Below, in pieces: positions 1 through 35,682 of a DNA stretch of 35,682 nucleotides. Every line of letters begins with the position of its first letter. Positions within the stretch are counted from its first letter, which is position 1. The translations under genes and the position numbers were made by a program. The stretch comes from Frankia alni (GTDB lineage Bacteria; Actinomycetota; Actinomycetes; Frankiales; Frankiaceae), in contig JAMFSN010000054.1 of assembly GCA_026225295.1 (NCBI GenBank), positions 1 to 35,682 on the forward strand. The letters are read 5' to 3'. The notes beneath the pieces were generated by a model, which was not told the DNA's origin, made no database searches, and worked only from the letters and a program-made list of their open reading frames with translations.

Positions 1-741
1 GAGGCCGGCCAGTACGAGGCCGGCAGCTACGACATTGATGTCGACCGGATCGATCCGGCGGCCGGCGGACGCGGACCGGCCGGCGGCGATGAGCCGTCCG
101 GGTCGGCGGGGCGCCCCCCGGAGCGCGCGTTCGTAGCACCACCCGGCGGCTTGAGCTGGGATCAGACGTTCCTGACGACCGGGCCGGCGGTCATGGCCCG
201 GCCGGGCGACGGGCCGGCGCGGGTCACCGCCGCCGATCCGGCGCACCGGACCGGGTACGGGAAGGGCGGGAACGGGAACGGGAACGGCAGCACCAACGGT
301 GCCCGACCCGTGACCGCCATCGTCCCGGCCGGCGGCCCGAACGGGCACGGTCCCGGTGGGACGAACGGGACGGTTCGGGGTGCCCCGACCGATGACGCCC
401 GTCCGGCCCGCCGGACCGATGACGCCCGTCCGGCCCGGACCGATGATGACGGTCCGGCCCGCCAGACGGCTCACGTTCCGCCCTTCGACGAGATCCCGGC
501 CGGCGGCCGGCCGGCCGGCCGGTCCCGGTCCCGCGCCGACAACCTCCGGGAAATTGTCGGGATCGGTCCGATCATCGAAGGTCGACTCCGCGACCAGGGC
601 ATCACGACGTTCGAGCAGATGGCCTCGCTCGACCCGGACAAGGACGAGACCATCCTCGACGAGCTGGAGACGACCGGCTCGATCAGCATCGCGGACTGGA
701 TCAGCCAGGCCCGTCACCTGCACACGCGCAAGTACGGCTGA
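1..741 (+). CDS. C-terminal part of a helix-hairpin-helix protein (5' partial)
   Basis: The frame is open from base 1, so the start lies upstream of the window; a TTG at 151 is only an internal candidate. The visible 246 residues are mostly low-complexity: acidic, Gly/Pro/Ala-rich, with a GNGNGNG run and tandem TDDARPAR units. The last ~65 residues form a compact domain (NLREIVGIGPIIEGRLRDQG, then FEQMASLDP and an ISIADWISQARHL tail). This matches the helix-hairpin-helix fold of 'predicted 5' DNA nuclease, flap endonuclease-1-like' domains, which in many bacteria hang on the end of membrane or ribosomal-protein-like polypeptides. No membrane segment is visible in this part. The next gene is convergent, 33 bp away. 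The nuclease function is a family label only; no catalytic acidic cluster is visible here, so DNA or protein binding is as likely. Confidence 0.75.
   Translation, partial: EAGQYEAGSYDIDVDRIDPAAGGRGPAGGDEPSGSAGRPPERAFVAPPGGLSWDQTFLTTGPAVMARPGDGPARVTAADPAHRTGYGKGGNGNGNGSTNGARPVTAIVPAGGPNGHGPGGTNGTVRGAPTDDARPARRTDDARPARTDDDGPARQTAHVPPFDEIPAGGRPAGRSRSRADNLREIVGIGPIIEGRLRDQGITTFEQMASLDPDKDETILDELETTGSISIADWISQARHLHTRKYG
387..463 (+). repeat. In-gene tandem repeat (TDDARPAR units)
   Basis: Two near-identical units of about 26 bp (starting near 388 and 414, sharing ACCGATGACGCCCGTCCGGC) are followed by a third, diverged unit ending near 463. They encode TDDARPAR, TDDARPAR and TDDDGPAR in the linker before the HhH domain. 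Slippage in a disordered linker is the likely origin. Confidence 0.7.
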
Positions 742-774
742 CGGTCCCGGGCCGCGCCCGCGGGACCCGCGTGG

Positions 775-1527
775 TCAGCTGACCGAATCGGCGACCACCA
801 CCAGCTCCCGGGCCCGGGCGATGGTGAGTTCCGCGCCGGGATGATGGCCCACCTCCTGCGCGGCGTGGGCATCCGAACCAGGTGCCACCTCGGCGCCGGC
901 GGCGAGAAAACGGGCCACGACGCCCGGCGACGGGCAGCTCCACTTCTCGTTGACGTCGAGGATCGCGCCGGTCCGGGCGGCCTGGGCAGCCAGTTCGTCG
1001 ACGAGCAGCGGATCGACGTCGTCCTCGGACAGCCCGAGTTTGGGCAGAATGCTGAACAGATGGGCGATGACCGGCCGCTCGCACCGGGGCGCGGCGGCGG
1101 CGATCCCGGCGGCGGTCGCCGACATCAGCAGGGCGACGACCTCGTCGGCCGTCACCCGTCCGCTCCACAGATCCTCGGCGATGGCCGCCGGGTCGCACGG
1201 TCCGCCGGGGGCCGGGAAGCGGTGGTCCGCGACCAGGATCCGGTCCAGGTGGGGAAGATCGTCGGGCAGGTCGAGCCGGCCCGAGGCGTCCCACACCTTC
1301 GTCTCGACGCCGGTGTAGACGGCCAGGTCACGGGGGGGACGGACCTGGTCGACCGTCTCGACCAGAGCCGGCACCCAGGTGGTGTCGCGCCGGACGTGGT
1401 CGGTCAGGCAGATCTCGCGCAGGCCGGCCTCCGCGGCGGCGATCACACAGGCCGCCGGGCTGGAGAGCGCGTCGTCGGAGAACGTGGTGTGGACGTGGAC
1501 ATCCTGATGCGGGTCGGGGCCCGTCAT
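775..1527 (-). CDS. PHP-domain phosphoesterase, histidinol-phosphatase-like
   Basis: The 250-residue product has the metal-binding motifs of the PHP family in order: DVHVHTTFSDDA (HxH) at the N-terminus, LTDHVRRD, VETKVWD (Glu ligand), PVIAHL in the middle, and GSDAHAAQEVG near the C-terminus. PHP proteins are mostly trinuclear-metal phosphoesterases such as histidinol-phosphate phosphatase; the closest general group is the HisK/YcdX-like stand-alone enzymes. It is probably cytoplasmic, as no signal peptide is seen. Its ATG overlaps the stop of the upstream ATP-grasp gene in an ATGA, so the two are translationally coupled. No histidine genes are nearby, which argues against a dedicated histidine role; the natural substrate is unknown and may be a product of the ATP-grasp enzyme. 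Confidence 0.85.
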   Translation of the reverse strand: MTGPDPHQDVHVHTTFSDDALSSPAACVIAAAEAGLREICLTDHVRRDTTWVPALVETVDQVRPPRDLAVYTGVETKVWDASGRLDLPDDLPHLDRILVADHRFPAPGGPCDPAAIAEDLWSGRVTADEVVALLMSATAAGIAAAAPRCERPVIAHLFSILPKLGLSEDDVDPLLVDELAAQAARTGAILDVNEKWSCPSPGVVARFLAAGAEVAPGSDAHAAQEVGHHPGAELTIARARELVVVADSVS

Positions 1528-2795
1528 CGCCGGCCACCGGCCCGGACCCCGTCGCGGTCACCCGTCCGGCCGCCGTTCGACCCGGCATCCGGCTCCCCGT
1601 TCGACCCGTTCGACGCGGCCGGTTCGGACCCGTTCGACCCGGCCGCGGCCCGCGGGTCCCCGCCGACCGCCGGGACCGCGTCGAACGCATCCAGCGCGAC
1701 GACCACGTCCTCCCAGTGGCGGACCATCGCCACGTCCTCGAACGGCAGCGCGTCGGCGGGCCGACCGGGGGGCAGCCCCGACACCTCGCCGGTCAGCAGA
1801 CCGTCCAGGGCGAGGACCGGCATGTCGACCCCCGCCGCCACGGTGAGCGGCATCGTTCCCGGAAAGCGCGGATTGATCTCCAGCAGCCGGGGCTGGCCGT
1901 TGACGTCCCGCCGGCACTGGACGTTGGCCACCCAGGTCAGGCCGATCGTTTCGGCGGCCAGGCGGCCGAACTGTTCCAGCTCCGGATCATGCAGGGTCCG
2001 GCCGGCCACCGACACGCCCGAATCGGTCTTCATCCGCTCCCGTGGAACGACGGCCCGGACCGCCCCGTCGCCGTCGGACAACACGTCGATCGAGTACTCC
2101 GCCCCCGGCAGGTATTCCTGCAGCATCAGCCCGGCGTAGCGCGGCAGCCGGCGCAGTTCGTCCGGTTCGCGCAGCAGCCGGACCCCCCGGCTACCCGAAC
2201 CGGCGCGGGGCTTCACGACCCGCGGTGGCCCGGCCCACTCGTCCGGCTTGAAGGAGCCATCCACGTCGGCGGTCGCGGGCACCGGAATGCCGGCCGCCGC
2301 GCAGTGGCGCACCAGGCGCAGCTTGTCGGCGCACACGGCCAGGGTCTCCTCGGAGGCCAGCAGGAGCCGGACGCCGGACCGGGTGAAATCGTCGCGTACC
2401 CGGGCCAGCGGGAGCAGCTCGGTGTCGACGGTCGGCACCACCACGTCGACCCCGGCCACCGTGCACAGGAACGCGACCGCCCCGGCGAAGCCGAGGTCGT
2501 CCCCGGGCGGCAGCAGGAAGCGGCGTTCGGCCGGGACCAGGAACAACCCGGCCGCCAGCGGGTCGATGTCGGCCGCCACCACCTCGGCACTCCCGGTCTC
2601 GGTCAGGCGCCGGACCAGGGCCACGGCGGCCGGACCACCCGCCCCCGTGACCAGGACCCGGGGGGCGGTTCGACCACCCCCGGCCCGGTGACCCGCGGCG
2701 GGCCGCCGCCGGTCCCGATTCCTCTCGGGGCCGGCTGCCGCGCCGCCCGCCCGACTGTTCCGCGGCCGGCCCGGAAGTCTTTCGTCACTGCTCAC
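1524..2795 (-). CDS. ATP-grasp family ligase (carbamoyl-phosphate-synthase-large/PylC-like)
   Basis: The 423-residue product opens (GTG start) with ~45 basic, low-complexity residues. A Rossmann-like pre-ATP-grasp domain follows (RVLVTGAGGPAAVALVRRL, then VVAADIDPLAAGL and VVVPTVDTELLPL). The ATP-grasp domain then shows PPRVVKPRAGSGSRGV (nucleotide-binding Lys and Gly loop), LMLQEYLPGAEYSIDV, and the Mg-binding ending LLEINPRFPGTMPLTVAAG. Such enzymes form acyl-phosphate intermediates and ligate an amine or amino acid to a carboxylate. The last ~45 residues are a Gly/Asn/Ser-rich repeat tail (SNGS, SNGSNG, GSNGG) that looks disordered. The stop overlaps the PHP gene start by ATGA. The substrate is not predictable. 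The real start may be later, since the first 45 residues are outside the conserved fold. Confidence 0.85.
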   Translation of the reverse strand: MSSDERLPGRPRNSRAGGAAAGPERNRDRRRPAAGHRAGGGRTAPRVLVTGAGGPAAVALVRRLTETGSAEVVAADIDPLAAGLFLVPAERRFLLPPGDDLGFAGAVAFLCTVAGVDVVVPTVDTELLPLARVRDDFTRSGVRLLLASEETLAVCADKLRLVRHCAAAGIPVPATADVDGSFKPDEWAGPPRVVKPRAGSGSRGVRLLREPDELRRLPRYAGLMLQEYLPGAEYSIDVLSDGDGAVRAVVPRERMKTDSGVSVAGRTLHDPELEQFGRLAAETIGLTWVANVQCRRDVNGQPRLLEINPRFPGTMPLTVAAGVDMPVLALDGLLTGEVSGLPPGRPADALPFEDVAMVRHWEDVVVALDAFDAVPAVGGDPRAAAGSNGSEPAASNGSNGEPDAGSNGGRTGDRDGVRAGGRR

Positions 2796-2847
2796 ACTCG
2801 TCTAACTACCCATGGTTGGTGGTCGTCTCCCACCCAACCGGTGAGGA

Positions 2848-4356
2848 TCAGCGCGCGTCGGGGTCTTCCGACCGTGGCCGCGGGGGGCCGTCGGGCTGTT
2901 CGTAACCGCCTTCGTACCCGTCGTGGTCCTCGTCGGGATCCTCCGGGAACCCGTCGCCGGACTCCAACAGACGATCGTCGGCACGGAGATCGTCGGTCCG
3001 GTAAGGCCCGGACCGGTCGGTGTCCCGAAGCGGGTCCCGCCCCGCGGCATCCTCGTCGAGGCCCAGCTCCCCGGGGGTGCCGCGCCCGGCTCCGCGCTCG
3101 AGGTAGGCCGGCAGCGCCACCCGGTCCGACACGATCTCCACCAGGGCGTCGGCACCCGCCGCGACGACCGCCATCAGGGTCTGCTGGTCGGGCGACAGGG
3201 GTCCGGCGACCCCGTCGCGCAACAGTCCGACGTAGCTGACCACCGAGGCGAGCGGGGCCCGCAGGTCACGGGCCAGCATGGTCACGCCCCGGCCGTCACC
3301 GCGGGGGGTGGCCACCACCGGCTCCGGGTCGACCGGGCGGACCACCCGGCCGCCCCGGACGTCGGCGGTCGACGGGGTCGGGCCGCCCAGCCGGCCGTCG
3401 TAGGGCACCATCCCGGCGGCGATGAGTCCCTCGGTCTCGGCCTCCAGGATCCGCCGTTCGGTCACATCGACGTAGATCCACAGGTGGCCGCGGTACGCGC
3501 CGCCTTCGGAGACCGGGATGTGGCTGCGCTCGAAGACCCGCCCGTCGGCCAGCATGACCTCTTCGCGCATCACCGCGGCCCGCCGCCGCAGCAGCGTGTC
3601 GAGGCGGCTGGCGAAGCCGGCCGGGTCGTCGACCAGGCCCGGCATGGGTCGGGCCAGCATGGTGCAGTCGCTGCCGATCAGGTCGGCCGGCTCCACCGAC
3701 AACTCGAACGTGTCGCAGAACGCCTCGTTCACCGCGATGACGCGGCGGTCGCCGTCGGCCACCAGGATCGGGAACGGCAGGGCGGAGATCAGCAGCGTGA
3801 ACCGCTCGTCGCGTTCCCGGCCGCCCTGCTCGACCCGGCGCAGCTCGGTGAACATGCAGCCGCAGGGATCCTGGGTCGCCGACCCGTGGAACGTGCGCGG
3901 TTCGACGGTCGCGCGGGGCTCGGGGGCCGCCCGCGGGTCGACGACGCCGCCCCGGGTGACCGGCGACGCGGCGGCGGGCAGCAGCGCCAGCGTGCCGACG
4001 AATCCGGTCCGGCCGCGGCGCCCGGGCGCCGCCACCGCGTGCATGTGGACCCGGGCGATCCGGCCGTCCGGGCGGACGAGCCGCAGCCGCATGTGCAGGT
4101 CCTCGCCAGTGGTCACGCAGCGTCGCCACCGATCGACGACGCCGGCCAGATCATCGGGATGCAGGGCTCGTTCCCAGCCCCACCCCAGAGCGTCCGGTCC
4201 GGAGATTCCGGTCAGGTCGGACCACCGTTTGTTGACAGATATGTACCGTCCTGCCGCATCGGTGGAAAACAGCGGGACGGGTGCATGGTCCGCGACATCG
4301 AGGAACATCGGGCCGCCCGAGGAATCGGGCCTGCCCGGGGTATCCGGTTCGTCCAT
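2848..4356 (-). CDS. Double-PAS sensor protein with degenerate histidine-kinase H-box
   Basis: The 502-residue product starts MDEPDTPGRP. PAS domain 1 covers about residues 20-130 (VPLFSTDAAGRYISVNKRWSDLTGISG) and PAS 2 about 185-315 (PFPILVADGDRRVIAVNEAF, ending IYVDVTERRILEAE). Around residue 358 comes TMLARDLRAPLASVVSYVGL, which aligns with the HisKA H-box (HELRTPL) but has Arg363 where the phospho-accepting His should be. About 45 residues of a second helix follow, and then an acidic Asp/Glu-rich tail of ~70 residues. There are no N, G1, F or G2 boxes, so no ATPase domain. It therefore cannot be a normal kinase; a signal-binding dimer that acts through protein contacts is the likeliest role. 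There is no transmembrane segment, so it is cytoplasmic. It is transcribed away from the tad cluster across a 0.7 kb spacer, which may indicate co-regulation. Confidence 0.8.
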   Translation of the reverse strand: MDEPDTPGRPDSSGGPMFLDVADHAPVPLFSTDAAGRYISVNKRWSDLTGISGPDALGWGWERALHPDDLAGVVDRWRRCVTTGEDLHMRLRLVRPDGRIARVHMHAVAAPGRRGRTGFVGTLALLPAAASPVTRGGVVDPRAAPEPRATVEPRTFHGSATQDPCGCMFTELRRVEQGGRERDERFTLLISALPFPILVADGDRRVIAVNEAFCDTFELSVEPADLIGSDCTMLARPMPGLVDDPAGFASRLDTLLRRRAAVMREEVMLADGRVFERSHIPVSEGGAYRGHLWIYVDVTERRILEAETEGLIAAGMVPYDGRLGGPTPSTADVRGGRVVRPVDPEPVVATPRGDGRGVTMLARDLRAPLASVVSYVGLLRDGVAGPLSPDQQTLMAVVAAGADALVEIVSDRVALPAYLERGAGRGTPGELGLDEDAAGRDPLRDTDRSGPYRTDDLRADDRLLESGDGFPEDPDEDHDGYEGGYEQPDGPPRPRSEDPDAR

Positions 4357-5065
4357 CGACCGTGCCCTCGCAACTCGTGGTCCGGCATGTGGCCGCTAGG
4401 CCGGTGGCCGGGCGGGCCGGCCCCCCATGGCGGTAATAATGCAGGTCAGCGCTTCAGAAGTCACGCGGCGTGAGCGCGGGTGAAAGGCATCCGGAATTAT
4501 TGGTGGCCGCATTGTCCCGGCAAACGCCGGGGTAGCCCGAAAAGCCGTCCACGTTACTTTGCGGTATTCCGACGTTCCCGATCCGGGCGCGCCTATTGGG
4601 TGGCCCGCGGGCACCTTGGGGTGATTGGCACGGCTCGGGTGCGCGTCGGTGGCGGTGGGGAGGGCGTCGGCGGGCGGTCGACGAACGGCGGGTGATCGGC
4701 CCCGGCCCGGGCCACCCCGACCGTGGTCGGCGCCCCAGCTCCGGTTACCCGCAGTTGTCATGGCGATGGGGTAGACGAGCTATTGGCGACCCCGGCGCGG
4801 CGTGTCGGGCAGCGGGGAGCACGATGGAGGCCGAACGGGAGCGAAACAGTGTTGTGGTTACATTGTTGGTGATTTATGCCCGACCTGGGTCTTGATGAAG
4901 TGTGGCGCGGTTCCTACCCTTCGTTCGGTGTCGACGGTGAATCGACCGGTGGCGGTGCCGTTTCGCCCTCTCCGGGCAGTTTCTCCGAGCGGGCGGCGCG
5001 GCGCGGGGGCGTTCCTGGCGCTGCCGGGTCCGCGACGGGCCTGACCTGCGAGACGAGGAGTTGGT
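4357..5065. other. 709-bp divergent intergenic region (PAS gene / tad operon)
   Basis: No convincing gene is seen. It is less GC-rich than the flanking genes, with several AT-rich patches (near 4430-4445, 4495-4515, 4555-4570 and 4850-4880) where promoters for the PAS gene (minus) and the tad operon (plus) would be expected. A perfect 6-bp hairpin lies at 4516-4531 (CCCGGC, AAAC loop, GCCGGG). On the minus strand it sits in the PAS gene leader, just after CGCAAAG and a GGGCTACC segment. This resembles parts of the class-I cyclic-di-GMP riboswitch, but the first half of that aptamer is not found. The ORFs that cross the region have no recognisable protein features. Confidence 0.5.
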
Positions 5066-6352
5066 GTGGCCGGGCGGGGGAGCTGGACGGACGCGACCAC
5101 CCTTGTTGAGGGTGAGGTCCGGGAGCTGGTCCGTCGGCGCGGTATCGACCCCGGTCGCGACCCGGCGGTGGTGCGGCACCTCGTCGACGAGGTGATTGCC
5201 GATTACGAGGAACGCACGCTCACGAGCGATCTGCCGGGTATCGCCGACCGCGAGGTCACCGCCCGGATGGTTTATGACGCGGTCGCCGGATTCGGGCCGC
5301 TCCAGCAACATCTCGACGACCCGACCATCGAAGAGATCTGGATCAACGCCCCCGGCCGGGTGTTCGTCGCCCGGCGCGGCCGCAGCGAGTTGACCAACAC
5401 GATCCTGACCAGCGACCAGGTCGCCGACCTGGTCGAACGGATGCTGAAGTCGTCCGGCCGGCGGGTCGACCTGTCCACCCCGTTCGTCGACGCGATGCTG
5501 CCCGACGGGTCCCGGCTGCACGTCGTCATCCCCGATGTCACCCGCCAGCACTGGTCGGTGAACATCCGCAAGTTCGTGCTGTCCGCGTCGAGCATGGACG
5601 AGCTGATCGCCTACGGGACGATCCCGCCCGACGCGGCGCGGTTCCTGGAGGCATCGGTCGCCTCCGGGCTCAACGTCATCGTCGCGGGCGGAACCCAGGC
5701 CGGGAAGACGACGTTCCTCAACTGCCTGGCCTCCGCGATCCCGGGCCGGGAACGGGTCGTGTCCTGCGAGGAGGTCTTCGAACTCAAGCTCGGCCTGCCC
5801 GACTGGGTGGCGATGCAGACCCGCCAGCCCAATCTGGAAGGCAACGGGGAGATCCGGCTGCGGCGACTGGTCAAAGAGGCGCTGCGGATGCGGCCCGACC
5901 GCCTGATCGTCGGCGAGGTGCGGCAGGAGGAAGCGCTCGACCTGCTGATCGCGTTGAACTCGGGCCTGCCCGGGATGTGCAGCCTGCACGCCAACTCGGC
6001 CCGGGAAGCCATCACCAAGCTGTGCACGCTGCCGCTGCTGGCCGGCGAGAACGTCAGCCACAACTTCGTCGTGCCGACCGTCGCGGCCAGCGTCGACCTC
6101 GTCGTCCACCTGTCCAAGGAAGCGGCCGGCCGTCGGCGGGTGACCGAGATCGTCGCGGTTCCGGGCCGGACCGAGGGAGACGTCATCGAGGTTGCCCAGA
6201 TCTACCGCCGGTTCGGCGACGACCTGGTCCGCGCGGACGGCTACCCGCCGCACGCCGACCGGTACACCCGGGCCGGGTACGACCTGCCCACCCTGCTCAA
6301 CCCGGGCCAGGCGACCGGGGACCGTTTCTTCGCCGAGCTGACGGACCGCTGA
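5066..6352 (+). CDS. tadA: Tad pilus secretion ATPase TadA (CpaF/VirB11 family)
   Basis: This 428-residue type II/IV secretion ATPase powers assembly of Flp/Tad pili on the cytoplasmic side. It has the usual N-terminal domain (FGPLQQHLDDPTIEEIWINA, about 76-95), then Walker A GGTQAGKT at 208-215, an Asp-box-like VSCEEVFELKL, Walker B-like DRLIVGEVR around 278-286, and the His box CSLHANS around 305-311. The GTG start at 5066 is preceded by GAGGAG at 5055-5060, a good Shine-Dalgarno. The stop overlaps the tadB ATG by one base (TGATG). It is the first gene of a seven-gene run to 9858. No tadZ (CpaE-like localisation ATPase) or cpaB lies upstream. Confidence 0.93.
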   Translation: MAGRGSWTDATTLVEGEVRELVRRRGIDPGRDPAVVRHLVDEVIADYEERTLTSDLPGIADREVTARMVYDAVAGFGPLQQHLDDPTIEEIWINAPGRVFVARRGRSELTNTILTSDQVADLVERMLKSSGRRVDLSTPFVDAMLPDGSRLHVVIPDVTRQHWSVNIRKFVLSASSMDELIAYGTIPPDAARFLEASVASGLNVIVAGGTQAGKTTFLNCLASAIPGRERVVSCEEVFELKLGLPDWVAMQTRQPNLEGNGEIRLRRLVKEALRMRPDRLIVGEVRQEEALDLLIALNSGLPGMCSLHANSAREAITKLCTLPLLAGENVSHNFVVPTVAASVDLVVHLSKEAAGRRRVTEIVAVPGRTEGDVIEVAQIYRRFGDDLVRADGYPPHADRYTRAGYDLPTLLNPGQATGDRFFAELTDR

Positions 6353-7263
6353 TGGGCATCTTCGTCGGGCTGCTGGCCGGTCTCGGGCTGTTCCTCATCG
6401 TCGCCAGCGGACGCCCGCGGCCCCCCCGTCAAAGCCGCGTCGAACCCGACTGGCACCGGCGGACCCGCGAGCTGCTGGCCCAGGGGGGCACCCCGGGGGT
6501 CAACCCCGAGCAGCTCATCGCGATCAGCATCGGGGTGGGCGTCGTCGTCGCCACCATCGTGCTGGCCGCCTCGTCGACCTGGTCGCTGGCCGGGGCGTTC
6601 GGCGTCTTCGCGGCGCTCGGGCCGCGCGCGGTCGTCGTCCGGCGGGCCCGACAGCGGACCCACGACCTGCGCGAACTGTGGCCCGACGTGGTCGACAACC
6701 TGGGCAGCGCGGTCCGGGCCGGTATGTCCCTTCCCGAGGGGGTTGCCTCCCTCACCGTGCGCGGACCGGTGCCGTTGCGCCCGGCCTTCGCCCGCTTCGG
6801 GGAGGACTACCGGGCCACCGGCTCCTTCTCGACCTGTCTGGACCGCCTGGCCGACGATCTGGCCGACCCGGTCGCCGACCGCATCATCGAGTCCCTCCGG
6901 CTGGCCCGCGAGGTCGGCGGGACCGATCTCGGCCGGCTGCTGCGCACGCTGTCCCAGTTCCTGCGGGAGGACGCCCGGGTCCGCGCGGAGCTGGAGGCCC
7001 GCCAGAGCTGGACGGTCAACGCGGCCCGGCTCGCGCTCGCCGCGCCCTGGCTCGTCCTGCTGCTGCTGGCCACCCGCACGTCCACGATCCGCGCCTACGA
7101 CCAACCGACCGGGGTGGTGATCCTCGTCGTCGGCGGAATCGTGTCCAGCGCGGCCTACCTGCTGATGAAGCGGATCGGTCGCCTTCCCGAGGAACGCCGG
7201 GTCCGGGCCGGAGTGGACGCCCGAGTGGACGCCGGAGCGGGCCCCCGGATGGGCGTCGGATGA
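6352..7263 (+). CDS. tadB: Tad pilus inner-membrane platform protein TadB
   Basis: The 303-residue protein has the TadB/GspF layout: an N-terminal membrane helix (GIFVGLLAGLGLFLIVAS), a second hydrophobic block (LIAISIGVGVVVATIVLAA, then a short loop), a cytoplasmic GspF-type domain with LWPDVVDNLGSAVRAGMSLP and the IIESLRLAREVGGTDLGRLL helix, and a C-terminal pair of membrane helices (ARLALAAPWLVLLLLATRTS and GVVILVVGGIVSSAAYLLM). It forms the platform on which TadA acts. It starts in the tadA stop codon and ends in an ATGA overlap with tadC, so translation is coupled. The last 20 residues repeat ARVDAG-like units and are probably disordered. Confidence 0.9.
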   Translation: MGIFVGLLAGLGLFLIVASGRPRPPRQSRVEPDWHRRTRELLAQGGTPGVNPEQLIAISIGVGVVVATIVLAASSTWSLAGAFGVFAALGPRAVVVRRARQRTHDLRELWPDVVDNLGSAVRAGMSLPEGVASLTVRGPVPLRPAFARFGEDYRATGSFSTCLDRLADDLADPVADRIIESLRLAREVGGTDLGRLLRTLSQFLREDARVRAELEARQSWTVNAARLALAAPWLVLLLLATRTSTIRAYDQPTGVVILVVGGIVSSAAYLLMKRIGRLPEERRVRAGVDARVDAGAGPRMGVG

Positions 7264-8243
7264 GTCCGTCGGCCCAGGGCGCGCTGCTCGGCCTGCTGGG
7301 GGGCGTCGGGCTCGCCACCGTCGTGTTCCGGTCGCCCAAGGCCCGCCGGATCCGGCTCGCCGACCGGGTGGACCCGTACCTGCGGGACGCGGCGTCGCCG
7401 TCGCGGCTCCTGGCCGACCGGCCGCGGGCCGGGGCGCGGGCCGGCGGAGGGGACGGCCCGGCGTTCGGCGCCGGGGCGTTCGGCGCGTTCGAGGCGCTGC
7501 TGCGGCCCTCGATCCGGCACGCGGCCCGCCGGCTCGACCGGTTCCTCGGGGGCCGGGCGGCGCTGCTGCGCCGGCTCGAGCAGGCCGGCGGCCGGACGTC
7601 GATCGAGGAGTTCCGGATCCAGCAGGTCGTCTGCGCGGTGACCGGCGGCCTGATCGGGGCGGCGTTGCTGGCCGGCCGCGCCCTGCTCGGGGTCGGCCCG
7701 CCGGCCATCGTCGACGTGGCGCTCGTCGTGGCCGGGGTGGCCGGCGGGATCGTCGGCCGGGACTGGTGGCTGTCGCGCGCGATCCTGGCCCGCCAGGAAA
7801 CCATGCTCACCGAGTTCCCGACCGTCGCGGAGCTCCTGGCGCTGGCCGTCGCGGCCGGGGAGAGCCCGATCGGAGCGTTGGAGCGGGTGACCCGGTTGTC
7901 CGGCGGAGAGCTGGGCCGGGAGCTGTCGCTGGCCCTGGCCGACGCCCGGGCGGGCGCCAACCTGGTCGATGCCCTGGCCGGCATCGCCGACCGGACCACG
8001 CTGGTTCCCCTGGTCCGCTTCGTCGACGGACTGTCGGTCGCGATCGAGCGGGGCACGCCGCTCGCGGACGTCCTGCGGGCCCAGGCGGTCGACGTCCGGG
8101 AGGCCGGGAAGCGTCAGCTGCTCGAGGCCGGCGGGCGCAAGGAGATCGCGATGATGGTGCCCGTCGTTTTCCTGGTCCTCCCGATGACCGTGGTGTTCGC
8201 CTTTTATCCGGCGCTCGTCAGCCTGACCCTCAACGCCCAGTAG
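7260..8243 (+). CDS. tadC: Tad pilus inner-membrane platform protein TadC
   Basis: The 327-residue second platform protein of the Tad system is the usual partner of TadB. A short N-terminal hydrophobic segment (AQGALLGLLGGVGLATVVF) is followed by a Gly/Ala/Arg-rich variable linker and two central helices (VTGGLIGAALLAGRALLG, IVDVALVVAGVAGGIVG). The GspF-type domain then reads TEFPTVAELLALAVAAGESP and VRFVDGLSVAIERGTPLADV, and a C-terminal helix MMVPVVFLVLPMTVVFAFYP ends the protein. The ATG overlaps the tadB stop as ATGA. The next gene, a small pilin, starts 22 bp downstream behind its own ribosome-binding site. Confidence 0.9.
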   Translation: MSPSAQGALLGLLGGVGLATVVFRSPKARRIRLADRVDPYLRDAASPSRLLADRPRAGARAGGGDGPAFGAGAFGAFEALLRPSIRHAARRLDRFLGGRAALLRRLEQAGGRTSIEEFRIQQVVCAVTGGLIGAALLAGRALLGVGPPAIVDVALVVAGVAGGIVGRDWWLSRAILARQETMLTEFPTVAELLALAVAAGESPIGALERVTRLSGGELGRELSLALADARAGANLVDALAGIADRTTLVPLVRFVDGLSVAIERGTPLADVLRAQAVDVREAGKRQLLEAGGRKEIAMMVPVVFLVLPMTVVFAFYPALVSLTLNAQ

Positions 8244-8265
8244 TCCAGCAAAGGGGTTTTTCGCC

Positions 8266-8463
8266 ATGCGTTTGTTTGTTGTCCTGTCGGGTCTGTGGGC
8301 CACGTTCCGTGAGCGGGTCGACGCCGATCGGGACCGGGGGGACGTTCCCGGCTGGGTCATGGTCACGGTGATGACCGCCGCGCTGGTGGTCGCGCTGATG
8401 GCGGTGGCCATCCCCAAGCTGCGGGACGTCTTCACCAACGCGATCGACTCGGTCTCCGGCTGA
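8266..8463 (+). CDS. Small Flp-like pilin, Tad major pilin candidate
   Basis: The 65-residue protein has a short basic leader (MRLFVVLSGLWATFRERVDA), then DRGDVPGWVMVTVMTAALVVALMAVAIPKLRDVF, one hydrophobic helix and a short polar tail. Size, layout and place in the operon fit the Flp pilin. Processing after the RG would put Trp at +5, where type IV pilins carry Glu, so either the cleavage point differs or this actinobacterial pilin type does without Glu5. A strong AAAGGGG at 8249-8255, 10 bases before the ATG, suggests higher expression than the coupled neighbours, as expected for a structural subunit. It could instead be an accessory membrane peptide. Confidence 0.75.
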   Translation: MRLFVVLSGLWATFRERVDADRDRGDVPGWVMVTVMTAALVVALMAVAIPKLRDVFTNAIDSVSG

Positions 8464-8469
8464 CGGCCC

Positions 8470-8877
8470 GTGCGGCGTTACCGGGGCGCCACCCCCCGCC
8501 CGCCGGACGGCGGTTCGGCGGTGATCGACTTCATCCTGGTCGGCACGCTGCTGCTGTTCGTCTTCCTCGGCGTCATCCAGGTCGGGCTGGTGCTCTACGT
8601 GCGCAACACCCTGGCCGCGGATGCGGCGGAGGGGGCCCGGCACGCGGCGAGCCTCGGGGTCGCGCCGGCCGACGGCGGCCCGTACGCCCAGAACCTGATC
8701 CGCCGGACGATCCCCGGTCGTCAGGACACCCGGTGCGTCGGCGAGGCCGAGGGCGGCCCGGGCGGCACACCGCTGGTCGAGGTCACCTGTGCCGTGCGGC
8801 TGCCGCTGGTGCTGGTGCCGCTCGGTCCGACGGTCGGGTTGACCGTGCGCGGGCACGCCGTCCGGGAGGTGCCGTGA
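8470..8877 (+). CDS. TadE-family pseudopilin (first)
   Basis: The 135-residue protein starts at a GTG 6 bases after the pilin stop. After a short basic leader ending in PPDGG it has SAVIDFILVGTLLLFVFLGVIQVG, the TadE-type N-terminal helix, then LYVRNTLAADAAEGARHAAS and a C-terminal extracytoplasmic region. The region before the helix resembles a type III-like prepilin site, with Asp at the usual Glu position (GG/SAVID). TadE proteins are minor pseudopilins needed for pilus assembly. Two Cys (in DTRCVGEAE and VEVTCAVRL) may form a disulfide outside the membrane. The stop overlaps the next GTG (GTGA). Confidence 0.82.
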   Translation: MRRYRGATPRPPDGGSAVIDFILVGTLLLFVFLGVIQVGLVLYVRNTLAADAAEGARHAASLGVAPADGGPYAQNLIRRTIPGRQDTRCVGEAEGGPGGTPLVEVTCAVRLPLVLVPLGPTVGLTVRGHAVREVP

Positions 8878-9392
8878 CAGTCCGCCCGGCGGGGCGGCGG
8901 CGGTCGGCGTGGGGGTCGCGGCTGGACGCCCGGGCCCGGGACGACGGCGGCTCGGCGCTGATCGAGTTCGTCGGCCTGTCGGTGCTGCTGCTGATCCCGC
9001 TCGTGTACCTGATGCTGTCGGTGTTCTCCGTGCAGCGGTCGGCGTTCGGGGTCACCCAGGCCGCCCGGGCCGCCGGCCGCGCGTACGCGACGGCCGACAG
9101 TGATGCCGAGGGGCTCCAGCGGGCCCAGGTCGCGGCGGCGCTGGCCATGTCCGACCAGGGCGTGACGCAGGCCCCTCAGCTCCGGTTCGCGCCGGCCGGC
9201 GCGCACTGCGGGAACGGCAATCCGGGGGACGGCGCCGAGTCCCTCGCCCCGGGGGCCCGGTTCGTCGTCTGCGTCCGGACCGTCGCCCCGCTGCCGGGGG
9301 CCGCCCGGGTGCTGTCGCGCGGCATCGCCAGCGTCACCGTGAACGGGCAGTTCCTGGTGGTTGTCGATGCCTACCGGGCCGGCCGTGACTGA
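8874..9392 (+). CDS. TadE-family pseudopilin (second)
   Basis: The 172-residue protein starts at GTG 8874, inside the stop of the previous gene. Its basic leader ends in DDGG and is followed by SALIEFVGLSVLLLIPLVYL, a TadE/pilin N-terminal helix with the conserved Glu at +5. The helix continues into VFSVQRSAFGVTQAARAAGRAYA, typical of TadE. Two Cys (GAHCGNGNPG and FVVCVRTVAPL) could pair. The C-terminal domain is extracytoplasmic. An alternative upstream start would run into the preceding gene and has no support. Confidence 0.82.
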   Translation: MTVRPAGRRRSAWGSRLDARARDDGGSALIEFVGLSVLLLIPLVYLMLSVFSVQRSAFGVTQAARAAGRAYATADSDAEGLQRAQVAAALAMSDQGVTQAPQLRFAPAGAHCGNGNPGDGAESLAPGARFVVCVRTVAPLPGAARVLSRGIASVTVNGQFLVVVDAYRAGRD

Positions 9393-9858
9393 GCCGGCCG
9401 TCGTCACCGGGGCCGCCCCGGCCGGTGGGACCGAGCTGAAGGGTCGCGATGACGGGGGGACGATCCTCATCCTCACGCTCGGCTACGTGATGCTGGCCCT
9501 GATGCTGATCGTCGTGGTCGTCGACGTGTCCGCGCTGTACCTGGCCCGGCGGGGGCTCGCCGCGACCGCGGACGGGGCGGCGCTGGCCGCCGCCCAGCAG
9601 ATCGACGAGCCGGCCGTGTACCAGACCACCGGGGCGATCACCGACCTGCCGCTCGGCGACGTGGAGCAGTCGGTGGCCCGCTACCAGGCCCAGGACGACC
9701 CGACCGGCAACACCACCCTGCGGGCCGGCCTCACCAATCCGACCACCGTCCACGTGGACGGGTCCCGGACCGTCAACCTGCCGCTGGTCGGCCTGTTCGG
9801 GATCGGTTCGGTGACCGTCCGGGCCTCCGCCGACGCGCAGGCCGCCGTCCGGCCTTGA
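9367..9858 (+). CDS. TadG-like pilus assembly protein (short)
   Basis: The product is about 163 residues if it starts at ATG 9367; GTG 9385 is an alternative in the same frame. A basic/polar leader ending KGRDDGG is followed by TILILTLGYVMLALMLIVVVVDVSALYLARRGLAATADGAALAAA. This is the hydrophobic helix plus 'ADaaALAaA' helix of TadG/Flp-assembly and helicase/secretion-neighbourhood TadE-like proteins. It lacks the von Willebrand domain of long TadG proteins, so it is the short actinobacterial form. It overlaps the preceding gene by about 26 bp and is the last gene of the tad operon; a 63-bp gap separates it from the convergent fic gene. Confidence 0.78.
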   Translation: MPTGPAVTEPAVVTGAAPAGGTELKGRDDGGTILILTLGYVMLALMLIVVVVDVSALYLARRGLAATADGAALAAAQQIDEPAVYQTTGAITDLPLGDVEQSVARYQAQDDPTGNTTLRAGLTNPTTVHVDGSRTVNLPLVGLFGIGSVTVRASADAQAAVRP

Positions 9859-9921
9859 TTGTCGGCCGACGCCCGTGCTGTCGGGCCGGCCCCGGCCGGG
9901 CGCCCCCGACCGCCGGTCCGG

Positions 9922-10962
9922 TCAGCGGCGGTGGCGGGTCTCGAGGTAGTCGAGGACCCAGATCCGGCTGCTGCGCCACTGGCCATCCTCGCCGCGGGTC
10001 GCGGCCAGACGGCCCCGGGCCGCCGCGTTGCGCAGCGCGATGGCGCTGACCTCGTCGGACGCGAGAGCGGCGAGCGGCACGAGTTGGGTCGGCCCGGCGA
10101 TCGCCGGGACGATGAACCGGTAGAGATTGTCGAGCACCGACCGGGCGATGATCTCACCGAGGGGACCGGGCCGGCCGCGGTCGGCGGCCCGCAACGCGCG
10201 TAGATACCGTTCCCGGTCGCGCCGATAGACGACCGCGGGCGGAAAACCAAGTCGGCCGAGGACCAGGTTGAGCAGCAGTCGACCCGTGCGGCCGTTGCCG
10301 TCGAGAAACGGGTGGACCTGCTCGAATCCCGCGTGCACCCGCGCCAGTCGATCCATCAGGTGCGGTGCGTCCTCGCCGCGCAGGGCCGCCACCTCGTCCA
10401 GCCAGTCCCGGACCCGGGCCGGAACGAGGACGTGACTGGGCGGGACCATTCCGCCGGGAAGCGCTGCGATGTCGTGTTCCCGGAAATTGCCCGGCGCCTC
10501 CGCGTCCGTCGCGTGGGGGTGGGGCGCCACATCCCAGACCGGTCCCATCGCCATCCAGTGTGCGTGCCGGACTTCGGTGATGGTGACCAGGTCGGTGGCC
10601 GGGGCGTGATCGGGCGCGAGGGCCTGACCGTAGACCCAGTGGGCCGCGTCCGCGTAACCCTGGACCTCCAGGTACTCCGCGAGGGCCTTGTCTCCCACCG
10701 CCCGGCCCTCGTGCAGGAGTTCGGCGACCTGGCGGTGGACGAGGGTGTTGCCTTCGATCGCGGTCGAGTGGTGCGCGTCGCGGATCCAGATGTCGTCCCA
10801 GATCGGTTGGGCGTCCTCCGGGGCCGGCAGGCCGCCGAACTCCCGACGAAGCTGCACGACGGCCGCGTCCAGACGGCGGTAGACCGCCGTCCGGGACGGC
10901 CGACCCGGACGACGCGGCCCAAGGTGGTCGTCGTCCGCATCGAAGTTGCTGCGTTCGGCCAC
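9922..10962 (-). CDS. Fic-domain AMP-transferase (class II, self-inhibited)
   Basis: The 346-residue protein carries the Fic active-site motif HPFLDGNGRTGR at 217-228 (catalytic His217), used to transfer AMP from ATP to a Ser/Thr/Tyr of a target protein. An inhibitory motif (S/T)xxxE(G/N) is present as S66-TAI-E70-G71, so this is a class II enzyme in which Glu70 blocks productive ATP binding. The C-terminal ~50 residues (DEVSAIALRNAAARGRLAAT) look like a winged helix, common in Fic proteins of the Fic/DOC-N type. There is no adjacent antitoxin, consistent with built-in inhibition. The start is a GTG, with an AT-rich TCTAATTAG stretch just upstream and no clear Shine-Dalgarno. Target unknown. 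It diverges from prfB. Confidence 0.9.
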   Translation of the reverse strand: MAERSNFDADDDHLGPRRPGRPSRTAVYRRLDAAVVQLRREFGGLPAPEDAQPIWDDIWIRDAHHSTAIEGNTLVHRQVAELLHEGRAVGDKALAEYLEVQGYADAAHWVYGQALAPDHAPATDLVTITEVRHAHWMAMGPVWDVAPHPHATDAEAPGNFREHDIAALPGGMVPPSHVLVPARVRDWLDEVAALRGEDAPHLMDRLARVHAGFEQVHPFLDGNGRTGRLLLNLVLGRLGFPPAVVYRRDRERYLRALRAADRGRPGPLGEIIARSVLDNLYRFIVPAIAGPTQLVPLAALASDEVSAIALRNAAARGRLAATRGEDGQWRSSRIWVLDYLETRHRR

Positions 10963-11050
10963 ACCTAATTAGAGCAGAGCAACTTTGCCGGCCGGGGGTG
11001 GGCGGGCCGGCGCGTCGGCGGGGGGTCAGATCGCCGGTAGGCTGGGGACC

Positions 11051-12154
<1,104 letters not shown>

Positions 12155-12181
12155 CCCGCCCTTTCGCCGGCGGCCCGGGCC

Positions 12182-13774
12182 TTACGGCCTGGCCGACGGT
12201 AGCGCGATCATGCGCGAGAGCATCCGGGCCAGAAAGACGGTCTGCTCGTGCAGCAGCGTCCGGTCCAGCTTGTCGAGGTTGTCACCCGGCGCGACCTGCA
12301 GCAGATAGGTCGGTCCGCTGATGAGGGCCACGGTCGGCAGGCCCAGGCGGTACGCGAAGGTGCCCTCCCCGTACAGGCCGCCCTGGAACGGCTTCTGCAC
12401 CGAGGTCCGGGTCAGGTTGCTCGCCTTGACCTCCTCGATGGTCAGGTCGCGCAGGATGTCGCTGTGGCCGACCGGCACCGCCAGCAGTTCCGACCGCCCC
12501 GTCGCCCGGTAGTCGGCGGTGCCGTCCTGGTCGTTCCAGTCCATCGTCCCGAGATGCTCGGCGACCAGGGCCATCGCGACCGTCGAGGTGATCTCCGGGT
12601 GGTGGCGCAGGAACACGTCGGGCTTGGTGGTGGCTTGTTCGGCCGCCATGTGGCTCGGCGAGAACATGAACAGCAGGTCCCGGGGCCGGGCCGCGCGCGG
12701 GAAGCGGCTGAAGTACTCGACCAGGGCCAGCAGGGCCGGGCCGCCGTTCTCCTCGATCGCGTTCTGTCCGTCGGTGTGCGTCGCGACCAGGACCGATCCC
12801 GGATGGGCGCCGCTGCCCGGCAGCCGCGCCATCAGGTAGTCGACCGTCGTCGGGCGGCGGGTCGCCTCGAGCGTCAGCGTGGCCGTCACCGGTCCGGCGG
12901 CCAGCAGGGAGCGCAGCCGCGCGCCCTGGGTCGGGTCGACGTGCAGCGCCGGCAGGCCGGCGTGTTCCTGCTGGTGCGGGGTGTACTGGCCGACGGCGAG
13001 GGGGGTCGTCAGGTCCAGGATCTCGATCATCGCGACCGCGCCGTGCTCCTTGGCGGTTTCCAGGCTCGGCTGGGCCGGGGCGCCCAGCCACACCCGTGAG
13101 TAGTCCTCGGTCGCGATGGCGGCCCGGGCCGACGGCGGGTGGACGTAGTACGCCAGGTTGGTCAGCACCGACGCCGTCAGCCCGGCGATGGCCCCGTCGA
13201 CCAGCACGATCGCCCCCGGGCCGGAGCCGTCTTGATAGTCGGCGGCCGCCCCCGCGTGCCGGTCGACCAGCGGGCCGGTCACGCCCCGGGCGCCGGTCTC
13301 CCCGGAGTGCGGGCGGTAGTAGGCGACCGGTACCGAGTGCGCCGTGCCCCGCGCGTCCACGACCCGGAGCGACCACGCGGTGGCCAGCCACTGGTCCAGG
13401 GGGGTGGGGTAGCGGGTGACGGTCAGACCGTAACCGGTCAGCTGCCGGTCGAGGTCGTCGATGTACCGGCGGTGGGCGTCCGAGCCGGTCAGCCGGGGGC
13501 CGAAGCCCGTCATCCGCTCGATCCAGCTCCACAAGGTGTCCTGATCGACGAGGTCGTCGGCCGCGATCCGGCCCGGCGCCGGGTAGCCGGTCGCCGTCCC
13601 CCGGGGCCCCGGTCGGGTCGAGGTCGCGGCTGAGCCGGCTGACCCTTTCGAGGCGCCGCAGGCCGCGAGCGTCCCACCGGCCACGGCGGCGAGTCCGGTG
13701 GCCGCCGCGAGTCCACCCGCGCGGCCCAGGAAGGTACGTCGGCTCCATGCGATCATCGCCGGGCAAGCTACCAT
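12182..13774 (-). CDS. Tat-exported lipoprotein related to M28 peptidases
   Basis: The 530-residue product begins with a twin-arginine signal (WSRRTFLGRAGGLAAATGLA) ending in a lipobox (GTLAACG), so it is probably exported folded and lipid-anchored. Starts at 13774 or at the in-frame ATG 13756 both keep the signal. The mature part resembles M28 aminopeptidase-like proteins with a PA-type insert: VLVATHTDGQNAIEENGGPALLALVEYF is the first metal region. The usual bridging Asp (DN) is Glu-Asn (EEN), the EE pair is replaced by SPSHMAAEQ, and the late His is not obvious. Peptidase activity is therefore doubtful or uses different ligands. It faces prfB convergently with 27 bp between. Possible role: a periplasmic or surface hydrolase or binding protein. 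Confidence 0.75.
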   Translation of the reverse strand: MVACPAMIAWSRRTFLGRAGGLAAATGLAAVAGGTLAACGASKGSAGSAATSTRPGPRGTATGYPAPGRIAADDLVDQDTLWSWIERMTGFGPRLTGSDAHRRYIDDLDRQLTGYGLTVTRYPTPLDQWLATAWSLRVVDARGTAHSVPVAYYRPHSGETGARGVTGPLVDRHAGAAADYQDGSGPGAIVLVDGAIAGLTASVLTNLAYYVHPPSARAAIATEDYSRVWLGAPAQPSLETAKEHGAVAMIEILDLTTPLAVGQYTPHQQEHAGLPALHVDPTQGARLRSLLAAGPVTATLTLEATRRPTTVDYLMARLPGSGAHPGSVLVATHTDGQNAIEENGGPALLALVEYFSRFPRAARPRDLLFMFSPSHMAAEQATTKPDVFLRHHPEITSTVAMALVAEHLGTMDWNDQDGTADYRATGRSELLAVPVGHSDILRDLTIEEVKASNLTRTSVQKPFQGGLYGEGTFAYRLGLPTVALISGPTYLLQVAPGDNLDKLDRTLLHEQTVFLARMLSRMIALPSARP

Positions 13775-13869
13775 CAGTGCGCCGTTTCGGGCCGTTTCCG
13801 ATCGGCCGTCCCCCGATCGGGCGGGCGGGTGCTCCGCCGACCGGGTCGGGCGGATGAGAGTCTGCCCAG

Positions 13870-15528
13870 ATGGCCACCGATCCGCGTACCGCGCCGTCCG
13901 ACCGCCCGCTCGACCGTCTGGTCGCCGATTTCGTGGCCGACGAACTGGCCGCGTCCCCGACGACCGCGACGCTGCTCGGGGTGCGGGGGTACGACCACCT
14001 GCTGCCCGACCTGTCGGCGGCGGCGGTGGTCCGCCAGCACCAGGCCGACGACCGCTGGGCGGCCCGGTTCGGGGAGCTGGCCGACGACGACCTCACCGCG
14101 GATGAGCAGATCGACCGGGACCTGGCCCTGGCCGAGTTGCGGGGCCGGGCGGTGATGCGCGACTGGCGGCGTCCCGAACGCGACCCCGACCTGTACGGCG
14201 GCGCCGGCCTGAGCGGCGTGTTCGGTTTGTTCCTGCACCGGCCGCTGCCACCCGACGAGCTGGCCACCGCCGTGGCCGCCCGCCTGAACGGGATCGGCGA
14301 CCTGCTCGCGGCCGGGCGGGCCCAGCTGGATCCGGAACTGGCGTCGGCGCTGCTTGTCCGCCGGTCCGTCGCCCAGGCCCGGGGCGGGGTCGCGTACTGC
14401 CGCGACACGGTGCCGACCCTGCTGCCGGGCGTGCCGGCGGTGGCCGAGGCGGCCGCCTCGGCCACCCGCGCCTACGAGCAGTGGGCCGACTTCCTGACCG
14501 AGCTGGCCGACCGGGCCACCGGCGGGTTCGCGATCGGCGGCGAGCGGTACTCGGCGCTCTTGCGGCAGAAGGAGGGGCTCGGCTACGGCGCCGAGGGCCT
14601 GCGCGAGCGCGGCCGGGCCGCCCATGCCGAGCTGGTCGAGAAGATCACGATGCGGACCCGGGAGCTGGCCGGGCACGACGACTGGCGCGGCTACCTGCGG
14701 GAACTGGACGCCAACGCACCGGCCACCCCGGCGGCGATGCTGGCCGGCTACCGGGCGGCGACCGAACGGGCCCGCCGGTTCAGCTACGAGGCGGGCATCG
14801 TCACCGAGCCGCCGGGGGAGCGGTGCGCGGTCGAGCCGGCCGAGGAGTTCCAGCGGGCCACCCTGGCCGTCGCGTTCTATTTCCCGCCGCCCCCGTTCGC
14901 GCCGCTGGCCGACGACGGGCGGGTCGGCCACTTCTTCGTGCCCTTCCCGCCGTCGACCGCCACGCCCGAGGCGGCCCTGGACCGGCTGCGGGGCAACAGC
15001 TACTCGGCGATGCCGGCGGTGGCCGTCCACGAGGCCTACCCGGGCCATCACTGGCACCTGTCGCACCTCGCGGCGACCAACACCCGCCCGCTGCGCGGTC
15101 TGCTGCGGACGCCGTACTTCGTGGAGGGGTGGGCGCTGTACGCCGAGCAGGCCCTGGCCGACGCCGGCTACTTCACCGACCCGGCCGCCGCCCTGCGCCA
15201 GCTCGACTTCCGGCTGTTCCGGGCGGCCCGGATCGTCACCGACGTCTCGCTGCACCTGGGGGACTGGTCGGTGGACGAGGCGGTCGAGTATCTGTCGACC
15301 GAGGCGTCGCTGACCCCTGACGTGGCCCGGGCCGAGGTCGCGCGGTACTGCGCGTGGCCGACCCAGGCCTCGTCCTACCTGACCGGCGCGCTGGAGATCG
15401 CCCGGCTGCGGGACCGGTGGGTGGCCGCCGACCGGGGCAGCCTGCGGGAGTTCCACGACACCGTGGCGGGCACCGGCGGCCTCCCGATCGCGCTCGCCGA
15501 ACGGGCCGTCTTCGGCGAAGCGGAGTGA
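13870..15528 (+). CDS. DUF885 family putative metallohydrolase
   Basis: The 552-residue protein belongs to the DUF885 family, zinc-protease-like proteins of largely unknown substrate. The diagnostic HEAYPGHHWHL motif (VAVHEAYPGHHWHLSHLAAT) sits about two-thirds in, followed by TPYFVEGWALYAEQALADAGYF, whose Glu-Gly-Trp-Ala segment is also conserved; together they probably bind a metal. There is no signal peptide, so it is cytoplasmic. GATGAGAG about 9 bases before the ATG serves as a weak ribosome-binding site. The next gene begins 4 bp after its stop, so these two and probably DUF4865 form an operon. The upstream M28-like gene is divergent across 95 bp. Confidence 0.88.
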   Translation: MATDPRTAPSDRPLDRLVADFVADELAASPTTATLLGVRGYDHLLPDLSAAAVVRQHQADDRWAARFGELADDDLTADEQIDRDLALAELRGRAVMRDWRRPERDPDLYGGAGLSGVFGLFLHRPLPPDELATAVAARLNGIGDLLAAGRAQLDPELASALLVRRSVAQARGGVAYCRDTVPTLLPGVPAVAEAAASATRAYEQWADFLTELADRATGGFAIGGERYSALLRQKEGLGYGAEGLRERGRAAHAELVEKITMRTRELAGHDDWRGYLRELDANAPATPAAMLAGYRAATERARRFSYEAGIVTEPPGERCAVEPAEEFQRATLAVAFYFPPPPFAPLADDGRVGHFFVPFPPSTATPEAALDRLRGNSYSAMPAVAVHEAYPGHHWHLSHLAATNTRPLRGLLRTPYFVEGWALYAEQALADAGYFTDPAAALRQLDFRLFRAARIVTDVSLHLGDWSVDEAVEYLSTEASLTPDVARAEVARYCAWPTQASSYLTGALEIARLRDRWVAADRGSLREFHDTVAGTGGLPIALAERAVFGEAE

Positions 15529-15532
15529 TGTA

Positions 15533-16132
15533 ATGGATGGCGGGCCGGCGCGGCGTTTTCTGGTTCTGCACGGCTGGGAGAACCGTCGGCCGCCGACCCA
15601 TTGGCAGTGGCAGCTGGTCGAGGCCCTGCGCTCGGCGGGCGAGCAGGTGCTGTATCCCCAGCTGCCCGACCCCGACCACCCGTCGCTGGAGCTCTGGTCC
15701 GAGGTTGTCCACGCGGAACTCGCGCAGCTCGGGCGGGCGGAGCGGGTCGTGATCGCCCACTCGTTGGCCGTTCCGCTGTGGCTGCACGTCGTGGCCGGGC
15801 TGGCGCCCGGCGAGCGGGTCACCCGGGTGCTGCTGGTCTCGCCGCCCAGTCCCACGGTGCTGGCCGAGCAGCCCGAGGTCGCCGCGTTCGCCCCGATCCG
15901 GCCCGACCGGGCGGCGATCGCCGCGGCGGCCACCACCACCCGGCTGGTGGGCAGCGACAACGACCCGTACTGCCCCGAGGGCGTGGGCAAGGCCTACGGG
16001 CCGCTGGACCTCGAAACCGACATCATTGCCGGCGGCCAGCACCTCGACCCCGACGGCGGCTACGGCTCGTGGCCCGCGGCGCTGGCCTGGTCCCTCGACC
16101 CGGCCACCCGGCTGGTGCCGAACACTCGCTGA
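15533..16132 (+). CDS. RBBP9/YdeN-family alpha/beta hydrolase
   Basis: The 199-residue compact serine hydrolase begins RRFLVLHGWENRRPPTHWQW (oxyanion region). It has a nucleophile elbow VVIAHSLAVPLW (Ser), an acid region VGSDNDPYCP (Asp), and the His in IIAGGQHLDPDGGY. This full catalytic triad and short length fit RBBP9/YdeN-type proteins, whose substrates are mostly unknown (serine hydrolase or esterase activity). The ATG at 15533 lies 4 bases after the DUF885 stop, so the two are co-transcribed and probably translationally coupled. Confidence 0.88.
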   Translation: MDGGPARRFLVLHGWENRRPPTHWQWQLVEALRSAGEQVLYPQLPDPDHPSLELWSEVVHAELAQLGRAERVVIAHSLAVPLWLHVVAGLAPGERVTRVLLVSPPSPTVLAEQPEVAAFAPIRPDRAAIAAAATTTRLVGSDNDPYCPEGVGKAYGPLDLETDIIAGGQHLDPDGGYGSWPAALAWSLDPATRLVPNTR

Positions 16133-16166
16133 AGCTTCAGCTCCAGCGGATCTTCGAGGAGGCCCG

Positions 16167-16757
16167 ATGCTGGTCATGCAGTACCGGATCGTGCTGCCGG
16201 CGGACTACGACATGGGCATCATCCGTCGCCGGGTCGCCGACCACGGGGCCCGGACGGACGCGTTCCCCGGGCTCGGCGTGAAGGCGTACGCCATCCGCGA
16301 GCGGGGCGTCGCCGACTCGCCGGTCAATCAGTACTCCCCGTTCTACCTGTGGGCCGATCCGGCCGGGATGGGCGCGTTCCTGTTCGGCCCGGGCTTCGCG
16401 AAACTGGCCGCCGATTTCGGTCGCCCCCGGGTCGAGCACTGGACGGGTCTCACCTTTGCGTTCGGTCCGGACCGCCGGAGTGTTCCGCGGGGCGCGACCC
16501 GGTCCCGGTCGGTCCTCGGCCCGGCCGCGTCGTTGCCGGACGAGCTGGCCCGCCACACCGAACGGGTCCACGCTCTGGCCGGAACGCCGGGCGTCCACAG
16601 CACGGCCATCGGGTTTGATCCGGCCTCGTGGGAGATCGTCCAGTTCACCCTGTGGGAATCGGCCGCCCCGCCGGCCGGCGACGAGCGGTACGAGGTGCTG
16701 CACCTGTCCAGCCCGGAACTGGACCGGCTGGCCCCCGCCGACCGGGCCCGGGCGTGA
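16167..16757 (+). CDS. DUF4865 family protein
   Basis: The 196-residue protein matches the DUF4865 family: MQYRIVLPADYDMGIIRRRV, then a VKAYAIRERGV segment, SPVNQYSPFYLWADPAGMGAF, and EHWTGLTFAFGP. The family has no assigned reaction; it is a ferredoxin-like alpha/beta protein often found beside small redox or tautomerase-like enzymes. The ATG at 16167 has GAGGAGG at 16156-16162; ATG 16176 is a second in-frame candidate with a better-spaced site. It lies 34 bp after the hydrolase and is convergent with the regulator at 16783. Confidence 0.82.
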   Translation: MLVMQYRIVLPADYDMGIIRRRVADHGARTDAFPGLGVKAYAIRERGVADSPVNQYSPFYLWADPAGMGAFLFGPGFAKLAADFGRPRVEHWTGLTFAFGPDRRSVPRGATRSRSVLGPAASLPDELARHTERVHALAGTPGVHSTAIGFDPASWEIVQFTLWESAAPPAGDERYEVLHLSSPELDRLAPADRARA

Positions 16758-16782
16758 TGGGCCGCCGCCGGCCGGCGGAACG

Positions 16783-17589
16783 TCAGGCGACCGCGAGCCG
16801 GTAGCCGCGTTTGACGACGGTCTGGACGGCCACCCCGGCCGGACCGAGCGCGGCGCGCAGCCGGGCGACCGTCATTTCGACCGAGTGTTCGCCGCCGCTC
16901 TCCGCACCGGTCCCGTCGGTACCGCCGGTGCGGCGGAGCAGTTCGGCGCGCGACAGGACGTGGCCGGGCCGGTCGGCCAGCGCGATGAGGACCGCGGCGG
17001 TCTTGGGCGGGAGCAGGACCGCCACCCCGTCGACGACCACCCCGCTGCCCTGAACCCGCAGGTGGTGGCCGGCGGCGGTGATGTCGCGGGCCGACCGGGC
17101 CGGGAGTTCCGCGCAGATCGTCGACACCAGGGCGTCGATCCGGCGCCGTCCGGGCAGCACGGTCGGTACCTCGAGCCGGCCCAACGGGGCGGCGCACGCC
17201 GGCTCCAGGCAGGCGGCCAGCACGGTCGTCCGCAACGCGGCGATCAGGCCGTCGCGCCGGCCCCGATCCTCGGCGGCGGCCAGCAGTCGGGCCACGGCCG
17301 GCACACTGGTGAACGCGACCGCGTCGATGCGTCCCGTGACGACCAGGTCGGCCAACCGGTCGACCGGGCGGACGGCCCGCTCCGGCGGCCGGGACCCGGC
17401 CGGATCCCGCGTTCCGACCGGCCCGTAAACGGTGCGCGCCCCCTGCGTCGCGAGCAGGCGTTCACATTCCCGACCGGCGCCGTCCCCGGCCATGACCAGG
17501 CCGACCGTGAAGCCGAAGAGCGGGGGGACGGCCGGGTCGGCGCTCGGGACCGCGCCGTCCGGGAGGCCGGCGGCCGGAACGCCGGTCAC
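16783..17589 (-). CDS. HemD-derived OmpR-type transcriptional regulator with reduced HemD domain (NnaR-like)
   Basis: The 268-residue protein starts at GTG 17589. Actinobacterial relatives (for example the nitrate/nitrite assimilation regulator NnaR) are about 380 residues: a full uroporphyrinogen-III-synthase-like domain plus an OmpR-type winged helix. Here the first ~45 residues of the HemD fold (FGFTVGLVMAGDGAGRECER, LLATQGARTVYGPV) are joined through a short linker to the second half (DAVAFTSVPAVARLLAAAED, VLAACLEPACAAPLGRLEVP). About 100 residues are missing by comparison with the family. The C-terminal winged helix is complete: VVVDGVAVLLPPKTAAVLIALADRPGHVLSRAELL to VEMTVARLRAALG and QTVVKRGYRLA. 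It probably binds DNA but is unlikely to make uroporphyrinogen III. It lies next to cobA, as expected for a nitrite-reductase/siroheme regulator. Confidence 0.82.
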   Translation of the reverse strand: MTGVPAAGLPDGAVPSADPAVPPLFGFTVGLVMAGDGAGRECERLLATQGARTVYGPVGTRDPAGSRPPERAVRPVDRLADLVVTGRIDAVAFTSVPAVARLLAAAEDRGRRDGLIAALRTTVLAACLEPACAAPLGRLEVPTVLPGRRRIDALVSTICAELPARSARDITAAGHHLRVQGSGVVVDGVAVLLPPKTAAVLIALADRPGHVLSRAELLRRTGGTDGTGAESGGEHSVEMTVARLRAALGPAGVAVQTVVKRGYRLAVA

Positions 17590-17746
17590 CGGCCCGTCCC
17601 CACCCGCATGGCGCCACCCTCACGGCCGAAAGGGAATTCGAGCCTGTGCGGGAAGGGTCCGGCAGTGCGATGTCAGGTCCCTTGCCGGGATGCAACGCAT
17701 GTGTAACACCAACCCGGAAACGGCGGTCGGCTCCCGTCGGCTCCGG

Positions 17747-18529
17747 TCAGGGCCCGTCGGCCGGGTCGGCGATCCGGTCCCGCGGCACCGCGCCGCGCAG
17801 GCGCACGACCTCGCCGATCACGACCACCGCCGGCGGGGCCACGTCGGCCGCCTGCGCGTCGGCGGCGATCGTTCCGAGCTCGCCGACAATCGTCAGTTGG
17901 TCGTCGTCTCCGCCCGAGCAGACCACCGCGGCCGGGGTCGACGCCGGGCGACCGCGCTTGACCAGCTCGGCCGCGATCCGGGGCAGGGTGCCCACCCCCA
18001 TCAGCACGATGATCGTGCCCGGTCCGGTGGCCAGGGCGGTCCAGTCCGTCGTCGACCCGGGATGGGAGGGGTCGACGTGCCCGGACACGATCGAGACGTC
18101 CTGGGTGATGCCCCGGTGGGTGACCGGGATACCGGCCCGGGCGGGCACCCCGACCGCACTCGTGACCCCCGGCACCACCTCGCACCGGATTCCGGCCGCC
18201 GCGCAGACCAGCGCCTCCTCGCCGCCGCGACCGAAGACGAACGGATCTCCGCCCTTCAGCCGCACCACGTTGCGGCCGCCGCGGGCCCGCTCGACGAGCA
18301 GCAGGTTGATCGCGTCCTGGGTGAGGTTGTGGCCGTGGGGACTCTTCCCGGCATCCACGATCTCGACCGTCGGGCCGAGTTCGTCGAGCAGCGCCCGGGG
18401 GGCGAGCCGGTCGACCACCACGACGTCGGCCCGGCGCAGAAGTTCGGCGCCCCGCACAGTGATCAGCCCCGGGTCACCCGGCCCGCCGCCGACCAGTGCC
18501 ACCCAACCGGTCGCCGGCCGCTCGGTCAT
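17747..18529 (-). CDS. cobA: Uroporphyrinogen-III C-methyltransferase (SUMT)
   Basis: The 260-residue SUMT makes precorrin-2 from uroporphyrinogen III with two SAM, for siroheme (nitrite and sulfite reductases) or cobalamin. Motifs: VALVGGGPGDPGLITVRGAE (SAM loop), VVRLKGGDPFVFGRGGEEAL, and EVVPGVTSAVGVPARAGIPVTHRG. The ATG at 18529 is chosen over an upstream ATG (18661) because AGGAGGT lies 7 bases before it and family proteins begin here. The HemD-like regulator follows on the same strand after 157 bp. No Met8-type dehydrogenase/chelatase domain is fused, so siroheme completion needs another gene elsewhere. Confidence 0.93.
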   Translation of the reverse strand: MTERPATGWVALVGGGPGDPGLITVRGAELLRRADVVVVDRLAPRALLDELGPTVEIVDAGKSPHGHNLTQDAINLLLVERARGGRNVVRLKGGDPFVFGRGGEEALVCAAAGIRCEVVPGVTSAVGVPARAGIPVTHRGITQDVSIVSGHVDPSHPGSTTDWTALATGPGTIIVLMGVGTLPRIAAELVKRGRPASTPAAVVCSGGDDDQLTIVGELGTIAADAQAADVAPPAVVVIGEVVRLRGAVPRDRIADPADGP

Positions 18530-18650
18530 CTGGCCACCTCCTGCGGACGGGCTCCCGCCGACGGGCTCGCGCGGCGGGCGCACAGCCGGCCGTAGGGACG
18601 CCACGAAACCCAGCCACCATGAGACCACGGCCCCGGCCCGCGGGCTGGGG

Positions 18651-18680
18651 GTGACCTTCACGGGCCGGGCGTGACCTTCA
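18651..18680. promoter_or_regulatory. Tandem 10-bp direct repeat upstream of cobA
   Basis: GTGACCTTCA occurs at 18651-18660 and again at 18671-18680, a 20-bp period, about 120 bases upstream of the cobA start (minus strand). Two same-face repeats about two helical turns apart suit a dimer of an OmpR-type winged-helix protein, and such a regulator is encoded next door. That it is the binding site is inference. Confidence 0.35.
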
Positions 18681-18691
18681 GATGAAGACCC

Positions 18692-18874
18692 TCAGACGCG
18701 CTGGGCGGCGATCAGGCACAGCAGGACCAGCACCGTCACGACCAGCGCCACCGCCTGCGGGGAGAGCGTGAACGTCGGATGGTGCAGCTGGTCACGGGCC
18801 GACCGGCAGGCGGGGCAGCGAGCCTCCACCACCGGCCCCGCGCAACGGGCGCAGACCAGGTCGTCACAGCACAT
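18692..18874 (-). CDS. Small zinc-ribbon membrane protein
   Basis: The 60-residue protein (ATG 18874) begins MCCDDLVCARCAGPVVEARCPACRSARDQL with two CxxC pairs (CARC and CPAC) that can hold one zinc. A 22-residue hydrophobic helix follows (AVALVVTVLVLLCLIAAQRV) to the stop. GAAAGG lies about 10 bases before the ATG. Upstream in-frame starts exist but add a basic stretch with no features. It is probably a tail-anchored protein with the zinc ribbon in the cytoplasm. Similar small proteins exist in other actinobacteria; function unknown. It is divergent from ftsE. Confidence 0.7.
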   Translation of the reverse strand: MCCDDLVCARCAGPVVEARCPACRSARDQLHHPTFTLSPQAVALVVTVLVLLCLIAAQRV

Positions 18875-19303
18875 GCTCTCGACCTTTCGTCGTCTGGCAA
18901 CGGAGCGGACGGACCGTTGGATCGGCGAGCCGACGCACTGCGGGCCCACGGGCGCTAATGCCCGCAATCGCGGCGGGTAATCGCCGCCGGCCATGGTGCG
19001 ACGGCTCGCGGCCCGGATCGTCGCCTCTCGTGCGGATAAACGATTCGCGATCCCGGAACGATCCCGGGCCCGGTCGGCCGGGCCCGCGCCGGATCACCGC
19101 CGGACCACGACGGCGACGCGCCCGCGCGCCGAGCGGACCACCTGCGACGACCCCCGACCCAGTCCGCTTACCATCGGCGCTGATACGTAGAGCAAGCAGA
19201 GAAACACGATAAGTGTCATGTGGTCAGGGAAGCGGAGCGTCGAGGGCCCAGCACGGCGTCGGGGCTGCCGGGCGTCGGGGGCTGACGGAGGGCGGATGAC
19301 GAG
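18875..19303. other. Divergent spacer before ftsE, with a 9-bp hairpin
   Basis: No supported gene is seen in these 429 bp. A perfect stem (CGGGCCCGG, loop TCGG, CCGGGCCCG) spans 19065-19086; it lacks a T-run. The stretch 19175-19225 is more AT-rich (TGATACGTAGAGC, GAAACACGATAAGTGTC) and is the likely ftsE promoter zone. ORFs that cross on the opposite strand are shadows. Confidence 0.45.
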
Positions 19304-19993
19304 GTGATCCGGGTCGAGTCCGTGACCAAGCGGTATCCGAAGGGCGTCCGACCGGCGCTCCACGACGTGAACCTCGACATCGCCGCCGGGGAGTTCATCT
19401 TCCTGGTCGGTCCGTCCGGTTCGGGCAAGTCGACGCTGCTCCGGTTGCTGCTGCGGGAGGACCAGCCGACCAGCGGCCGGGTGGTGGTGGCGGGGACCGA
19501 TCTGGCCGGGGTCACCGGGCGGCGCATCCCCCTGTACCGCCGCCGCATCGGCTGCGTTTTCCAGGATTTCCGGCTCCTGCCGAACCGGACGGTGGCCGGC
19601 AACGTCGCCTTCGCGCTCGAGGTGGTCGGGCGCCCCCGCCACGTGGTGCGTACGGTCGTGCCGGACGTGCTGGAAATGGTCGGGCTGGCCGGCAAGGCCG
19701 AGCGGTACCCGGACGAGCTGTCCGGTGGTGAGCAGCAACGGGTCGCGGTCGCGCGGGCGTTCGTGGGCCGGCCGCCGGTGCTGCTGGCCGACGAACCGAC
19801 CGGCAACCTCGACCCGGACACCGGGGCCGGGATCATGACGCTGCTGGAGACGATCAACCGGACCGGCACCACGGTCGTGATGGCCACCCACAACGCGACC
19901 GTGGTCGACGCGATGCGCCGGCGGGTCGTCGAGCTCGACGGCGGGGAACTGGTCCGCGACCAGATCCGTGGCGTCTACGGCTACGCGGTCTGA
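19304..19993 (+). CDS. ftsE: Cell-division ATP-binding protein FtsE
   Basis: The 229-residue ABC ATPase partners FtsX to activate peptidoglycan hydrolases at the septum. Walker [10 protein letters not shown] lies near residue 35, the signature [15 protein letters not shown] in the middle, and Walker [19 protein letters not shown] after it; the switch His is in [11 protein letters not shown]. The GTG at 19304 begins the conserved [14 protein letters not shown] and follows GGAGGGCGG at 19287-19295. The ftsX gene starts 6 bp after the stop. Confidence 0.95.
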
Positions 19994-19999
19994 CCGCCG

Positions 20000-20872
20000 A
20001 TGCGCGCCGCCCCACTCGCCGTCGCCACCGCCTCCGGTCTGCGCCGCAACCTCGCCATGACGCTGGCCGTCATAGCCACCGTGGCCATCTGCCTGACCTT
20101 GTTCGGCGCCGGACTGCTGCTGCGCTCCGAAGCCCGCACGATCGACGGGTTCCTGCTGTCGAAGATCCAGGTCGTGGTCGACCTCACCGACGGCATCACC
20201 CCCGCCCAGCGCGACGCGCTGGCCGCCGACCTGCGGTCCGATCCGCTCGTCGCCAGCGTCTCCTACGAGGACAAGGCCCAGGCCTACCAGCGGTTCCGGG
20301 GCGACTTCCGGAACTCCCCGGACGTCGTGGCCGGGGTCGGGCCGAACGACCTGCCCGCCTCCTTCCGGCTGTCGCTCGTCGATCCCCGCCAGGCGTCCGA
20401 CATCGTCGCCTCCTACTCGGGCGTGGACGGCGTCGACCAGGTCCGAGACCAGCGGGCCCTGCTCGAACCGCTCTACCGGTTCCTGCACGGCTTCACGGTC
20501 GGGGCCTTCGTGCTGGCCGCGGTGCAGGCCCTGGCGGCCGGCGCGTTGATCTACACGACCATCCGGATGTCGGCCCACGGTCGCCGGCGCGAGACGGCCA
20601 TCATGAGGCTGGTGGGGGCCACCAACACGACCATCGGCGCGCCGTTCGTGCTGGAGAGCGCGGTCGCGGCCGTCGCCGGTGGGGCGCTCGCGGCGGGCGT
20701 GCTGGTGGCCGCCAAGGTCTACCTCGTCGATCACCGGTTCGCCCGGCAGGACCTGTTCCCGATGTTCGGCTGGAGCAGCGTCTGGATCGTGGTCGGTGGC
20801 GTCGTGGCCGGTGGGGTGGTGGCGTCCGGGGCGATGTCGTTCGTCGCGCTGCGTCGGCACCTGCATGTCTGA
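20000..20872 (+). CDS. ftsX: Cell-division permease-like protein FtsX
   Basis: The 290-residue protein has the FtsX layout: a first membrane helix (MTLAVIATVAICLTLFGAGLLL), an extracytoplasmic domain (about 50-165, VVVDLTDGITPAQRDALAAD through VDPRQASDIVASY), then three C-terminal helices (FTVGAFVLAAVQALAAGALIY; VLESAVAAVAGGALAAGVLV; SVWIVVGGVVAGGVVASGAM) with the cytoplasmic RRRETAIMRLVGATN motif between helices 2 and 3. It pairs with FtsE. Its stop overlaps the S41 protease start by 8 bp. Confidence 0.94.
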   Translation: MRAAPLAVATASGLRRNLAMTLAVIATVAICLTLFGAGLLLRSEARTIDGFLLSKIQVVVDLTDGITPAQRDALAADLRSDPLVASVSYEDKAQAYQRFRGDFRNSPDVVAGVGPNDLPASFRLSLVDPRQASDIVASYSGVDGVDQVRDQRALLEPLYRFLHGFTVGAFVLAAVQALAAGALIYTTIRMSAHGRRRETAIMRLVGATNTTIGAPFVLESAVAAVAGGALAAGVLVAAKVYLVDHRFARQDLFPMFGWSSVWIVVGGVVAGGVVASGAMSFVALRRHLHV

Positions 20873-22163
20873 CTGGGGTCTGCCGGGGGCGGTCGGCCGC
20901 GGCCCGCTGGGCCGCTCGTCGGCGGGGCTCCGGCGCTCGATCGCCGTTGGCCGGGCCGGGGCCCGGCGGGTGGCCGGCGCGTTGCTCGTGGTCGGCGTGT
21001 TCGCCGCCGGGGTCGAGGTCGGGATGGACCGGGCCCGGACCGCCGACGCCGCTCCTCGCCGGTCGGTCACCGCCGGGTACGAGACCGGCGGTGGCCCGGG
21101 GGCCGGCCCGCTGGACGAGGTCGAGCGCCGGATCGTGGCGTCCGCCGACCGGACCCCCGCCGCGGCGGCCTTGCGCGGCGCCGCCATCACGGCCATGCTC
21201 GCCGAGACCGGCGACCGGTGGGCCTCCTACCTCGACCCGTCGCAGGTACCCGCGCAGACCGCCCTGCTGACCGGTCGCTACGTCGGTCTGGGCGTGGAGC
21301 TGCGGCGGTCCGCCGCCGGGCGCCTGCTGGTCAGGTCGGTCGCGGCCGGATCGGCGGCGGCCGACGCCCACCTCGCGGTCGGGGACGAGGTGATCTCCGT
21401 CGACGGCCGGCCGGTCGCCGGCCGGCCCGTGCCGGACGTCGTCGCCGAACTGCGCGGCGTGGCCGGCAGCGCCGTCACGGTGGTGGTGCGGAACCCGTCC
21501 GGCGCCCCCACGGTCGTGCGTCTCGTCCGCCGGGCGGTCCCCTCACCCGTCGTGACCACGACCTGGGCCGCCCCGGGTATCGGCCTCGTGCGGATCGCCA
21601 CGTTCAGCACCGGCGTCGGGGCGCAGACCCGGGCCGCCGTCGCCGGCCTGCGGTCCCGGGGGGCGACCGGGCTGATCCTGGACCTGCGGGACAACCCCGG
21701 GGGCCTGGTCGACGAGGCGGTCGCGGTCGCGGGCGTCTTCCTCGACGGTGGCCCGGTGGTCCGGTTCGGCGGCCGTGCGGTGGCGACCCGCACCCTGTCG
21801 GCGCCCCGGGGCGGCGACACCACCACGCCGCTCGCCGTGCTCGTTGACGGCGGCACGGCCTCGGCGGCCGAAATCGCCGCCGGTGGCCTGCAGGACCGCG
21901 GACGGGCGGTGGTGGTCGGATCCCGTACGTTCGGGAAGAATTCCGTCCAGGAATCGTTTGGTCTGTCGGATGGTTCCCAGTTGGGGTTGACGGTGGCGAC
22001 GTACACGACGCCGGCCGGGCGTTCGCTCGCGGCCGTCGGGTTGTCGCCGGACGTGGTGGTCGCCGCGTCGGCGTCGGCCTCGGTCGCGGTGGCCCGGGCC
22101 ACCGCCCTCGTGAACGGACTGGTGAACGGATCGGCCCCGAGCCGGCCGACCGCTCGTCGTTGA
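20865..22163 (+). CDS. Carboxyl-terminal-processing S41 protease with PDZ domain
   Basis: The 432-residue protein has an N-terminal membrane anchor (ARRVAGALLVVGVFAAGVEVGM), then an extracytoplasmic body. A PDZ domain comes first (YVGLGVELRRSAAGRLLVRS to VGDEVISVDGRPVAGRPVPD). The S41 tail region follows: IATFSTGVG, GATGLILDLRDNPGGLVDEA, the nucleophile LVDGGTASAAEIAAGGLQD (Ser in TASAAE), and the dyad Lys in SRTFGKNSVQES. It is a CtpA-type protease of the cell envelope, encoded in the ftsEX operon as in several actinobacteria. The ATG at 20865 overlaps the ftsX end; an upstream start would lie within ftsX. It may cleave septal or lipoprotein substrates. Confidence 0.9.
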   Translation: MSDWGLPGAVGRGPLGRSSAGLRRSIAVGRAGARRVAGALLVVGVFAAGVEVGMDRARTADAAPRRSVTAGYETGGGPGAGPLDEVERRIVASADRTPAAAALRGAAITAMLAETGDRWASYLDPSQVPAQTALLTGRYVGLGVELRRSAAGRLLVRSVAAGSAAADAHLAVGDEVISVDGRPVAGRPVPDVVAELRGVAGSAVTVVVRNPSGAPTVVRLVRRAVPSPVVTTTWAAPGIGLVRIATFSTGVGAQTRAAVAGLRSRGATGLILDLRDNPGGLVDEAVAVAGVFLDGGPVVRFGGRAVATRTLSAPRGGDTTTPLAVLVDGGTASAAEIAAGGLQDRGRAVVVGSRTFGKNSVQESFGLSDGSQLGLTVATYTTPAGRSLAAVGLSPDVVVAASASASVAVARATALVNGLVNGSAPSRPTARR

Positions 22164-22253
22164 CCGGTGCTCCCGGCCCGCCGCGCGGCTGGCTCTAGGC
22201 TGGCGCCAGGAACAATGGAAGAACGGATCAGCGGGTAGGGAGTGACGATCAGC

Positions 22254-22727
22254 GTGCCGAAGGACACCGGGCGCAAGCTCGTCGCGCAGAACCGACGGGC
22301 CCGGCACGAGTACGAGATCCTCGACACCTACGAGGCCGGTCTCGTGCTGACCGGCACCGAGGTGAAGTCGCTGCGGGCCGGGCGGGCGTCGCTGGTGGAC
22401 GGCTTCGCGCAGATCACCGACGGCGAAGCCTGGGTCCACAACCTGCACATCCCCGAATACACCCAGGGGACCTGGACGAATCACGCGCCGCGGCGCAAAC
22501 GCAAGCTGCTGCTCCACCACGCCGAGATCGACAAGCTGGTCGGCAAGACCCAGGAGAGCGGGCTGACCCTCATCCCGCTGTCGATCTATTTCGTCGACGG
22601 GCGGGCCAAGCTGGAACTGGCGCTCGGGCGGGGCCGCAAGGCCTACGACAAGCGGCAGGTGATGGCCGAACGCGATGCCTCCCGCGAGATGGCCCGGGCC
22701 ATCGGCCGCCACCTCAAGGGCCGCTGA
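22254..22727 (+). CDS. smpB: SsrA-binding protein SmpB
   Basis: The 157-residue product (GTG 22254, starting [20 protein letters not shown]) is the partner of tmRNA in trans-translation. Family signatures are [34 protein letters not shown](TQGTW) and [15 protein letters not shown], and the basic C-terminal tail ([20 protein letters not shown]). The GTG at 22242 is a second in-frame candidate; 22254 is preferred because GGGAG lies 11 bases before it and the family usually starts near PK. Its RNA partner, ssrA, is 1.8 kb downstream on the same strand. Confidence 0.95.
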
Positions 22728-22734
22728 GCACCAG

Positions 22735-24012
22735 TTGCCGGGGCAGACGGGCCCGGGTCTGACGAACCCGGGGCCGACCGCGGACGAGGCGATCGGGGCC
22801 CTGCTGAGCCCGGCCGGGGCCGAGCTGCTGGCTGCCGCGGCGGCGGCCTACGCGGCCGGGGACGAACTGCGCGCCGGGGAACGCCTGCGGACCGCCGGGC
22901 ACCGCCCGGAGCTGATCGCCGCGGCGTTCTCCCAGGCCGAGCTGCGGGCCCGGGCGGCCGCCAAGTTCCGTCGCGCGGACGACATGCTGTTCACGCGGGA
23001 CGGCCTGGAGCAGGCGTCGTCGGAGCACGTCGCCCGACACCGGGCCGCCCGGTTCACCGGCCGGGGTCGCCTCGCCGACCTGTGCACCGGGATCGGGGGC
23101 GATCTGCTGGCCCTGGCCGCGGGGCACAGCGTCCTGGCCGTCGACCGCGATCCGGTGCACCTGCGCATCGCCCTGCACAACGCGAGCGCCTATCTCGATG
23201 CGGGACCGCGGCCGGTCGGCCTGGTCGCCGATGTCCGCGACGTCGACCTGGACGGGATCGACGGGGTCTTCGTCGATCCGGCCCGGCGCGGCGGAGGCCG
23301 GCGGTTGCCGACCGGCGCCTGCGAACCGCCGCTCGGTTGGTGCTTCGGACTGGTCGAAGCGGTCCCGGCGGTGGCCGTCAAAGCCGCCCCGGGCCTGGCC
23401 CGGACGGCGGTCCCGCCCGGGTGGGAGACGGCCTTCGTCGCGGATCGACGCGAGCTGCGCGAATCGGTTCTCTACGCGCCGGCCCTGGCGACCGCCCGCC
23501 GGCGGGCGACCGTCCTGTCGGGCTGGCCGGACGCGCCGCGGGCCGACGAATTGACCGGCCCGGGCGACGACGCGGTCGGGGCGCCGGTCCCGCGGGTCGG
23601 ACCGCCGGGCGCGTTCCTGTACGACCCGAGTCCGGCCGTCACCCGGGCCGGCCTGGTCGGGGACCTGGCCCGGCAGCTCGACGCCTGGCAGATCGACCCG
23701 CTGATCGCGTTCCTGACCAGCGACGATCTGCGGCCGACGCCGTTCGCCCGGCCGCTGCGCATCGGTTGGAGCGGACCGTTCGAAGTACGCGAGCTGGCCC
23801 GCCGCCTGGCCGCCGAGGGCGTGACGGCGCTCGACCTGCGGCGACGGGGGTTGGCCGGCGACGTCGAGGCGATCCGCCGCCGGCTCCTGCCGGCCCGCGG
23901 CCGGCGGTCCGCGCCGGGCGGGGGTCCCGGCCGCACGGCGGTGGTGGTGATGACCCGCGTGCTCGACCGGCCGTGGGCCTTCATCTGCTTCGAGCCCGCT
24001 AGCGGGCCCTGA
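22735..24012 (+). CDS. THUMP-like class I SAM methyltransferase
   Basis: The product is about 425 residues if it starts at TTG 22735, 8 bases after smpB; an ATG at 22675 would lie inside smpB, and CTG 22759 is another option, so the start is uncertain. Class I motif I is RLADLCTGIGGDLLALAAGH, and SVLAVDRDPVHLRIALHNAS is the SAM-ribose region. The DPAR motif VFVDPARRGGGRRL is typical of the THUMP-like-domain methyltransferases of actinobacteria (about 400 residues), and LEQASSEHVARHRAARF comes before motif I. Substrate unknown; RNA is plausible given the smpB/ssrA context. Confidence 0.85.
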   Translation: MPGQTGPGLTNPGPTADEAIGALLSPAGAELLAAAAAAYAAGDELRAGERLRTAGHRPELIAAAFSQAELRARAAAKFRRADDMLFTRDGLEQASSEHVARHRAARFTGRGRLADLCTGIGGDLLALAAGHSVLAVDRDPVHLRIALHNASAYLDAGPRPVGLVADVRDVDLDGIDGVFVDPARRGGGRRLPTGACEPPLGWCFGLVEAVPAVAVKAAPGLARTAVPPGWETAFVADRRELRESVLYAPALATARRRATVLSGWPDAPRADELTGPGDDAVGAPVPRVGPPGAFLYDPSPAVTRAGLVGDLARQLDAWQIDPLIAFLTSDDLRPTPFARPLRIGWSGPFEVRELARRLAAEGVTALDLRRRGLAGDVEAIRRRLLPARGRRSAPGGGPGRTAVVVMTRVLDRPWAFICFEPASGP

Positions 24013-24021
24013 GGCCGCGGC

Positions 24022-24402
24022 CTACTGTTCTTCGCCCCGCCGGGTGAGTTCGGCGTCGATCGCGGCGATGGCGTCCCGACTGGTCGCGGCGTCCTCGAAG
24101 TCGAGGTCGCGGGCCGCCTGTTCCATCCGGCGGGCCAGGTAGGACCGCTGCGTTCGCAGGTGGTGGGTGGTGCGGGCCGCCATCTGGACGGCGGCGGTGG
24201 CCGTGGCGGCCACCCCGTCCGCGGCATGGACCGGCTGCTCGTCCGGCGCGGCGCCCAGATGGTGGTGCCGGCCCGTTTCGGCGGCCGGGTACGACCGCTC
24301 GCGGTTGCGGCTCAGGTCGCGGGCCCGGCCACCCCGGCTGACCGGCGCGGTCCGGCTGGCGGGTCGTCCTCCGGAACTCCCGAGCCCACGTCCGCCTCCC
24401 AC
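24022..24402 (-). CDS. UVR-motif (UvrB/UvrC-like) protein
   Basis: The product is about 126 residues (GTG start at 24402, probable). The N-terminal ~45 residues are Gly/Arg/Ser-rich. The C-terminal half has the UVR motif, ARRMEQAARDLDFEDAATSRDAIAAIDAEL, a helical hairpin that in UvrB/UvrC mediates their contact and in other proteins serves as a protein-protein interaction module. It is too short to be a nuclease. It lies on the strand opposite to ssrA and the methyltransferase, with 9 bp to the latter. Role unknown; a nucleotide-excision-repair or stress link is only a guess. Confidence 0.65.
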   Translation of the reverse strand: MGGGRGLGSSGGRPASRTAPVSRGGRARDLSRNRERSYPAAETGRHHHLGAAPDEQPVHAADGVAATATAAVQMAARTTHHLRTQRSYLARRMEQAARDLDFEDAATSRDAIAAIDAELTRRGEEQ

Positions 24403-24568
24403 CGCCGAACCGTCGTCTACCGGACCTCCGCCCAGGGTAGATGGTCCCGTGGGCGAGCGATGGGCGGTGGGAGGCCGGTCGAGCCGGCCCGGCGGTTGGG
24501 GGCCGGGCCGTCGGGAACATCCCTCGTGCGTCCGGCGGTTGTAAGCTGGCGTACAGCCACACGAGCAT

Positions 24569-24936
24569 GGGGGTGATCGGTTTCGACTCCGGACGTCGAG
24601 GCAGGGGAAGCGGGCCGAGGATGAGCGGTTATCTCGTAAACGATCCGCTCAAAGTAATAGCTGCCACTAACAAGCAGCCTGCTACCGCTTACGCCCTCGC
24701 GGCCTAAGCAATAGGGTAGCCGTCAGCCTGGGAGTTCTCCCGGCCCAGGACCTGGCGTCGCTAGGGAGATCACCGTTCCACCCGGTCGCGGGGTAGGACG
24801 GGAAATCAAACAGCGACTGAGCCGACGCCGGCCCGCCTGCGGGACCGGAGGGGCTGAGAAATAAGAAGCAGGATGCGCCCGGAGAAGCCCTGTGTCGGGG
24901 CCGGAGGACGCGGGTTCGATTCCCGCCACCTCCACC
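24569..24936 (+). ncRNA. ssrA: Transfer-messenger RNA (tmRNA, ssrA)
   Basis: The 5' end reads GGGGGTGATCGGTTTCGAC and the 3' end TTCGATTCCCGCCACCTCC then A (T-arm and acceptor). The acceptor stem pairs GGGGGTG with CACCTCC over 7 bp with one G-U. The CCA is not fully encoded (ACCC). The tag reading frame is 24663-24707: resume codon GCC after TAGCT, encoding ATNKQPATAYALAA and TAA, so the full tag is AATNKQPATAYALAA with the charged Ala. It tags stalled nascent peptides for proteolysis together with SmpB. A serine-recombinase gene on the opposite strand overlaps its 3' 212 bases. Confidence 0.95.
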
Positions 24937-26270
24937 CAAGTAGGCATTGCGCGAACCGCTCCCTTCGGGGGCGTTGTGGCTGGTAGGACGGCTGCGGCGC
25001 CCCGGTTGGGGGCGGTTTTCGTGGTGGGTCGGGTCGGTTTGGGTCGGTCTGTGTCTCCAGTCTCTGGGCGGGCGGTTTCGCCTGAACCGTTGGGTCCGGG
25101 GATCTTGAAGATCGGGACGAGACGGTCCGGTCCGACGATTTTGACTTCGGCGACGAGGGCTTCGATGAGGGCCTTGCGGCGGAGGTCGTCGCCCGTCTCG
25201 ATGATCGTCTCGATGTGGTTGATGACGGTGCGGAGCGTGGAGCGGGCCGGCATGACGGGTTCGTCGTCGATCTCTTCGGTGAGTTCGACCTGCCGGTGGC
25301 GGAGCTGCTTCTGCTTGGTGCGCAGGGCGTCGAGCCGGGTCGCGCCCAGATAGCGGTCGATGGCTTGGTCGGTTTGGGTGAGTTCGGTCTCGATGGCGGT
25401 GAGTTCATCGCTGCGGTCGGAGCGGGTTTCGCGGTGGCGGCGCTGGGCTTTGGCGACGGCGGCGGCGATGAGCTGCTGGTGGTCGCGGTAGAAGGTTGCT
25501 AGCGAGGTGAGCACGGCGCAGTCGACGGCGTCGGCGTCGAGGCGGGGGGCTTCGCACGCGTCGCGGTTGTAGCGGTTGCGGGTGCGGAGCCCACGGCTAT
25601 TGAGGACGTTGGCGATGTTCTTTGTCCCGAGGCGGTCACGGACGTACAGGTCGAAGACCAACCGGACGATCGCGGCTTCGGTCTCGTCGATGATGAGTTT
25701 CTTGGCGGTCTTGTCGACCTGGTAGCCGTAGGGCCGTCGGCCGCCCTTCCACAGGCCCTTCGCGGCTTTGCGTTCCATCCCGGCGATGACCCGGTCGATG
25801 ATCGTGTCGCGCTCGAACTGGGCGAACATCGCCAGCATCTGGAGCAGCATGCGGCCGAGGGGGGTGGCGGTGTCGAACGGCTCGGTGGCCGAGCGGAACA
25901 CGACCCCGGCCTGCTCGAGTTCCTCGAGCAGGTGGACGGTGTCGCGCAGGCTGCGGGAGAGCCGGTCGACGCGGTAGACGAGGAGGACGTCGATGAGCCC
26001 GTCGCGGGCCGCGGTGAGCGCCCGCTGGAGGTCTTTGCGTTGGGTGGTGGAGCCGGAGGCGTCGTCGGCGAACCGTAGCGCGACCACCCAGTTGGGTTGG
26101 GAGTCGACGTAGGAACGCAGCCGGTCTTCCTGCGCCTCGATGGAGTAGGGCTGGTTCTCGTCGTCGGTGGAGCGGCGCAGATAGATCCCGACCCGGACGG
26201 TGTCGAGCGGTTCGAGAATGGCCTGCTGGCTGCGTTTCGCGGTGGTGCGGCGCGCGGTCGAGCGCGGCAT
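24723..26270 (-). CDS. Large serine recombinase (integrase), overlapping ssrA antisense
   Basis: The 515-residue frame starts at ATG 26270, after GAAAGGA at about 10 bases. The resolvase catalytic domain is about 25-165: VRVGIYLRRSTDDENQ with nucleophile Ser34, VYRVDRLSRSLRDTVHLL, and MLAMFAQFERDTIIDRV. The start of the recombinase DNA-binding domain follows (RPYGYQVDKTAKKLIIDE, NIANVLNSRGLRTRN). The sequence then jumps to RYNRDACEAPRLDADAVDCA, the distal end of a zinc ribbon, so the usual ~110-residue remainder of the recombinase domain and the first zinc-ribbon Cys pair are missing. A coiled-coil region (about 270-380) remains. The last ~70 residues (from MPTWVEVAGIEPASS) are antisense tmRNA sequence. 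It may be inactive. Confidence 0.8.
   Translation of the reverse strand: MPRSTARRTTAKRSQQAILEPLDTVRVGIYLRRSTDDENQPYSIEAQEDRLRSYVDSQPNWVVALRFADDASGSTTQRKDLQRALTAARDGLIDVLLVYRVDRLSRSLRDTVHLLEELEQAGVVFRSATEPFDTATPLGRMLLQMLAMFAQFERDTIIDRVIAGMERKAAKGLWKGGRRPYGYQVDKTAKKLIIDETEAAIVRLVFDLYVRDRLGTKNIANVLNSRGLRTRNRYNRDACEAPRLDADAVDCAVLTSLATFYRDHQQLIAAAVAKAQRRHRETRSDRSDELTAIETELTQTDQAIDRYLGATRLDALRTKQKQLRHRQVELTEEIDDEPVMPARSTLRTVINHIETIIETGDDLRRKALIEALVAEVKIVGPDRLVPIFKIPGPNGSGETARPETGDTDRPKPTRPTTKTAPNRGAAAVLPATTPPKGAVRAMPTWVEVAGIEPASSGPDTGLLRAHPASYFSAPPVPQAGRRRLSRCLISRPTPRPGGTVISLATPGPGPGELPG
24998..25019 (+). terminator. Rho-independent terminator after ssrA
   Basis: Stem CGCCCC (24998-25003), loop GGTTG, GGGGCG (25009-25014), then G and TTTT. 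It sits about 60 bases after the mature tmRNA 3' end and is oriented to end ssrA transcription. A second hairpin, CGCTCCC/GGGGGCG, precedes it near 24957-24973. Both lie inside the recombinase coding frame on the opposite strand. Confidence 0.6.
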
Positions 26271-26319
26271 CGTGTCGTTCCTTTCTTCCCTTCTCGGATA
26301 GCGGCCTGTGTCGGTGGTG

Positions 26320-26580
26320 CTATCGCTTGCTCCAGCGCCGTCGGATTCCCCGGCGGGTCGCCGGGCGGGTATAGGCCGTCGGTTCGTGGGTGGGCTCGAG
26401 GAGTGGCGAGTAGGCGGGGTGTGTCCCTATGAAGGACAGGACCTGCGCACGCTGAGCGGATTCGCTCAGGTGGCTGTTCCCGGTGCCGTGCCGGTCATAG
26501 ACAGCGACTGGAGCGGCGTCGGGTGTCGCGGTGGTCGCGATCTTCTTGACGGCTCGGCGGCCTGAAAATGGGCGTGGCAT
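26320..26580 (-). CDS. Small basic hypothetical protein of the recombinase module
   Basis: The 86-residue product (ATG 26580) has an AAGGAG Shine-Dalgarno 7-8 bases upstream, on the same strand as the recombinase and 49 bp before it. It is basic at both ends (MPRPFSGRRAVKKIA at the start, RPATRRGIRRRWSKR at the end) with a polar middle. No domain is recognised. Its place and charge are compatible with a recombination directionality factor or other small DNA-binding accessory, but nothing in the sequence shows this. Confidence 0.55.
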   Translation of the reverse strand: MPRPFSGRRAVKKIATTATPDAAPVAVYDRHGTGNSHLSESAQRAQVLSFIGTHPAYSPLLEPTHEPTAYTRPATRRGIRRRWSKR

Positions 26581-26641
26581 AACCGAATCTCCTTATCGGC
26601 GAGGTGCGGGACGCCACCGACGGGTGGAGGTCGGTGCGGTA

Positions 26642-26878
26642 TTAGGCGGCCTTTTTAGGTGCGGTGTTCGGCGCTCCTTTCCTTTCCCACTGTAGGACAA
26701 GTTCCGCCAACGCTGCCACGGCTGCTTCGTATTCATTGGGGGTCATCGGGACGGTCTCGACGCGCTCCATGGTCACGTGCCGGGACACGTCCTGGCGGGC
26801 GAGGGAATGGGCCGTGGCGTCTGCGGCGGTGCTCGCCGGGTCAATGGTGTTTGGGTCGTCCGGTGACTGTGCCGTCAC
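26642..26878 (-). CDS. Small acidic hypothetical protein of the recombinase module
   Basis: The 78-residue product (GTG 26878) has a polar N-terminus, then VSRHVTMERVETVPMTPNEYEAAVAALAELVLQW, a strand plus amphipathic helix, and a Lys-rich end. It lies 61 bp before the next small ORF and on the same strand. Short proteins with this MTPxEYxxAVxALAxLxxxW helix occur beside serine recombinases in other actinobacteria to my knowledge, so it is probably an accessory of the element. Function unknown. Confidence 0.5.
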   Translation of the reverse strand: MTAQSPDDPNTIDPASTAADATAHSLARQDVSRHVTMERVETVPMTPNEYEAAVAALAELVLQWERKGAPNTAPKKAA

Positions 26879-26963
26879 GTGCGCGCCACCGCCCTGGTGC
26901 AGTGGCCGCCGAGAATCCGTGCATGGCGGTTGTCGGATCGGTGACGGCGAGGGAGGGGCATTG

Positions 26964-27620
26964 TCACGCGGTCGGTTCCGGGCTGCCGTTCCCGTTTTCC
27001 GGATCGTTCGGCGTGTCCTGGGAGAATTCCCAGGCAGGTAGGTGCCAAGTGATGATTCCGGTGCCGGGAGCCGCGAGGAGCTGGGCGCGGTAGAAGGTCC
27101 GCCCGTCGATGACCGGTTCGTGGGCGTGGGGGCAGATGACCCACTGGTCGGGTGGGACGGCCTGGCCAGCGTTGGTGCGCCCCCAGACGGTGGCGCCGGT
27201 GTAGACGGGGTTGGCCAGGACGCGGCCGATCGCGGTCGACGTCCACGGGCGGGGCGTTCCGGTGGTCGGGTCGAACGGCAGGAGGAACAGGTCCTGGAGC
27301 CCGTTCAGGCGGGTGGCGATCGAGCTGGGGCTGAGTCGGTCGTCGACCCGCCACCGGTAGATCGTCGCGACAGCGGTCGCGGGACCGGGGTCGATGACGA
27401 GGCGGACACGGCGGCGGGGCTGGCCGTCACGGTCGATGGCGGTGACCCGGTGAGCCTGGTAGCCGAAGGGCACGGGGCCGAGATGGAAACCGGCCCGGAC
27501 GAGGTCGATCTGGGCCTGGCGGGCCCGTTCGGTGGTCCAGGCGTGGTGGGCGGCGAGCTGGCGGTCCTGTCGGGCGGCGCGCGGGTGGGTGAGGCGCCAC
27601 CACCAGCGCGGCCGGCTGGC
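26964..27620 (-). pseudogene. Recombinase-domain fragment (no catalytic domain), fused in frame to a foreign N-terminus
   Basis: The C-terminal ~210 residues of the 312-codon frame starting at 27902 match the DNA-binding 'recombinase' domain of serine recombinases: VRAGFHLGPVPFGYQAHRVT, TIYRWRVDDRLSPSSIATRL, WTSTAIGRVLANPVYTGATVWGR, and PPDQWVICPHAHEPVIDGRT. There is no resolvase domain; the frame's N-terminus is an unrelated NmrA-like remnant. It may be either a fragment or one of the stand-alone actinobacterial recombinase-domain proteins whose start was lost at the fusion. The intact frame could be translated as a chimera. Confidence 0.65.
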
Positions 27621-27902
27621 CGGCGCGGCGGGCCGCCGCCGGCAGTACGTCGGCGTGCGCGATCGCGTCGGGCACCGTGACGCCCGCGTTGATCGTGTGA
27701 CCACCACGTCCAGTCCCGCTATCGCCTCGACCACGCTGGCGGCGTCGAGCACGTCGGCGACTTTCCAGGCCGCCCCGCCGGTGGTGGACCGCACCCTGGA
27801 GGCGTCACGCGCTACCGCCGTCACCTGGTGGCCACGACTGAGCGCCTCCGCGACGACACGCTGGCCGACGGTCCCGGTCGCGCCAGTAACACCAATCTCC
27901 AT
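27620..27902 (-). pseudogene. NmrA-like NAD(P)-binding protein, 5' fragment (truncated, frameshifted)
   Basis: From ATG 27902 (GGGAGGG a few bases upstream) the frame gives MEIGVTGATGTVGQRVVAEA, the dinucleotide-binding GATGxxG motif, and continues to AGLDVVVT. Then the reading shifts: in another frame NAGVTVPDAIAHADVLPAAARRAGQPAALVV continues the same protein. The remaining ~200 residues of an NmrA-type reductase are absent; recombinase sequence begins instead. It is divergent from a TetR relic at 27950, the usual arrangement for a reductase and its repressor, and both are broken. Confidence 0.7.
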
Positions 27903-27949
27903 GGTCCCTCCCGATGGGGCATGCGACAGTAGGACGATCGCCAAGGCAC

Positions 27950-28180
27950 TGTCGGCCATCGCCGGGACGACTTCGCGCCCGGTCTCGTCACCGAGGTCCG
28001 CGAGGCATTTTCGGGTCTGCCGCCCATACCCGTCGGGCTCGCCCTACGGGTATGGAGTCGGATGCACGGACTGGTCGCACTGGAGGTGCACGGCATCTGC
28101 GCGCCCAGACCGTGGATCCGGCGAAGCTTCACCGCGCCGAGATGCTCGACCTGGTGGCGTCCCTCGGCCTGCCCAGTGGC
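27950..28180 (+). pseudogene. TetR-family regulator, C-terminal relic (frameshifted)
   Basis: In one frame the bases read FAPGLVTEVREAFSGLPPIP, VGLALRVWSRMHGLVALEVHG and, after a frame change near 28095, DPAKLHRAEMLDLVASLGL. Together they match the WHG-type ligand domain of TetR regulators, whose C-terminus is typically 'MHGxVxLEVxGHL...LYxAExxDLxxxLG'. The DNA-binding N-terminus is missing. It was probably the partner of the NmrA-like gene on the other strand. No function remains. Confidence 0.6.
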
Positions 28181-28303
28181 CCGACCGAACGAGAGGCGTG
28201 GAGCATCCGGATCACCCCTGACGGTGCGTCGGCACCAGACGGCCGCACCGGACCGGAACTCAACGTCCTGAGGTCAGGGCAAGTGGGGAACGTCCCGTCC
28301 CAC

Positions 28304-29209
28304 TTAGGGGAGGCGCCAGCCGACGGCGAAGGCTCGGGCCGGATTGCGGAGGAAGATGGCGTCAGCGACGTCGGCGCCGAGCTCGTGCTCAATTCGCGGA
28401 CGCAGACCGCTCAGCAGGAACGGCATACCCGGACCGTCGGCCCGCGATCGAGCGGCGGCGGTGACAGTGTCGGCGCCGAGCAGGACCTGATTCCCGTGGC
28501 CGGCGTCGACCAGGTACGCGAGGCTTCTCAGGAGGCGCCAGTCCGTTGGGTGATGCGGTCGTGACGGGCCGTCGAACTGGAGGAACGCGCCCGCTTCGGC
28601 GGCCCGCCGGTGGATGCGCGGATCAGGAAAGCGATGGAGGTGCCCGAGGATGACGCGGTGGGGCGGGACCGCGTGCGTCCCGCTCAGCAGGTCGAGCACC
28701 TCGAGAGCGGCCGTCCCCGATTCGAGGTGGACGCCGATCGGCGCGCCGGTGGCGTGGTGCGCGTCAGCAGCGGCCGCCATCACCTGCCGGCTATGACCGT
28801 CGAGGTGGTGGTACGCCCCCGCCACCTTGATCAGGCCGGCCTTCGTCGGCCCCTCGGTCAGGTCCTTGATGAAGAGCGGGGCCAGTTCGTCGCGAACACG
28901 CTCGAGCGCGTCCGCGGCGTAGTGCCTGGCCTGGTGCAGGCCGGTGGCGGCGACGATGTGGACGCCGGACTCGCGGGACAGGCGACCTAAACGTGCGGTT
29001 CGCCGCCCCATACCCCAGGGTGTCCACTGGACCACGGCGCGGCCGCCGAGCGCCGCGAAGGCGCCCAGCTCCACGAGCGCGGCATCCACATCGTCCAGTT
29101 CCTGTCCAGGCAGCAGCGGCGAACGGAGAAAAAGGTGGTCGTGGGCGTCGCAGACCCCGAGCTCGTCGGCGCTGATGTCGCCGAGGACCGTCCGGACCAG
29201 CGGGTTCAT
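28304..29209 (-). CDS. Phosphotriesterase-family (lactonase-like) metallohydrolase
   Basis: The 301-residue amidohydrolase-fold protein of the PTE/PLL group begins NPLVRTVLGDISADELGVCDAHDHLF (HxH metal pair). Other ligands follow: AGLIKVAGAYHHL with the carbamylated-Lys candidate, GAPIGVHLESGT, HRVILGHLHRFPDP (His ligands) and NQVLLGADTVTAAARS (Asp base). Such enzymes hydrolyse organophosphates or lactones with two divalent metals. There is no signal peptide. It starts at ATG 29209 overlapping the stop of the upstream CMD-family gene by ATGA, so they are coupled. The natural substrate is not predictable; a lactone is likelier than an organophosphate. Confidence 0.85.
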   Translation of the reverse strand: MNPLVRTVLGDISADELGVCDAHDHLFLRSPLLPGQELDDVDAALVELGAFAALGGRAVVQWTPWGMGRRTARLGRLSRESGVHIVAATGLHQARHYAADALERVRDELAPLFIKDLTEGPTKAGLIKVAGAYHHLDGHSRQVMAAAADAHHATGAPIGVHLESGTAALEVLDLLSGTHAVPPHRVILGHLHRFPDPRIHRRAAEAGAFLQFDGPSRPHHPTDWRLLRSLAYLVDAGHGNQVLLGADTVTAAARSRADGPGMPFLLSGLRPRIEHELGADVADAIFLRNPARAFAVGWRLP

Positions 29210-29646
29210 CCGTCCGCGCCCGGGTTCGGGTTCGAGTCCCCGGCGCGCAGCGCGGCCAGGGCCACCCGCAGGCCGGCGAGCGCCCTGGGCACACCGATGT
29301 ACGGCGCCAGATGCACAAAGATCTCGATGACCTGCTGAGGGCTGAGGCCGACGCGCAGCGCGGTCGTGGCCTGACCGGACAGCTGGGGGTCCACGGCGCC
29401 GAGCGTGGCGAGAGCGGCCAGGTTGACGAGCTGTCGATCACGCAGCGACAGCTCGCCCCGCAGGTACGTCCCGCCGAACAGGGCAGTGACGATCCAGTCG
29501 GCGAAGCCAGGGGCGACCTCGTCGAGGCCGGGCAGGGTTGCCGTCTGGGCGGCCTCGTCCTGGAGGACGTCCAGCAGGCGGTAGCCCTCGGCACGGTCCA
29601 GCCGCGCTCGCGTCAGGCGCTCCGCGATCGGCACTGGTTGCTCCAT
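29206..29646 (-). CDS. Carboxymuconolactone-decarboxylase-like protein
   Basis: The 146-residue product (ATG 29646) belongs to the CMD family. The core helical segment has GFADWIVTALFGGTYLRGEL, LSLRDRQLVNLAALATLGAV, and SGQATTALRVGLSPQQVIEIFVHLAPYIGVPRAL. It lacks the CxxC pair of the AhpD type, so it is the gamma-carboxymuconolactone-decarboxylase/YurZ-like type without thiol chemistry. The stop overlaps the PTE-family start. The 97-bp spacer on the other side holds palindromes that probably control it together with the divergent CGNR gene. Confidence 0.87.
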   Translation of the reverse strand: MEQPVPIAERLTRARLDRAEGYRLLDVLQDEAAQTATLPGLDEVAPGFADWIVTALFGGTYLRGELSLRDRQLVNLAALATLGAVDPQLSGQATTALRVGLSPQQVIEIFVHLAPYIGVPRALAGLRVALAALRAGDSNPNPGADG

Positions 29647-29680
29647 GGCCAGGCTCCAATTCCATCCAAGGTCGACGCAT

Positions 29681-29734
29681 GTAACGCCTTAACCGTTACC
29701 GGGAAGGTAACACGAGTAACGGGCGAACCGTTAC
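29681..29734. promoter_or_regulatory. Operator candidate: two adjacent palindromes (GTTACC/GGTAAC and GTAACGG/CCGTTAC)
   Basis: Palindrome 1: GTTACC (29695-29700), 5-bp spacer GGGAA, GGTAAC (29706-29711). Palindrome 2: GTAACGG (29716-29722), 5-bp spacer GCGAA, CCGTTAC (29728-29734). A further GTAACG at 29681 is an inverted partner of CGTTAC at 29694-29699. All lie between divergent genes (CMD starts 29646, CGNR starts 29744). The same half-site (GTAAC/GTTAC) is used five times, which is what a cooperative dimeric regulator leaves. That the CGNR protein binds it is inference. Confidence 0.65.
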
Positions 29735-29743
29735 AGTGGGAGT

Positions 29744-30382
29744 GTGACCCCGGAGGACTGGCTCGCCTTCCGCTTCGACTGCGGCGCGGCCTGGCTGAAC
29801 TTTCTCGCGACTCGTGGTCGTACGTTCAGCCCCAACCCGGTGGAACGGCTGGCGACACCCGACCGCCTGGCAGCCTGGTTGCGGCAGTGCGACCTGTCTC
29901 CCGCCTCGCCGCCCGATCGGGACGATCTGCGTCGGGCCTGGGAGGTCCGCGAGATGCTGCGCGCTCTCGCGCTGGCGGCGGTCGAGGAACGGCCGCCGCC
30001 CCCGGCCGCGGTGGCGGATCTCATCGCGTTCCTGGCCGGACACGACGACCCAGTCCAGTTGATCGCGGGCGACCGGCTGGGCCGCGAACCGCCGGCGACG
30101 ACGGCGCGGGCGCTGGCCCGGATCGCCCGCCAGGCCGTGGACCAGCTGACCGGTTCCGACCGGTCCGCGCTCAGAAGCTGCCCGGAGCGTGACTGCCGGG
30201 GTGTCTTCATCGACCCGCCGGGGCGGCGGCGCTGGTGCCCGTCTCCCGCGTGCGCGAGCCGAGGGCGGGTCCGCGCCCTGCGGGCCCGGCGCGACGGAAC
30301 CACGCTCGGACCCACCGACCCGGCGGCGGCGAATCCGCGAAGGCGGTCCGGGCCCGCGGGATCGGGCCCGGGCGCGGCATGA
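29744..30382 (+). CDS. CGNR-type zinc-finger transcriptional regulator (ABATE domain)
   Basis: The 212-residue protein (GTG 29744) has an ABATE-like N-terminal part: FRFDCGAAWLNFLATRGRTF, LRQCDL, LRRAWEVREMLRALALAA. The C-terminal zinc finger then reads SCPERDCRGVFIDPPGRRRW, CPSPACASRGRVRALRARR (Cys 146, 151, 165, 170). In the family the last motif is CGNR; here it is C170-ASR. The finger probably still binds zinc but the recognition loop differs. Such regulators commonly control adjacent metabolic genes. The start follows the palindromes at once, with only GGGAG close to the GTG, so the mRNA may be leaderless or have a very short leader. It is divergent from the lactonase/CMD pair. Confidence 0.82.
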   Translation: MTPEDWLAFRFDCGAAWLNFLATRGRTFSPNPVERLATPDRLAAWLRQCDLSPASPPDRDDLRRAWEVREMLRALALAAVEERPPPPAAVADLIAFLAGHDDPVQLIAGDRLGREPPATTARALARIARQAVDQLTGSDRSALRSCPERDCRGVFIDPPGRRRWCPSPACASRGRVRALRARRDGTTLGPTDPAAANPRRRSGPAGSGPGAA

Positions 30383-30761
30383 GTCAGCCGGGCCTCCGCT
30401 CGGCCGAGCCGTACCGCAGGAGCGCCACGAGCATCCCGGCGTCGTAGACGACGGTACGGGCGATCACGCGGCCGAGCCGCGGGGCGAGGCCGCGCTCGCC
30501 TGGCAGGCCACACAGGATGTTTTTGCCCGCTTCACCGCCGCCGGCCGCTACGAGCAGTGGGTCGCGCGATAGGCGACGGTCGCCCAGGGGACACGATGAG
30601 TGCGGAAACGTTCGGCGGGCTCAGGCGGCTGTCGGTGGTTCTGGGCGGCGCAATCGAAATCGGAAGACCACCAGGCTGGCGGGCCTCGGCTGAGCCCTCA
30701 TCGCCCTGCCCCTGCCGCTCGATGTCGCGGTGCGTGGGAATGGGTCTCGACGGTCACGTCA
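30383..30761 (+). other. Gene-poor spacer with a possible coding relic
   Basis: No supported gene is seen in this ~380 bp. The frame that ends at 30572 has a protein-like tail (ALAWQATQDVFARFTAAGRYEQWVAR) that could be the end of a lost gene; no start or domain is seen. 30573-30761 shows nothing. Confidence 0.35.
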
Positions 30762-31352
30762 CTAGTCCGTGGGTGCGGTAAGGAGGGCGCTGCGGTGTGG
30801 TCGGTTCTGCCAGGCGGTCAGGACGGCGTCGACCAGCGGGGTGTCGATCCCATTGGTGGTGTCGACGTCGAGGTCGTAGGGGCCGAAGGTGTGGATGCGG
30901 TCGATCTCGACGTGGCCGCGGCCTTCGCCCAGGCGGCGGTCTTTCCGCTCGCGTTCGCGGCGGTCGATTTCGGCGAGGTCGCAATGCACGCCGACGAGGA
31001 ACACATCGAGATCGGCAAGGAGACGGGCAAGGTCGCGTCGCCAGGCGGGGAACTCGATGATGTGTTCGACGATCAGGTCGCTCCCCGCTTCGGCGAGCGC
31101 GGGCAGGCACCCGTGAAAGCCGGCGAAGAAGCGGGGACGGACGTGCTCCCGCCAGGCGAACGGCCCGGTCGGATCGCGCCGTTCGGGCAGCATTCCGCCG
31201 TCGATCAGCTGGTCTGAAGACACGACGAGGAACGGCACGGGCAACGCGCGCTGCAGTGCCTTCGCCAGGGTGGACTTACCCGAGCTGGACGCCCCGTTCA
31301 GAAAGATCACGCGGCCCGGATTCCGATCCGGCGGGTGGGGCTCCACGCTCAT
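30762..31352 (-). CDS. Chloramphenicol-phosphotransferase-like kinase
   Basis: The 196-residue P-loop kinase resembles the CPT family of Streptomyces venezuelae: RVIFLNGASSSGKSTLAKAL (Walker A), PFLVVSSDQLIDG, SDLIVEHIIEFPAWRRDLARL, VFLVGVHCDLAEIDRRERERKDRRLGEGR (Lid Arg), and IHTFGPYDLDVDTTNGIDTP near the end. CPT proteins phosphorylate the primary hydroxyl of chloramphenicol, but most chromosomal homologues have unknown small-molecule substrates. The ATG at 31352 has no strong Shine-Dalgarno. It is a stand-alone gene. Confidence 0.87.
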   Translation of the reverse strand: MSVEPHPPDRNPGRVIFLNGASSSGKSTLAKALQRALPVPFLVVSSDQLIDGGMLPERRDPTGPFAWREHVRPRFFAGFHGCLPALAEAGSDLIVEHIIEFPAWRRDLARLLADLDVFLVGVHCDLAEIDRRERERKDRRLGEGRGHVEIDRIHTFGPYDLDVDTTNGIDTPLVDAVLTAWQNRPHRSALLTAPTD

Positions 31353-31551
31353 ACGATGACAGACCGCGACTACACTGCGGGCGCCTCAGCATCCGCGAAG
31401 CGTCCGACTCTGCCGCAGGTCGCTCGCCGCGGTGTCGTCTCGATTGGTCTTCGGGCACGTGTAGTCCGTTGCTGTCTGGCTCCGGTGTCGCCGCCTTGCG
31501 GATGGGCGGGCGCCGGGGTAGGTGGCCGCGCCGGCCGGCGCCTCTGGGGTG
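31353..31551. other. Spacer upstream of the CPT-like gene
   Basis: No supported gene is seen; these ~200 bp would hold the CPT-like gene promoter (minus strand). Confidence 0.3.
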
Positions 31552-31643
31552 CTGCCACGTGACCCCGGGGCCGGTCAAGCCTCGGTCTGCGGCCGACCCC
31601 TACGGGGCTGGCGGGCTAGCCCGCCCGGGGGAACACGTGGCAG
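31552..31643 (+). repeat. Long imperfect stem-loop enclosing branched hairpins
   Basis: CTGCCACGTG (31552-31561) pairs perfectly with CACGTGGCAG (31634-31643). After a small asymmetric bulge (A against GAA) the helix continues with CCCCGGG (31563-31569) and CCCGGGG (31624-31630), 17 bp in all. The ~54-nt loop contains TCGG/CCGA (31582-31596), CCCC/CGGGG (31597-31607) and CGGG-CTAG-CCCG (31612-31623), so it can fold as a multi-branch junction. It is about 100 bp upstream of a 23-codon ORF on the same strand. Function unknown. Confidence 0.5.
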
Positions 31644-31747
31644 GGCTCGGGGCGTCCGGCCGGCGCGGACCCCTGTCCCGCCGGCAACCGCCGCCCTGGC
31701 AGCACCGGTTTTTCGGTGGGCTGGGATGTGAAGGGAGCCACGAGACG

Positions 31748-31819
31748 ATGAGCGAGATCCGTAGTACCAGTTCGACTGGTAATGCGGGGATCGAGGATCT
31801 TATCGCTGTCCTGGCCTAG
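31748..31819 (+). CDS. Short ORF (23 residues), uncertain
   Basis: ATG 31748 encodes MSEIRSTSSTGNAGIEDLIA then VLA and TAG. GAAGGGAG lies 10 bases upstream, a good ribosome-binding site, and the stem-loop at 31552 is in the leader. After the stop, another frame reads ADEFVPDSAVFRIW, which looks protein-like, so this may be the start of a longer gene broken by a few bases at CTAG. It could also be a small peptide in its own right or chance. Confidence 0.3.
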   Translation: MSEIRSTSSTGNAGIEDLIAVLA

Positions 31820-31969
31820 CTGACGAGTTCGTTCCGGATTCGGCGGTGTTTCGGATCTGGACCTGATCTTGTGACTGTTCTGGGTCACCGTCCGGCCGCA
31901 GCCTCTTGGTCACGACGCCCTTTGCGGCGGGGCTTTGAAGGTCCGTTCGCGCTGACTCGGCTTGATGAC

Positions 31970-32947
31970 TTATCCAGATCGGAGGTCTACCGGCTGGCCG
32001 CCGAGGGCTGTCCGCCAGGGCGTGAGGTCCAGGTGCGGGTAACGCTGCGCGATGCCGGTCAGTGTGGTCGAGGTCCAGAATGGATGTCCGGGGGGCGGGA
32101 AACCGAACAGGGCGAGCTGGCGTGGCGTGGCCTGGTGGACGAACTCGTACCAGCCCGGGTCATGGGCGAGAGTTGCCCAGCCCACGCGTTGCCCCCAGTC
32201 GATCCGGGCGGACCGGAAGTTGATGTGCATGGTGAAGCGGGCGCCCCGCGGCATCCGCAGGTTCGTGCCGCGGTGAAACGTCCCGATCTCCCAGGCGATG
32301 ACGGTCCCGGCCGGGCCGGCCCCGGAGACCTCCGAGTCGTAGAGCCGCGGCCGGCCCCGGCGCGCGTCGAAGCCCGCCGGGTCGCGGTCGGGCCGGTCTT
32401 CGCGGGGGATCCAGTTGGGCTTGCCGGGCACGTCGGCGGTGCGGGTGCGGGAGATGAGGTGTGTCGTGCCGAGTTCGTCGGGGACGTCGTTGAGAAGCAC
32501 GAAGATCTCTGCCTGCCGGAACCGGGGGTCGTCGCTGGGCACGAGCAGTGTGTGGCCCAGGTAGTCGCGGTGCATGTCCTGTTCGTAGTCGACGGCCCCG
32601 GTGTACTTGCCCCAGGTTTCGGCCGAGGAGATCCGGATGTCCTGGTCGTCCAGGAGCGCCTCGGCGAGCCGGACCAGGCGGTCGTGGACGGCCAGCAGGC
32701 TGAACTCCACGCTGCGGAACGGGAACAGGTCGATCCCGGCGAACTGGTCCTCGACGAAGCGGCCGGATCGGGGGTCGGTTCCGTCGTGGTAGCCCTCGGC
32801 GGTCGGGAACAGCTGGTAGAGGTGCGCCACCGCGGGCTTGAGGTCCTCGGGTCGAAGGTAGGCAGGAAGGACGACGAATCCGTGCTCGAGCCACGTCCGG
32901 CGAGCTTCCGTGAGGTCCATGCCGTCAGGGTGCCGAGTCGTAGCCAT
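31970..32947 (-). CDS. Phytanoyl-CoA dioxygenase (PhyH)-family Fe(II)/2-oxoglutarate enzyme
   Basis: The 325-residue product (ATG 32947; in-frame GTG 32959 and ATG 32920 are alternatives, none with a clear ribosome-binding site) fits the PhyH family. MHRDYLGHTLLVPSDDP carries the HxD iron motif (H-R-D), GTVIAWEIGTFHRGTNLRMP carries the distal His, and ARFTMHINFRS an Arg that could bind 2-oxoglutarate. An N-terminal helix TEARRTWLEHGFVVLPAYL is typical. It probably hydroxylates a small molecule or secondary metabolite. The flanking DNA is accessory, with no cluster partner in view. Confidence 0.85.
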   Translation of the reverse strand: MATTRHPDGMDLTEARRTWLEHGFVVLPAYLRPEDLKPAVAHLYQLFPTAEGYHDGTDPRSGRFVEDQFAGIDLFPFRSVEFSLLAVHDRLVRLAEALLDDQDIRISSAETWGKYTGAVDYEQDMHRDYLGHTLLVPSDDPRFRQAEIFVLLNDVPDELGTTHLISRTRTADVPGKPNWIPREDRPDRDPAGFDARRGRPRLYDSEVSGAGPAGTVIAWEIGTFHRGTNLRMPRGARFTMHINFRSARIDWGQRVGWATLAHDPGWYEFVHQATPRQLALFGFPPPGHPFWTSTTLTGIAQRYPHLDLTPWRTALGGQPVDLRSG

Positions 32948-33120
32948 CGCGAGCAACACATTTTCACCGGGCCCGCGGTGAGTCTCCAGGAATCTCCGCC
33001 GGCCAGGTACTCGGGCTGGGAGTTCATGCCCTGACGGCGTTCCCCTCGGTCGGGCTGACCGCTACCGGTGATGTGCTGGCCAGCCCAGGCCGCCGGATCC
33101 CCGCGATGACCGTGCTGTGA

Positions 33121-34200
33121 TCATGTTGCTGGTGCCTCTCTGACCTTGGGGTTTTCTTACCGCATCTCGCGCCCGTCGTCCTGGACCGGGTAGAACGGGT
33201 CGGTGACCGGCTGCGGTTACGGGTCCGTGCCCGGGCCACCCATGGGCAGTGCCCAGACTGCGGCGCGGTCTCCGGGCACGTCCACGGGCGTTACCGCCGG
33301 TTGTTGGTGGATGCACCGGTCGCGGGGGCCCGGGTCGAGATAGATCTGCTGGTCCGCCGGTTCCGCTGCGCTGCGGCAGCATGCGGGCGGGTGACGTTCG
33401 CCGAGCAGGTCGCGGGCCTGACGAGCCCGCACGCCCGGTTCACTCCGCTCGCTCGGGCGATGGTGGAGGCGATCGGGTTGGCGTTGGCGGGCCGGGCGGG
33501 CGCGAGGTTGGCCGGCCAGCTCGGACTCGCGGCCGGCCGCAACACGTTGCTGCGCCGAGTGCGGGCGTTGCCGGACCCGCACTCGGGGTCGTGAGGACGC
33601 TGGGCGTGGACGACTTCGCCCTACGACGCGGCCGGGTATACGGCACGGTCCTGGTCGACGTCGACACCCACCGGGTCGTCGACCTGGTGGACGACCGGGA
33701 AACAGCGACGTTCGCCGCCTGGCTGACCGAACACCCCGGCGCGACGGTGGTCTGCCGGGACCGGTCCGTTAGACGGTGCGCGGACCGGTGCGCCGGACGC
33801 CGTGCAGGTCGCGGACCGCTGGCACTTGTGGCACAACCTGGCCGGTCACGTCGAGAAGACGGTAAGCCGCCACCGGTCGTGCCCGCACGAACAGCCCGAC
33901 CGGCCACCGCCGACACCGTGGCCGGTGAGCCGACCGACGTTGCCCAGGTGCTGGCCGCGGCGGGCGATGAGCACTTCGAGGGCCGGCCGTTCGTGCGACA
34001 CGCCCGGGCGCGCTACGCCGCCGTCCAAGACCTCAAAGGGAAGGGCCTGGGGATCAAGCCGATCGTCCGGGAACTCGGTCTGGCGAAGGAGACCGTGGGC
34101 CGGCGCCGAGGAAGAAACCGCCGCCGCGCAGGTCGCGGTTGGACCCGTTCAAGCCGGCGGTCGACGAGATGCTGCGCGCCGATTTGGACGCCCCGGCCAA
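33121..34200 (+). pseudogene. ISL3-family transposase (IS204/IS1001/IS1165 type), several frameshifts
   Basis: Segments in three frames reassemble the family: zinc-finger part QCPDCGAVSGHVHGRYRRL, LVDAPVAGARVEIDLLVRRFRC and VTFAEQVAGLT (to about 33590). A frame change follows, then the DDE start TLGVDDFALRRGRVYGTVLV and [14 protein letters not shown]. Another change leads to [20 protein letters not shown], then [21 protein letters not shown]. At least three frameshifts and no complete C-terminus are seen. Terminal inverted repeats were not found. It truncates the gene behind it. Confidence 0.75.
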
Positions 34201-34204
34201 ACCA

Positions 34205-34639
34205 CATCGTCAGCCATGAGTACCGCTACGCCGACAACCTCGCGACAAACAACTCCGAGTACTACGTGGCCTCCCGCGACGAGGACTTCCTCGGCGACGA
34301 TCCGCACGGCTCCTGGCCCAGGGGCGTGGCTCTTCTCGATGAGGCAATAGCCGGGCTGGACAGCCTCGACACGACGATCAGCTTCCTTCTCCCGCTGCCC
34401 GCCCGAGACGTACTACTCGTCCGCGTCTTCAAGCCGCCGTGCACACCTGGGACGTCTCACGCGCAATCGGTTTCGATGATCGAATCGACGAGCGCCTCGC
34501 CATGCTGACCTACCCACCGTTGGAACGGCTGATCCAAGTGCCGGCCACCCAGGCGTTCTTCGCGCCCCCGCAGGACACCCTCCCGAGCACGGCAACGCCT
34601 CAAGATCGCCTGCTGCACCTGGCAGGCCGCAGACCCTAA
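34205..34639 (+). pseudogene. Maleylpyruvate-isomerase/TIGR03086-family gene, C-terminal relic
   Basis: The frame from about 34205 reads [54 protein letters not shown]. After a one-base shift near 34432 it continues VHTWDVSRAIGFDDRIDERL to HLAGRRP and TAA. This matches the C-terminal part of mycothiol-dependent maleylpyruvate isomerase/TIGR03086 metal-binding proteins, where HTWD and a final LLxLxGRxP are typical. The N-terminus is missing, replaced by the ISL3 remnant. Confidence 0.6.
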
Positions 34640-34692
34640 GGCGAGCTAGGCTCCAGCTCGCACACACCGACGAAGATCGACTCTCAACCCGG

Positions 34693-34960
34693 GTGGATCA
34701 CTTCTCGGGGTCCGGCCACTGCAAATTCCCCAACAAGTCCGACGCCCTGCTGGAGACCCGCGGCTCGTTGACTGCACGGTCCGTCGCGTCGGCCCCGACC
34801 GCCTCAGCGGCCCTGCTCACGCTCCTCGACAGCGACCTGCTCGTCGACCGCCTCACCATTGGCGGGCACCATCCTCGAGACCGGCACCGACTCCTACCGC
34901 CTCGCCCACACTCGCGCACGAGCCGCCGACCGCGCCGGACCGCCCGCCCTCGCTGGCCCG
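34693..34960 (+). pseudogene. Possible IS21 IstB-like C-terminal relic
   Basis: One frame has SAALLTLLDSDLLVDRLT and a shifted frame has GTILETGTDSYRLAHTRARA. Together they resemble the DRLxxxAxxLxxxGDSYRL ending of IstB-type ATPases of IS21 elements. No Walker motifs are visible. Weak evidence. Confidence 0.25.
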
Positions 34961-35116
34961 TGGGCTATCCCTGTTCCCCAGGCCGGCAGGTCCGCAGGGT
35001 GACCGGCACATCGAGCAGATCGCTACCGAACCAAGCGCACCGTTCGAGATCAATAACGTCGATCACGACACCGGCGAGCCGGACACTCATCCGACCGGTA
35101 CCTCCTCGGCGGGGAC

Positions 35117-35163
35117 GGGACTGTCAATTGAACGGCTCTGTCGCAGATTCAATTGACAGTCCC
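35117..35163. repeat. Perfect 16-bp inverted repeat with 15-bp loop
   Basis: GGGACTGTCAATTGAA (35117-35132), loop CGGCTCTGTCGCAGA, and TTCAATTGACAGTCCC (35148-35163). The arms are AT-rich compared with the region. There is no T-run for a terminator; the loop GGCTCTGTCGCA resembles the ends of some IS6-type elements. It lies 10 bp before the DUF1345 relic, so it may mark an IS scar. Confidence 0.7.
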
Positions 35164-35173
35164 CCGGCTGTAG

Positions 35174-35335
35174 TACTACCTGGCGTTCACGATCGGAATG
35201 ACGTTTCGGGTCAGCGATACCGACCCCACCGCCCACGACGTCCGGGCGACCGCGTTGCGGCACGCGCTGCTGTCCTACCTGTTCGGCGCTGTCATTGTCG
35301 CGGTAACGATCAATCTGGTGGGGCAGCAAGGGTAG
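35174..35335 (+). pseudogene. DUF1345 family membrane protein, C-terminal relic
   Basis: From TAC 35174 the frame reads [49 protein letters not shown] and QQG, then TAG at 35333. This matches the end of DUF1345 membrane proteins, where '[13 protein letters not shown]' and a final helix with 'LFGAVI..VTINL' are typical. The upstream 130-150 residues are missing, and a stop codon and the inverted repeat precede it. Not functional. Confidence 0.6.
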
Positions 35336-35377
35336 ATACGTGGCCTTGAAGCGTACGCCTGCGAACGGGGCCATATT

Positions 35378-35682
35378 TCAGTTTGTGTCGTGTGGCCAGA
35401 TCGCGCTCAGTACACGGTCTGGCCAGTCGTCGGGGATGCCGTCGATCGTGAGGTAGCGGCCGTAGAAGGAGCCGATGAGCATGCTGGTGAGCGCGTCGAG
35501 ATCAGCGGACTTCACGAGGTCGCTGGCAGCGAGCGCCTGCCGGAGCAGCGCCCGTCGCGGTTCGACGAGGCGCGTCTTGAAGAGCTCGAGCAGTTCGGGG
35601 TGGCGTTCCTCTTCGGTGAGCAGTGAGCCGAGGATCGCCAGGGCGGGGACGGCCCGCAGGTTGTGGAGGAAGTTCTCCAGGA
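35378..35682 (-). CDS. TetR-family regulator, C-terminal part (5' end outside window)
   Basis: On the minus strand the frame from the window edge reads LENFLHNLRAVPALAILGSL, LTEEERHPELLELFKTRLVE, PRRALLRQALAASDLVKSAD and SMLIGSFYGRYLTIDGIP, to a TGA at 35378-35380. The PRR and GxxYxRYL segments fit the C-terminal ligand/dimer domain of TetR repressors of the TetR_C_11 type. The DNA-binding N-terminus lies beyond the window, so the target is unknown. Confidence 0.7.
   Translation of the reverse strand, partial: LENFLHNLRAVPALAILGSLLTEEERHPELLELFKTRLVEPRRALLRQALAASDLVKSADLDALTSMLIGSFYGRYLTIDGIPDDWPDRVLSAIWPHDTN

Follow-up and report, generated by a model that had tools for sequence, protein, structure and literature searches.

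Does the short gap between a putative zinc-finger regulator gene and two enzyme genes of Frankia alni hold the operators of that regulator, and what would the regulator then control? We address this question in a window of 35,682 nucleotides (the whole stretch of DNA analysed, from contig JAMFSN010000054.1). A first-pass annotation of the window had described an ABATE/CGNR-type gene divergent from coupled genes of the CMD and PTE families, and both the Pfam matches given below and the ATGA shared by the PTE start and the CMD stop (29206-29209) bear this out. The span it proposed, 29206-30382, covers the regulator and CMD genes but omits most of the PTE gene, which is part of the unit (Table 1). 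A 97-bp gap separates the regulator gene from the divergent enzyme pair, and two palindromes lie inside it. Taken as a whole, the arrangement is best explained, with somewhat better than even confidence, as an autoregulated, probably repressor-controlled and patchily distributed lactone-processing cassette.

Table 1. Features of the regulator-enzyme unit, in window coordinates.
Feature	Position	Strand	Remarks
Regulator gene, ABATE + C4 treble-clef finger (CASR form of zf-CGNR)	29744-30382	+	GTG start, 212 aa; PF07336 + PF11706
CMD-family gene, PcaC-like, optional unit member	29206-29646	-	PF02627; PDB relatives 4g9q, 2af7
PTE-family metal hydrolase gene, constant partner	28304-29209	-	PF02126; model closest to lactonase 3pnz
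Distal operator (predicted), GTAACG-N7-CGTTAC = GTAACGCCTTAACCGTTAC	29681-29699	none	Exact match; kept in relatives
Proximal operator (predicted), GTAACG-N7-CGTTAC = GTAACGGGCGAACCGTTAC	29716-29734	none	Exact match; kept in 25/25 units
Inferred -10 of regulator, TACAGT	29732-29737	+	6 nt 5' of GTG start; predicted leaderless
Inferred extended -10 of CMD-PTE promoter, TGTTACCTT	29704-29712	-	TANNNT between palindromes

The pattern GTAACG-N7-CGTTAC has two exact copies in the window, and all other matches there carry two or three mismatches. A twin palindrome of one half-site and one spacing did not arise in any of 20,000 dinucleotide shuffles of the gap. The earlier description of two palindromes with the same half-site stands, both copies being exact, but its 5-bp spacer does not: the shared geometry is 6-bp arms around a 7-bp spacer, and 7-bp arms with a 5-bp spacer are true of the second copy only. 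A candidate third operator, GTTACC-N5-GGTAAC (29695-29711), was rejected; it consists of the right arm of the distal palindrome and the inferred enzyme -10, and it is not conserved.

The first-pass annotation had named a check beforehand, namely to look for the same palindromes before homologous gene pairs. A scan of genome contigs turned up 24 proteins closely related to the regulator (L004-L027; identities of 56-75%), which together with the window make 25 units. Their hosts belong to Sphaerisporangium, Microbispora, Nonomuraea, Amycolatopsis, Actinokineospora, Streptomyces, Planosporangium, Actinoallomurus, Antrihabitans, Nocardia, Goodfellowiella, Kribbella, Actinomadura and Pseudonocardia. 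The palindrome lies upstream of the regulator in all 25 units, in two copies in 23 of them; the two single-palindrome units are those of Amycolatopsis, where the distal left arm is lost, and Streptomyces orinoci, which has one copy. The refuting outcome that the annotation had named, homologous units without the palindromes, was thus not observed. Centre-to-centre spacing is 23-39 bp in the units with two. Across the 48 copies the 12 outer bases are invariant, position 9 is T or C in every copy, and 47 have A or G at position 11. The PTE gene is divergent from the regulator in 24/25 units (the exception being S. orinoci) and the CMD gene in 21/25, the units without it being those of Microbispora, two Kribbella and S. 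orinoci. Identities of the regulator and PTE proteins correlate across units (Mantel r 0.77; 0/2000 permutations). A wider conserved neighbourhood was ruled out, since these three genes alone are common to the units.

It is important, then, to ask where else the palindrome occurs. The genome of the window has it at the two window sites only. The 25 genomes reached via these loci usually have two copies, placed beside the regulator or the PTE gene; the one exception is a stray third copy in Nocardia albiluteola, with no related gene close by and no purine at position 11. The reversed pattern, used as a control, occurs once in all across the 25 genomes. In a class sample of 394 genomes, the palindrome pair is found in four, exactly the four that have the regulator (E below 1e-35); of these, G332 is an addition, the other three having been represented by the 25 units or their genomes, and the 390 negatives are new as well. 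Nine further genomes of this sample, without the regulator, have one lone exact copy each, and none of these copies is close to a regulator, CMD or PTE gene.

The cassette is patchily distributed among many actinobacteria. The regulator is present on five plasmid records, and the palindrome pair accompanies it in all three that were examined; on one plasmid the genes are annotated as phosphotriesterase, carboxymuconolactone decarboxylase family and ABATE domain-containing protein, and a transposase adjoins. A search of phage records gave no match. In S. orinoci, the regulator has its single palindrome and neither CMD nor PTE gene beside it, and the PTE ortholog lies on another contig with two palindromes upstream. 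The palindrome stays with regulator gene and target gene alike, whether or not the two are neighbours. The S. orinoci regulator and PTE protein have different nearest relatives, and they may therefore stem from two cassettes.

How do the palindromes lie with respect to promoters? In 25/25 loci a TACNNT hexamer straddles the regulator-side end of the proximal palindrome, three bases inside it and three beyond, and an in-frame start codon follows after 6-7 nt; the regulator promoter would thus be leaderless, with half of its -10 inside the operator. On the opposite strand, TANNNT is present between the palindromes in 22/25 loci, in the extended TGN form in 16. By this assignment the distal palindrome would lie over the start of the CMD-PTE transcript and the proximal one over the enzyme -35 region. 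These promoter placements follow from consensus matches, but the fixed T three bases past the palindrome in every genus is hard to account for in any other way. A sigma-70 and terminator scan of the gap returned nothing informative. What the genomes show directly is the gene make-up of the unit and its operators, which are conserved, almost exclusive to the unit, linked with both of its genes and overlapped with consensus -10s.

The regulator matches the ABATE domain PF07336 (E 1.4e-21; 77.9 bits against a gathering score of 24.4) and the finger PF11706, zf-CGNR (E 1.1e-10; 41.6 bits against a cut-off of 24). Its zinc-ligand cysteines 146, 151, 165 and 170 are invariant in the 25 sequences. 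The first-pass annotation had noticed CASR in place of CGNR in the finger, and this substitution turns out to be a signature of the whole subfamily: the literal CGNR motif is missing in 25/25, where CASR, CATR or CAIR takes its place and the four cysteines are kept. The motif is not strict in the ABATE/zf-CGNR family, as Jann_2411 has CQNR (PMC2954205). A PDB sequence search with the regulator or its profile gave no useful match, but a fold search with the predicted model does find Jann_2411 (3h0n) as the best match (VIA Z 7.7 over 129 residues; next Z 3.8), the model being only moderate (mean pLDDT 71, finger about 60). On the basis of that one structure, the family has been proposed to be transcription regulators, a DNA role of the finger included; the report on Jann_2411 describes a probable dimer whose interface has a large, deep cavity (PMC2954205), features that would fit a palindrome and a ligand. 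The literature searched, which comprised open-licence papers (subscription work may exist), yielded no DNA site, target or ligand for any member of the family.

The PTE protein matches PF02126 (E 8.2e-37, 127.7 bits, above the family score). Its metal-site residues H23, H25, K128, H161, H190 and D247 are invariant in the 25 sequences and make up the full binuclear site of HxH, Lys, two His and Asp. The best structural match of its model is the lactonase 3pnz (TM 0.86). It scores 110 bits with the phospho-furanose lactonase model NF045706, far below the equivalog cut-off of 630, and its scores stay under the cut-off of every specific NCBIfam model. Homology to PTE proteins leaves the substrate unfixed, and a lactonase role is suggested by kinship. 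The CMD protein matches PF02627 (E 2.8e-16) and scores 43.7 bits with the PcaC model TIGR02425 against a cut-off of 155.7; it is PcaC-like, not PcaC. The window copy is without any Cys and so lacks the CxxC of the AhpD-like redox branch. Its residue 92 is Gln, a position at which 13/13 aligned relatives have His, and its activity may be altered through this change. A literature search for a connection between CMD and PTE genes found nothing relevant.

In the mechanism that we propose, the ABATE/CGNR protein would bind each GTAACG-N7-CGTTAC operator, presumably as a dimer. The proximal operator would cover the regulator -10 and also the enzyme -35 region, and the distal operator the start of the enzyme transcript; protein bound there would silence the promoters on either side. 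The ligand of the ABATE part, most likely a lactone-like PTE substrate or a relative of it, would be a small molecule that releases the protein, so that enzymes and regulator would be induced together. The PTE hydrolase would be the core effector, and the PcaC-like CMD protein, where present, would supply an accessory step. The locus is thus probably a self-contained unit in which a zinc-finger protein controls both its own gene and one or two lactone-type enzymes via two near-identical sites. The relatives, the near-exclusive placing of the palindromes and the separated case in S. orinoci support the compact circuit of regulator, operators and enzymes that the first-pass annotation had suspected; it knew of no described example, and our search of open-licence papers likewise found none. 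We infer binding by the ABATE protein itself, repression over activation, the inducer and the substrate from the layout and from homology, and the terms 'inducible', 'lactone' and 'detoxification' are suggestions drawn from the enzyme families.

Depending upon how much of this mechanism is accepted, several other explanations must be weighed. One of them, that the palindromes are functionless products of chance, could appeal to the nine lone copies in genomes without the regulator, but those copies have no cassette gene near them, and the invariant core of 48 copies in many genera and the shuffles of the gap argue against it. We therefore reject a chance origin, on cross-genus conservation, the genome sample and the shuffles, as vanishingly improbable. 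It is also conceivable that another transcription factor reads the palindromes and the ABATE protein acts otherwise, for example on RNA or on another protein, given that the DNA role of the finger is a proposal from one structure (PMC2954205). Yet the palindrome pair is confined, within the 394-genome sample, to genomes with the ABATE regulator; the palindrome accompanies the regulator gene without the enzymes in S. orinoci; and sister palindromes lie upstream of other ABATE genes. We consider such a division of labour very unlikely, and it is highly probable, judging from these patterns of co-occurrence, that the operators belong to the ABATE/CGNR regulator.

Divergent regulators often activate the neighbouring operon while repressing their own gene. 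The regulator could accordingly own the operators and still be a ligand-dependent activator of CMD-PTE and a repressor of itself, a possibility in keeping with a proximal operator over the enzyme -35 region and the regulator -10. Two observations, neither of them decisive, speak against activation: the distal operator, at the inferred enzyme start, occupies a repressing position, and in S. orinoci both operators lie upstream of a PTE gene with no regulator gene there to autoregulate. We regard activation as unlikely, and repressor logic, as read from operator positions, as quite likely. A rather stronger competitor, though one we would still bet against, keeps the circuit and assigns the enzymes to something other than lactones, such as esters, phosphotriesters or another metabolite, or places CMD in redox defence. 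The breadth of the PTE superfamily, the want of a specific NCBIfam model at cut-off and the want of conserved neighbouring pathway genes are on its side; against it, the nearest solved structure to the PTE protein is a lactonase, and the CMD protein is PcaC-like and without Cys, unlike the redox-type CxxC proteins (PMC3426412). From homology, a lactone substrate seems to have a little more than an even chance.

Is the cassette, read as repressor-controlled, peculiar within its family? The upstream stretches of 120 other ABATE members were retrieved, of which 116 were usable. Exact GTNACN palindromes with a spacer of 7-9 are present in 15/116, versus 0.12 (maximum 1) in shuffled sequence, and of 256 half-site templates GTNAC comes first (template mean 0.27), counts that are not independent since the members are related; most of the 116 stretches lack an exact GTNAC palindrome. 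Elsewhere in the family the sister palindromes take the form GTNACC-N9-GGTNAC. In the cases where finger and upstream stretch are both readable, half-site and spacing change with the helix that comes after the last Cys. The fingers CASRGRVRA and CGVRLRVRA go with GTAACG, at spacers of 7 and 8, respectively (RVRA, 7-8 bp), and CGNRxKVRA with GTAACC (KVRA, 9 bp); CGNRxKAAxY and close variants go with GTCACC (KAAxY, 9 bp), and CGARAKMAAY with GTTACC (KMAAY, 9 bp). Because few clades are involved, this code of finger and half-site is offered as a hypothesis. We would give even chances to a broader reading, in which ABATE/CGNR proteins form a general class of local autoregulatory repressors whose treble-clef finger reads GTNAC-type palindromes, the helix setting half-site and spacing and the operators often lying over a leaderless -10; the cassette would be its best-resolved example.

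Many ABATE subfamilies have other palindromes, or none that we recognised. Inverted repeats recur upstream of several: GCAACC-N9-GGTTCC (L188, L198, L199, L217, L219, L227), CTAATGC...GCATTAG (L200, L207-L209, L233, L237, L242, L257) and CTCACC...GGTGAG (L194, L196, L201). These are probably further operators. In L030 (476-1441, minus strand; 1342-2055, plus strand), an ABATE paralog of 37% identity has two GTAACG-N8-CGTTAC palindromes and is transcribed divergently from what seems to be an EamA/DMT-type transporter gene, the same layout as in the cassette with a different target.

Among known systems, the QsdR-controlled qsdA-qsdC operon of Rhodococcus erythropolis, a repressor system released by lactone, also pairs a divergent regulator gene with a PTE-family lactonase and has two palindromes in the intergenic region that they share (PMC6262395). 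QsdR is TetR-type, whereas the cassette regulator is an ABATE/CGNR protein with a zinc finger, so the analogy is one of working only; the partner enzyme there is an acyl-CoA ligase, here a PcaC-like CMD protein. ECF41 sigma factors are likewise tied to a single adjoining CMD-type target with a conserved promoter motif (PMC3426412), but they are sigma factors rather than a proposed repressor, their CMD protein has the CxxC, and there is no PTE gene. The phospho-furanose lactonase Lmo2620 (3pnz) shares its fold with the PTE protein, and the metal-ligand positions match, at 27% identity and with the NF045706 score given above. Jann_2411 and the cassette regulator have the same two domains, ABATE and treble-clef finger, but are only about 12-20% identical and differ in the motif (CQNR there, CASR here). 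To our knowledge, Jann_2411 has no known DNA site or target. A local regulator opposite its enzymes is a commonplace layout; what sets the cassette apart is its regulator family and how complete the comparative evidence is. For the neglected ABATE/CGNR family, the cassette provides an operator in which 12 bases are invariant, a target operon of its own and a naturally occurring separation of regulator and target, which makes specific DNA binding by the family directly testable, and the cassette itself may be a compact sensor for a probably lactone-type compound met by soil actinobacteria.

Four other reading frames of the window deserve mention. The minus-strand frame at 26964-27959 begins as an NAD(P)-binding (NmrA-like) protein and continues into a serine-recombinase domain, and a full serine recombinase is encoded nearby (24723-26270, minus strand); this looks like a recombinase-bearing element inserted into a reductase gene. 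At 30762-31352 (minus strand) lies a chloramphenicol phosphotransferase-like kinase (PF07931, E 2.5e-42), well under the cut-off of the named resistance enzyme model. A long frame at 33249-34508 (plus strand), possibly frame-shifted, has a translation that by eye resembles a transposase.
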